DNA of 48,554 nucleotides from Magnetococcales bacterium (GTDB lineage Bacteria; Pseudomonadota; Magnetococcia; Magnetococcales; JADFWU01), in assembly GCA_015234045.1 (NCBI GenBank), contig JADFWU010000018.1, positions 13,406-61,959 of the forward strand, in the 5' to 3' direction. The translations under genes were made by a program, and so were the position numbers. Below are positions 1-48,554 of the stretch, in pieces; the stretch's first letter is position 1; every line of letters begins with the position of its first letter. Below the pieces are notes generated by a model. The model was not told the origin of the DNA. It searched no databases and worked only from the letters and a program-made list of their open reading frames with translations.

Positions 1-104
1 GTACTTCTAATCAACCCCAAAGGGGCGTACTTCTAATCAACCCCAAAGGGGCGTACTTCTAATCAACCCCAAAGGGGCGTACTTCTAATCAACCCCAAAG
101 GGGT
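1..104. repeat. 26-bp tandem repeat array, four units
   Basis: Four head-to-tail copies of a 26-bp unit start at 1, 27, 53 and 79. They are identical except for the last base of the fourth copy. Each unit carries the small palindrome CCCCAAAGGGG. There is no spacer between units, so this is not a CRISPR array. The array is cut by the window edge and may be longer. Short open frames just downstream show no protein-like features. Confidence 0.9.
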
Positions 105-216
105 ATGTTTCTAAAGCGTGTTTTGCTGGTCTATCTTGCTATTTTTATTTGGGAGAATTGTGGTTGGATATTTGGTTTTTTACTTTACTGGGAATTATTT
201 TGGCTGTTGGTTTTGC

Positions 217-346
217 GCTCCCTTTGGGAGCTACGCCTTTGGCGGGGCGGGCCTTTGGCCCGGACGGCCCCTTTGGGGCCTTTTTAATTGTGTGGCCCTT
301 TAGGCCACGGCGCTGGCGCACTTTTCGTCCTTTGGACAAAAAGTGC
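217..346. repeat. run of about seven back-to-back short hairpins
   Basis: Consecutive perfect or near-perfect inverted repeats lie at 217-231 (6-bp arms), 234-244 (4 bp), 248-262 (6 bp), 266-280 (6 bp), 292-308 (6 bp), 310-319 (4 bp) and 318-346 (8 bp plus 4 bp around one mismatch). Most have a TTT loop in a CCTTTGG-like core. The 266-280 hairpin is followed by TTTTT and could end transcription on the plus strand. No gene is credible here. Confidence 0.8.
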
Positions 347-367
347 TTTTTAGCAACGCGCCTTTTA

Positions 368-670
368 TTTCCTTTAAAGGGCGCTGCCCTTGCCCCGTTG
401 GAAAGGGACACGTCCCTTTCCAAACCTATCCCGGTTACTCACAGACTCAGCACAAAAAGTGCTCCTGAGCAACGCGCCTTTTATTTCTTTAAAGGGCGCT
501 GCCCTTGCCCCGTTGGAAAGGGACACGTCCCTTTCCAAACCTATCCCGGTTACTCACAGACTCAGCACAAAAAGTGCTCCTGAGCAACGCGCCTTTTATT
601 TCTTTAAAGGGCTCTGCCCTTGCCCCGCTGGAAAGGGACACGTCCCTTTCCAAACCTATCCCGGCTACTC
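368..670. repeat. 115-bp direct repeat, nearly three copies
   Basis: A block starting with AAAGGGC recurs at 376, 491 and 606, giving an exact 115-bp period. Each copy holds an AAGGGC-GCT-GCCCTT-type hairpin and a GGAAAGGGAC/GTCCCTTTCC hairpin (10-bp arms, 2-nt loop); the first two copies also carry an AGCAC-AAAAA-GTGCT hairpin. The last copy diverges near 670, only two or three bases from the fliP stop codon at 673-675. The open frames crossing it repeat the same peptide and are repeat artefacts. It resembles palindromic intergenic repeats common in some proteobacterial genomes. Confidence 0.9.
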
Positions 671-672
671 TA

Positions 673-1434
673 CTACCTAAACGACTGCACCAACGACCCA
701 ACCACCAAACTCCACCCATCAACCAACACAAACAAAATCAACTTAATCGGCATCGATATCACCAACGGCGGCAACATCATCATACCCATACTCATAACCA
801 CACTCGCCACAACCATATCAACAATCAAAAAGGGCAAATAAATCATAAACCCAATCTGAAACGCCGTTTTCAACTCCGAAATCATGAAAGCCGGGATAAC
901 CAACCGCAAAGGCACATCATCAGGACTCGCCGTCTTTTCAACGCCAGAAAGACGCATAAACAGGGCAAGGTCCTTCTCACGAGTCTGACGAATCATAAAC
1001 GAGCGAATGGGCGCAACCCCTCGTTCCCAAGCGGTTTCTTCGTTAATTTGTTTATCCAGATAAGGTTGAATCGAATTGTCGTAGACACGGTCAAAGACAG
1101 GCCCCATCACAAAGAATGTGATGAACATCGCCAAAGCGATAAGAACCTGATTAGGCGGTTGTCCCTGCAAGCCCATGGCCTGCCGGACAAAAGACATCAC
1201 CACCACCACGCGGGTGAAACTGGTGACCATGATCAAAAAGCTCGGCGCTAACGAAAATAGCGTCATCAACGCCACGATCTGTAGCGCGATACTTACTTGA
1301 TCAGGTTCAGCGTCACCACCAGTGCTGAAGGTGATTTGCGGAAAGGTGAGGTCAGCCGCCTGAACCAACTCAGGCAGAAGGAAAATAAAGGTCGATATAG
1401 CCACTAAGGCGATAAATGCCGGAACCCGCCTCAC
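673..1434 (-). CDS. fliP: flagellar type III export gate protein FliP
   Basis: FliP is a membrane core subunit of the flagellar export gate and forms the FliP/Q/R pore through which rod, hook and filament subunits leave the cytoplasm. The 253-residue protein has an N-terminal signal-like helix ending near LVQAA, a periplasmic stretch, and the family hallmarks FLIMVTSFTRVVVV and, towards the C-terminus, LRLVIPAFMISELKTAFQIGF and MGMMMLPP. The start is GTG (1432-1434), with AAGGAA about 10 nt upstream. It is the last gene of the minus-strand run fliL-fliM-fliN-fliO-fliP. fliQ, fliR and flhB, which usually follow, are absent; the 115-bp repeats begin two or three bases after the stop. The family call is very secure. 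Confidence 0.97.
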   Translation of the reverse strand: MRRVPAFIALVAISTFIFLLPELVQAADLTFPQITFSTGGDAEPDQVSIALQIVALMTLFSLAPSFLIMVTSFTRVVVVMSFVRQAMGLQGQPPNQVLIALAMFITFFVMGPVFDRVYDNSIQPYLDKQINEETAWERGVAPIRSFMIRQTREKDLALFMRLSGVEKTASPDDVPLRLVIPAFMISELKTAFQIGFMIYLPFLIVDMVVASVVMSMGMMMLPPLVISMPIKLILFVLVDGWSLVVGSLVQSFR

Positions 1435-1495
1435 CAGATACTATTCCTTAAAAAAGTGCAAAAATTAGGCTGTCCTTCCCTCTGCACACAGCGCG

Positions 1496-1517
1496 GTTTT
1501 CATTTGAGAATGAAAAC
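1496..1517 (-). promoter_or_regulatory. hairpin between fliO and fliP
   Basis: A perfect 9-bp inverted repeat (GTTTTCATT and AATGAAAAC around a 4-nt TGAG loop) sits in the 89-nt gap between the fliO stop and the fliP start. All other genes from fliM to fliO overlap, so this gap stands out. No T-run follows on the minus strand, so a processing or stability element is more likely than a terminator. Confidence 0.45.
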
Positions 1518-1523
1518 GCACAG

Positions 1524-2123
1524 CTACTCTTTAAAGGAGGACAAATCATCCTTGCTCAGTTCGGCAATGACGGAAAGCTGTTCTTTGGTTACACCAACCA
1601 ACCAAGAACGCCCACCAACCCGAATCAATCGGACACCGACACCAGGAGAAAGATTGCGACCCGCCAACAACTCAATTTTGCGGTCACCAAATCCTGCTGG
1701 TTGGAACTTTCGACCAAATCGAACGGCCAAAACGCCCAGAGCAATAACGACTATTAGATACCCGGTAATCTGTACTGCTTCTGTCAACAAGTCAACCGGT
1801 TCCGATTCAGGATCAGCTTTAAATGGCTTTAAGAACGGATTTTCATTGGGCGCTATAGAGGCGTTGCTCACCTGTTGATCAGGAAGCTGTGAAACAGGTT
1901 CGGCCTGATCTGGTAGTTGTTGTGCGGAATTCTGCTCAGAAGTGCTTTCTGATTCAACGAGTGGCTCCAAGACGATTTTTTCGCCTTGCTCAGATGATTT
2001 TTCAGAAAGCACTTCTGCCTGAGCCGAAGTCGTAGCGACCTCCTCAGTAAAAGCCGGTGCGGGCACAAATCCCGCACCGAACAGGAGTAGGAACAGGAAC
2101 AGGCGAAGACCTGTCATGTTCAA
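1524..2123 (-). CDS. fliO: flagellar biosynthesis protein FliO
   Basis: FliO is a small membrane protein that helps assemble and stabilise FliP in the export gate. The 199-residue product has an N-terminal signal-type hydrophobic segment (about residues 7-25), an acidic, Ser/Gln-rich periplasmic stretch, a single transmembrane helix near residues 115-132 (ITGYLIVVIALGVLAVRFGR), and a cytoplasmic C-terminal domain with the family pattern KIELLAGRNLSPGVGVRLIRVGGRSW ending in VSVIAEL-like sequence. The ATG overlaps the fliN stop by 4 nt (ATGA), implying translational coupling. The family is poorly conserved in sequence, but context and C-terminal domain agree. Confidence 0.92.
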   Translation of the reverse strand: MNMTGLRLFLFLLLFGAGFVPAPAFTEEVATTSAQAEVLSEKSSEQGEKIVLEPLVESESTSEQNSAQQLPDQAEPVSQLPDQQVSNASIAPNENPFLKPFKADPESEPVDLLTEAVQITGYLIVVIALGVLAVRFGRKFQPAGFGDRKIELLAGRNLSPGVGVRLIRVGGRSWLVGVTKEQLSVIAELSKDDLSSFKE

Positions 2124-2470
2124 CGCAGGCTTTCCAATCGTTCCTTCAGTGAAACGATATCAGTGATACGGATACCCAATTTATCTTTGATCATCACCAC
2201 CTCACCATAGGCAAGCAAACGATCATTGACATAGATCTCCAGCGGATCATCCGCCTCTTTTTCAAGTTCGATGAGCGAGCCTTTATTGAGCTTGAGCAAC
2301 TCACGGATCTTCATGGTTTTTTTACCCAGCCGGACCGACACATCCAGCGGGACATCCATGAGAAGATCCAGGTTCTTGGGCACGCCAAGATCCGCGTCGT
2401 CCATGCCAGTCAGGGCGCCGTCACCGAAGATGCCGCCTCCATCATCAGATAGGGAAATCTCTTCAGCCAT
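2120..2470 (-). CDS. fliN: flagellar motor switch protein FliN
   Basis: FliN forms the lower part of the cytoplasmic C-ring with FliM and helps set the direction of motor rotation and dock export chaperone complexes. The 116-residue protein is of normal size. It has a short Gly/Asp-rich N-terminus and a single SpoA (surface presentation of antigens) domain: LLMDVPLDVSVRLGKKTMKIRELLKL, then GSLIELEKEADDPLEIYVNDRLLAYGEVVMIKDKLGIRITDIV. The start overlaps the end of fliM by 8 nt and the stop overlaps the fliO start by 4 nt. Confidence 0.97.
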   Translation of the reverse strand: MAEEISLSDDGGGIFGDGALTGMDDADLGVPKNLDLLMDVPLDVSVRLGKKTMKIRELLKLNKGSLIELEKEADDPLEIYVNDRLLAYGEVVMIKDKLGIRITDIVSLKERLESLR

Positions 2471-3479
2471 CGTCCTTTTCCTCGTCTTCTTTTCTTACAA
2501 TTCGGGTGATGCGGACCGCACGGTTACCTTCAGAAACACCGGCGATACAACGAAATTTTGTCTTTCCTTCAACATCGACATCCATCTCTTCAGCCATGTC
2601 GGTATTGAGTTCAAGCTCATCACCGGCCTTGAGGTTAAGCATCTCCTTGACCGACATTTCCAGGCGATCCACAACGGGAACGACATCAACCGGCACTTGG
2701 TTCAACTCAGCCACCAGAGCCGCCATCCACATGGAGGCACCATCGACCTGCTCACGCTGCTGAAAGCCAACTTTCAACTGCTGTTTGAACAGTTCAAGGA
2801 TTACCGAGGGGAAGCAGATGGTCAACGTTCCTTCCGCATCTCCCACCTCCATGGCAAAGGTGATCAGAAAGACATTCTCATCCAGAGGCATAACCGCCGC
2901 AAACTGTGGCTGGTTTTCCCAACGATTGACGATCAGCCGAAACGACGGATCTAATTTTTTCCATGAGAGTTCAATCTGTTCCCGCGTTACGTCCATGATC
3001 CGATCGATCACTTTCATCTCGAACGGAGAGAAGTTTCGAAACGGACGCTCAGACTCACCAACGCCGCCAAAAAAACCCTCCAGGATGTGATACATCACAT
3101 CCCCATCAATGGAGAGTAAGCTCATGGACTGCGAGGGTTCAACCCGCAGGATATTGATAAAGATTGGCGGATCAAGCCCGTGCAGGAACCGGCCAAAAAT
3201 TTGGTTAACTGTGGCTTTGGGCTGCACATGGACTTCACGCCCCACTTTCTGGGTTAGCTTAAAAGAAAGCTGGGAAGCCAAATGCTCGTTGATCAGATCC
3301 AAACCCGGTAGCGCACCTACCCGGATGGCGGTTTTCTGACCAAAGAAAAAAGCCGTTACCTTGAGATCTTCTTGCGCCGCTGAGGGAATATCATCATCGA
3401 TATCCTCAAAATCAATGGCACCATCCTCCAAACCCTGGAGGAGTGAATCAATCTCTTCATGTGACAGAATCATGGACAT
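2463..3479 (-). CDS. fliM: flagellar motor switch protein FliM
   Basis: FliM is the C-ring component that binds phosphorylated CheY and switches motor direction. The 338-residue protein starts with the conserved CheY-P-binding peptide ILSHEEIDSLLQGL (residues 4-17). It then has the central CheC-like middle domain, with GRFLHGLDPPIF and GDVMYHILEGFFGG, and a C-terminal SpoA domain paired with FliN. An AGAGGGA-type ribosome site precedes the ATG at 3479. The gene lies 27 nt after fliL and overlaps fliN. Two CheY genes that could act on it are encoded in the chemotaxis block of this window. Confidence 0.97.
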   Translation of the reverse strand: MSMILSHEEIDSLLQGLEDGAIDFEDIDDDIPSAAQEDLKVTAFFFGQKTAIRVGALPGLDLINEHLASQLSFKLTQKVGREVHVQPKATVNQIFGRFLHGLDPPIFINILRVEPSQSMSLLSIDGDVMYHILEGFFGGVGESERPFRNFSPFEMKVIDRIMDVTREQIELSWKKLDPSFRLIVNRWENQPQFAAVMPLDENVFLITFAMEVGDAEGTLTICFPSVILELFKQQLKVGFQQREQVDGASMWMAALVAELNQVPVDVVPVVDRLEMSVKEMLNLKAGDELELNTDMAEEMDVDVEGKTKFRCIAGVSEGNRAVRITRIVRKEDEEKDDG

Positions 3480-3506
3480 GGGACGTCCCTCTCCCGATTC
3501 CTTCGC

Positions 3507-4010
3507 CTACTGAATGACGAACTCGGTGAAGTAGACCCGCTTCACGTTTCCGTGGACCAGGGCAGTATTAATTCGGGACAAAAGTTCTTCCCGTAGCCGA
3601 AATTTACCTTCCAACGCCTGTAGGTCTTTGGTTGTCTTTGAGGCCAACAGCGCCAGGATCATATCCTGAATCTGTGGCTGACGCCGTTCCAATTCAGGAC
3701 GCAATTCCGGGGTATCCAATTCAAGCTGAATGGTGGTCTTCAAGTAACGATTACCACGCGGCTCGTTAAGATTGACCACGAAGGGATCTAATTTATAGAT
3801 CTCACCCACCATTTCGGAAGGATCTTCTTTAGCACCCTCAGGATCAACGATCTCCGCTTCGGCGATACTCTGCTCTGTCATAGAGCCACCAAGGAAGAAT
3901 CCTGCACCAGCACCAAGTAGTAAAGCCGGGAGCGCAATCAAAAGGATTTTAACGATACTTAGACCACCGCCGCCTTCCTCCCCGCCTTCTCCTTCAAAAT
4001 CATCTGCCAT
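3507..4010 (-). CDS. fliL: flagellar basal body-associated protein FliL
   Basis: FliL is a single-pass inner-membrane protein around the stator units that supports torque. The 167-residue form has a short acidic Gly-rich cytoplasmic head, a transmembrane helix (VKILLIALPALLLGAGAGFFLGG, about residues 18-40) and a periplasmic domain with YKLDPFVVNLNEPRGNRYLKTTIQLEL and the end pattern VKRVYFTEFVIQ. The open frame extends 61 codons further upstream. The start at 4010 is chosen because CAGCGGAGGTTTTACC, with a clear GGAGG, lies directly before it and the upstream part has no family character. A terminator sits between flgE and this gene, so fliL probably opens its own transcript. Confidence 0.95.
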   Translation of the reverse strand: MADDFEGEGGEEGGGGLSIVKILLIALPALLLGAGAGFFLGGSMTEQSIAEAEIVDPEGAKEDPSEMVGEIYKLDPFVVNLNEPRGNRYLKTTIQLELDTPELRPELERRQPQIQDMILALLASKTTKDLQALEGKFRLREELLSRINTALVHGNVKRVYFTEFVIQ

Positions 4011-4153
4011 GGTAAAACCTCCGCTGCATACTCTCTGATCAGTACGGCTGGATTCCGAGTAAATAGAAGGAAGCGATCCGCCGCCCACCAGCCGTTGAAC
4101 GAGTCTAAAATTTACTGGGTCGGGGTGAATGCCACCGTCCAGTTGCGTTATCC

Positions 4154-4184
4154 AAAAAAAAGAGGCGGCAAAAGCCGCCTCTTT
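4154..4184 (-). terminator. rho-independent terminator after flgE
   Basis: On the minus strand a perfect 11-bp stem (AAAGAGGCGGC and its complement) with a 4-nt loop is followed by a run of T. It lies about 30 nt past the flgE stop and about 140 nt before the fliL start, separating flgD-flgE from fliL-fliP. Confidence 0.92.
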
Positions 4185-4211
4185 CCCATTCATCAGGAGT
4201 TAGACACGCCT

Positions 4212-5741
4212 TTACCGTTTCAGAGCAATCAACTCCTCCAACATGCCGTCCGTCACCGTCACGATACGGGAACTGGCCTGGAAGGCCCGCTGAGTGGAGA
4301 TCATCCGAACGAATTCAGAAGACATATCCACATTGGCCTGTTCCAATGAGAAGTTGATGATACTGCCCAACCGACCGCTTTCAGGTTCGCCCTGACGTGG
4401 TTCGCCTGAGAGATGTGTTTGAGCAAAAAGATTGGCACCAATCTGCTCTAAAGCACCCTCATTATCGAAGTCCACCAAGGCCACTTGATAGAGTGGTCGG
4501 GTTTGTCCGTTGGTATACGTTCCAAAAATCGTGCCATCACTGTTCACGGACATGGAATCCATGAATCCAGTGGAGTATCCATCCTGATTGAGCTTCAGGG
4601 TAGCGAACTCACCAGCATACTGAACCGTACCGCTTTTACCGGTATTTGTAATCGACTCCGCGGTCACTTCCGACACGGCTTCATCGTAGAGCAATGAATT
4701 GACATCACGGAAGAAATCGTTTGTAGAATCACCATTTGTACCGATTGCATCACCAAAGTCAAACAATATTTCCTGCGGTGCATCAACACTGTCAACAAAG
4801 TTGAATGTAATGGGCGTTGAGCCTTCAGTCTCAAGCCGTCCCATGGAATCAAATTTGAGGATGCCAGCAGTATAACCGACATCACCTTCAGTGCCAGCAG
4901 CTGGCGCATCCTTGACATTACCGTCGGTCATATCCACAGCCGTCAAAGTTTCGTCCACTCCATCGGTGGTGAGTCGGTGGTCGGCACTCAGTTCATCAGA
5001 CTGAGTTACCGCATGCCATTCCCAGGTATTGGTATCGGACTTCTTGAAATGAAGGTCCACATTGTGACCTTTACCCAAGGAGTCATAAACACGAACCGAT
5101 GTGGAGTGATTGTAGCTCAATGGATCATTGGGATCATATGTCTGATGCAGCGGATCAGTAATCTGCTCGGAATCCGCACTCAGATTGAGCCCCACTGAAA
5201 CATAGTTGGTGGCATTGGGCGGACTTTTATCAAACACGGAGATATCAACATCTTCCGTAGAGCTACTGGAGGCTGTACCGGTCTTATCCAACGCCCAACC
5301 TTGAAGGACCAAACCGTTATTGGCTACCAACAGACCTTCATTGGTTTTCTTGAAATCACCTGCACGCGTGTAGAAAGTATCTTCATTGGTGGGCGATGCA
5401 GGCAACAACACACCTGCGGAGGCTGTGCCGGGATCAGGGTCTTTCAACTTAAAAAAGCCCTTACCATCGATAGCCAGATCAATCACGCTGGTTGTCGCGT
5501 TGAACGATCCCTGCTCCATATTTTGATCAACAGACGCAATACCCACGCCTGTACCGACCTGGGTGGCGGCCCGTGTGCCACTCACACCCACAGTCTGGAT
5601 GAGAACATCTTCAAATGTTGCTCGACTTCCCTTGAACGCAGTGGTATTCGCGTTCGCAAGGTTGTTACCGATAACGGTCATAGCCTCACCATAATTGGTA
5701 AGTGCGCTTGACCCTGCGAACATTGCTTGCATGATAGACAT
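4212..5741 (-). CDS. flgE: flagellar hook protein FlgE
   Basis: FlgE polymerises into the flexible hook that joins rod and filament. The 509-residue protein has the rod/hook N-terminus (AMFAGSSALTNYGEAMTVIGNNLANANTTAFKGS, residues 6-39) and the matching C-terminal helix (SSEFVRMISTQRAFQASSRIVTVTDGMLEELI). Between them lie the FlgE-specific central domains, including RVYDSLGKGHNVDLHFKKS and LSGEPRQGEPESGRLGSI. Length is within the family range. The start has a textbook TAAGGAG five nt upstream of the ATG. It lies downstream of flgD, the hook cap gene, as is usual. Confidence 0.97.
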   Translation of the reverse strand: MSIMQAMFAGSSALTNYGEAMTVIGNNLANANTTAFKGSRATFEDVLIQTVGVSGTRAATQVGTGVGIASVDQNMEQGSFNATTSVIDLAIDGKGFFKLKDPDPGTASAGVLLPASPTNEDTFYTRAGDFKKTNEGLLVANNGLVLQGWALDKTGTASSSSTEDVDISVFDKSPPNATNYVSVGLNLSADSEQITDPLHQTYDPNDPLSYNHSTSVRVYDSLGKGHNVDLHFKKSDTNTWEWHAVTQSDELSADHRLTTDGVDETLTAVDMTDGNVKDAPAAGTEGDVGYTAGILKFDSMGRLETEGSTPITFNFVDSVDAPQEILFDFGDAIGTNGDSTNDFFRDVNSLLYDEAVSEVTAESITNTGKSGTVQYAGEFATLKLNQDGYSTGFMDSMSVNSDGTIFGTYTNGQTRPLYQVALVDFDNEGALEQIGANLFAQTHLSGEPRQGEPESGRLGSIINFSLEQANVDMSSEFVRMISTQRAFQASSRIVTVTDGMLEELIALKR

Positions 5742-5854
5742 GATGACTCCTTAACTCAGCGACTTTCTCTTCCTGTCAAAGCCTGCTGCCTACTTCGACT
5801 GAACTGTTTATTATTTTATCGGGGGTTATTTAATTCAGCCTAAGCGGCGCATCA

Positions 5855-6538
5855 TCAACTTCCAGCCAGTTCTACGCGACGAACTTGACTCAGTTGGACG
5901 CTGCGACCATTCAGATCTAACTCAACGTCACCATCTCCGCTTTGACGAACACCCTTCACAACACCCACCTCAAGAGGCGTTGCACGGGCACCACTGTCGG
6001 CAGCTTCAGCAACAGTCACACTAAAGGTGTAGTTTCCATCCGGCAGAGACTCACCCAACGCCGGATTGTTGATATCCAGACGATGTTCACCAGACTCGTA
6101 AGGACGACCTTCTATGATTTTCACCGGTGATCCGGCTTCATCATAGACGGTCACACCGACCATGGCAGGCGAATTGAGATCAAAAGCGAGATCCCCTGCA
6201 CCACCATCCACTTGAAGGCCGTTTCCTTCAGCCATCACCTGACGACCGATATAGGAAACAGCGTTATTCATCTGACTTGCGCCCTGAGCATTGAGCAATT
6301 TTTCCAGCAATGAATTGCCACGCTGTTGCTCTTCCAAACTGGAGAACTGCGCCATCTGCGCGGTCAGATCAGTATTCTCCATTGGCTCCAAAGGGTCTTG
6401 AAACTCCAACTGCGCGGTAAGCATGGTAAGAAAGTCGATGCGCATCTGTTCGGCATCGGCTTCCGTATCTTCATACTTGATCGCATTGGGATCATAGACC
6501 GAAATATCATTTACGGATCCTGTCGCGTTCACACCCAT
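5855..6538 (-). CDS. flgD: flagellar hook assembly scaffold FlgD
   Basis: FlgD is the temporary cap on which FlgE subunits assemble into the hook. The product (227 residues from the ATG at 6538) carries the conserved N-terminal signature FLTMLTAQLEFQDPLEPMEN followed by TDLTAQMAQFSSLEEQ, then a Tudor-like/FnIII-like C-terminal domain with RPYESGEHRLDI and LPDGNYTFSVTVA. The start is uncertain: AAGGAGA ends directly against the ATG, too close for use, whereas the GTG two codons later (6530-6532) lies at ideal spacing from AAGGAG. An upstream GTG at 6562 is also possible. It is followed by flgE after 113 nt. Confidence 0.95.
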   Translation of the reverse strand: MGVNATGSVNDISVYDPNAIKYEDTEADAEQMRIDFLTMLTAQLEFQDPLEPMENTDLTAQMAQFSSLEEQQRGNSLLEKLLNAQGASQMNNAVSYIGRQVMAEGNGLQVDGGAGDLAFDLNSPAMVGVTVYDEAGSPVKIIEGRPYESGEHRLDINNPALGESLPDGNYTFSVTVAEAADSGARATPLEVGVVKGVRQSGDGDVELDLNGRSVQLSQVRRVELAGS

Positions 6539-6562
6539 TCTCCTTATAGACGCTCCATGCAC

Positions 6563-7013
6563 AAATCCCGGGACAAGACCCGCGCTATCGGCGTTTTTTC
6601 AATATTCTTTAGCTCTTTATTATCATTTTTCATGCCATTTGATTTTGCATGCTTAACACACTGTTTTTGCTTGCATTAATAATTTACATATCGATTATTA
6701 AGTTTCCAGGACGGGCACTTTTTGCCCTATTTTGCCCTGCAACTCTTTCCTGCATGCGTTTCCTGCCACATCGGCTTACTTGCACTTGATTATTTATAAA
6801 TAGACGCACGAGAGGCGTATGAGATGTGTTGCTTGAAGAGCGAAACCAACAACAGTGTGGACAGGACACCCCTGTCTGAACCGAGCCGTTGTGGTTGAGG
6901 ACATACTGGAATGAATTTCAGACTGCATTCAACAGTACGAAGGACTACAAACCCTCCGTACTGTTGAATAAGAGCTACGAAACAGCACAACTTAACGAGA
7001 CATGGACTGCTGA
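6563..7013. other. 451-nt gene-free interval with inverted repeats
   Basis: No credible gene was found; the short frames lack family features. Two inverted repeats are clear: GACAGG/CCTGTC at 6860-6876, and a 13-bp perfect repeat (ATTCAACAGTACG and its complement) at 6927-6939 and 6957-6969. The second lies 45 nt past the CheW-CZB stop but has no T-run on the minus strand. The promoter of flgD probably lies here; I did not find a convincing sigma-54 or sigma-28 match. Confidence 0.6.
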
Positions 7014-7847
7014 CTATGCAGCAATATCACACTGATTGACAATTCTGGAAACATCCAGCAAAAGGACATCATCCATACGGTCTTCAACATCGTTTTTATA
7101 GCGCCCTATCCCCTGAACAAGATTCTGTACTGATGAATCCCCGCCCATACTGGAAGGAAGAGGATGCTGTATACTCTCAAGCCGACTGAACACATTAATA
7201 TCATCCACTGAAAGCCCAAACTGCTGGCCTTCAATTTGAACAATGACGATGTATTCAAGAAGGTATGCACGAACGACATGTTCAATACCTTCAAACAAGC
7301 TCAACAATTTTTGCAACACATCCTGTTCTGCCGATTGAATCAATTGTTTGGCTGCTTCCTCTTGCCCTGACTTGATCAGACGCTCGGCATCCACGGCAAG
7401 GTGATGAATCTGTTGATGTGGCTTATCGAATCGAGCCATGTAGGCTTTTAAATTTGCATTATCGCTTTGGAAATTGTCGTACCACATGCCAAAGGCACAT
7501 TTGTGCGGATTGGTTTGCACTGTGATTGGTTCATGATTGAAAACGGATTTTTTCAGATTGCCCAACCAGTTGATATGATCCTGTTTGCGTAATGCCATAT
7601 TGCTTATGAGTTCTTCAGTTTCCTGCCCCCGACTGGTTGCCCCAAAACAGAGCCGAAGATCAATCACCGACAAACTCTCATCCCGAAAACAGACCACACC
7701 ACGCATCTCATGTGGCGAACTTGGGATCACTGTTTGATTGCTTGGCATATCAACGATTGAAACCACATTAAGGTACGGAATACCATACCGCTTCCTATCA
7801 ACTGTAAAGACCAGATAGTCAATATCTGATGGAAATAGCTCGCCCAT
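7014..7847 (-). CDS. CheW-like protein with inserted CZB zinc-binding domain
   Basis: This is probably a chemotaxis coupling or scaffold protein that also binds zinc. From the start at 7847 (277 residues), residues 10-70 are the first part of a CheW domain (YGIPYLNVVSIVDMP, SPHEMRGVVCFRDESLSVIDLRLCFG). Residues about 85-190 match a chemoreceptor zinc-binding (CZB) domain, with H91 in HINW, C117 in CAFGMWY, and H144 and H148 in PHQQIHH. Residues 198-272 are the rest of the CheW fold (IVIVQIEGQQFGLSVDDI, then DDVLLLDVSRIV). The CZB domain therefore sits inside the CheW fold. A strong GGAGG lies 8 nt before the 7847 ATG; an alternative ATG at 7889 would add 14 residues. The gene precedes flgD. 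Confidence 0.82.
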   Translation of the reverse strand: MGELFPSDIDYLVFTVDRKRYGIPYLNVVSIVDMPSNQTVIPSSPHEMRGVVCFRDESLSVIDLRLCFGATSRGQETEELISNMALRKQDHINWLGNLKKSVFNHEPITVQTNPHKCAFGMWYDNFQSDNANLKAYMARFDKPHQQIHHLAVDAERLIKSGQEEAAKQLIQSAEQDVLQKLLSLFEGIEHVVRAYLLEYIVIVQIEGQQFGLSVDDINVFSRLESIQHPLPSSMGGDSSVQNLVQGIGRYKNDVEDRMDDVLLLDVSRIVNQCDIAA

Positions 7848-8491
7848 CGGCATCCCCTCCGCAAAGCTAAATTTTAGTTGATTTATCATATTGATGACCT
7901 TGTTCTTAACACAACCTTCAATCAGGAACAAGTTGATATACTATTTATTCAGAACTACTTGATAAATATTTTTTATTAACTGCATTGATTCTTACAACCT
8001 TCAGAAAAACGAAAGGCCATACACTTTATGAGTGTTTTCCAACAATATTCTTTTATGTAAACAACAATCATTTAGCCGCAGACCACCTAAGAATCATTGA
8101 TTTTTTTTCGATTCAAATTGGTTCGTTTCCACAGGATAGATAGATCTGTTAAATAAAATTCACATCCAATTTACAAGCCATTGCAATCACAATCCATTTA
8201 TCATCATGTTTTAAAAAACCATTTAACAGAAACCTTCAAAACATCCATCTTGAAATGCAGATATTCAATGTCCAGTTTTTTTCACTGATCCGATGAAAAT
8301 GGCAGGAACAATTCTATTGTTCCGTCAGAATCAGCAGGTTCAGAATGCGCCTCTATACATATTGGAGAGCAGACAATCTCTCTATTGAAGCTTTGACCTT
8401 GGAAACAAACTCGAATCGGTTGGTTTCCGAAAGTCCCATGAACCAACGTGTTGTTGTGTTCGGCGCTGCACGAAAGGAACAAAAGATTGTG
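7848..8491. other. AT-rich divergent intergenic region with leader hairpins
   Basis: This gap separates the divergent cheW-CZB gene and the antiporter-type operon. It is AT-rich with many A/T runs. Three inverted repeats cluster on the antiporter side: GGAACAA/TTGTTCC (8305-8323), GAGAG/CTCTC (8365-8382) and GGAAAC/GTTTCC (8401-8428). An open frame from 8345 runs into the antiporter gene but its first 49 residues are polar and unlike the family. No confident promoter was identified. Confidence 0.5.
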
Positions 8492-9934
8492 ATGAACACC
8501 ATTCCACTCGCTATGCTGACTCCGCTGTTAGCCGCACCTTTGGTGATGCTAACCGGAAAACGCCCCAATGTACGCGAAGCCGTCAGCATCCTTGCGGGTA
8601 TCATCTTATTGGTATTGGTTTCACCCTTGACCAACGCTGTTTTGGACGGTGCCCGTCCGAGCTTTGAACTCTGGGATATCATGCCCGGCATACCATTGAA
8701 GATGATCATTGACCCTCTGGGCATTCTATTCGTCAATCTGGCCGCATTCCTGTGGATCATCACCATCATCTACGCCATCGGCTACATGAGAGGCCATAAC
8801 GAAGCCAACCAGACGCGGTTCTATGCCTTTTTTGCGGTATCTATTTTCATGGTCATAGGCCTGGCCTTTTCCGGCAACCTAATGACTCTGTTTATCTTTT
8901 ATGAAGGATTAACACTCAGCACCTTTCCACTGGTCACCCACGCAGGCAACAAGCAGGCGAAAAAAGGTGGACGGGTTTATTTAGGGCTATTGATGTTGAC
9001 ATCAATGCTCTTTTTCCTTCTGGCGATCATAGCCACATATGTTCTTTCTGGAACAGTGGAGTTTACAGCAGGCGGCATTCTTGCTGGCAAAGCAAGCCCT
9101 ATGACGCTCTCTATTCTGTTGGCACTCTATGTTTTTGGTGTTGGCAAGGCGGGCATCATGCCCTTCCATCGCTGGCTGCCAGCAGCCATGGTCGCACCAA
9201 CACCGGTTAGCGCCCTATTACACGCAGTGGCCGTGGTAAAAGCAGGGGTGTTCACAATTCTCAAGGTGGTTGTGTACATCTTCGGACTTGATCTTGTCAG
9301 CTCTCTGCCTGCTGCGGACCTGCTTCTCTACATAGCGGCGTTCACCACATTGGCCGGATCGTTTATTGCCATGCGTCAGGACAATTTAAAACGACGCCTG
9401 GCCTACTCCACAATCAGCCAACTCTCTTACATCATTATTGGCGCGTTATTGGCAAATCGCTATGGCATCATCGGTGGCGGGATGCATATGGTGATGCACG
9501 CTTTTGGCAAGATCACCCTGTTCTTTGGTGCGGGAGCCATTCTGGTAGCCAGCCACAAGACCCAGGTTAGTCAATTAAAAGGCATTGGACGGGCGATGCC
9601 AATCACCATGATCGCCTTTCTCATTGGAAGCCTCAGCGTTATTGGCCTACCACCCTTGGGCGGCACATGGAGTAAATGGTTTTTACTTCTGGGCGTTTTG
9701 GAGGCGGACAAATTGATACTGCTTGGCGTTCTTCTGCTGAGTTCAATCTTGAACATTGCCTACCTGCTTCCCATCAGCTTCCAAGCGTTCTTCTCCGATC
9801 CCAACTATGTTGTTCGACATGGAGAAGCCCCTATTGCTTGCCGAATGGCCATGACAGTGACCGCTTTGGCATGCGTGATTCTTTTTGCTTTTCCAGGACC
9901 TTTGGAAGACCTCCTGCTTACACTGTTTGGATAA
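8492..9934 (+). CDS. proton-conducting antiporter-type membrane subunit (MrpD/NuoM-like)
   Basis: This protein belongs to the family of Mrp antiporter subunits A/D and complex I subunits NuoL/M/N, which move protons or sodium across the inner membrane. About 480 residues form roughly 14 transmembrane helices. The transport residues are present: the TM5 glutamate in IFYEGLTLSTFPLVTHAG, the TM7 lysine in YVFGVGKAGIMPFHRWLPAA, and the TM8 lysine after APTPVSALLHAVAVVKAGVF. Family motif GLPPLGGTWSKW is near the end. The ATG at 8492 begins a hydrophobic helix; a GTG one codon earlier is better spaced from AAAGGAA. No other Mrp (A, B, C, E, F, G) or complex I genes are nearby, so the partner complex is unknown. 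Confidence 0.88.
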   Translation: MNTIPLAMLTPLLAAPLVMLTGKRPNVREAVSILAGIILLVLVSPLTNAVLDGARPSFELWDIMPGIPLKMIIDPLGILFVNLAAFLWIITIIYAIGYMRGHNEANQTRFYAFFAVSIFMVIGLAFSGNLMTLFIFYEGLTLSTFPLVTHAGNKQAKKGGRVYLGLLMLTSMLFFLLAIIATYVLSGTVEFTAGGILAGKASPMTLSILLALYVFGVGKAGIMPFHRWLPAAMVAPTPVSALLHAVAVVKAGVFTILKVVVYIFGLDLVSSLPAADLLLYIAAFTTLAGSFIAMRQDNLKRRLAYSTISQLSYIIIGALLANRYGIIGGGMHMVMHAFGKITLFFGAGAILVASHKTQVSQLKGIGRAMPITMIAFLIGSLSVIGLPPLGGTWSKWFLLLGVLEADKLILLGVLLLSSILNIAYLLPISFQAFFSDPNYVVRHGEAPIACRMAMTVTALACVILFAFPGPLEDLLLTLFG

Positions 9935-9938
9935 TATC

Positions 9939-10232
9939 GTGAACGAAAAAATACATATCTTCGACAAACCCGCAAACATCAAGCGGTTATTGACCATATT
10001 TTACAGCCTGTGTGGCGTTCTTCTGCTTCTGGAGTTTGTGGTGCATCGCCACAGCGCCATAGAAGCCGATCAGATACCTGGATTCTACGCGTTTTACGGC
10101 CTGACAGCCTGCGTCATATTGGTGATCCTGGCCAAACAGATGCGAAAACTGGTTATGCGCTCAGAAGACTATTATCAAAGCAACGACAACGAAGACGCGG
10201 CTGTAACAGTGAGAGAAGACACCCATGTTTGA
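9939..10232 (+). CDS. small two-helix membrane protein between antiporter subunits
   Basis: This 97-residue protein has two hydrophobic helices (LTIFYSLCGVLLLLEFVV and FYGLTACVILVILAKQM) and ends in an acidic tail. The pattern PGFYAFYGL...VILAKQMRKLVMRSEDYY resembles small hypothetical proteins that I recall beside MrpD-like genes in other proteobacteria; this is memory, not a search. The start is taken as GTG at 9939, four nt after the upstream stop, since the frame before it overlaps the antiporter gene. The end overlaps the next gene by 8 nt. It is probably a structural subunit of the same complex. Confidence 0.72.
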   Translation: MNEKIHIFDKPANIKRLLTIFYSLCGVLLLLEFVVHRHSAIEADQIPGFYAFYGLTACVILVILAKQMRKLVMRSEDYYQSNDNEDAAVTVREDTHV

Positions 10233-11910
10233 ACAAATCACGCCCTTTTTGATCTTTTTCAGTGCGGCATTATTGGTTGGTTTACTGCCTGCAAACCTGC
10301 GTCGCTGGGCTGTCATCATAGCGCCGCTGGTGGGACTGCTGAACCTCTGGTCACTGCCTGCTGAGACCATCTCAACCTGGCCCTTTCTACATGAACAACT
10401 TATCCCTATGCGTGTGGACAAGCTGAGCACTCTGTTCGGCATTCTGTTTCACATTGCCGCACTGATTGGTGGCATTTACTCCTTTCATCTTCGTGACCGT
10501 GTTCAACAGGTAGCAGGACTACTCTACGCCGGAAGCGCTCTCGGCGCTGTTTTTGCCGGTGACTTGCTCACCCTGTATATCTTCTGGGAACTGCTTGCCA
10601 TATCCTCAGCCTTTCTTATTCTTGCGCGCCATACGGACAAATCAAAATCAGCCGCCCTACGCTATTTATTGATTCAGGTTGGCTCGGGCTTGATCCTTCT
10701 GGCTGGACTGGTGTTTCACTATCACCGGACCGGCTCTTTGGCATTCAACACACTGTCATTGGAAGAGATCTCAGGCGCATTGATCTTTTTGGCATTCGGG
10801 ATCAAAGCCTGTTTCCCAGGATTACACAACTGGCTGACAGACGCTTATCCTGAAGCCACACCAACAGGCGCGGTTTTTCTAAGCGCCTTCACCACCAAGG
10901 TAGCGGTATACGCTTTTGCCCGGGCTTTCCCAGGGGCAGAGCCATTGATTTATATCGGTGCCACCATGGCGATGTTCCCCATCTTTTATGCCGTGATTGA
11001 AAACGATCTGCGCCGGGTACTTTGTTACAGTATGATCAATCAGATTGGTTTCATGCTGGTAGGCATTGGACTGGGCACCAACCTGGGCATCAACGGCGCG
11101 GTTGCGCATGCTTTCAACGATGTCATATTCAAAGGGCTGCTGTTCATGTCCATGGGCGCGGTGCTACTGCGTACCGGACGCATGAATGGCTCGGATCTGG
11201 GCGGGCTTTACAAATCCATGCCGCTCACCACTGGATTTTGCATGGTGGGCGCGGCATCCATCTCGGCTTTTCCACTGTTCAGTGGCTTTGTCAGCAAATC
11301 AATGGTGATGGTTGCCGCACTGAATCTTAACCATGAAATGGTTTGGTTGATGTTGCTGTTCGCCTCTGCGGGCGTATTTCATCATGCGGGTATCAAAATT
11401 CCATTTTTTGCATTTTATGCCCACGACTCCGGCATACGCTGCAAAGAAGCCCCAACCAACATGCTCATTGCCATGGGATTAGCGTCATTTCTATGCATTT
11501 TCAACGGCAGTTACCCATGGTTTCTCTATGATCTGCTCCCCATGGAGATGAACTACAATCCCTATGACATCACCCATGTCCTGACACAGGTTCAGTTGCT
11601 GTTCTTCTCCGCATTGGCTTTTGTCCTGCTCAAGAAGTACAACATCTATCCACCGGAATTGGTTTCCACCAACATTGATGCTGAATGGCTATATCGTCGC
11701 ATGCTACCCGGATTTATGCGGATTATTGGAAATTCTATTGGCCGTGCGATAACAGGGATCAGCAGCTCTATTGGAGGCACAACGCTCTGGATTGCACAAA
11801 CGACCAAGCCTCAGAGAACCTTCTTGTTCAAACATGACCAAACCACAAACAGCAGCGCTATTTTGGTGCTGCTGTTTTTGGGCGGATATTTGGTGATGTT
11901 TATGTATTAA
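10225..11910 (+). CDS. second proton-conducting antiporter-type membrane subunit (MrpD/NuoL-like)
   Basis: This is a second member of the Mrp/complex I antiporter family, 561 residues with about 14-15 predicted transmembrane helices. Key charged residues are present: glutamate in YIFWELLAISSAFLILAR, lysine in AFGIKACFPGLHNWLTDAYPEA, and lysine in SAFTTKVAVYAFAR. A second conserved helix shows CYSMINQIGFMLVGIGLGTN. The C-terminus carries an extra helix after a charged stretch. The ATG overlaps the small gene by 8 nt, so all three are one operon (8492-11910) ended by the hairpin at 11935-11966. With only D-type subunits present, it may form a minimal antiporter or a module of a redox complex encoded elsewhere. 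Confidence 0.88.
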   Translation: MFEQITPFLIFFSAALLVGLLPANLRRWAVIIAPLVGLLNLWSLPAETISTWPFLHEQLIPMRVDKLSTLFGILFHIAALIGGIYSFHLRDRVQQVAGLLYAGSALGAVFAGDLLTLYIFWELLAISSAFLILARHTDKSKSAALRYLLIQVGSGLILLAGLVFHYHRTGSLAFNTLSLEEISGALIFLAFGIKACFPGLHNWLTDAYPEATPTGAVFLSAFTTKVAVYAFARAFPGAEPLIYIGATMAMFPIFYAVIENDLRRVLCYSMINQIGFMLVGIGLGTNLGINGAVAHAFNDVIFKGLLFMSMGAVLLRTGRMNGSDLGGLYKSMPLTTGFCMVGAASISAFPLFSGFVSKSMVMVAALNLNHEMVWLMLLFASAGVFHHAGIKIPFFAFYAHDSGIRCKEAPTNMLIAMGLASFLCIFNGSYPWFLYDLLPMEMNYNPYDITHVLTQVQLLFFSALAFVLLKKYNIYPPELVSTNIDAEWLYRRMLPGFMRIIGNSIGRAITGISSSIGGTTLWIAQTTKPQRTFLFKHDQTTNSSAILVLLFLGGYLVMFMY

Positions 11911-11934
11911 ACAAGGGCCTTGGACTTGACGACA

Positions 11935-11966
11935 CCCCCTTGCAAAAGCAGATCCATGCAAGGGGG
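11935..11966. terminator. hairpin between convergent operons
   Basis: A perfect 10-bp inverted repeat (CCCCCTTGCA and TGCAAGGGGG) with a 12-nt loop lies between the antiporter operon and the convergent response regulator gene. The following ATTTTC is a weak T-tract on the plus strand. It probably terminates at least the plus-strand transcript. Confidence 0.7.
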
Positions 11967-11991
11967 ATTTTCATGGAGCGTTCATTTAAAT

Positions 11992-12639
11992 TCAGGGCAA
12001 CCGGCTTTTTAGATCCTTGAGGAAACCAAGAACCTCGACACCCGCAGCAGAAAGCGTATAGGTTCGGTCAGAATGTTGTTCTACCAAACCAGACTCCTTG
12101 AGGATCTTCAGATGAAACACCACTTTGGTATGATCTTCAATGTAGAGAGCCTGACGAATCTCCATCAACCGCATGGGTGGTTTGGTTCCCAACAGATCAA
12201 TGATGCGTTGCCGGATTGAGTTAGCCAACGAGCCAAGGGTTTGATCAAGATCGTTGATACGGACCTCATCCTCGAAGCGCGCCTCTTCCAATGTGCGATG
12301 GATTGCCGCATTCAGATCTTCGATCTTAAATGGCTTGACAATATAGTCAGAGACACCAAGCTTGATGGATTCGACAGCGTTCTGAATAGTGGAAAACGCC
12401 GTAATCATGATCACTTTTTGCCGATCCCTACGCCTTTTCATCTCACGAACGGTATCAATACCACTGAGATTGGGCATCATCAGATCAATCAGAACAATAT
12501 CGAAAAATTCGTTTGCTGTGCGATCAAGGGCATCTCGCCCGGAAGGGGACTCTGTTACTGAAAAGCCTAAATTACTCAAGGCTTGAAACAGGTTTTCACG
12601 GAATTCAGCGTCATCATCGACAATGAGAATTTTGGTCAT
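11992..12639 (-). CDS. response regulator with C-terminal winged-helix domain
   Basis: This 215-residue protein is a two-component regulator, probably a DNA-binding transcription factor controlled by the kinase encoded upstream. The receiver domain spans residues 1-118, with acidic pocket DDD at 8-10, phospho-acceptor D52 in IDLMMP, Thr in MITAF and Lys in YIVKPF. The output domain (about 130-215) looks like an ArsR-type winged helix: SIRQRIIDLLGTKPPMRLMEIRQAL, then HTKVVFHLKILKESGLVEQ and a wing RTYTLSAAGVEVL. It is not the usual OmpR, NarL or Fis output. The start was set at the second ATG (12639), where the receiver fold begins; 12657 is an alternative. It follows the kinase gene by 180 nt. 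Confidence 0.87.
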   Translation of the reverse strand: MTKILIVDDDAEFRENLFQALSNLGFSVTESPSGRDALDRTANEFFDIVLIDLMMPNLSGIDTVREMKRRRDRQKVIMITAFSTIQNAVESIKLGVSDYIVKPFKIEDLNAAIHRTLEEARFEDEVRINDLDQTLGSLANSIRQRIIDLLGTKPPMRLMEIRQALYIEDHTKVVFHLKILKESGLVEQHSDRTYTLSAAGVEVLGFLKDLKSRLP

Positions 12640-12819
12640 GACTGATTTCGCCTTCATCCTCTGTTATCAACAGCCTGCCAGAAGGGATAGGTGATTGATT
12701 AAAAATAAGACCCATCAAATCCCAGGATAGCATCGTTTCCCGACCATGGGGAACAGGAAACATTGAACCCATTGTGAAGATAGGAATAAACACGTGCGTC
12801 CGCGGCAACAAACAAACCC

Positions 12820-14367
12820 TTATGGCGGTGAAACGTAGGGAATTCGAACCACCACCCGCGTGCCATGGCCATACTTGCTTGTCAAACCAAGTGTTCCATC
12901 ATGTTCCGCAATAATACTGATGCAGATAGCAAGCCCCAACCCGGTCCCATGACCAATCTCTTTGGTGGTAAAAAAGGGCTCGAACACCTGGGAAAGATTC
13001 TCTTCCTGGATGCCGACCCCATTGTCCTCTATAGACACCTCCACCATATCCCCATCCATACGACCATTGATGATGACATGGCCAACTTCACTACCAAATG
13101 AGTCGAGCGCATTGTTTATCAGATTGATAAAAACATGCTCCAGTTGAATGATATCGCCATAGGTATCTGGTATCTCTTCCCAGTTTTGTTCGATGCGATG
13201 CGATTTAATCCGGTGCGCCAACAAGACCAACGCCCCTTCCACCTCTTCGCGCATATTGACCGGAAGAAAACCGCCTTTGCCTGAGCGAGAGAAAATTAGC
13301 AACTCTCGAATAATGATACTGGCTCGGTCAAGATTATTTTCGATGGAGGTAATGCGGGTACTGATCTCCTCACCCGGTTTTTCTCCCAGCAATGTTTTCA
13401 AGGTTTGGAGTCCCAGAGATGCCGAAGCCATGGGATTGTTAAGCTCATGAATGACTCCAGCCGACATACGACCAATAGCTGACATTTTCTCTGATATTAC
13501 CAGCATCTGTTCCATATCTTTCCGCTCAAGAATAACGGTGACCAAACGGCGCAGAGAAGCCATCAGTTTTTGGATTTCATCAATCCCTGAAGAGGGAATA
13601 TTCACATCAAACTCATCGCGTGTAATGCTGTCCGCAATTGAGGTCGCTTTAAAAAGTGGGCGTACAATGGCGTGGGCAAAATGAACCGTAAACAGAAGAC
13701 TGAATGAAAGCCCAACAACCAAAACAGCGCTAAGGAGAAGAATACCGTGCTCCTCCTGCTCAATCACTTGATGTTCGGTGGAAGCGGATAGCGTTATGAC
13801 TTGCTCAAGCAGGCTATCCTGGGCCTGAGTTCTCTGCTGTTGAATAAATGCCTTATCTGCACGTATCAACTGCTGTAGCACACCATTTCCTTCTTGCACA
13901 AACTGTTCATCACTCATTTCCAGCGTAGTCTCGAACAGAGACACCTGCTGTGCATGGCTCTGTTTCAACTGCTGAAGCCTGTCACCAATGCTGACGAAGA
14001 CATTCTTACTCTGTTCCTTTGCAATGGTGAGGATGGCTTGGCCCATCAGTTCAGCAGCCATATCCATCCCCTGGCTGACCTCCTGAAAACTGTGACTCAG
14101 TTGATCACGAAATATCTGTATCTGGTCGATATCATCAATCGTATTATGATGTTGCAGTTGATTGAGTATACAGTTTTTTTTCAGTTGATTGGTCTCTATC
14201 CGGGACAGTTGCCGAATCAATGGCAGATCGATATTGGCAATACCTGAGACACTGGATCGAATTTGACTCATTTGGTACAAGCCAACCGTTCCCAAAATAG
14301 CGATCGTGCCAAATGTCAAAATGATAATGGCGGCCATTCTTGTCTTAAGCCGAAACTGAACGTTCAT
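12820..14367 (-). CDS. membrane sensor histidine kinase
   Basis: This is a 515-residue kinase of a two-component system. It has a first transmembrane helix (about 12-30), a long helical periplasmic sensor resembling four-helix-bundle MCP sensors, a second helix near 207-228 (GILLLSAVLVVGLSFSLLFTVHFAH), then a HAMP segment. The HisKA region contains IGRMSAGVIHELNNPMASAS with the phospho-accepting His near residue 310. The HATPase domain has the N box (HVFINLINNALDSFG), G1 (IEDNGVGI), F box (VFEPFFTTK) and G2 (GTGLGLAICISII). No ribosome site is evident; a 14-bp palindrome sits just upstream of the ATG. The likely partner is the regulator encoded downstream on the same strand. Confidence 0.92.
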   Translation of the reverse strand: MNVQFRLKTRMAAIIILTFGTIAILGTVGLYQMSQIRSSVSGIANIDLPLIRQLSRIETNQLKKNCILNQLQHHNTIDDIDQIQIFRDQLSHSFQEVSQGMDMAAELMGQAILTIAKEQSKNVFVSIGDRLQQLKQSHAQQVSLFETTLEMSDEQFVQEGNGVLQQLIRADKAFIQQQRTQAQDSLLEQVITLSASTEHQVIEQEEHGILLLSAVLVVGLSFSLLFTVHFAHAIVRPLFKATSIADSITRDEFDVNIPSSGIDEIQKLMASLRRLVTVILERKDMEQMLVISEKMSAIGRMSAGVIHELNNPMASASLGLQTLKTLLGEKPGEEISTRITSIENNLDRASIIIRELLIFSRSGKGGFLPVNMREEVEGALVLLAHRIKSHRIEQNWEEIPDTYGDIIQLEHVFINLINNALDSFGSEVGHVIINGRMDGDMVEVSIEDNGVGIQEENLSQVFEPFFTTKEIGHGTGLGLAICISIIAEHDGTLGLTSKYGHGTRVVVRIPYVSPP

Positions 14368-14373
14368 TTAGTG

Positions 14374-14387
14374 ACTCAATATTGAGT
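14374..14387. promoter_or_regulatory. 14-bp perfect palindrome upstream of the kinase start
   Basis: ACTCAATATTGAGT is a perfect palindrome located 7-20 nt upstream of the kinase ATG, where the ribosome site should be. It could be an operator for autoregulation by the winged-helix regulator, or an mRNA hairpin masking translation. Function is inferred only from position. Confidence 0.45.
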
Positions 14388-14459
14388 GTTGGATTTCAAG
14401 GCACCGGAATAAGGACGAAAGAACATCGTAATTTCGATCCAAAATTTGACAACAAATCA

Positions 14460-14541
14460 CACCAGGGCTGGAACGGCTAACTGTTCAAATTGCAGACGAA
14501 ACCATTATACCATGGAAGTTACGCAGTTGCCGGTTGAAACA
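14460..14541. repeat. composite copy of a dispersed repeat
   Basis: Bases 14460-14488 match 31292-31320 at 27 of 29 positions. Bases 14519-14541 match 40296-40318 at 21 of 23 positions. All three sites are just downstream of genes. The element includes a hairpin at 14518-14555 (GTTACGCAG and CTGCGTAAC arms, extended by TGCC/GGCA). It may be a remnant of a small non-autonomous mobile element. Confidence 0.7.
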
Positions 14542-14562
14542 GGCAGCTGCGTAACGCCTATG

Positions 14563-14604
14563 AAAATAAAAAAAGCCCGAAAACCATACCGGCTTCCGAG
14601 CTTT
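14563..14604 (-). terminator. terminator after fliK
   Basis: On the minus strand a 14-bp stem including G-T pairs (14572-14585 with 14591-14604, 5-nt loop) is followed by an almost continuous T-run, the complement of 14563-14574. It lies about 165 nt past the fliK stop. A shorter T-run on the other side may make it weakly bidirectional. Confidence 0.8.
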
Positions 14605-14767
14605 TTCAGATGACACAAGCAGAGAGGAAACTCTGCCATTCTACACACAGACGCGGTTTGACAGAGCCGCATGAACCTCAAAGAGATCCAGAATAATAGA
14701 GTGTCACCGCAGATGCGCTTTCGCACAGTGCGATGGAGAGAACGTTCTCTCTAATATAAAGTGTGCG

Positions 14768-15991
14768 TTACACGACCAAGTTGACACCACTCTCATCCAC
14801 CATGGATGGTGGCGGGATTGGTCCCAGTGGTCCATTGGCTTCAGAAAGTCCGTCAACACGATGTCTCGGACCACCTTTTTCACGCCCATTAAAAGCGCTT
14901 TGATCAAACTGCCATTGTCCTTTGTCGTTACCCTCCTCTTGGCCGACCTGAACCATAACTTCACCAAACCCCAGATCCTGACGCGCTAACGCTTCACGTA
15001 GCTGGCCCATTTGCTTCATCAACGCTTCTTTAGCTGACTCACTCTCCGTGGTAATCAGAATGTGAACCTGATTATCCCCATCCACACGGAGTCGGAGATC
15101 CAATTCGCCAAGATCCTTGGGATCAAGAGAGATACGCACCTGATCACCCATGCCGGGTCGAGACATCACCCGCATGCGACTGAGACGATTGGCCAACTGA
15201 TCGGAAAAATCAGGCGCATTCACCGAAAGAACCTGTTTTACTCCAACCGGCATAGCCACAGGTCGCGTAACGTCCGCTGCACGGTTCATGGTGGCTGCTT
15301 CCAGCGCCTGGGTGGCATTATTAGCACCCCCCTCACTGCCGCCCAACTCGTTTGCCGCCGCAGAAGCAACCTGCCCGGCTAATGCCGCTGGACTGGGAAA
15401 ACCACCACTCATACCTGGCATGGACATTCCGCCAGCTCGTTGAGCCAACAGACGATCAAACAGCCCCATTTCACCGCCCATACCTTTGGCGACAAAACCA
15501 GAAGCCATCTCCCCTTCCATCATCGAATCCACAGGCATCTCACCCTGAGGCATGAAAGGAACGGGACCGCCGCGAATGGATTCAACGACATCCTGCCCAT
15601 GGCGACGACCGCGTTTCAAACGTTCCAGCGGAGAGGATTTTTCCCCCTCTTGACCAGACGCTTTCATACCTGCGCGACCGGGCGCACCATCGGAACTACT
15701 GTGTTTATCTGGGCGCTCTGAACCGGCATGGTTTTCACCACGCTGTCGCGCTTCAACAGACGACTTTGCCTCTTGTGCTGACTGTGCGGATTGTTCAAGC
15801 GTCGTTGGTGTCTCTTGCTGTCCTGGTCCGTTGACCGACTCAGCCTGTACAGTACGATCCGCTTGTGCCAGAGCTTTTTCAAACGCCCCATCGTCCGCAC
15901 CTTTCGATGCATTGGACGGCTGCGCCTGACTCTGACTCGCTTTTTCAGAAGAGGTAAGCTGTGCCAGTTGCGCCATATTGAATGGAACCAT
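14768..15991 (-). CDS. fliK: flagellar hook-length control protein FliK
   Basis: FliK is the secreted ruler that measures hook length and switches the export apparatus from hook to filament substrates. The 407-residue product has the typical low-complexity N-terminal and central part rich in Ser, Gln, Gly and Met. The conserved C-terminal hook-length domain holds VRISLDPKDLGELDLRLRVDGDNQVHILITTESESAKEAL, then QLREALARQDLGFGEVMVQV. The start at 15991 is supported by GAGGTGG five nt upstream; earlier in-frame ATGs lack this. It is separated by about 8 kb from flgD-flgE, and lies between two minus-strand terminators, so it is probably transcribed alone. Confidence 0.93.
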   Translation of the reverse strand: MVPFNMAQLAQLTSSEKASQSQAQPSNASKGADDGAFEKALAQADRTVQAESVNGPGQQETPTTLEQSAQSAQEAKSSVEARQRGENHAGSERPDKHSSSDGAPGRAGMKASGQEGEKSSPLERLKRGRRHGQDVVESIRGGPVPFMPQGEMPVDSMMEGEMASGFVAKGMGGEMGLFDRLLAQRAGGMSMPGMSGGFPSPAALAGQVASAAANELGGSEGGANNATQALEAATMNRAADVTRPVAMPVGVKQVLSVNAPDFSDQLANRLSRMRVMSRPGMGDQVRISLDPKDLGELDLRLRVDGDNQVHILITTESESAKEALMKQMGQLREALARQDLGFGEVMVQVGQEEGNDKGQWQFDQSAFNGREKGGPRHRVDGLSEANGPLGPIPPPSMVDESGVNLVV

Positions 15992-16077
15992 TGACCACCT
16001 CATTAACAATGGGTTACACCTCTCTCCTTTCAACTGGCGGGCCATTTTATCAACCAACTGTTCTTAAAGGGAATAAT

Positions 16078-16113
16078 CATAAAAAAAGGGATTCATCCGT
16101 AGACGAACCCCTT
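16078..16113 (-). terminator. terminator after the NMO-family gene
   Basis: On the minus strand, arms GAAAGGGG.TTC and GAATCCCTTT (one mismatch) enclose a loop and run into seven or more T. A second inverted repeat, AATCGGCAAT/ATTGCCGATT at 16137-16157, sits between it and the stop codon and lacks a T-run. Confidence 0.75.
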
Positions 16114-16163
16114 TCACTATCCGGCCTATTTTTCCGAATCGGCAATAATTGCCGATTGTTAAA

Positions 16164-17162
16164 TCATGCCTCCATGCGTTGCCGAGCGACTGAAACCAAC
16201 TCCTCAATCACCTCTGCGACCGGCTGTACTTTATTCACCATACCAACGCACTGTCCAGCCATTACTGAACCATTTTTGACATCGCCATCAATCGCCGCAT
16301 TACGCAAAGCACCGACCCAAAAATGTTCCAACTCCATCAGAGCATCCTTACGATCCTTTTCACCGGCTTTCACTTGCTTCACCAAGGAGAGTTGCAACGT
16401 ATTGAACGCAACCGTACCTTCATTGGCAAGCGCCCGTACCGGGATGACCGGAAGTGCGGGATCAAATTGCGCGGTCACCACTGCACTGCGTGCTTGCGCA
16501 CGAATAAAGGCCTTTTTGAAATTGTCATGGGCAATACACTCGTCCACACAGACAAAGCGCGTACCAATCTGACACCCCGCCGCCCCCAATTCCAGCGCAC
16601 CAGCCACAAGATCACCATTGGAGATTCCGCCTGCGACAAACACGGGCACGTCTTTTATGTGTGGTAGAATCTCCTGCATCAAAACAGTAGTCGCCACTGG
16701 TCCAACATGACCACCTGCCTCGTGTCCTTCAATAATCAAAGCATCAGCACCACGCTTGATCAGCCGTTTACCCAACGCCAAAGAGGGTGCAAACAGCATT
16801 ACCTTGATATTCGCGTCCTTTAACACACGAACGGTCGCCGCATCAGGAAAACCACCGGCAAACACACAGTGAGACACTTTCTCTTCAACCACCACATTGA
16901 CCAGATCAGCCAGATCCGGGTGCATGGTGATCAAGTTGACACCAAAAGGCTTATCGGTTTTTTCAAACGTCTTACGCACTTCTTGCCGAAGCAGATCCGC
17001 AGACATGCTTCCCGCCGCCAGCACACCAAAACCACCCGCCTCAGAGATGGCCGAAACCAAATTATGCTCTGACAACCAGGACATTGCCCCGCCGAGGATG
17101 GGATATTTTGTTTGCAGGAATTCAACACCCTGCTGCCAACTGTTTTGAAGTACGGACTGCAT
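16164..17162 (-). CDS. NAD(P)H-dependent flavin oxidoreductase, nitronate monooxygenase/FabK family
   Basis: This 332-residue TIM-barrel flavoenzyme belongs to the family that includes nitronate monooxygenase (oxidises nitronates with FMN and O2) and FabK (flavin-dependent enoyl-ACP reductase). Visible family motifs are YPILGGAMSWLS at the N-terminus, SEAGGFGVLAAGSM, the FMN-binding EGHEAGGHVG (His near 147 and 152), FVAGGISNGDLVAGALELGAAGCQIGTRF, and NGSVMAGQCVGMV near the C-terminus. The two activities cannot be told apart by eye. The start at 17162 has AGGAGA 8 nt upstream. It is a single-gene unit bounded by terminators at 17203-17227 and 16078-16113. Confidence 0.85.
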   Translation of the reverse strand: MQSVLQNSWQQGVEFLQTKYPILGGAMSWLSEHNLVSAISEAGGFGVLAAGSMSADLLRQEVRKTFEKTDKPFGVNLITMHPDLADLVNVVVEEKVSHCVFAGGFPDAATVRVLKDANIKVMLFAPSLALGKRLIKRGADALIIEGHEAGGHVGPVATTVLMQEILPHIKDVPVFVAGGISNGDLVAGALELGAAGCQIGTRFVCVDECIAHDNFKKAFIRAQARSAVVTAQFDPALPVIPVRALANEGTVAFNTLQLSLVKQVKAGEKDRKDALMELEHFWVGALRNAAIDGDVKNGSVMAGQCVGMVNKVQPVAEVIEELVSVARQRMEA

Positions 17163-17195
17163 CACAAAAATCTCCTAGAACCCTTTGCTTACCAT

Positions 17196-17227
17196 AAAAA
17201 AAAGCCAGACGTATAACACGCCCGGCT
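17196..17227 (-). terminator. terminator after the small gene at 17270-17641
   Basis: On the minus strand a 10-bp stem with two G-T pairs (arms AGCCGGGCGT and ACGTCTGGCT, 5-nt loop) is followed by eight T. T residues also follow on the plus side, so it may work both ways. Confidence 0.88.
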
Positions 17228-17269
17228 TTTTTATATCACATCTGAACCGTTACGACAGGTACTGCGAAA

Positions 17270-17641
17270 CTACGCAGCCGCACTGCGTACCGATTTTTTA
17301 TCTTTACTGGCAGCTTTAGCCTTAACGGTCTTTCTCCCTTCGGCCAATCCCACTTTAAGACGGCCTTCAAGGCGCTTTAGCGCCCATTTGGGATCGATAT
17401 TGACCAAAGAACAGATCCAACGAAACGAACCAGGCTCCATGGATGGAGAGTGGAACCACTTCTTCAACGTTCTATAGTCGTAACGAAAAACCGGATCTTC
17501 CATTACTGAGGGATCTTGGCGATAACGCTCAAGGGCGATTAGATCACGAACAGCGCGATCCATTACCGCCATCCACAGATGGGTATCATTGTTATCAAAA
17601 ACAGGTTTGTCGAGGATTTCCGACACCACAGTTCTTCTCAT
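17270..17641 (-). CDS. small conserved-looking protein of unknown function
   Basis: The 123-residue product is not assigned to a family. Its middle part has protein-like, conserved-looking character: LWMAVMDRAVRDLIALERY, then DYRTLKKWFHSPSMEPGSFRW and ICSLVNIDPKWALKRLEGRL. The SFRWIC...IDP arrangement recalls small proteobacterial proteins in which a Trp-rich helix pair precedes a short basic helix, but I cannot name one. The C-terminal 25 residues are Lys/Ala-rich and basic, which could bind nucleic acid. A G-rich stretch (GGGGGAAG) precedes the ATG. A good terminator follows, supporting a real monocistronic gene. Confidence 0.7.
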   Translation of the reverse strand: MRRTVVSEILDKPVFDNNDTHLWMAVMDRAVRDLIALERYRQDPSVMEDPVFRYDYRTLKKWFHSPSMEPGSFRWICSLVNIDPKWALKRLEGRLKVGLAEGRKTVKAKAASKDKKSVRSAAA

Positions 17642-17991
17642 GTCTTCCCCCGGGGGCTCAAGGTAGGTACACTTATATTGGCTTTATTATTTTGGAACGG
17701 CTTATCATGAAGTAAGCCAGCCATCCTAAGTCACTTATGCACAACGCTCTTGTGTCGTTGTTGAATGTGTAATTGATCCTAGCGACAATTTAAAAAAAAA
17801 GATACAGAAATCTTCCTATCGGCGACATAAAGGGATTTTTTGCCGGGCATATTTTTCCTCTTTTTACCGATGACGCACAGATTATTCCAGAACAATTCAG
17901 TCTGGAGTCATCAAAAAAACACAACCAAGACAATAGACTAGCCCACACCAAGTCCATATTATCCGAAACAAAAAACAAAATAAGACAAAAC

Positions 17992-18011
17992 TGTCAATTG
18001 CACAATTGACA
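17992..18011. promoter_or_regulatory. inverted repeat, possible activator site
   Basis: TGTCAATTG and CAATTGACA form 9-bp perfect arms around a CA centre. It lies about 65 bp upstream of the sigma-54-like promoter, a distance plausible for an enhancer-binding activator site. No second copy was noticed in the window. Confidence 0.45.
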
Positions 18012-18074
18012 CACCGAGCATAAAAAACTGATAATACAGGATGTTTCAAAACCCATACACCAAAAACCACCAGG

Positions 18075-18090
18075 TGGCATGGAACTGGCA
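18075..18090 (+). promoter_or_regulatory. sigma-54-type promoter upstream of cheA
   Basis: TGGCATGGAACTGGCA matches the sigma-54 consensus TGGCACGNNNNTTGCA with the required GG and GC exactly 10 nt apart; two consensus positions differ. The predicted transcript start near 18102 is about 90 nt before the cheA ATG. Confidence 0.55.
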
Positions 18091-18189
18091 GCTACTTAGC
18101 AGACTTAAACTCTACGCTTTCCCGCCACCGGCCCGGGAGCGAAAAGACAACCGAACCATTCAGGTCAAACACCGATTGGAAGAGGGGCC

Positions 18190-21100
18190 ATGACCGACGA
18201 AGCCGACGAAAATGATGAACTACTGGGCATGTTTGTCCAAGAGGCTGTGGAGCATCTGGAGACCATTGAACCAGACCTGCTGACTCTGGAAGAAAATGGC
18301 TCCGACACCGACCCGGAAATTATCAACCGCCTATTCCGGGGCGTTCACTCCATCAAGGGTTCTGCGGGCTTCTTCGGGTTGACCAACATCTCCCGATTGA
18401 GCCACATCATGGAGAACCTGCTGGGCAAGGTGCGCGAGCAGACCGTGGAACCAAATCCAGCGGTCACCGATGCTCTGCTCTCTGGACTGGATCGCCTCCA
18501 GGCCATGATTGATGATGTCGCCGAAAGCGAAACTGTCGATGCCAGCGAACAGATGGCCATCATTGATGCCCTTCTGGGCGGCGATGGTCCACCTATTGCA
18601 AAACCTGCCGAAGCCCCACCGGCTGACGCTGCACCAGCGGCTGACGCTGCACCAGCGGCAGAGACACCAGCGACGACACCCACTGACGGTGCCTTTGATC
18701 TGCATAACCATACAGACATCGTTAAAGATGCCGTTGCTCGGGGTATGCACTTCTTCTCAGTCAACATGTCTCTACCTGCTGGCGCTGAAGATGTGTTGCA
18801 CTATTATACCAAGCACAAATCACTGCTAGAGTCTGTCGGCACAGTCACCGCATCCAACCCAACGATCACTGAGGCCAATGCGGGCGGTTATGCTGGAAAG
18901 GCTGTTTCCGTGCTGGTATGTACGGTGCTGGAAGCTGATCTATTACAATCACTAATTCAATTACCCATTGAACAGATTCAGGATGTGCCGATTCCTGACG
19001 ACCTGAGCCAAGCCGCTGCTGAGGCAGTCGCTGAAGTCGTTGCAGAAGCAGCGCCGGCCACGGCACCAGTGGCTGAGCCTGCCGCTGCCGTAGCCCCAGC
19101 CGCTGCGCCGCCCCCAGAAGAAACAGCACCAGAGGAAGAAGTGGAAGCACCACCGCCCGAACCAGGCGGTCCTCGGCTGATGATGCCCGAAACGAAACAG
19201 CAAAAAAGCAAAAACAGCGGCACAAAAAGCTCCTCTGGCCCTAAAGGTGCCAAAGGCTCTCACCCGGCTGTTGAAGAGACTCTGCGCGTCAGCGTTTCCC
19301 TGCTTGATGAACTCATCAATAACGCCGGTGAACTTGTTCTGGCCAGAAACCAGATCGCCCGGGCCAGCGCTGAAATGGTGTCACAGTTTCCACATATTTC
19401 ACCATTGGTTCAGAACCTGGACTCCATCACCAGCCGCATCCAGGAAAAAGTGATGCAGGCTCGGATGCAGCCGGTCAGCGTGGTGTTCAACAAGTTCCCG
19501 CGTATCGTCCGCGACCTTGCCAGAAAACTGAAGAAAAAGATCGACCTGGAAATTCGTGGCGGTGATGTTGATCTTGACAAGTCTGTCATTGAACATCTCT
19601 CCGATCCATTGACACATATGATCCGTAACGTGGCTGATCATGCCATTGAGATTCCACAGGATCGTGTCCGCATCGGCAAAGCGGAAGCGGGTCAGGTTGA
19701 GTTGGCCGCCTACCATGAAAACGGTATGGTCAACATCTCACTGAGCGATGATGGCGCGGGTATTGACTCGGAAAGAATCAAACTCAAAGCCCTGGAAAAA
19801 GGCTCCATCACCGAACGCCAAGCCGACAACATGAGCGAAGAAGACGCGCTCAACCTGATCTTCGCCCCTGGCCTTTCCATGGCCAAGAAGGTCTCCGATG
19901 TGTCTGGTCGTGGTGTGGGCATGGACGTGGTGCGCACCAACATTGAAAAGCTTGGTGGCACCGTTCAGATTGAGTCCAAAGTCGGTAAAGGCACTCGTAT
20001 TATTCTGAAACTGCCACTGACGTTGGCCATCATCCCTGCCATGATCGTTTCGTCTGGCGAGCAACGTTTCGCCATTCCTGAAATCGGTTTGGTAGAGATC
20101 GTCCGCGTCACAGAAGCGGATCGTACCAACCAGTTTGAAACCGTTGGCAATGCACCGGTTCTGAGACTGCGTAACATGTTGTTACCACTTGTGGACCTGG
20201 CCAATGTTCTCAGTATCCAGAGAATGTGGCCACCAAATAGCGGTGATGAAGATCGGCGCGAGCGCCTTTCTGATCGTCGCGCCAGTCGTCAAAAAGCCGA
20301 AGCCGCACTGCTGAATCCTAAGAAGAAGCAGAAAATCAACGATGATGACAATCCCAATCGTCGTGACACCAATGATCGACGTGATCCCGCTGGCCTTGTC
20401 GCCTATGTCATGGTCCTCAATGTGGGCGGTAACGAATTCGGCATGGTGGTGGATGAAGTGCTGGACAGCGAAGAGATCGTTGTGAAGCCTCTGCCCTCGT
20501 TCTTCAAGGACAATACCTGCTTCTCGGCCACGACCATTCTTGGTGATGGTACGGTTTCGTTGATCATCGACTATGCTGGTGTCATGGAGCAGGCAAACAT
20601 CAACTTCACCAACACAGAAAAAGCCGCTCGCCTTGATCTGGATGATGAACGCCGTGCAGCATTGCGTGAACGTCAAAACATCATTCTACTTGAAACCGGC
20701 TCCGGCCTGTTGATGGGTATTGTTCACAGCATGGTGCGCCGTGTTGAGAAGATCTCTCTTGATCTGATGGAGAATATCGGCGGCCTACCCTATGTCCGTT
20801 ATGATGGACGCACATTCCGAGCGATTTACCCGGATCAAGTCCTTGGCCTTGAGGGCATGGGCTTTGGCGGCGGTGGCGGTGGTGAAGGCGATGAGAACGA
20901 TCTTTGCATGGTCGTACCCAACATTCCTGATTTGCAGGCGGGTTTGATCTTCTCCAGAATCATTGACACTCGAGAGACTCAGATCGACCTGGATTGCCAA
21001 GCCATTCAAGCAGAGGGACTGTTTGGCTCCGCTCAGATTGATGACCGCGTAGTACTGTTCCCCGATGTCAATGCCGTGTTCGACCTGGCGGGCATCTCTA

Positions 21101-21495
21101 CACCGCATCCGGTCATGAATATGGACTTTAGCGGGCTGCGCGTCCTGGTGGTGGATGACACGCCATTCTTACGCGTACTCACATCAAGTTATCTGCGCGG
21201 TGCCGGATTTACCATTGATCAGGCAGAAGATGGCAACATGGCACTCAACATGTTGAAGATCAACGAATACGACTTGCTGATCTCTGACTTGAAGATGCCG
21301 ATCATGGATGGTTTCGAACTGGCAACGGAGATAGGCACCACGCCTCAGGGACAGATTCCCATGATCGCGACCACCTCCTCCATTTCAGCACAGTTGGAAC
21401 AACAGTGCGGCAAAGCAGGCTTTGTCAGCTGCGTACCCGCCATGGACAAGATCCGCCTGCTCAGCGTAATCGCTTCTCTGCAACGCAGCAGATGA
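18190..21495 (+). CDS. cheA: hybrid chemotaxis histidine kinase CheA with receiver domain
   Basis: CheA takes receptor signals through CheW and phosphorylates CheY and CheB. The 1101-residue protein has an HPt domain (1-115, phospho-His 53 in VHSIKGSAGFFGL), an Ala/Pro linker, a small alpha/beta domain at about 166-275 that could be a P2-like or duplicate domain, a second Ala/Pro/Glu linker, the dimerisation helices (about 360-430), and an ATPase domain with DPLTHMIRNVADHAIE near 471 and SGRGVGMDVVRTNI. A CheW domain starts near 610 and is split by a charged Arg/Asp-rich insertion at about 677-735. A second CheW-like domain spans about 825-970. The receiver (977-1101) keeps the Asp pair and phospho-Asp (ISDLKMP), but Ala replaces the usual Lys in CVPAMDK. 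Confidence 0.95.
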   Translation: MTDEADENDELLGMFVQEAVEHLETIEPDLLTLEENGSDTDPEIINRLFRGVHSIKGSAGFFGLTNISRLSHIMENLLGKVREQTVEPNPAVTDALLSGLDRLQAMIDDVAESETVDASEQMAIIDALLGGDGPPIAKPAEAPPADAAPAADAAPAAETPATTPTDGAFDLHNHTDIVKDAVARGMHFFSVNMSLPAGAEDVLHYYTKHKSLLESVGTVTASNPTITEANAGGYAGKAVSVLVCTVLEADLLQSLIQLPIEQIQDVPIPDDLSQAAAEAVAEVVAEAAPATAPVAEPAAAVAPAAAPPPEETAPEEEVEAPPPEPGGPRLMMPETKQQKSKNSGTKSSSGPKGAKGSHPAVEETLRVSVSLLDELINNAGELVLARNQIARASAEMVSQFPHISPLVQNLDSITSRIQEKVMQARMQPVSVVFNKFPRIVRDLARKLKKKIDLEIRGGDVDLDKSVIEHLSDPLTHMIRNVADHAIEIPQDRVRIGKAEAGQVELAAYHENGMVNISLSDDGAGIDSERIKLKALEKGSITERQADNMSEEDALNLIFAPGLSMAKKVSDVSGRGVGMDVVRTNIEKLGGTVQIESKVGKGTRIILKLPLTLAIIPAMIVSSGEQRFAIPEIGLVEIVRVTEADRTNQFETVGNAPVLRLRNMLLPLVDLANVLSIQRMWPPNSGDEDRRERLSDRRASRQKAEAALLNPKKKQKINDDDNPNRRDTNDRRDPAGLVAYVMVLNVGGNEFGMVVDEVLDSEEIVVKPLPSFFKDNTCFSATTILGDGTVSLIIDYAGVMEQANINFTNTEKAARLDLDDERRAALRERQNIILLETGSGLLMGIVHSMVRRVEKISLDLMENIGGLPYVRYDGRTFRAIYPDQVLGLEGMGFGGGGGGEGDENDLCMVVPNIPDLQAGLIFSRIIDTRETQIDLDCQAIQAEGLFGSAQIDDRVVLFPDVNAVFDLAGISTPHPVMNMDFSGLRVLVVDDTPFLRVLTSSYLRGAGFTIDQAEDGNMALNMLKINEYDLLISDLKMPIMDGFELATEIGTTPQGQIPMIATTSSISAQLEQQCGKAGFVSCVPAMDKIRLLSVIASLQRSR

Positions 21496-21511
21496 TCGTA
21501 AACAGCAAACC

Positions 21512-21539
21512 ACAGCCAGCCCTGTGTTGGGCTGGCTGT
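21512..21539 (+). promoter_or_regulatory. stable hairpin between cheA and cheW
   Basis: A perfect 11-bp stem (ACAGCCAGCCC and GGGCTGGCTGT, 6-nt loop) begins 17 nt after the cheA stop. No T-run follows, so it may protect or partly attenuate the transcript rather than end it. Confidence 0.5.
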
Positions 21540-21617
21540 CCTTGATATCCCAACGGCCAGCCTGCAAACCCGAACCATTTTGCAGACTGACTTTGACCCT
21601 GACGGAGTCACAACAAC

Positions 21618-22112
21618 ATGATCGTCAGTACTTTTACACTGGGAGAGCTTTACCTGGGAATCGACATCATTCTGGTACGGGAGATCAACCGTTCCATGGA
21701 GTGTACGCCGGTTCCTGGTGCCCATGACTACATCCGTGGCATGCTCAATATCCGTGGTCGTGTTATCAGTCTTTTCGACCTGAAACGGCGCTTGGGCTGG
21801 AGCGAAAGCCTTGATACCGACAACAACACCCGTCACAAACAGTACAACGTCATCATGAAAACCCGCGAAGAAGTGATGAATATCGATCGGGATATGGCTG
21901 AGTTACGTTGTCCCTGGCAAGACCCGGTGGGTTTAGTCGTTGATCAACTGGGTGATGTGCGCGACATTGTCGATGACAACGTCCAACCGCCACCCGCCAA
22001 TCTTCGTGGCATTTCTGTCGATTTTGTCCATGGCGTGGTGGAATTTGAGAAAAACCTGTTGGTTATTCTCAACGTTGCCGCTGTTCTTGGCGTAGAAGAT
22101 CTCAATGCGTAA
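21618..22112 (+). CDS. cheW: chemotaxis coupling protein CheW
   Basis: CheW links chemoreceptors to CheA. The 164-residue protein is a single CheW domain of normal length: FTLGELYLGIDIILVREINRSMECTPVPGAHDYIRGMLNIRGRVISLFDLKRRLG, then VGLVVDQLGDVRDIVDDNVQPPP, and the closing NLLVILNVAAVLG strand-helix. There is an insertion of about 20 residues between the IRGRVIS strand and GLVVDQ with DTDNNTRHKQYNVIMKTREE. GGAG lies ten nt before the ATG. It follows cheA and precedes a soluble chemoreceptor. Confidence 0.95.
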   Translation: MIVSTFTLGELYLGIDIILVREINRSMECTPVPGAHDYIRGMLNIRGRVISLFDLKRRLGWSESLDTDNNTRHKQYNVIMKTREEVMNIDRDMAELRCPWQDPVGLVVDQLGDVRDIVDDNVQPPPANLRGISVDFVHGVVEFEKNLLVILNVAAVLGVEDLNA

Positions 22113-22548
22113 ACGCCTCTTTGTATGGCGCATGTGAGTACTATCAACATTGGGGCACACACCTTTTTATCAAGAGAATATCATTCCCAATTTTCCATAA
22201 GAAAGTACGCAGAGTCTTTCTTATGGATTGGATTGTGAATGATCGTTCTCCATTCATTAAGGTTAGCAGGTGAACAGTATTTGCTGTATAACTTTCACTG
22301 TAAGGGAATAGAATGCCCCTTACCATGACGGGTCACAGCATGACTTTGATAGAAAAAACAGGGCACGCCTCAACATGCTCGCACGGGTTATTGATAAAAT
22401 CATTTTATTTTGTCTTTTTACACGATCCGGGGATAGGATACCCTGACAAAAGTAATTGAGAAATTCATTGGATTGAGCTATCCAAAACGGGTAGCGTAAG
22501 GGCCAGAGACAAATTCATTGCCCTCCCAAAAGGAAACGGCCAAAAACC
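22113..22548 (+). other. 436-nt interval with consecutive hairpins upstream of the receptor gene
   Basis: No gene is supported. Several inverted repeats follow each other: CCATAAGAAAG/CTTTCTTATGG at 22195-22226 (11-bp arms), TGAATG/CATTCA at 22236-22256, ACAG/CTGT near 22275-22288 and GTAAGGG/CCCTTAC at 22300-22323. This may be a structured leader or a separate promoter region for the receptor gene. Confidence 0.55.
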
Positions 22549-23562
22549 ATGAATGAACAGGAACGCGCCATTGCTCAGGAGATTAAAAGCGAACTCCATC
22601 GTGAGGTTGCCAACCTGCGCGTTGAAGTTGGCCAAATCCGCGATATCGTCCAAGACGCTATTGGCAAATTAACCAATAGTTTTAGCGGACTACGCGACCA
22701 ATCAAACACCCAACAAGCGCTGGTCACCTCTATCATCTCCTCCACCGCCGACACCACTGACGAAGAAGAAGGTGATAGCGAGGAACCAGAACACAAACGG
22801 ATTAATATTCGTCAGTTCGTCTCGGAAACCGACCAGATTCTGCGCTCGTTTGTGGACCATATTCTCATGGTCAGCCGTCAGAGTATGGAGATGGTTCATC
22901 GAATTGATGACCTATCCAATCAAATGAAAGAGATCGTACATTTTCTTAAAGATATTAACGCAATTGCTGAACAAACCAATGTGTTGGCACTCAATGCCCG
23001 CATCGTTGCGGCCCGTGCTGGTGAAGCCGGCCGTTCCTTTGCTGTTGTGGCGGATGAAGTGCGTAAGCTGTCGCGTAATTCCAATCAGTTCAGCGGCCAG
23101 ATCAGCAATGTAATCCGCCGTTCACAGCAAGACATTGAAGCTGCAAAAAGCATCATTGAGGTGATGGCCTCCAAGGATATGAGCTTTGCTATCGAGTCCA
23201 AAGGGCGCGTGGATGAAATGATGGAAGAGGTGAGCGAAATCGATCGCTTCACCTCTATTACCCTGGAAAAGGTGTCCAACCTCACCCTTGAGATCAACAA
23301 TAGCGTTGGCATGGCCGTAATGTCGCTCCAGTTTGAAGACATGGTATCCCAGCTCTCTCACAGCATGGAGAACAAGTTTCAAATGCTCGAAGCGTTTGCC
23401 GACAGCCTCTGTTGTGGCTGTCTGGATGAAGGCCAGAGCCATGAAGAACGCATTGTTCAGATCAAAGAGGCCTTGCAAGAACAAATAGACCGTTTCGATG
23501 AAGTGGACCGCCGGGCTGTAGGCCAAACCAACATGGACGAAGGTGACGTTGAACTGTTTTAA
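22549..23562 (+). CDS. soluble methyl-accepting chemotaxis protein
   Basis: This is a cytoplasmic chemoreceptor that would signal to CheA through CheW. The 337 residues contain no transmembrane helix and no recognised sensor domain. An N-terminal coiled-coil (about 1-60) leads through an acidic linker to the signalling hairpin. The tip region at about 137-180 reads INAIAEQTNVLALNARIVAA and RAGEAGRSFAVVADEVRKLS, close to the receptor consensus, with Arg where Ala is usual in LALNAAI. The C-terminal part (DMVSQLSHSMENKFQMLEAF, then a CCGC cluster) is unusual; the cysteines near residue 288 could bind metal or sense redox state. It lies inside the chemotaxis block. Confidence 0.9.
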   Translation: MNEQERAIAQEIKSELHREVANLRVEVGQIRDIVQDAIGKLTNSFSGLRDQSNTQQALVTSIISSTADTTDEEEGDSEEPEHKRINIRQFVSETDQILRSFVDHILMVSRQSMEMVHRIDDLSNQMKEIVHFLKDINAIAEQTNVLALNARIVAARAGEAGRSFAVVADEVRKLSRNSNQFSGQISNVIRRSQQDIEAAKSIIEVMASKDMSFAIESKGRVDEMMEEVSEIDRFTSITLEKVSNLTLEINNSVGMAVMSLQFEDMVSQLSHSMENKFQMLEAFADSLCCGCLDEGQSHEERIVQIKEALQEQIDRFDEVDRRAVGQTNMDEGDVELF

Positions 23563-23792
23563 TTGCGTATTGACACATTACCAGGGCCATGGAAAAACGT
23601 AGAAAACCACACAACACCCTTCAGTTGTGTTCCAATCGGTTGCATCCTTGATAAAATAAGTCCACAATCAGGACAATGACTTGAGTAGCGCGAGACGCAC
23701 TGCTTGTCTGCCTGACAAACCATCATAAACAGAGTCAACATTCTGTTTTTTAATGAACCGTATGCCATATTCAGAATAGAGGGAGTTGATCC

Positions 23793-24110
23793 ATGTCTGG
23801 AGAGATTTCGGTCAGCCATAATGAAAACGAGACCACAATCAGCATTAAAGGCCGATTCAATTTTGAGATGCACTCTCAATTTCGCACCGCCTATCAGCAG
23901 ACTGGCGATGGTGGAACCGATAAAAGCCGTAAATATGTGATCGACCTGGGTGGCACCGAATATATCGACTCCTCAGCACTCGGCATGCTGTTGTTGCTTC
24001 GTGAAGAGGCTGGTGCTAATGAAGCCAATATCGAAGTAACAAATGCTCGTCCTGAGATCCGTAAGATCCTTGAAACCGCTAACTTCCAGCGTCTATTCAA
24101 GATCATCTGA
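23793..24110 (+). CDS. STAS-domain anti-sigma factor antagonist (HsbA-like)
   Basis: This is a 105-residue single STAS domain. Such proteins act as switch partners whose conserved Ser is phosphorylated by a kinase and dephosphorylated by a PP2C phosphatase. The conserved serine pair S60-S61 lies in EYIDSSALGMLLLLRE, and the fold ends in FQRLFKII. GGGAG lies seven nt before the ATG. It is followed 27 nt later by a REC-PP2C-HATPase protein, the same pairing as HsbA and HsbR of Pseudomonas, where HsbA controls FlgM and a diguanylate cyclase to balance swimming and biofilm growth. The role here is inferred from that pairing. Confidence 0.88.
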   Translation: MSGEISVSHNENETTISIKGRFNFEMHSQFRTAYQQTGDGGTDKSRKYVIDLGGTEYIDSSALGMLLLLREEAGANEANIEVTNARPEIRKILETANFQRLFKII

Positions 24111-24136
24111 TCTCGGCGCACAGGTCGGCCCAACTG

Positions 24137-25858
24137 ATGAATATCCTCATCGTTGATGACGACAGGATTAACAGCACTATCCTGAGCCGCTTGCTTGCTC
24201 GAGACGGCCACCAGGTGCTTACCGCATCAAATGGTGTGGATGGTGTTGCCTGTTTTAAGAAGGAACAGCCTGATCTGGTTCTGATGGATGTCCGTATGCC
24301 GAAGATGAACGGCTACAAGGCAGCCAGACGAATCAAAGATATGAGTGTGGACCGTTTCGTTCCTATCATATTCTTGACCGCTGTTACCGATGAAGAAGGG
24401 TTGAGTGCCTGCATTGAAGCCGGTGGTGATGATTTTCTCACCAAGCCGTTTAACCGGACCATTCTACAGGCAAAAATCAATGCCATGCGCCGTATCCAGG
24501 AATTGGATACCGCACTTAGACGTAAAACCTTTGAACTTGAACGCCATCAAGAGAACCTTCATCAGGAGATGGAGGTGGGCAACCACCTCTTCACCAATAT
24601 CGTTCGGGCGGGTAATCTTCAGGACGCGCCTTGCCTGAGATACTCAACCTCTCCGATGTCGGTTTTCAATGGTGACCTGCTGATTGCCAGCTATAATCCG
24701 GCTGGTGGACTGCACATCATGTTGGGCGATTTTACCGGTCATGGCCTCTCCGCCGCAGTAGGCGCTCTGCCGCTATCAGAGCTGTTTTACGGCATGACGG
24801 CACAGGGCTTTTCCATCGGAGATCTGGCGGAAGAGATCAACGCGAAGCTTTATACGGTGATGCCCACCTGGATCACCTGCGCTGCGTGCCTGATTGAGGT
24901 AGACTACCGTCAGAAAGTCTTGACCATCTGGAATGGTGGTTTGCCGGATGTTTTAATCGCTGACAGCAGTGGAAAAATCGTTCATCGAGTAGCGTCAACA
25001 CACTTCGCTTTTGGCACGATTGGCAGTGATCCGCATCTGCGAAAAGTGGAAATACTTGAAATGCAGGATGATTTTCGTGTATTCCTATATTCGGACGGCC
25101 TCATTGAGGCCAACAATTCCGAAGGTGCCATGTTTGGTCAAAAACGTCTGGAAAATCATTTTGACGGCAGCATAAAACCAGCGGATCTGTTAGACCGTAT
25201 CAGAGAAGCAAACGATCAATATCGAGGAGAAACAAAACAGTCTGACGATACCAGTATATTGGAAATTGATTGTGCAAAAGCAGGCGAGGAGCCACCGGGG
25301 GGGCGGCAACAAACCACGCGCAAGGATATTCCGGCATCTGATTGGCAGGTTTCATTTTCGTTTAGTGCAACCACATTACGAACTGTGGACCCCCTGCCCA
25401 CCATTATCAATGCCGTGATGAGTCTTCAGGCACCTACCGGTCACCGAGAACGCATCTATACTATCCTGGCTGAACTCTTTTCCAATGCACTGGATCACGG
25501 CCTTCTTGGCTTGGACACAAAAACCAAGAAGACACCCGAGGGATTCGTTGAGTACTATTCCCAAAGGGAAAAGCGCCTAGCCGCGCTCGAACATGGTGAA
25601 ATTAAACTTCATTTGTGCCACAAGCCCCTGGGTTCTGAACAGAATTCATCTGGCCCCATGGTTCGTGGAGGTGAGATTGCCATTCGTTTGGAAGACAGCG
25701 GTCCCGGATTTAATCCCAATGATGTGCATTCCAGTCTGGAATCTAATCTGGGACACGGTGGACGCGGTATCGCACTGGTCCAATCACTCTGTACACGACT
25801 TGATTACCACGGATGCGGTAATGTCGCAGAGGCGATTTATAACTGGACACACCAATAG
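24137..25858 (+). CDS. response regulator with PP2C phosphatase and kinase domains (HsbR-like)
   Basis: This 573-residue signalling protein would set the phosphorylation state of the STAS protein encoded upstream. Residues 1-120 are a receiver (MNILIVDDDR, phospho-Asp in VLMDVRMP, Lys in FLTKPF). A coiled-coil follows. A SpoIIE-type PP2C phosphatase spans about 155-380, with metal-binding Asp residues in GDFTGHG (near 197), YSDGLIEA (near 318) and QSDDTSILE. The last third (about 405-573) is an RsbW-type serine kinase with AELFSNALDHG, EDSGPGFNP and GHGGRGIALV. All catalytic motifs look intact. The architecture equals Pseudomonas HsbR. cheB follows after 15 nt. Confidence 0.9.
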   Translation: MNILIVDDDRINSTILSRLLARDGHQVLTASNGVDGVACFKKEQPDLVLMDVRMPKMNGYKAARRIKDMSVDRFVPIIFLTAVTDEEGLSACIEAGGDDFLTKPFNRTILQAKINAMRRIQELDTALRRKTFELERHQENLHQEMEVGNHLFTNIVRAGNLQDAPCLRYSTSPMSVFNGDLLIASYNPAGGLHIMLGDFTGHGLSAAVGALPLSELFYGMTAQGFSIGDLAEEINAKLYTVMPTWITCAACLIEVDYRQKVLTIWNGGLPDVLIADSSGKIVHRVASTHFAFGTIGSDPHLRKVEILEMQDDFRVFLYSDGLIEANNSEGAMFGQKRLENHFDGSIKPADLLDRIREANDQYRGETKQSDDTSILEIDCAKAGEEPPGGRQQTTRKDIPASDWQVSFSFSATTLRTVDPLPTIINAVMSLQAPTGHRERIYTILAELFSNALDHGLLGLDTKTKKTPEGFVEYYSQREKRLAALEHGEIKLHLCHKPLGSEQNSSGPMVRGGEIAIRLEDSGPGFNPNDVHSSLESNLGHGGRGIALVQSLCTRLDYHGCGNVAEAIYNWTHQ

Positions 25859-25873
25859 GTCAGGAAGGAAGCC

Positions 25874-27100
25874 ATGGCTGAACGTCTCAAGGTAATGGTG
25901 GTCGATGACACCATCACCTACCGGATGATCATGAAGAAGGTGGCAGAGTCCATCCCCGGCATTGTGGTGACTGCGTCCGCCTCCAATGGCAAGCTTGCCA
26001 TGGCTAAGATCGAGTCCGACAAGCCTGACGTTGTTCTTCTCGACATTGAAATGCCGGTCATGGACGGCCTTGCCACACTCAAAGAGATCACCCATCGTTA
26101 CCCTGAGATCACCACGGTGATGGTCAGCGGCGTATCTCGCTCCAATGCCAATATTGTCATGGAGTGTCTGAGCGGTGGTGCGCTTGACTTTGTTACAAAA
26201 CCGCTCGAGACCAATGCCAATCGTGCCAAAGAGGCACTGCGCAAAGATCTTCAGCCAATTCTCTCTATCATTGCCCGTAAAAAGGCTATGACACCCACAG
26301 CATCGACTGCACGCCCTGCTGTTGAGAAAACGACACCGTCGAGCACCCAACCAGCACCCCGTACAGCGTCCGATTTTGGCCGCACACCACCGGTTCGACC
26401 GGCAACGCCAGTCCGTCCCGGCAGCCCCAGCGCCCCAGTCGCAAGAACAGGCTCTCCAGCTCAACCCGCTGCAAGACCCGCCGTTGCACAGTCCCGACCC
26501 ATGGCACGTCCAGGCAAACCCGGACGACCAGAACTGCTATTGATCGGCTCTTCAACAGGCGGACCTGCGGCCTTGGCCCAGGTTTTAGCTGGAATAAAAC
26601 AACCTCTTTCCATTCCAACGCTAATCGTTCAACATATGCCTCCGGTTTTTACCGCGTCCCTCTGCACACAGTTATCCCGCTCTTCGGGTCTAACCGTGGT
26701 GGAAGCGCAGGAAGGCCTGGCATTGCAACCCGGCAGCATCACCTTGGCCATGGGCGGAAAGCACATGGTTCTGCAAAAGAAGCCCCAAGGATTGGTTGTC
26801 GGACTCAATGACGGACCAAAAGTAAATGAGTGTCGCCCTGCGGTAGACGTTCTGTTTATGTCGGTCCTTGGTAGTGGGTTTGAAGGCAAAATCCTCAGTG
26901 TTATCCTGACCGGAATGGGTCGAGATGGTGCGAATGGTGTTGACGCTTTGAAACGAATGGGAAAAACTTACAGCCTGACCCAGAGCAAAGAAACCTGTGT
27001 GGTCTATGGCATGCCCCGATCCGTGGAGGAAATGGGCCTCTCTGATGAAGTCCTGCCGCTGGGCCGTATTGGCAGACGCATCGTTGAGTTGTGCTCCTGA
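25874..27100 (+). CDS. cheB: chemotaxis protein-glutamate methylesterase CheB
   Basis: CheB removes methyl groups from receptor glutamates and is activated by phosphorylation by CheA. The 408-residue protein has a receiver domain (VMVVDDTITYRMIM, phospho-Asp in VLLDIEMPVMDG, Lys in FVTKPLE), a long Pro/Ala/Arg-rich linker (about 140-215), and the esterase domain with the catalytic triad visible: Ser in LLIGSSTGGPAAL (near 226), His in IVQHMPPVFT (near 253) and Asp in LTGMGRDGANGV (near 351). The linker is longer than in enteric CheB. GGAAGGAAG precedes the ATG. cheR follows after 28 nt. Confidence 0.97.
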   Translation: MAERLKVMVVDDTITYRMIMKKVAESIPGIVVTASASNGKLAMAKIESDKPDVVLLDIEMPVMDGLATLKEITHRYPEITTVMVSGVSRSNANIVMECLSGGALDFVTKPLETNANRAKEALRKDLQPILSIIARKKAMTPTASTARPAVEKTTPSSTQPAPRTASDFGRTPPVRPATPVRPGSPSAPVARTGSPAQPAARPAVAQSRPMARPGKPGRPELLLIGSSTGGPAALAQVLAGIKQPLSIPTLIVQHMPPVFTASLCTQLSRSSGLTVVEAQEGLALQPGSITLAMGGKHMVLQKKPQGLVVGLNDGPKVNECRPAVDVLFMSVLGSGFEGKILSVILTGMGRDGANGVDALKRMGKTYSLTQSKETCVVYGMPRSVEEMGLSDEVLPLGRIGRRIVELCS

Positions 27101-27128
27101 AACCCCGGTAAATGAGTAGATAACGATA

Positions 27129-28058
27129 ATGGCCATCACCACTGAAGAATTTAATCTGATACGCAACTTTATTCACGAGCACAGCGGCATTCTCGTCAAT
27201 GAGGGCAAAGAGTATCTTGTTGAGAATCGACTGACCGTTCTTCTTGTACAGAACGGGTGCAACAACTTTAAAGATCTGTACGACAAACTCCAGGCTGACA
27301 CTGGTCCGCTCAGAGCCAAGGTGGTGGATGCAATGACCACCAATGAGACGCTCTGGTTCCGGGATGCCTCCTTTTCCACAGCACTGTCCGATCATATCGT
27401 GCCCGCTCTGGTTAAAAAGGCGGCCAGCCGGCCAACTGGCAAGATTCGCATCTGGTCTGCGGCCTGCTCCACAGGACAGGAACCCTATTCTGTGGCCATG
27501 CTGATCGAACACACAGCTCGGAAAATGGGGGCAGGCGCACCCAAGCTTGATCAATTTGAAATTCAAGCTACTGACATTTCTCCATCTGCTGTTTTTATCG
27601 CAAAAACAGGCAGATATAGTCAACTCGCCATTTCTCGCGGCATGCGTCCTGCCTTTTTGGATCGCTACTTTGAAAAGAAAGGCATGGCCTACGAAGTAAG
27701 CCAGGAGATCCGCAGCCTTGTTACATTTAAGAACTTCAATTTGAAGGATTCTTTTACGCCTCATGGCAGGTTTGATTTCCTTCTTTGTCGGAACGTGTTA
27801 ATTTACTTCTCCGATGAATTAAAAAAAGAGATCTACAGTAAAATCCATGGATGTCTGGTGCCTGATGGCCTGCTTGCCATTGGTGCCTCAGAATCCCCAA
27901 GAGGATATACCTCAGATTTTGAACAGGTCATGATGGGCGGTGCAGCCATGTTTCGCCCAAGCCGAGGTGGTGCAGCCGCACCACGGCCCGGCGGCGCGGT
28001 CACTTCGCGCCCTATCGGTGGGCAAAGACCTCCCTTGACCTCGCGGTTCGCACGATGA
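27129..28058 (+). CDS. cheR: chemotaxis protein methyltransferase CheR
   Basis: CheR methylates receptor glutamates with S-adenosylmethionine and opposes CheB. The 309-residue protein has the N-terminal helical domain, then the Rossmann-type methyltransferase domain with MTTNETLWFRD, RIWSAACSTGQEPYSVAM (SAM-binding), ATDISPSAVFIAK, and FDFLLCRNVLIYFSDELKK. The C-terminal 40 residues are Gly/Arg/Pro-rich (RPSRGGAAAPRPGG) and probably disordered; no NWETF-binding feature is evident. Convincing ribosome site is lacking. A cheY gene starts 16 nt after the stop. Confidence 0.97.
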   Translation: MAITTEEFNLIRNFIHEHSGILVNEGKEYLVENRLTVLLVQNGCNNFKDLYDKLQADTGPLRAKVVDAMTTNETLWFRDASFSTALSDHIVPALVKKAASRPTGKIRIWSAACSTGQEPYSVAMLIEHTARKMGAGAPKLDQFEIQATDISPSAVFIAKTGRYSQLAISRGMRPAFLDRYFEKKGMAYEVSQEIRSLVTFKNFNLKDSFTPHGRFDFLLCRNVLIYFSDELKKEIYSKIHGCLVPDGLLAIGASESPRGYTSDFEQVMMGGAAMFRPSRGGAAAPRPGGAVTSRPIGGQRPPLTSRFAR

Positions 28059-28074
28059 AGAATGGTGGTTGATC

Positions 28075-28452
28075 ATGAAACTTTTGACTATTGACGACTC
28101 CAGAACCATTCGGCGCGTCATTTCCGATATTGGCACCACCTTGGGCTATGAAGTCTTAGAGGCTGAAAATGGCCGCATGGCACTTGATGTGCTCACAGAA
28201 TCTGGCCAGGAAATCGGCCTTATTCTTCTCGATTGGAATATGCCCGGCATGAATGGATTGGAAGTCCTTCAAACCGTTAAAGGCGATGCCCGCTGGCAGC
28301 ATATTCCGGTTATGATGGTGACCACTGAAGGCGAAAAAGAGTATATCGTCAAATCCATCCAGGCTGGTGCAGCACACTATCTGACTAAGCCCTTTACTCA
28401 GGAAGATATGGCCGCCCGTATCATGGAAACTCTGGGCATGGGTGGGGCGTAA
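28075..28452 (+). CDS. cheY: CheY-like response regulator (first of two)
   Basis: This 125-residue stand-alone receiver has all active-site residues: D7-D8 in LLTIDDSRTIRRV, phospho-acceptor D53 in LLDWNMPGMNGLE, Thr in MMVTTEGEKEYI and Lys in HYLTKPFTQED. It would carry the CheA signal to FliM, or act as a phosphate sink for the other CheY. The ATG at 28075 is preferred; a TTG two codons upstream is less likely. It is followed after 26 nt by a CheX-like phosphatase gene, a likely partner. Confidence 0.95.
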   Translation: MKLLTIDDSRTIRRVISDIGTTLGYEVLEAENGRMALDVLTESGQEIGLILLDWNMPGMNGLEVLQTVKGDARWQHIPVMMVTTEGEKEYIVKSIQAGAAHYLTKPFTQEDMAARIMETLGMGGA

Positions 28453-28478
28453 GCCTTGATATAGGAGATACAATAGCC

Positions 28479-28988
28479 ATGGAAGAAAACAATAGCGCCT
28501 CGGAATCCAGCCATGTTTCTCCTGAAGAAGCGGCGATAAAGCTGATTGACGGCCTGCAAACCGCTGTCATTCAAGTGCTCACCACCATGGCCATGGAAGA
28601 TGTGAAATATACTGGTCGTGAGGAAGTTGCCAACCTGACACTGAGACAAGAAGTGGGCGGCCTGATCCGCCTGTATGGTGGTGCCAGTGAAGGCATGGTC
28701 GGCTTGGCCTCTTCCCGTACGGTAGTGGCTGAAATCGTTTCACGGATCGTTGGACTCCCGCCAGACAGTCTGGACCAGGAGGATCTGCTTGACGGTATCG
28801 CCGAGTTGGCCAACATGGTTTGTGGTAGTATGAAATCCAAAGCTCAAGTGGGGTATCAGGTCTCTCTGTCACCCCCTGTCGCCATAATTGGGCGGGATTA
28901 TACAGCCCGTTGGAAAACCCTGAACCCTACCTGGGTTCTTAAATTTTTAATCGATGGCTCCGAGTTTGAGGTGTATGCCTCTTTTTAA
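28479..28988 (+). CDS. cheX: CheX-like CheY-P phosphatase
   Basis: CheX and CheC proteins dephosphorylate CheY-P. The 169-residue protein has the fold's central helix with the catalytic E-x-x-N pattern: DLLDGIAELANMVCG, E109 and N112. Before it lie the strand GGLIRLYGGASEGMVGLASS and helix VVAEIVSRIVGLP, and after it KAQVGYQVSLSPPVAIIG and a final strand WVLKFLIDGSEFEVYASF. Only one E-x-x-N helix is present, as in CheX. AGGAGA precedes the ATG. It sits between two cheY genes in the same operon. Confidence 0.87.
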   Translation: MEENNSASESSHVSPEEAAIKLIDGLQTAVIQVLTTMAMEDVKYTGREEVANLTLRQEVGGLIRLYGGASEGMVGLASSRTVVAEIVSRIVGLPPDSLDQEDLLDGIAELANMVCGSMKSKAQVGYQVSLSPPVAIIGRDYTARWKTLNPTWVLKFLIDGSEFEVYASF

Positions 28989-29089
28989 TGGTTTAATTTT
29001 GGGAATAATCCAGGTAGGATGCCAACCCATTATAAAACCGATAATAGTAAAGTCGGAACGCCTTAATTGAGGAAAATTGGAGAGTAACC

Positions 29090-29449
29090 ATGCGCGTACT
29101 GATTGTTGATGATTCCAGCGTAATGAGAAAGATCGTAACACGTGGTCTTCGTCAGGCTGGGTTCAGCATTGATGAGATTCTTGAAGCCGGTGATGGCGTT
29201 CAGGCCCTTGAAGTGCTGAAAGGCGCTGAAGTTGACCTGATCCTGTCTGACTGGAACATGCCTAACATGGATGGCCTGACCTTTGTGAAAGAGTATCGCA
29301 AATTGGGTCAAACCCCCATCGTTATGGTCACGACCGAAGGTGGCGAAAGCAAAGTTCAAGAAGCTGTTGCTTGCGGCGCAAACGGACACATCAAAAAGCC
29401 GTTTACACCTGAAACACTGAAAAACACCTTGGGCAAGTTCTTTACCTAA
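29090..29449 (+). CDS. cheY: CheY-like response regulator (second)
   Basis: This 119-residue receiver is the more typical CheY: D7-D8 in VLIVDDSSVMRKIV, D54 in LILSDWNMPNMDGLTFV, Thr-Thr in MVTTEGGESKV and Lys in GHIKKPFTPETLK. WNMPNMDGL is the pattern of motor-binding CheY proteins, so it is the better candidate for the FliM ligand. GGAGAG is five nt upstream of the ATG. A gap of 101 nt follows cheX, and a hairpin lies directly after its stop codon. Confidence 0.95.
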   Translation: MRVLIVDDSSVMRKIVTRGLRQAGFSIDEILEAGDGVQALEVLKGAEVDLILSDWNMPNMDGLTFVKEYRKLGQTPIVMVTTEGGESKVQEAVACGANGHIKKPFTPETLKNTLGKFFT

Positions 29450-29485
29450 GCCTGTTTATCACCGTTAAGATTGAACCAGGCTTTT
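29448..29485 (+). terminator. possible weak terminator after the second cheY
   Basis: AAGCCTG and CAGGCTT form a 7-bp stem around a 22-nt loop, followed by TTAA. An overlapping pairing CGTTAA/TTAACG is also possible. The short stem and long loop suggest partial termination before the CheX-CBS gene. Confidence 0.45.
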
Positions 29486-29527
29486 AACGATGATGTACCG
29501 AACCTCTTGAGACTCAGGCAAATCTGA

Positions 29528-31252
29528 ATGGAAACTCCAGCCAAAATCGTCTCAAAGGCGCGGCCATTCTTTCTGAATTTCTTTAATCGGCTTGCCAATG
29601 ACCTCAACGCATTAACCGGGGCTTCGGTAGACTGTTCCCTCCAGGAAATTTTCCTGACCAGAGGGGAAGAAGATCTCGAACCCGTCTTCGAAATGGACCG
29701 AGCAACTGCTCCGGTCTTCGAAGACGGGTTTGGCGCAGGAAGTGGCTGCATCGTCTTCGACATTGAGACCGCCGTGTCATCAGCTGGCCTGATGATGATG
29801 ATGGGTGCTGGCGTAATCGCGGAGCAGGTCAAAAACCGCGAGTTCAACGAAGAGATTCAAGAAGGTTTCCAGGAAGTCGCAAATCAGGTCGTTGGCGCAT
29901 TAAACGACTTGGTGGAGTCCAAACTCAAAGGCGGCCATCTCACCCTGGATCTCGACAACATCGCCTACGCTCCGTATGGCGAGTTTCCTCCCTACTTCAA
30001 TGCTGAAGGAAAAACCTATCTAGTCGTCAGTGGCGAAATTACCGTTGGTAAGTTCGCGCCCCAGCCTTCCTTCTGGATCATGAGCCGTGGCCTTTGCAAA
30101 GCCCTGTTCAAATTAGACTTTCCCGGCCCTGAAGACGAAGATGGAGAGGTATACACACCTCCCGGTGCTGAACCTGCGGCTGGTGATGCCGGCGGCGGCA
30201 GCGATGGTGCTGGCGGTAGCAGCGGTGGTGGCGGTGCTGGCGGTGGTGGTGCCGATGGCAGCGGTGCTGGCGGTGGTGGTGCCGATGGCAGCGGTGCTGG
30301 CGGTGGTGGTGCCGATGGCAGCGGTGCTGGCGGTGGCGGCGGTGCTGGCGGTAGCGGCGTTGCTGGTGCCGATGGCAGTGGCGGCGACTTCATGGCAGGT
30401 GATCAAGACACCCTGTCAGATGCAGCCTCGTCACTGGACGGCATTGATATGCCTGATCCTGACTCTTCTGAAGCGGCTTTGCGTCAAAGCGGGCTTTCTG
30501 ATGAAGAGATCTCCCGCCTAAAATCTCCTGGTGGCGATAGCGACAACTCTGAACAGGATGATCTGCTTCAGGGATTGGTCGGTGACCTGGATGTCGATGC
30601 TTTTGATGATGGCACCGGCATGGATAGTCCCGGCGGCGGCGCTGGAGGAGATGGTTTTGGTGGTGGTGACGATGCCTTTGGCGGCGGTGGTGGAGCCTTT
30701 GGTGGTGGTGGTGGTGGCAATGATTTCATGGGTGATATCGTTGCTGACAATCCCAACCTGAATCTTTCGTCACCGGATGGCGGAGTCAAACACAACTATA
30801 GCGGTGATGATGGCCTGCCCAATCCCGATCAACCGGGCAGTGTTCAGACAGTGATGGTTGATCCGCCCTTTACACTTAAAGACTCAGACAAAGTAATCAA
30901 AGCCATCAACGCCTTTCGCCATGATGGGTATAAACATGTAGGTATCGATCACCAAGGCAAACTTGCCCGCGTACTCAGTCAGGCGGATATTCGTCAGATC
31001 ATGGGTACATTTTTTGGTACCAAAGGCATGAGCCAACGCGACAAAGCGCTCTGTTCCTTACCGGCAATCAAATTCCAGGAAGACCAACAGCTTATCCGTA
31101 TTCCCGTTGACGGCACCATCAACCAGGCGGCCAATCTACTTACCGATTTCGATCTGCGTGCACTACCTGTGGTGAGTAAACATGGTGTTCTGCGAGGCTT
31201 TGTCACTGTGCATGCCGTTTTGAGCTATTTCAGACAGAAAAAGCAGAAGTAA
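29528..31252 (+). CDS. CheX/CheC-like domain fused through Gly-rich repeats to a CBS pair
   Basis: The 574-residue protein combines parts not usually seen together. Residues about 15-195 resemble a CheC/CheX-type phosphatase fold, with the E-x-x-N motif at E116-N119 in GFQEVANQVVGALND. Residues about 220-290 are glycine-rich, with three exact copies of GAGGGGADGS. Residues 290-440 are acidic and glycine-rich, probably disordered. Residues 444-500 and 521-570 form a CBS pair (FRHDGYKHVGIDHQGKLARVLSQADIR; LTDFDLRALPVVSKHGVLRGFV), a module that often binds adenine nucleotides. It could dephosphorylate CheY in response to energy state. It closes the chemotaxis block. The first domain is assigned from motif and context, so less surely than the CBS pair. 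Confidence 0.78.
   Translation: METPAKIVSKARPFFLNFFNRLANDLNALTGASVDCSLQEIFLTRGEEDLEPVFEMDRATAPVFEDGFGAGSGCIVFDIETAVSSAGLMMMMGAGVIAEQVKNREFNEEIQEGFQEVANQVVGALNDLVESKLKGGHLTLDLDNIAYAPYGEFPPYFNAEGKTYLVVSGEITVGKFAPQPSFWIMSRGLCKALFKLDFPGPEDEDGEVYTPPGAEPAAGDAGGGSDGAGGSSGGGGAGGGGADGSGAGGGGADGSGAGGGGADGSGAGGGGGAGGSGVAGADGSGGDFMAGDQDTLSDAASSLDGIDMPDPDSSEAALRQSGLSDEEISRLKSPGGDSDNSEQDDLLQGLVGDLDVDAFDDGTGMDSPGGGAGGDGFGGGDDAFGGGGGAFGGGGGGNDFMGDIVADNPNLNLSSPDGGVKHNYSGDDGLPNPDQPGSVQTVMVDPPFTLKDSDKVIKAINAFRHDGYKHVGIDHQGKLARVLSQADIRQIMGTFFGTKGMSQRDKALCSLPAIKFQEDQQLIRIPVDGTINQAANLLTDFDLRALPVVSKHGVLRGFVTVHAVLSYFRQKKQK
30233..30340 (+). repeat. 30-bp in-frame tandem repeats coding Gly-rich units
   Basis: Three exact 30-bp units start at 30233, 30263 and 30293, with a partial fourth at 30323. 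Each encodes GAGGGGADGS. The exact identity at the DNA level suggests recent expansion and possible length variation by slippage. Long open frames on the opposite strand here are artefacts of the composition. Confidence 0.9.
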
Positions 31253-31291
31253 ACCTCTGATATGCAAAGCAGATCATCAGAGCAAAAACAT

Positions 31292-31320
31292 CACCAGGTC
31301 TGGAACGGCTGACTGTTCAA
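31292..31320. repeat. dispersed repeat, second copy
   Basis: This 29-nt block matches 14460-14488 at 27 positions. It is followed by a GTTGAAACAG segment also present in the 14519-14541 and 40296-40318 copies. It lies between the convergent ends of the CheX-CBS gene and der. Confidence 0.7.
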
Positions 31321-31336
31321 TTTTTAGTTGAAACAG

Positions 31337-32881
31337 CTATATTGAGCAAGATTTTCCTATCTGACAACTGCTCTGTTTTCTCTTTCTCTTATCCCGTTTT
31401 TTACCTTTAGCATTGCCTTTGCCTTTACTCAGCTTCTTTGTGCGCCGTTTTGGCTGTGGTTCAAAAGGGTTTTCACCCTTCCTGAACAAAAAGCGTAATG
31501 GCACGCCTTCGAAACCAAAGCTTGCTCTGAAACGGTTTTCAAGATAGCGTTTGTAGCTCTCCGGCAACTTTGCAGGCAAATTGGCGAACATAACCAGCGC
31601 AGGTGGCCGTTCTGCCACATGGGTCATGTAGCGCAATTTAAGCAGGCGACCACCGGCCACTCGCGGCGGCGGATGGCTCTCCACGACACTTTGCAACCAG
31701 CGATTGAGCACACCCGTACCCAAACGCTGACAGGACGCTTGGTAGATTTTGACCAGTTGAGGCAGGATACGCCCGGTTTGTCGTCCAGTTTTGGCAGAGA
31801 TAAACAGCAACGGCGCATGAGACATCAGACGCGGCAGCGCAATCTCCAGCTCCTGTCGGAACTCAGACTCCACGTTGCGACGCCCCTGCCCGTGCTTGAG
31901 ATCCCACTTGTTTACCGCCACAAGAATGCCACAACCGCGATCCATGGCATAACCGGCAATACGTTTATCCTGATCGGTGATACCGCGCTCGGCATCCAGC
32001 ATCAATACCGCCACATCCGCACGTTGCAATGCCTTGAGCGCCATCAGGACGGAGAATTTCTCAATCCGCATGGAGACCCGGCTTCGACGCCGGATACCCG
32101 CAGTGTCCACCAATGTAAAAGCCTGACCAGTTTCCTTGTCGGTCAACGGAATATCCACAGCATCCCGAGTGGTGCCAGGCAGATCAGAAGCCACCACGCG
32201 CTGTTCTCCAACCAATTGATTAATCAGAGAGCTTTTTCCTGCATTGGGACACCCCACAACCGCCACACGGATAGGCGCGTCTTCATCACGTTCACGCTTG
32301 CTTTTTGCAGGCGGTTCAGCCGATTGATCACCGCGCAGACCGCCTTTATGGGTCAAAGCAAGATGGTAATGCAAAACCCGTAGAAGCTTATCAATACCCT
32401 GCCCATGAACCGCTGCAATGGGCACAACAGGACCCAAGCCCAGTTGATGAAACTCATGCTCACTGCCCTGGGCATGGCGGCTTTCAGTCTTATTGACCGC
32501 ACACACCACCAGCTTGCCATGATCTCTAAGCTTTTTTGCTATTTCCAGATCATCGGACAGCAGACCTGTCTGACCATCGGTGATCAGGATGATAGCGTCC
32601 GCCTCTTCCATGGCCACAAGGCTCTGTTCGCGGATCAAGTCAACCACAGACTCTTCTGGATCACTCTCATAGCCGCCAGTATCCACCATGCGAAAGCGAA
32701 AGCCATCCCAAGAGACGCGGCCATACTGCCGATCACGGGTCATGCCCGGTGTTTCATCCACCAGAGCTTTGCGACTGCGGGTCAATCGGTTGAAAAGAGT
32801 GGATTTACCTACATTGGGACGACCAACCAGGGCAATCAGTGGCAGGTGACCGAACGCATTTGGTTCCGGTTCACTGGTCAT
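31337..32881 (-). CDS. der: ribosome-associated GTPase Der (EngA)
   Basis: Der is an essential GTPase needed for maturation of the 50S ribosomal subunit. The 514-residue protein has two tandem GTPase domains, with G1 motifs GRPNVGKST and GCPNAGKSS, G3 motifs DTGG and DTAG, and NKTE/NKWD as G4, followed by the C-terminal KH-like domain (LLKLRYMTHVAERPPALVMFANLP). A very basic Lys/Arg tail of about 45 residues makes it longer than usual. The start is placed at 32881, where ATGACCAGTGA overlaps the bamB stop; an earlier frame start would lie inside bamB. Linked to bamB as in gammaproteobacteria. Confidence 0.97.
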   Translation of the reverse strand: MTSEPEPNAFGHLPLIALVGRPNVGKSTLFNRLTRSRKALVDETPGMTRDRQYGRVSWDGFRFRMVDTGGYESDPEESVVDLIREQSLVAMEEADAIILITDGQTGLLSDDLEIAKKLRDHGKLVVCAVNKTESRHAQGSEHEFHQLGLGPVVPIAAVHGQGIDKLLRVLHYHLALTHKGGLRGDQSAEPPAKSKRERDEDAPIRVAVVGCPNAGKSSLINQLVGEQRVVASDLPGTTRDAVDIPLTDKETGQAFTLVDTAGIRRRSRVSMRIEKFSVLMALKALQRADVAVLMLDAERGITDQDKRIAGYAMDRGCGILVAVNKWDLKHGQGRRNVESEFRQELEIALPRLMSHAPLLFISAKTGRQTGRILPQLVKIYQASCQRLGTGVLNRWLQSVVESHPPPRVAGGRLLKLRYMTHVAERPPALVMFANLPAKLPESYKRYLENRFRASFGFEGVPLRFLFRKGENPFEPQPKRRTKKLSKGKGNAKGKKRDKRKRKQSSCQIGKSCSI

Positions 32882-34091
32882 AGCGTATAAGACTTCCCTC
32901 GTTGGTCCACAGATAGAGGCGATTATTCGACACCACCGGACTGGCGTAAACCGGCTCACCCAGCTTACTCAATCCAACAACACGCCCACTGGCTGGATCC
33001 AGAGAGATAAAACGTTCCCGATTATCAGCGACAAGAAGGGTCTCACCAAACATCACAGGAGAAGTCAAAACCCCATCGCTCACCTGGGTTTTCCAAAGCT
33101 GCGTACCATCATCAACACTCATTGCACGCACATAACCATCCAGATCAGAAAGATAGAGCACCTCACCATGGACAAGCGGCGTATTGGCTACGCCAGAACC
33201 ACTCTCCTGCCAAATAGAGACCCCATTTGAGGGAAAGAAGGCGGTAAGCGCACCCTGATGATTGACCGCAAACAATCGACGCGGAGCCATAACAAGATCA
33301 GCGTCCACATCCTGAAGCAGATCCACTTCACGCCGTCCGCCCAACTGGGCAAGCGAACTGTTCCAAAGCGCCTTACCACTCTCCAATTCCAGACCAAACA
33401 CTTCACCGGAGGAGTAGCCCACATAGACGCGATCGTCATCTATCTGTGGTGTGGAACCACCCATGGCAACAAGCGGTTCGATCAAAGTGTTGTGGGACCA
33501 AACCGGCTCACCGGTAGCCGAATTCAATGCGCGTGTATGATTATCAAGGGTGAGGAATATCACCAAACCTGGATTACGCGAAACTGCCGGAGCCGAAACG
33601 ATACTGGTAGTAAACTGCTGCCGCCATACCAGCGCACCGCTATTACGGTCCAATGCCAGCATTTCGCCTTCACGCGTGCCCACATAGAGATGTTTTTCAT
33701 CCAGGGCAACACCACAGCTGATGGATGCACCAAGCTCCGCTTTCCATCTCAAATCAGTGGTATCGGCATCCAGGCGAAGAACATTACCCTCAAATGTGCC
33801 AAGATAGATCTGATTCTCAGCCACCACAAACCGGTAGGGATGAACCATGCTCCGATCCGGTGAACCAGCCAGTGATTGCCGCCAAACCCGTTCCAATCGC
33901 ACAGGCAAACCAGGGTTCGGTTCGACAAATGAAGGCATGGAAAACTCTTCATCCACCTCTGGTCCTGGCGAGCTGAACCAATCCGGCATGGAACTGCATG
34001 CAGACAAACCAACCACCAATAGAGAAAGGATAAAAGCGTGTAATACGCTCTGTCTGTTTTGCGTTAGCCAATGGCGTAAAAAGCCGCTCAT
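32871..34091 (-). CDS. bamB: outer membrane assembly lipoprotein BamB
   Basis: BamB is a lipoprotein of the BAM complex that inserts beta-barrel proteins into the outer membrane. The 406-residue product has a lipoprotein signal peptide with lipobox LSAC (Cys near residue 32) and then a PQQ-like eight-bladed propeller with repeats such as LRWKAELGASISCGVALDEKHLYVGTREG and PVWSHNTLIEPLV. The ATG at 34091 overlaps the yfgM stop by one base, with AGGAAGGG about seven nt upstream; a GTG one codon earlier is possible. It overlaps der by 11 nt. Confidence 0.95.
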   Translation of the reverse strand: MSGFLRHWLTQNRQSVLHAFILSLLVVGLSACSSMPDWFSSPGPEVDEEFSMPSFVEPNPGLPVRLERVWRQSLAGSPDRSMVHPYRFVVAENQIYLGTFEGNVLRLDADTTDLRWKAELGASISCGVALDEKHLYVGTREGEMLALDRNSGALVWRQQFTTSIVSAPAVSRNPGLVIFLTLDNHTRALNSATGEPVWSHNTLIEPLVAMGGSTPQIDDDRVYVGYSSGEVFGLELESGKALWNSSLAQLGGRREVDLLQDVDADLVMAPRRLFAVNHQGALTAFFPSNGVSIWQESGSGVANTPLVHGEVLYLSDLDGYVRAMSVDDGTQLWKTQVSDGVLTSPVMFGETLLVADNRERFISLDPASGRVVGLSKLGEPVYASPVVSNNRLYLWTNEGSLIRYDQ

Positions 34092-34915
34092 CACTGCCCT
34101 TCCTCACTGGTGGTGATCTCATCAGAGATCGGCTGTTCGGCTTCTATGGCCTCTTGTTCATCAACGCCCTCAACCGGCATACCTTCCGCGTCAATCGTTT
34201 CCACACCCTCATCAGAGGATTCAGATTCCACGCCCTCATCAGAGGATTCAGATTCTGCTTCAGGCTCTGGCTCAGGAGTTTCAGGGCCAGCCAATCGTTG
34301 AATCCGACGTGTCAGCCGCTTACTGATGGCTCCAGGCGCACTTTTTTCCTGTGCCTGTTGATAGAGATCCAATGCCACTTCCTGATCACCTTTTTTCGCT
34401 GCAAAAAGCCCTTGAAGCTCCAAAGAGTGAGCCTGAAAGATTGAATCACTATCAATCCGTTTCAGATAATCCAACGCCTGTTCCGGCTTGTCAGCGGTGA
34501 GATAAGCCGCATTGAGCAAAGCCAGATTCTTCACTGGATTCGGTGCTTCAGTTGATTTGGACAGTGAGATCAAAGTAGAGAGTGCCTGATCCCGTTGACC
34601 GTCATCAGCCTGAAGACGCGCTTTGAGCAACTGGCCCAGAACAGAGTAACCATGATCGCCATAGGCTTGAAGAAGATCATCAACCCCTTTAAGGCTCTCA
34701 TCGGTATTCTTCTTTTCAAACGCATCCCACGCTTTCAGATACCGTGCAGCGGCATCATGATCACGAGATTCCTGGTAGTTTTCCCAACCCACATAGGCAG
34801 ACAGACCGGCAAATAGAAGAACAAATCCACCGATGAGCCAATTATGATATTTCTGCCAAAATTTCCGAAGTCGTTCCGCTTCCAACTCTTCATCGACTTC
34901 TTCAAAAATATCCAT
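34091..34915 (-). CDS. yfgM: YfgM-like membrane-anchored TPR protein
   Basis: YfgM is an inner-membrane protein with a periplasmic TPR domain that works with PpiD near the Sec translocon. The 274-residue product has a cytoplasmic start MDIFEEVDEELEAERLRKFWQKY, one transmembrane helix (LIGGFVLLFAGLSAYVGW, about 29-46), TPR-like helices (NLALLNAAYLTADKPEQALDYLKRI) and a Glu/Ser-rich acidic tail. The tail contains a 9-residue repeat, SSDEGVESE, matching a 27-bp DNA repeat at about 34199-34254. The start at 34915 has AAGGA nine nt upstream. It is placed between ispG and bamB as in E. coli, except that hisS is missing. Confidence 0.88.
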   Translation of the reverse strand: MDIFEEVDEELEAERLRKFWQKYHNWLIGGFVLLFAGLSAYVGWENYQESRDHDAAARYLKAWDAFEKKNTDESLKGVDDLLQAYGDHGYSVLGQLLKARLQADDGQRDQALSTLISLSKSTEAPNPVKNLALLNAAYLTADKPEQALDYLKRIDSDSIFQAHSLELQGLFAAKKGDQEVALDLYQQAQEKSAPGAISKRLTRRIQRLAGPETPEPEPEAESESSDEGVESESSDEGVETIDAEGMPVEGVDEQEAIEAEQPISDEITTSEEGQ

Positions 34916-35035
34916 TCTGCTTGATCCTTTGAGACTGATTTCAAAAACTATTCTATAATAATGGTTGAGTGAAGCACCTGGCCACACACCGAACCATGAA
35001 ATACAATTTCCAATGAAACTATGGAGTTACCCGCT

Positions 35036-36133
35036 CTACTCACTCCGCAACTGTTTGGCGATCTGTTCGATCTCACTCACCAACGCACCAACCAGATCCT
35101 GATCGGCGATTTTACCTGCTGGCTCACCATGACGATAGAGAAGATTTTCACCTTTTCCACCAACCAGACCCACCATGCACTCTTTGGCCTCGCCTGGACC
35201 ATTCACAACACAACCGATTACCGATGCAGTCACGTTCTCACGAATATGACTGACCCGTTTCTCCAACTCAGCAACAATCGGAATAACTTCAAACTCCTGC
35301 CGGGCGCATGTTGGACAGGAAATGATGTTGACACCCCTGAAACGTAATTCCAGAGATTTTAGAATCTCAAAACCAACCCGAATCTCTTCCACCGGATCAG
35401 CGGTGAGTGAAACCCGCATTGTGTCGCCAATCCCTTCGGCAAGCAACAGCCCTAATCCAACCGCAGACTTAACTGATCCAGGCAGTAATCCACCCGCCTC
35501 GGTGATACCCAAATGAAACGGATAATCCACCTTTTGAGCCAAGAGCCGATAGGCGGCCACAGTCATTCCGGCAGAACTGGCTTTCAGGCTGATTTTGATC
35601 TCATGATAGTTGAGATCCTCAAGGATTCGGATATGACGCAGCGCAGAAGCGACCATAGCTTCCGGGCAAGGTTCGCCATATTTTTCCAAAAATTCCCGCT
35701 CCAGGGAACCCGCATTGACACCGATGCGAATAGAGACATCCCTATCCCGCGCTGCACGGACGATCTCTTCCACGCGATCCCGGCTATGGATATTTCCGGG
35801 GTTGATCCGCAATCCATCAATTCCGTTATCAAGGCTGATCAACGCCAATTTATGATCAAAATGGATATCAGCGATCAACGGAACCGGTGATCCTTTTCGA
35901 ATCTCTGACACCGCATGGGCAGAGGCTTCATCCGGACAGGAGATGCGTACAATATCCGCGCCCGCGTCCGCCAAAGCGGTAATCTGTGCCAAAGTAGCCG
36001 GCACATCCCGCGTATCGGTGTTGGTCATGGACTGTACCGAAATGGGCGCATCACCGCCCACCAGCACACGGCCTACACGAATCTGCCGGGTTTTACGACG
36101 TGGTTGAATCCACTGATACCGATTACTACTCAC
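35036..36133 (-). CDS. ispG: 4-hydroxy-3-methylbut-2-en-1-yl diphosphate synthase IspG
   Basis: IspG (GcpE) catalyses the step of the MEP isoprenoid pathway that turns methylerythritol cyclodiphosphate into HMBPP, using a [4Fe-4S] cluster. The 365-residue protein is the short bacterial form. Motifs are [43 protein letters not shown] and the cluster cysteines in [13 protein letters not shown] and [13 protein letters not shown]. The start is GTG at 36133, with GGAGG four nt before it and a GTGA overlap with the rodZ stop, implying translational coupling. Confidence 0.97.
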
Positions 36134-37206
36134 TGCGCCTCCGAAGATCGAGCCAACAGCGCACGGGCTGAAAGGTCGAGGTTTCGAATCACACGCCCCT
36201 GTTTACCCAGGGGCGGAATCTCCTTCTCTCCCACCCAAATACGGATACCACCCGCATTGCCCAAAGTGGCAAAGAAAAGCCCATTCTCCGGCACCTGGAA
36301 CTGATGCCCCGGTTTCATCACCATATCCTTGATCACTTGACCATCCTGATTCTGGATCTGAACCCATACCTTCTCACGCGCCAATAACGTCACAGTATTA
36401 CCAAGCGAGAGTCCCGATCCTGTGTCATTGCCCTGTACGGACTTTTCCACACTCGGCTTGGAGGCTTCAGACGCGATACGCCCCACTGAAGATGAGCTAA
36501 TCTGAAGGTCAGAGGGTTCATCCACCGGTTGAGCCATATCCTCTGGAAGATCTGCATCCGAAAGGTTTGCCTCTGAAGCAAGAGCATCGGAAAGTTGCTC
36601 ACTGATCTCTCCATCAACATCCTCTCCGATTGGTTTTGTCATAGGCGCAGAAGCGTCAGACGATTTTTCCGCATTGGGTGATATTTTTTTCTGAAGAGTG
36701 TGTTGAACAGAGGGCAACGGCGGATTTTCCGAGGGATCATCCGCGACAAATTTTTCGTAGGCGATGAACAAAAAGATGAAAACAACGACACCGACCAAGA
36801 CAAGAACCTTGCCAGGACTCCGGCTGGAACTATCTCCAGGCGGTGGAAAAAAGTGTGCGTTGAACTCACCGGCGTGATTCAAATCAGTGGTGAACTGTTT
36901 AACCAATTCCGCATCCGGCAGACCGAGAAATTGGGCATAAAGGCGCAAAAACCCCAAAGCAAACGTCGCACCAGGAAGTGAGGCCACATCGCCAGACTCC
37001 AATGCAATCAGATGATTGTGGCGAATATGCGTCTGCTTTGCTGTCTCTTCGAGGGAGAAACCTTTCTCTTCCCGCGCCTGACGCAAGGCCGCACCAACCC
37101 GAACAGCATTGGCATGCAATGCAGGGCTTTCCGATGTCTTATTACTGTCCTGCCCACCGAACGAATTACTGCTTTCCTGAGGGTGGTCCGGGCGTTCCGT
37201 GACCAT
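36130..37206 (-). CDS. rodZ: cytoskeletal protein RodZ
   Basis: RodZ links MreB to the cell wall machinery and supports rod shape. The 358-residue protein has an N-terminal helix-turn-helix of the RodZ type ([36 protein letters not shown]), the [15 protein letters not shown] pattern, a transmembrane helix ([20 protein letters not shown]), a long acidic Ser/Pro-rich periplasmic linker, and the C-terminal DUF4115 domain ([19 protein letters not shown], then [16 protein letters not shown]). GGAG lies eight nt before the ATG at 37206. It opens the operon rodZ-ispG. An imperfect inverted repeat at about 37231-37257 sits upstream. Confidence 0.93.
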
Positions 37207-37324
37207 GGTATAGACTCCGATCAAATCAGCCTGTTTTTCAAAACGTTGAAAACAGTCTGACGCAAACCCATTCGCTTTTCAACAGCCGGATTGATCGGAT
37301 GGGGCTATCAATGCAATTATTCTG

Positions 37325-39049
37325 TTATTTTACCCGAAATCCGTTGGTGATCGGATAGCGCCGATCCTTACCAAACGCCCGCCCGGTGATCCGAACACCC
37401 GGTGGAGCCTGCCGCCGTTTATATTCGTTGAGATCCACCAGACGAATCACATTAGCTGCCAATTGGCGATCAATGCCCATACTGGCGATCTCTTCCAAGC
37501 CTTTTTCCTGCTCAACATAGAGCGCCAGGATTGTATCCAACACCTCATAAGGCGGCAGAGAGTCGGAATCCTTCTGATCTGGTCGTAATTCAGCGGATGG
37601 CGGTTTGTCAATCACCCGTTGCGGCAATGGCGGTACTTGACCACGCTGCTCGGCCCAACGGTTGCGAGACCGGCATAGCGTGAACACCATCTGCTTGAGT
37701 ACATCCTTAAGCACCGAATACCCACCAGCCATGTCTCCGTACAGCGTGGCATAGCCCACACTGACTTCACTCTTATTACCGGTGGTCACCAGCAAGCGGC
37801 CCTTCTTATTGGAAATAGCCATCAAAATGGTCGCCCGCACACGCGGCTGAATGTTCTCTTCAGTCACATCCTCTTCAAGCCCCTTGAACTCATCGGCCAG
37901 CTGATCTTGAAATAGCTGAAACAGGCCATCAATAGGCACATTACCCAGACGAACATTGATCCGCTCGGCACCATCACGGGCATCTTCCAGACTCTCCGGC
38001 GAGGTGTAGCGCGTGGGCATCATCACCGCGTCCACTCGATCCGATCCCAGCGCATCCGCTGCAATCACTGCGGTCAGCGCTGAGTCAACGCCACCGGACA
38101 ACCCCAACACCACCCCTTGAAAGCCGTTTTTCTGCACATAGTCATGCAACCCCACGCACAGCGCAGCATAAATCTCTCTGGCCCGCTCTATACCAGGGTC
38201 ATCAATCGTCACCAACCGACCCGCTTTGGCCACACCATCCGCAACCGGTATACGCTCTGGCAAATGCACCAACGGACGATCCAGATCATCCAAACTCCGC
38301 ATCTCTCCCGTTTTACCATTCACCGACACCAACCAGATTTTCTCTTCAAACATCGGCAACTGAATTGATTCTGCCACCGTCTCTTTCATGATAAAAGAGC
38401 CGCCATCAAACACCAATTCATCCTGTCCGCCCACCATATTGAGATAGACAATCGGGCATTGAACCTCTGCTACCCGTTCGGCAACAACCGCATGACGCTC
38501 CCAAAGCTTTCCCTGATGATAGGGCGACGCATTGATATTGAGAATCCACGGCACGCCCGCTTCAGCCAGTTCAGCAACGGGTCCATCCGAGTGCCAAATA
38601 TCTTCACACACGGTCACACCAAAGCGCTGACCACGCCAAGTCACCACAGAACTGCCAACACCCGACACAAAGTAACGCACCTCATCAAACACACTGAAGT
38701 TAGGCAAATGCTGTTTGGCAACCATGCCCGTCTCTTTGCCTGATTCGACAACAATCGCCGCATTATACAGCCCATTTCGACTGTTACGTGCCGTACCATA
38801 AACCGCATCAATACCGATTTCGCCCAGCTTTTGCACCAAGCGCTGTTCCATCTCAGCGATCTTTTTGATAAACAGAGGTTTGTGTAAAAGATCTTCCGGC
38901 GGATATCCGGTCAACACCAACTCTGGAAAAGCGATAAGATCAGCGCCTGCCTGTTTGGCTTGAGCGGCTGAATCCAGCATCATTTCCAGATTTTTTTCCA
39001 AATGGCCAACATGAGGGTTGACCTGAGCGAGAGCCAGAGTAAATTCCAT
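37325..39049 (-). CDS. nadE: glutamine-dependent NAD+ synthetase NadE
   Basis: NadE makes NAD+ from nicotinic acid adenine dinucleotide with ATP, using ammonia from glutamine. The 574-residue protein has an N-terminal nitrilase-type glutaminase domain with the catalytic triad visible (E43 in AFPELVLTGYP, K112 in AKQHLPNF, C148 in GVTVCEDIW). The C-terminal synthetase domain carries the ATP-binding LGLSGGVDSALTAV, TTGNKSEVSVGYATLYGDMAGGYSVLKD and DKPPSAELRPDQKDSDSLPPYEVLD. Length is normal for the two-domain type. No strong ribosome site precedes the ATG. It is divergent from hisC. Confidence 0.97.
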   Translation of the reverse strand: MEFTLALAQVNPHVGHLEKNLEMMLDSAAQAKQAGADLIAFPELVLTGYPPEDLLHKPLFIKKIAEMEQRLVQKLGEIGIDAVYGTARNSRNGLYNAAIVVESGKETGMVAKQHLPNFSVFDEVRYFVSGVGSSVVTWRGQRFGVTVCEDIWHSDGPVAELAEAGVPWILNINASPYHQGKLWERHAVVAERVAEVQCPIVYLNMVGGQDELVFDGGSFIMKETVAESIQLPMFEEKIWLVSVNGKTGEMRSLDDLDRPLVHLPERIPVADGVAKAGRLVTIDDPGIERAREIYAALCVGLHDYVQKNGFQGVVLGLSGGVDSALTAVIAADALGSDRVDAVMMPTRYTSPESLEDARDGAERINVRLGNVPIDGLFQLFQDQLADEFKGLEEDVTEENIQPRVRATILMAISNKKGRLLVTTGNKSEVSVGYATLYGDMAGGYSVLKDVLKQMVFTLCRSRNRWAEQRGQVPPLPQRVIDKPPSAELRPDQKDSDSLPPYEVLDTILALYVEQEKGLEEIASMGIDRQLAANVIRLVDLNEYKRRQAPPGVRITGRAFGKDRRYPITNGFRVK

Positions 39050-39133
39050 GGGTTAACAGTTCTTTGTCAAAGTGAGTACAATGTTCATTGTTAATAAAAT
39101 ATTATCTTACGTGATTGAACACCGGTTTCCAAT

Positions 39134-39161
39134 GGCGGTTGAACACCGCCTTGTCGTTTTT
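39134..39161 (+). promoter_or_regulatory. terminator-like hairpin in the hisC leader
   Basis: GGCGGT and ACCGCC form a 6-bp stem with a 5-nt loop, followed by TTGTCGTTTTT. It lies 35 nt before the hisC start and could work as an attenuator. No run of histidine codons was seen in front of it, so a classical his attenuator is not supported. Confidence 0.4.
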
Positions 39162-39195
39162 CCCTTTCAAGATGTTAACCAAGAAGGTCGCTAAA

Positions 39196-40266
39196 ATGAC
39201 CATACGTCAGTGGGTTCGTCCCAATGTGCTTCAAATGGCTGGCTATACTCCTGGCGAGCAACCCCAGGGCAAACCCGTTGTTAAACTCAACACCAATGAA
39301 AATCCATTCCCGCCGCCACAACCAGTTCTGGATGCCTTAAAGGCAGCCGTTGATGGTAAATTGCGCCTCTATCCCGAGCCCTCGGCCCGACCGGTTCGAC
39401 AAGCGGCGGGCATGCTCTATGGCATTGATCCCGACCAAGTGGTGGCGGGCAACGGCTCCGATGATCTGCTCACCATGATTTTGCGTACCTTTGTTGATCC
39501 TGGTGAAGTGGTGGCCGCACCCGATCCCACCTATACGCTCTACGATCCACTCACCACCCTACAAGGTGGGCAGTTCCACACGGTACCCTGGAAAGCAGAC
39601 AATACCATCCCTGTTTCAGCGCTGGTAGCACTCAATCCCAAAGTGATTTTCATCACCCGTCCCAACGCGCCGACCGGTCATGCCACACCGTTGAGCGAAG
39701 TGGTCCGACTGTGTAAAAGCACCAAAGGTGTTGTGGTATTGGATGAAGCGTATGGTGATTTCGCCAACAACAGCGGCCTACCCTTACTGGCTAATCATGA
39801 CAATCTGATTATCACTCGGACCTTTTCCAAATCCGGCGCTTTGGCAGGTATGCGTATCGGCTTGGGTTTCATGAGTCGAGACATTGCCCTTCAGATGCAC
39901 AAAGTACGAGACTCCTACAACCTCGACAAACTGGCCCAAGTGGCCGCTGTGGCCGCGTTGGAGAATTGGGATGCCTATGAACCCCTGATCCAAGCCATTC
40001 GCCAACAGCGCAATCATCTGCGTAATCAATTAAATCGTCGTGGATTCCAGGTTCCTGAAAGCCAGGCAAACTTCCTATTGGCTCAGGTTCCCCAAGGACG
40101 ACGCAGTGGTAAAGAGTGGCTGGATGATCTGAAAAGCGCGGGTTACCTGATCCGCTATTTCGGCGCTGATCCCCGCTTGACAGATAAGATTCGGATTACC
40201 ATTGGCACCGAAGCGGAAATGACCGGTTTTCTCCAGGCGGTGGATAAATTACTTACAGACAATTGA
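39196..40266 (+). CDS. hisC: histidinol-phosphate aminotransferase HisC
   Basis: HisC is a PLP-dependent transaminase that converts imidazole-acetol phosphate to histidinol phosphate in histidine synthesis; paralogues can act on aromatic amino acids. The 356-residue protein has the fold-type I features KLNTNENPFPPP, VVAGNGSDDLL, TRPNAPTGHATP, VVLDEAYGDFA and the PLP lysine in TRTFSKSGALAGMRIG. The start at 39196 has AAGAAGG eight nt upstream; the frame before it begins at a TTG and has no family resemblance. It stands alone, without other his genes nearby. Confidence 0.95.
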   Translation: MTIRQWVRPNVLQMAGYTPGEQPQGKPVVKLNTNENPFPPPQPVLDALKAAVDGKLRLYPEPSARPVRQAAGMLYGIDPDQVVAGNGSDDLLTMILRTFVDPGEVVAAPDPTYTLYDPLTTLQGGQFHTVPWKADNTIPVSALVALNPKVIFITRPNAPTGHATPLSEVVRLCKSTKGVVVLDEAYGDFANNSGLPLLANHDNLIITRTFSKSGALAGMRIGLGFMSRDIALQMHKVRDSYNLDKLAQVAAVAALENWDAYEPLIQAIRQQRNHLRNQLNRRGFQVPESQANFLLAQVPQGRRSGKEWLDDLKSAGYLIRYFGADPRLTDKIRITIGTEAEMTGFLQAVDKLLTDN

Positions 40267-40295
40267 TAGAAAACGTTTTTTTATGTCTGCGGGAA

Positions 40296-40318
40296 TTACA
40301 CAGTTGCCAGTTGAAACA
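40296..40318. repeat. dispersed repeat, third (partial) copy
   Basis: This 23-nt block matches 14519-14541 at 21 positions. It lies 30 nt after the hisC stop, directly before the long hairpin at 40331-40370. Confidence 0.65.
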
Positions 40319-40330
40319 CACTTTAGAGCG

Positions 40331-40370
40331 TGAACCCGTCATTCCCGCTGAAGCAGGAATGACGGGTTCA
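40331..40370. repeat. REP-like 15-bp palindrome between convergent genes
   Basis: TGAACCCGTCATTCC and its exact complement frame a 10-nt loop. The core CCCGTCATTCCCGC...GGAATGACGGG is the form of a REP-type element found in many proteobacterial genomes. Lying between hisC and the convergent methyltransferase gene, it probably also ends or protects both transcripts. Confidence 0.85.
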
Positions 40371-40374
40371 AAAT

Positions 40375-41010
40375 TCATCTACTCTTCTTCTCAAACAACC
40401 ACCAAGTCAAATTATCCAAACCCGTCATCTTTTTCCAAGCAAAGCCGTAATCCAGCACTCTCAACTCTGGGAATAGCGTCATCCAGTACTCACCAAAATC
40501 CCGCTTGAACAGCACACCATCATGGCCTCGGTAATGTATTTCCTGCTCTTTATCGGAAAAATACTCCACACAGACGATATACCGGCTTGAAACCCGGAAC
40601 ATCTCCCGGCAAGAAGCTTCCAAATCATCGGGATGGATGTGGATCAACACACCGCTGGTAAACACCATATCCACCGCACCATCTTTCAAATCAATGGCTG
40701 AAGCGGCACCATCCAAAATTCGGTTATTGTCCAGGATGCCATCATCAATCAATCGACGGCGGGCCTGTTTATTGGGTTCAAGGCCCCATAAATCAGCAAA
40801 AGTAATCCAAGAGAGCGCACGCAGGTTGTTGCCGATGTTGGCACCCACTTCCAGGATTGATTCCGGTGGTGCGCCATCGGTGGTACGCAAAATATCCGAC
40901 CAGAAACGGATCAATGATTGAACATGGCCGGGATTTGCTTCATTTCGATTGATATATTCATTGCCAAAATCACCGCGCCAGAATGCCAGTTGACTGGAAT
41001 CGTCAGACAT
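40375..41010 (-). CDS. SAM-dependent methyltransferase, pseudaminic acid biosynthesis-associated type
   Basis: The 211-residue protein is a class I methyltransferase. It starts with LAFWRGDFGNEYINRN and has the SAM motif ILEVGANIGNNLRAL and the closing CVEYFSDKEQEIHYRGHDGVLFKRDFG. I recognise this from methyltransferases annotated as associated with pseudaminic acid (flagellin and surface sugar) biosynthesis; the substrate is unknown and no pse genes are nearby. The start at 41010 has GGAG nine nt upstream and overlaps the radical SAM gene by 8 nt. It is the last gene of the overlapping minus-strand unit. Confidence 0.82.
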   Translation of the reverse strand: MSDDSSQLAFWRGDFGNEYINRNEANPGHVQSLIRFWSDILRTTDGAPPESILEVGANIGNNLRALSWITFADLWGLEPNKQARRRLIDDGILDNNRILDGAASAIDLKDGAVDMVFTSGVLIHIHPDDLEASCREMFRVSSRYIVCVEYFSDKEQEIHYRGHDGVLFKRDFGEYWMTLFPELRVLDYGFAWKKMTGLDNLTWWLFEKKSR

Positions 41011-41950
41011 TATCAATCGCTCCTTTTTTGCTTTTATAGACAAGGTAAACCGGTGCTCTTACCGTATTACAATCCTGACAGATGGAAATATAGCGCTTCC
41101 GGGCAATACTCTCCCGCAGCGCAATCGCCCGTTTTCCCTGCCAAATCTCAGGCAAACGCTCTGACATTACATCACCCAGAATCAACCGATGAGTCAGATC
41201 ATAACAGCAGCCCACCACTTTGCCATCCGCTGTTATGGTCATGGTGTTGATGGCCTGATCACAGTAGGCACTGTCAGACACCGACTCATCCCGGAAAAGC
41301 CCAAACAGTGACCGATCCAACATCATTTCCGGCCACTGCATGGCCCAGGTGGTTTTAAAAGTCACATGATCTGCATAGTGTCCCGAAAAAGCCTCTTGAA
41401 TATAGGCCGCTGGCTGGCAAGGCTGTCCATCGAAAGCATTTGGATCAATAAACTGCGCCTGACTGATCGCAACCGTTGGTGCCTGAGCCCCTTTTTCAAT
41501 GCATCGATCTATCAACCGTTTGATATTGGCCACAACGGTTTCAAAATCACTCTTTCGGCGGATAAAATCATTCATCGCCGCACTGGTGCCATCCAATGAG
41601 AATTCAATGGCATCCAATCCACCATCAATGATCCCATCAATCCAATGATCCTTCAAAAGCATGCCATTGGAAACGGTTTTGACATGGGCAATCCCCATCT
41701 GCTTCACAGCCGCAAGCAGGGTCAAAAACCGCTTATTCATAAACGGCTCACCACCATGATAAAGCACTACCACCCGAACATGATTTTTAACCTGTTCCAA
41801 CTCAGCCATCACCCGCTCAATCACCGGTGGCTTCATGATGCCGCGCTCCATGTCCACGGTTCCAGTTGGACAGTGACGACAGGCCAGATTACAGGCTGAG
41901 GCCGGCTCTATGCGTACCACATGTGGAAATTCTGGAATCTGGGGTGTCAT
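41003..41950 (-). CDS. radical SAM/SPASM domain protein
   Basis: The 315-residue protein has the radical SAM cluster motif CNLACRHC (CxxxCxxC) near residue 20, with GGEPFMNKRF and EFSLDGTSAAMNDFIRR typical of the family. It ends in a SPASM/twitch-type domain with cysteines in YCDQAIN, VVGCCYD and ICQDCNT and the pattern LGDVMSERLPEIWQGKRAIALR. Such proteins modify peptides or make sugars and cofactors; the substrate is not evident. The ATG at 41950 overlaps the upstream TOPRIM-like gene by 4 nt (ATGA). GC content is clearly higher than in the two genes upstream. Confidence 0.88.
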   Translation of the reverse strand: MTPQIPEFPHVVRIEPASACNLACRHCPTGTVDMERGIMKPPVIERVMAELEQVKNHVRVVVLYHGGEPFMNKRFLTLLAAVKQMGIAHVKTVSNGMLLKDHWIDGIIDGGLDAIEFSLDGTSAAMNDFIRRKSDFETVVANIKRLIDRCIEKGAQAPTVAISQAQFIDPNAFDGQPCQPAAYIQEAFSGHYADHVTFKTTWAMQWPEMMLDRSLFGLFRDESVSDSAYCDQAINTMTITADGKVVGCCYDLTHRLILGDVMSERLPEIWQGKRAIALRESIARKRYISICQDCNTVRAPVYLVYKSKKGAIDNV

Positions 41951-42648
41951 GGTTTTGTGTAGCTTTCCAGAAAGTGACAAAACTGATCAAGCTCAGGACA
42001 ACGGTTCCGGGCTGTATCCAGGTTATTTTGCAGACGTTGACGATATCGGGGATCATCTTCGAATAAAGGCGAATTCTTTTTTAACTTGATAGAAGAACTG
42101 CGTTTCCGTTCATACCCCAATTCAAGCAAACACCCTTCTGGATCTGGAATAGTTTCATAATCTGGTACTTGTCGAGAAAAATAATCCGGCGCATTCTCTG
42201 GGCCATAGGTTGATAACAGCCAAGTTTCAATAGACATGGTAGAGAGTAAGTAGATCAATCGTTCGTCAGAATAGAACGCTCCCAACCAACTGTTCAATGC
42301 TGAAGCACACCAATTTTTCCGTTCCTGAGTATCACCACCGGGCCATTCTTTGCCATCAAGAGAAAGACCATCAGAAATATCTGTATCCATTTGGATCAAC
42401 AGGATATCCGCTCGAAAAAAAAGCAGATCTAAGCCGGCGGGCTTCCGGCTCTGATTCCAGCACCAGTTTCGTATATTTTTCCAACCACCCTTTTGACCAC
42501 TTGCACTAATCTGAGGCTCTAATAAGTTACATGTCACTTCTTTTTTCTGACGACGAGCAATTTCATCGACCACGCCTTTGATCAATGGAAAATCACTTGG
42601 CCCTTCACTGACCACATTTATAGTCAGACTACTCACCCCACAACGCAT
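41947..42648 (-). CDS. TOPRIM-like protein paired with AAA ATPase (DUF4276-type)
   Basis: The 233-residue protein begins with INVVSEGPSDFPLIKGVVDEI, which resembles the first acidic motif (E-G-x-x-D) of TOPRIM nuclease folds. ILLIQMDTDIS near residues 82-92 looks like the second D-x-D motif. Such proteins commonly follow an AAA ATPase, as in OLD-like, AbiL-like and PARIS-like anti-phage pairs, where the ATPase senses phage and the TOPRIM protein acts as effector. The gene overlaps the ATPase gene by 20 nt; a GTG four codons in (42636) is an alternative start. Nuclease function is an inference from motifs and pairing. Confidence 0.72.
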   Translation of the reverse strand: MRCGVSSLTINVVSEGPSDFPLIKGVVDEIARRQKKEVTCNLLEPQISASGQKGGWKNIRNWCWNQSRKPAGLDLLFFRADILLIQMDTDISDGLSLDGKEWPGGDTQERKNWCASALNSWLGAFYSDERLIYLLSTMSIETWLLSTYGPENAPDYFSRQVPDYETIPDPEGCLLELGYERKRSSSIKLKKNSPLFEDDPRYRQRLQNNLDTARNRCPELDQFCHFLESYTKP

Positions 42649-43870
42649 CCATCATCGGAGTCAACGCACCACTAAACGCGCCGGAAAGCCAAAAGTCAGA
42701 CAGAGGCGCACCTTTGTATTTCTCTGACCACTCTTCCCTATTCATACCGTCTGGTGGTTTGATGCGATCAATTATAGTCGCGCCATCTTCACCACGTCTT
42801 ACCACGAACAACCGGTGATCTGCGTTGAAAATATCAATCGCATCCAAAGCTGTTGGATTATGTGATGTCATCAGAACCTGACGATCAGGAACTTGTTTAA
42901 TAAAGTGTGACATCTGAAAAATCAGATTCCGCACAAGCCCTGGATTTAGCGCATGATCCACATTATCCAAAGCAAAGAAGCGCGGACTGTCTGGGTGACA
43001 CAGCGCGGCCATAACAAATAATACATAGCTGGCACCTTCAGGTGCATCTCCGGCAAAAACAGATCGCATATCAGGATGATTTCGATCTTGAAATGTTACA
43101 ATCAGGCTGCCGGGATGAAGATGACTATTGATATTTTCAGCGCTGGGAGGTTCAACACGGAAACGATAAGGAAGCCCTGTAACCTCTGGAAAACTTTCAA
43201 AAAGCTCATTAACAGCCTTAATTTTCCAAGCATCTCCCTCTATGATTTCCTTTATGGCTTTTGCTAAACTGCCGCCATACAGCCCTAATGGCTCTCCCAT
43301 TGATGTATCAGGCATTATGCCCTGTAATACTGGAGAAACTGGCAAGTAAGAAACATATCCATCTTGAAGCGATTTCCACCACTGAGCGATTTCTCGATAT
43401 TCATTCTCCATATGATCTAGAGAGCCATTTTCATGATTAATCATCAATACCATGTCTAACTCTTTAGCTTCATTATCTGGAATGAAAAATGGCAGGTCTT
43501 TTTTCTTGCCATTTTTCAACTCTAGCTCTCTGGATATTATCTGAAAAGATCTTTTTCTATCCTCTGAAACAGACAATGAACATGTAAGGCGAAATCCAGC
43601 CTTACCGCCAGAAAGTGTAAAATAATTATCTGTGTTATTGCCTAGATATGAGAGATATAGATCTTTTGGAGAAAGACGCGCTCCTCTTATTGCGATCTGA
43701 GATTCATTAATATTAAAACTGGCTGCGGCATGGTACATGGCAAACGCATCAAGGATATTACTCTTACCAGCCCCATTAGGACCGATAAACAGATTCAGTT
43801 TGCCGAGATCAATGGTCTGATCCAGGATGGATTTGAAGTTTTGTATGCGAAAGGAATCAAGAAACGCCAT
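42629..43870 (-). CDS. AAA family ATPase, RecF/SMC-like (AAA_21/AAA_15 type)
   Basis: The 413-residue ABC-type ATPase has FRIQNFKSILDQTIDLGKLNLFIGPNGAGKSNILDAF, with Walker A at 30-38. Near residue 297 it has a Walker B-like RFFALDNVDHALNP (DN in place of the usual DE, a form seen in ATPases partnered with TOPRIM proteins), and the H-loop VLMTSHNPTALDAI. It probably forms the sensor part of a two-gene module with the downstream TOPRIM-like protein. It starts 9 nt after the adhesin stop, with only a weak GAGTGA ribosome site. The coding region is locally very AT-rich: 43501-43560 has 18 G/C of 60 by my count. Confidence 0.88.
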   Translation of the reverse strand: MAFLDSFRIQNFKSILDQTIDLGKLNLFIGPNGAGKSNILDAFAMYHAAASFNINESQIAIRGARLSPKDLYLSYLGNNTDNYFTLSGGKAGFRLTCSLSVSEDRKRSFQIISRELELKNGKKKDLPFFIPDNEAKELDMVLMINHENGSLDHMENEYREIAQWWKSLQDGYVSYLPVSPVLQGIMPDTSMGEPLGLYGGSLAKAIKEIIEGDAWKIKAVNELFESFPEVTGLPYRFRVEPPSAENINSHLHPGSLIVTFQDRNHPDMRSVFAGDAPEGASYVLFVMAALCHPDSPRFFALDNVDHALNPGLVRNLIFQMSHFIKQVPDRQVLMTSHNPTALDAIDIFNADHRLFVVRRGEDGATIIDRIKPPDGMNREEWSEKYKGAPLSDFWLSGAFSGALTPMMDALWGE

Positions 43871-43879
43871 TCAGATCAC

Positions 43880-46800
43880 TCAACCATGAGTGGTCTGGCC
43901 TTTGGCCAGGGCGGAGAGGAGACGGGCGCGGCTCTCTTCGAAGCGGTTGCCCACTTCTTGGAGTCGTTGGGCAATGTCGGTGCTGAATCCGGCATTTTTA
44001 TTGATCTGAGCCGCTTGAACCAAAGAGTCCGACATCATCGGACTTGCTGACACTTGAACAACCTGTTCAGCGTCCTGTTCACCTTGAGTAGTGCGAACTG
44101 GTCCCGCTTCGGCAACGGTATCTGAGCTGATGGCAACATCCGCTTCGGCAACAGAATCCGAGCTTGAGGCTGTGCCAGATTCGGTCAGGCCGCTATCCCA
44201 ATCTTCAGGGATATCGCCCTCTTCCACGTCAATGTGGACAATGGCATCAATGATGGTGCCCTGCATGTCGGTAACACGGTAGGTGAAGGAGTCACTACCG
44301 CTATAACCACTGGTAGGCGTATAACGAAAAACACCACTGCCGAGATGAACGGCTTCACCGTTTTCAGGTTGATCCCAACGGAAGATGCGGTAATCAAGAT
44401 CTGGATCATCCTGTTCTGAAGCGACTAATTCGAGCAGATTATCCGTTGCAACCGCTTCATCGACATAGGTCGTCACGGTGAGATCATCGGTGGCATAGTC
44501 GATTTCTACCGTTTCTTCATCAACAGTCACCGTGCTGTCTGTCGTGTCGGTCGTAACTGTTGTATCCGTACTATCAGTCGTAACCGTGGTATCCGTGGTA
44601 TCGGTTTCCGTGCTGGTCAGACTGCTGTCACCACTATCTACCAGCGTGGCATCATCGGATGTACTCTCCTGGCCTAACAGACTTAGACTATCATCAGCTG
44701 AAGAGAGCACCAATAGAGAAACCTCTGCGGTGACATCCTGAGCATCTCCACTGCCTTGACCATATTCATTATCTTCATTCTGATCATTGGCAGTGATGGT
44801 GATGGCATCATAACCGGAATAACCATCATCAGAGACATAAGAGAGAGAAGAGAGCGCACTACGCACATCATCCATCGTACCGGTAAAGGTCATGGTAGCA
44901 TCGCTGGTGCCATCACCAGTTGAGAAGCTCAAACCCTCTACAGAACCCAATGTGACAACACCATTACCAACGGCCACGGTGATTTCAATACTGTCCACAC
45001 CATCACCGGCATCCAGATCCACATCAGTAACAGAGATGCTGTTGCCATAATCCTCGGAGAGAATCAAACTCTCTCCAGTGACAACTTCCTGGTCATCACT
45101 GGGCGTGGTGATCACCGGAACATCATTGATTGCATTGACAGTGACAGAAACCGTGGCGCTGTCGGTATTGCCGCTGTCATCTGTGATGGTATAGGTAAAC
45201 GTATCCACGCCGTAATAATCATCACTGGGCGGGCTATAGGTGAAGGTGCCGTCACCATGGTTGATCACCGTACCATCGTTGTCACTGGCTGAGGTGGTCA
45301 GAGTGAAGGAGAAATTACCACCGGTTTCACCGTCTACATCCAGATCATTACTATCAACATAGGCAATGCGGAACGCTGTTGCTTCATCGGTTTCAAAACT
45401 ATCATCAACCGCATCAATGGTGCTTACTTCTACCGTTTCGGTATCACCGTTTTCATCGGTAACAGTGACATCAACGGTCATCTGAGCCGTGCCGCCAGAA
45501 CCATCTTCAACGGTCAATGCCCAGCTGTCATTACCGGTGAAACCATCATCCGGCACATAGACAAACTGTCCGTCACTGCTGGCATAAACTGTTCCGTAGC
45601 CCGGCTGATCCCATTCAGAGATGAACAGCTCCTGGCCTTCATCCTCTTCCACATCACTGGTATAACTGAGTAGATCATCGGTCACCAATGAAGTATCACT
45701 GGTGGTCATGCTGTATTCCGGCACATCCGCCACTTCGGGATCATCATTGACGGACTCAATGTAGATATTGACCGAACCGCTATCCTCACCACCATCACCA
45801 TCGGACACATCAATATCAAGACGATCAAAGCCGTTGAAATCCGTATCGCCCAGATAGCTCATGGTGGCCAAAGCGCCGTTGACTTGAGCCAGCGTACCGG
45901 AGATATCCCAGCTGCGTTCCTCGGTGTCATTGGCATTGACATCTGCGCCTAAACCAGACGCAAAATCCAAAGTGCCATTATAAACCGTCACGGTTGCGGT
46001 CACAGATTCTGTGGAATCGACATCAGCAATGGAGATACTGCTCAATTCAAGGCTGGTATCTTCAGCCACCGTCTGATTGCCCGGTAGCGTCAGAACCGGA
46101 TCATCATTGGTGGTTTCGACAACAATGGCCAAGGAACCGGAATCACTGTAAGAATCACCGGAACCGGTATTACCGTTATCACTGATCACCACCGACAGAT
46201 TGACGGTCTCACCATCAGTATCATCCGGGCTTTGATAGGTGATATTGGCCAGCACTTCGTTTACAGCATCCACATCACCGGAGAAACTGGCTTCAGTCAC
46301 ATCAGTAACATCAGCGCTGTCATCAAAGGTGACACCATTGACATAGCCCAGTGAGAACGTGCCTACCGCCTCTTCCAGCGTAAGCACAACATCCAAATCA
46401 CCAGAATCAGGATGTGTTACGGTAAGCTGAGTAATATTCAGCGTGCCCTCTTCATAGGCGGTCACACTCTGATCATCACCATCAATCACCGGCGCATCAT
46501 TCACCGCAGCCACGGTAACATCCAACGTCTGAGTCATGGCTGAGGAGTCAAATGTAAGCGTATCCGTACCGTTGAAATCTGCATCACCCTGATAACTCAG
46601 CGTGGCCAACGATTCATTGATGCCATCGACATCACCGGTCAAAATCAGGCTCTGTTCACCATTGCCGGAGATCTCATCAACACTATCAACAACATCCACA
46701 CTCATGGTGCCATTTTCAGCACTCAGAGTAACGGTGTACGTCTCACCGCTATCCGCTTCAAAAACCACATCGGACAGATCAAGTTCGGTATCTTCATCCA

Positions 46801-48554
46801 CTTCCTGATCATAGGCAGGCAGGTCAAACAATGCGTCTGAACCAACGGTGACTGAAGCAACTGATTTGGCACCATCAAGATCAGAAACCGTATAGGTAAA
46901 TGTATCACTACCATCAAAATTACTGCCAACCGTATAGGTAAACGTACCATCAGGATTAAGCAGTAAACTGCCTTTGTCAGGATCACTGAATGCGGTGATG
47001 AATAGATCATCAGCGTCATCTTCAGTGTCGGTATCGTTATCCAAGACACTCAGCGTATCGGTATCACCGGTATTGCTGGAGGAGAGACGCAGAATATCGT
47101 CACCCGCTTCAGGATAATCATTCACCGGATTGACAGTGACAGAGACCGTGGCCTCATCGGTGGTATACCCGTCTTCAGTGGTGACCGTATAGGTAAAGGT
47201 ATCGGTCAGTGAGCCATCGTCACCGCTGTTCCAATCATCATCAGGTGTGTAAACAACGGTATTGGAAATGGAATTTAGCGTTGCACTGCCATACGCCGGA
47301 GAACCGGTAATGCTGATGGTGTAGGAGAGTGCATCATCCAAATCATCGTTATCCAACGGAGAGAGGGTGAGCGCGACATCTTCATCCGTTTCAACATCAT
47401 CATCGGCAACAGTGGGCAGATCATCCACCGGTGAGACAACAATGGAAATAGTGCCAGAATCACTCAACGTGCCGCCACTGCCTTCATAGCCGTTATCGGA
47501 GATATCAACAGTAACCGTTTCACTACCGTACCAATTTTCATCACCCAGATAGATCAAGCCATCCAACGCAAGGTTGAGATTGTCCACCAAACCAGTAGCA
47601 GTAACCACACTGGTGCCGTCACCGGAGACATTCAGGCCGCTGGTTTGGGAGAGCGTCAGCGTACCATTTTCCGCTGTTAGAACCAGGGTGGCGGAACCGG
47701 TAGTGGCATCAATATCTTCAATGCTCAGACCATTTCCACGACTGCTTGAGAAGGTTAAATTGACATCCTCATTGATGGTCTCAGCGGTGGTACTGGTATC
47801 TGGCAAGCTCAGAACCGGCGCATCATTGATGGAATCCACAGTCACAGTGACGGTTGCCGCAGCCGTGGCATAACCGGTTACGCCATCACTGCCATTCCAG
47901 GTAAATGTGGCATCTCCGGCATAATCCTCTTCCGGGATGAACAACACAGCTTCCAGATCAGCAAAATCGATCTCTTCGTTATCGGTGACATCGTTTGTTT
48001 CACCGTTTACCGTCACCATCAAGCGTCCTTCACTGGTGTCGGAAGGATTAACAAATTTGATGGTATCCAGGGAGTCGCCATCCTGATCAGAGAAATTACC
48101 GCTGAAGTAGGAAGGATCCAATGTAAGGGTATTATCTTCCGTGGTAGAGGTGGTGCTGTCGGTCAACTCTGGCAGATCGGCATTATCCTCTTCAACGGTC
48201 AACGTAATGCTACCGGTATCGGACTTGGTGCCGCCTTCGCCCTGAAGATCACTATCTTCGGCGTTTAGGTCGTTGACTTCGACAACAATCGTGTCGGAAC
48301 CCTGATAATCGGCATCACTGGTGTATTCCAGACCATAACCGGAACCACCGTTGCCCAGCGCATCGTTGACATCATCCAGAGAACCGCTGAATGTGATGGT
48401 GGACTCGCCGTTGCTGGTGCCATCATTGAAGGTGATGGTCAAGCCGGTCAGATCCGCCAAAGAGACAGTGCCATGCTGTGCAGTGACAGAGACTTCCACC
48501 TCACCACTGCCTTCATCGACATCATCATCAGCAATGGTGATAGCGTCCAACAAC
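43880..48554 (-). CDS. giant cadherin-like repeat adhesin, 5' end outside the window
   Basis: At least 1557 residues of an extracellular repeat protein are visible; the beginning lies beyond the right edge. It is a chain of at least ten Ca2+-binding-type cadherin/Ig-like domains of about 90-120 residues, recognisable by linkers such as SINDAPVL, SPVDDLPTV, NPVNDYPEA and AAVNDAPVI, and by DTFTYTVTTEDGYTTDEATVSVTV-like strands. It is rich in Asp, Thr and Ser and almost free of Cys. A Thr/Asp/Val tract (about 44530-44620) precedes one last domain. The end is a helical segment without RTX nonapeptides. Type I secretion and surface attachment are likely but unproven. Confidence 0.9.
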   Translation of the reverse strand, partial: LLDAITIADDDVDEGSGEVEVSVTAQHGTVSLADLTGLTITFNDGTSNGESTITFSGSLDDVNDALGNGGSGYGLEYTSDADYQGSDTIVVEVNDLNAEDSDLQGEGGTKSDTGSITLTVEEDNADLPELTDSTTSTTEDNTLTLDPSYFSGNFSDQDGDSLDTIKFVNPSDTSEGRLMVTVNGETNDVTDNEEIDFADLEAVLFIPEEDYAGDATFTWNGSDGVTGYATAAATVTVTVDSINDAPVLSLPDTSTTAETINEDVNLTFSSSRGNGLSIEDIDATTGSATLVLTAENGTLTLSQTSGLNVSGDGTSVVTATGLVDNLNLALDGLIYLGDENWYGSETVTVDISDNGYEGSGGTLSDSGTISIVVSPVDDLPTVADDDVETDEDVALTLSPLDNDDLDDALSYTISITGSPAYGSATLNSISNTVVYTPDDDWNSGDDGSLTDTFTYTVTTEDGYTTDEATVSVTVNPVNDYPEAGDDILRLSSSNTGDTDTLSVLDNDTDTEDDADDLFITAFSDPDKGSLLLNPDGTFTYTVGSNFDGSDTFTYTVSDLDGAKSVASVTVGSDALFDLPAYDQEVDEDTELDLSDVVFEADSGETYTVTLSAENGTMSVDVVDSVDEISGNGEQSLILTGDVDGINESLATLSYQGDADFNGTDTLTFDSSAMTQTLDVTVAAVNDAPVIDGDDQSVTAYEEGTLNITQLTVTHPDSGDLDVVLTLEEAVGTFSLGYVNGVTFDDSADVTDVTEASFSGDVDAVNEVLANITYQSPDDTDGETVNLSVVISDNGNTGSGDSYSDSGSLAIVVETTNDDPVLTLPGNQTVAEDTSLELSSISIADVDSTESVTATVTVYNGTLDFASGLGADVNANDTEERSWDISGTLAQVNGALATMSYLGDTDFNGFDRLDIDVSDGDGGEDSGSVNIYIESVNDDPEVADVPEYSMTTSDTSLVTDDLLSYTSDVEEDEGQELFISEWDQPGYGTVYASSDGQFVYVPDDGFTGNDSWALTVEDGSGGTAQMTVDVTVTDENGDTETVEVSTIDAVDDSFETDEATAFRIAYVDSNDLDVDGETGGNFSFTLTTSASDNDGTVINHGDGTFTYSPPSDDYYGVDTFTYTITDDSGNTDSATVSVTVNAINDVPVITTPSDDQEVVTGESLILSEDYGNSISVTDVDLDAGDGVDSIEITVAVGNGVVTLGSVEGLSFSTGDGTSDATMTFTGTMDDVRSALSSLSYVSDDGYSGYDAITITANDQNEDNEYGQGSGDAQDVTAEVSLLVLSSADDSLSLLGQESTSDDATLVDSGDSSLTSTETDTTDTTVTTDSTDTTVTTDTTDSTVTVDEETVEIDYATDDLTVTTYVDEAVATDNLLELVASEQDDPDLDYRIFRWDQPENGEAVHLGSGVFRYTPTSGYSGSDSFTYRVTDMQGTIIDAIVHIDVEEGDIPEDWDSGLTESGTASSSDSVAEADVAISSDTVAEAGPVRTTQGEQDAEQVVQVSASPMMSDSLVQAAQINKNAGFSTDIAQRLQEVGNRFEESRARLLSALAKGQTTHG

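Follow-up and report, generated by a model that had tools for sequence, protein, structure and literature searches.

The window that we analyzed is a stretch of 48,554 nucleotides from the genome of a Magnetococcales bacterium. Profile matches identify a co-directional series of chemotaxis genes on its forward strand: CheA with a C-terminal REC domain (18190-21495), CheW (21618-22112), a protein with an MCP signaling domain (22549-23562), a STAS antagonist (23793-24110), a REC-SpoIIE-HATPase protein (24137-25858), CheB (25874-27100), CheR (27129-28058), CheY1 (28069-28452), a canonical CheX with an ELAN motif (28479-28988, 66.6 bits to the Pfam CheX model), and CheY2 (29090-29449). CheY2 is a single-domain CheY (100.9 bits to Response_reg, and its matches in PDB are CheY). 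The last gene of the series (29528-31252, +) encodes a 574-amino-acid protein in which a domain of the CheC superfamily is joined to a pair of CBS domains. The reading frame is conserved in relatives, the canonical CheX is encoded separately, two genes upstream, and the gene after the fusion is on the opposite strand. An earlier note, made from the sequence alone, had described this reading frame as a CheC-like N-terminal domain, a linker, and a CBS pair at the end of a chemotaxis operon; both the gene and its final position in the operon are as described. Scans for promoters and terminators gave results near the chance level.

Several other genes of the series have unusual features. Besides the C-terminal receiver domain, CheA has split CheW-like matches. 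The MCP-domain protein has no obvious membrane segment, and a part of its C terminus (LQFEDMVSQ) resembles, by eye, the D-x-x-x-Q catalytic motif of CheZ, with no match to CheZ in Pfam. The STAS and REC-SpoIIE-HATPase genes (23793-25858) make up a partner-switching module inside the chemotaxis operon, and this module is kept across much of the order. We considered CheZ as the missing phosphatase and rejected it, as a search of this genome found no CheZ. Besides the fusion, the genome carries seven other CheX-family genes (L069-L075), and some of these (L070 and L072) carry extra N- or C-terminal stretches without an assigned type.

The fusion protein has three parts: residues 1-206, a linker of about 220 residues, and the CBS pair. 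This two-domain architecture is kept in 18 relatives with 44-58% identity. Both domains are strongly conserved in these relatives, while the linker between them is free to vary in length and composition. In this protein, members of two known families, the CheC superfamily and CBS, are joined, and the fusion is conserved across one order. In the open-licence literature in PMC, we did not find a description of CheX, CheC, or CheY joined with CBS. Also, among the CheX frames listed for 398 genomes, none is above 319 amino acids; CBS fusions score too low to appear in this list, so there may be fusions elsewhere.

For residues 1-206 (29528-30145, +), AlphaFold2 gave a confident model from an alignment of 38 sequences (pLDDT 94.1, pTM 0.90). 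Structure prediction of residues 1-200 had been set beforehand as the test that could refute the CheC-like assignment, and the predicted structure has a CheC-superfamily fold. Foldseek ranked FliY from T. maritima first, followed by the middle domain of FliM, CheC, and CheX. VIA gave Z scores of 21.4 for the middle domain of FliM, 19.6 for FliY, 16.7 for CheC, and 13.3 for CheX. (Against CheX taken from the CheX-CheY complex, the Z score was 11.0, and the next fold reached only 4.1.) Because of the Foldseek ranking and the Z scores, we consider the domain to be nearer to FliY, FliM, and CheC than to CheX. The superfamily that the earlier note proposed is borne out by the model.

Sequence comparisons give a weaker signal. 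The Pfam CheX family (PF13690) aligns to residues 69-142 with 20.9 bits for the domain alone or 19 bits for the whole protein, as compared to a cut-off of 27 bits. Across the homologous domains, 35 of 38 match CheX at E < 0.1, and the best of these has E = 1.8e-6. In one comparison, hhalign aligned the domain to CheX with weak similarity (probability 11.5%, E = 0.0026), and a profile comparison with a single CheX (P0002) gave a probability of 2.4%, which is too weak to use alone. Searches of the sequences in PDB with the N-terminal domain, either as a single sequence or as a profile, did not find any match to the CheC family. The kinship to the CheC family is clear from the comparison of structures only. 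As modeled, the domain is a divergent member of the CheC/FliY/CheX superfamily, and it is not CheX by Pfam's cut-off.

Given that the highest Z score is to the middle domain of FliM, the fusion might be a part of the flagellar rotor that resembles FliM and carries CBS domains to the switch. We think that this is very improbable. The genome encodes a normal FliM (2463-3479, -), which is the sole match in a search for the FliM family, and a profile comparison of the N-terminal domain with this FliM was negative. The FliN-type C-terminal domain is absent from the fusion, as Pfam finds CBS and a weak CheX only. Furthermore, the GGXG loop, which is a feature of FliM and FliG, is not conserved in the family (MGAG, MGEA, IPEA, or TNEE).

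The N-terminal domain does contain the E-x-x-N motif of the CheC/CheX/FliY phosphatases. E116-V-A-N119 (29873-29884, +) is the sole E-x-x-N in the whole protein, and it lies on one long helix (residues 108-132). All 38 sequences share E109, E112, E116, N126, and E130; N119 and G123 are each kept in 35 of 38. The two motif residues that the earlier note picked out are therefore confirmed, with E116 invariant and N119 nearly so. E109, E112, E116, N119, G123, N126, and E130 are spaced by 3 or 4 residues, which suggests that they share one face of the helix. In a profile alignment with the CheX proteins of the order, E116 and N119 fall opposite the E-x-x-N of CheX, with weak statistics. In CheC, CheX, and FliY, the asparagine orients a water molecule and the acidic residue pairs with the lysine of the receiver (PMC3035606).

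To describe the distribution of the fusion, we can draw on two sets of genomes. In a sample of the phylum, it is present in 46 of 48 Magnetococcales genomes (the two others are 74% and 77% complete) and in none of the 350 genomes from outside the order. A scan of named genomes found 37 loci, all from Magnetococcales, using strict peptide patterns that may miss distant relatives. At 30 of these 37 loci, across the order, the gene for CheY2 is directly upstream. (The automatic count is 27, because it credited two receivers to the REC-SpoIIE query and lost the match to the N-terminal domain at one locus.) The linkage to CheY2 also holds at loci that lack CheX (L056-L059). At another locus, the N-terminal domain is encoded alone, behind CheY2, as a protein of 193 amino acids without CBS (L067:1420-1998). 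This stand-alone gene has the CheY gene on one side and, on the other, an MCP whose sensor domain is of the NIT type. N119 is also kept in some fusions without an adjacent CheY2 (L060-L063 and L102). L060-L063 are a clade of four loci with the fusion gene outside of a chemotaxis operon and with N119 retained; at the one that we examined (L062), the fusion gene is beside a flagellin gene.

In one genus-level group, the fusion gene is duplicated. One copy lies behind STAS and REC-SpoIIE, without CheY2, and each of its 7 distinct sequences (L064, L065, L066, L103, L107, L108, and L109) carries S or T in place of N119. These copies lie 56-106 bp behind REC-SpoIIE, and they form one clade (support 100/99). 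The sister clade, with five members, retains N119, and in 4 of the 5, CheY2 is directly upstream. N119 is present in all 40 of the other distinct sequences. Since the loss of N119 was a single evolutionary event, the association with gene context is suggestive and is not a statistical proof.

Judging from their sequences, the copies without N119 are likely to be non-catalytic binders of a receiver. Their CBS pair is intact and they retain both E116 and N126; the aspartate of CBS1 is kept in the three copies that were aligned. If a non-catalytic function exists in the family, then the N-terminal domain of the other copies might also bind receivers without catalysis, as a sink or adaptor for CheY-P, with the stripe of conserved residues around E-x-x-N as a docking face. 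The middle domain of FliM, which is the closest fold, is not a phosphatase. We consider this unlikely, as N119 is otherwise universal and the full pattern, E-x-x-N-x-x-x-G, is the catalytic one.

The duplicated copies also raise the question of which receiver is the target. Both STAS and REC-SpoIIE are conserved members of the operon, and with the N119-less copy so close behind REC-SpoIIE, the target could be the receiver of REC-SpoIIE-HATPase, or yet another receiver, instead of CheY2. This seems quite improbable for the protein that we studied, as the copies with N119 follow CheY2 even in operons that have no REC-SpoIIE nearby (L056-L059 and L067).

The linker (residues 203-424, 30134-30799, +) is a low-complexity region of Gly, Asp, Ala, and Ser. 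Glycine accounts for 75 of its 222 residues, and it contains tandem repeats at 30206-30378 and 30656-30714. The first of these is made up of 30-base repeats that code for a glycine-rich part of the linker, and it is a likely site of length variation. The linkers of other relatives are rich in proline, rich in alanine and glutamate, or short. The glycine-rich linker in the earlier note is real, but only a few near relatives share it with this genome. Because the composition of the linker is not conserved, we rejected a functional meaning for the glycine repeats.

After the linker, a conserved peptide (DGLPxPxxPG, residues 426-437, 30803-30838, +; P433 and G437 in 31 of 31 sequences) leads into CBS1 (30839-30997, +), a segment between the domains (30998-31084, +), and CBS2 (31085-31240, +). 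Pfam matches both CBS stretches, with 42.8 bits as compared to a cut-off of 24 bits, and a model of the pair (pLDDT 84.9) has CBS pairs as its structural matches, so the two CBS domains that had been proposed from the sequence are confirmed. In VIA, AcuB ranked first (Z = 16.0), level with many other CBS pairs. AcuB binds ribose with one aspartate in each CBS domain, and it senses energy charge via AMP, ADP, and ATP (PMC13121692). In the fusion, the ribose-binding aspartate of CBS1 (D487, in an S-x-x-D motif) is conserved in 31 of 31 sequences, while at the corresponding position of CBS2 (A563), 30 of 31 sequences have A, G, or S. From these residues, it is plausible that the CBS pair holds one adenine-type site.

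Alternatively, the N-terminal domain could be a true phosphatase for CheY-P, or a binder of it, while the CBS pair serves for dimerization or docking and does not sense nucleotides, as is often the case for degenerate CBS pairs. This would fit the loss of the aspartate from CBS2, as well as the replacement of T560 by proline in 12 of 31 sequences, and a long and unconserved linker speaks against tight allosteric coupling. Nevertheless, the invariance of D487, together with M492, G493, G497, K506, and K515 in the segment between the domains, exceeds what a plain dimer interface would need, and several known CBS pairs work with just one intact site. A CBS pair that is not a sensor is a somewhat unlikely explanation.

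Our best reading, to which we give about an even chance, is that the protein is a CheY2 phosphatase under the control of a flexibly tethered CBS module of the nucleotide type. On this reading, the N-terminal domain would act on response regulators as a phosphatase of the CheC/FliY/CheX superfamily, and its main substrate would be the CheY2 encoded directly upstream. As in CheX and CheZ, E116 would form a salt bridge with the active-site lysine of the receiver, and N119 would place the water molecule for its attack. On a flexible tether whose length is free to vary, the CBS module would bind a small ligand of the adenine type, probably at the site that retains D487. Binding of the ligand would alter either how available the phosphatase is or how it oligomerizes. 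In addition to the usual input from receptors, the metabolic state would then help to determine how long CheY2-P persists, and hence the reversal of swimming. The fold, the conserved motif, the gene linkage, and the CBS fold were observed or computed; catalysis, the choice of CheY2 as substrate, the identity of the ligand, the coupling between domains, and the effect on behavior are what we infer.

As points for this reading, we counted the fold, E-x-x-N, the linkage to CheY2, the clade that lost N119, the absence of CheZ, D487, and the structural match of the CBS pair to AcuB. Against it are the sub-threshold score for CheX in Pfam, the weak profile similarity, the fold being nearest to FliM, the loss of the CBS2 aspartate in 30 of 31 sequences, the loss of N119 having been one event, and the copies that keep N119 without an adjacent CheY2.

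The earlier note had suggested a form of energy taxis without a receptor. The absence of a receptor is not supported: with genes for CheA, CheW, and a protein with an MCP domain in the operon, the fusion would adjust the decay of receptor-driven CheY-P. A stronger scenario is that adenylate energy charge sets the activity of the CheY-P phosphatase via CBS, independently of receptors, and that the duplicate, no longer catalytic, came to bind a receiver under CBS control for a SpoIIE partner switch. We regard this scenario as possible but doubtful.

Explanations of energy taxis generally invoke receptors that sense redox or the proton motive force. If our best reading is true, then metabolism would have a direct input at the turnover of CheY-P, through a soluble phosphatase that carries a metabolite sensor of its own. 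The N-terminal domain resembles enzymes that turn off CheY, the flagellar signal, and the CBS pair is of a type that usually senses nucleotides of cellular energy, so metabolic state may directly set how long the steering signal of magnetotactic cocci lasts. As the fusion is present in nearly all of the genomes of magnetotactic cocci, it is a candidate part of magneto-aerotaxis.

The fusion can be compared to several known systems. FliY from Thermotoga or Bacillus also has a CheC-type fold of about 200 residues (Z = 19.6) with E-x-x-N, a linker, and a second module. But in FliY the second module is FliN/SpoA, while the fusion has a CBS pair, no rotor-docking domain, and one E-x-x-N. The middle domain of FliM has the closest overall geometry (Z = 21.4), but FliM lacks the catalytic motif, has a FliN-like C terminus, and is encoded separately in this genome. 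With CheX and CheC, the fusion shares the fold, the E-x-x-N-x-x-x-G motif, and the linkage to CheY; it differs in falling below Pfam's cut-off for CheX and in carrying CBS. Also, CheC has two E-x-x-N per domain, whereas the fusion has a single motif, at 116. Finally, AcuB shares the fold of the CBS pair (Z = 16.0, with many tied), and of its two ribose aspartates the fusion keeps one; AcuB also has an ACT domain, and it regulates a deacetylase (PMC13121692).
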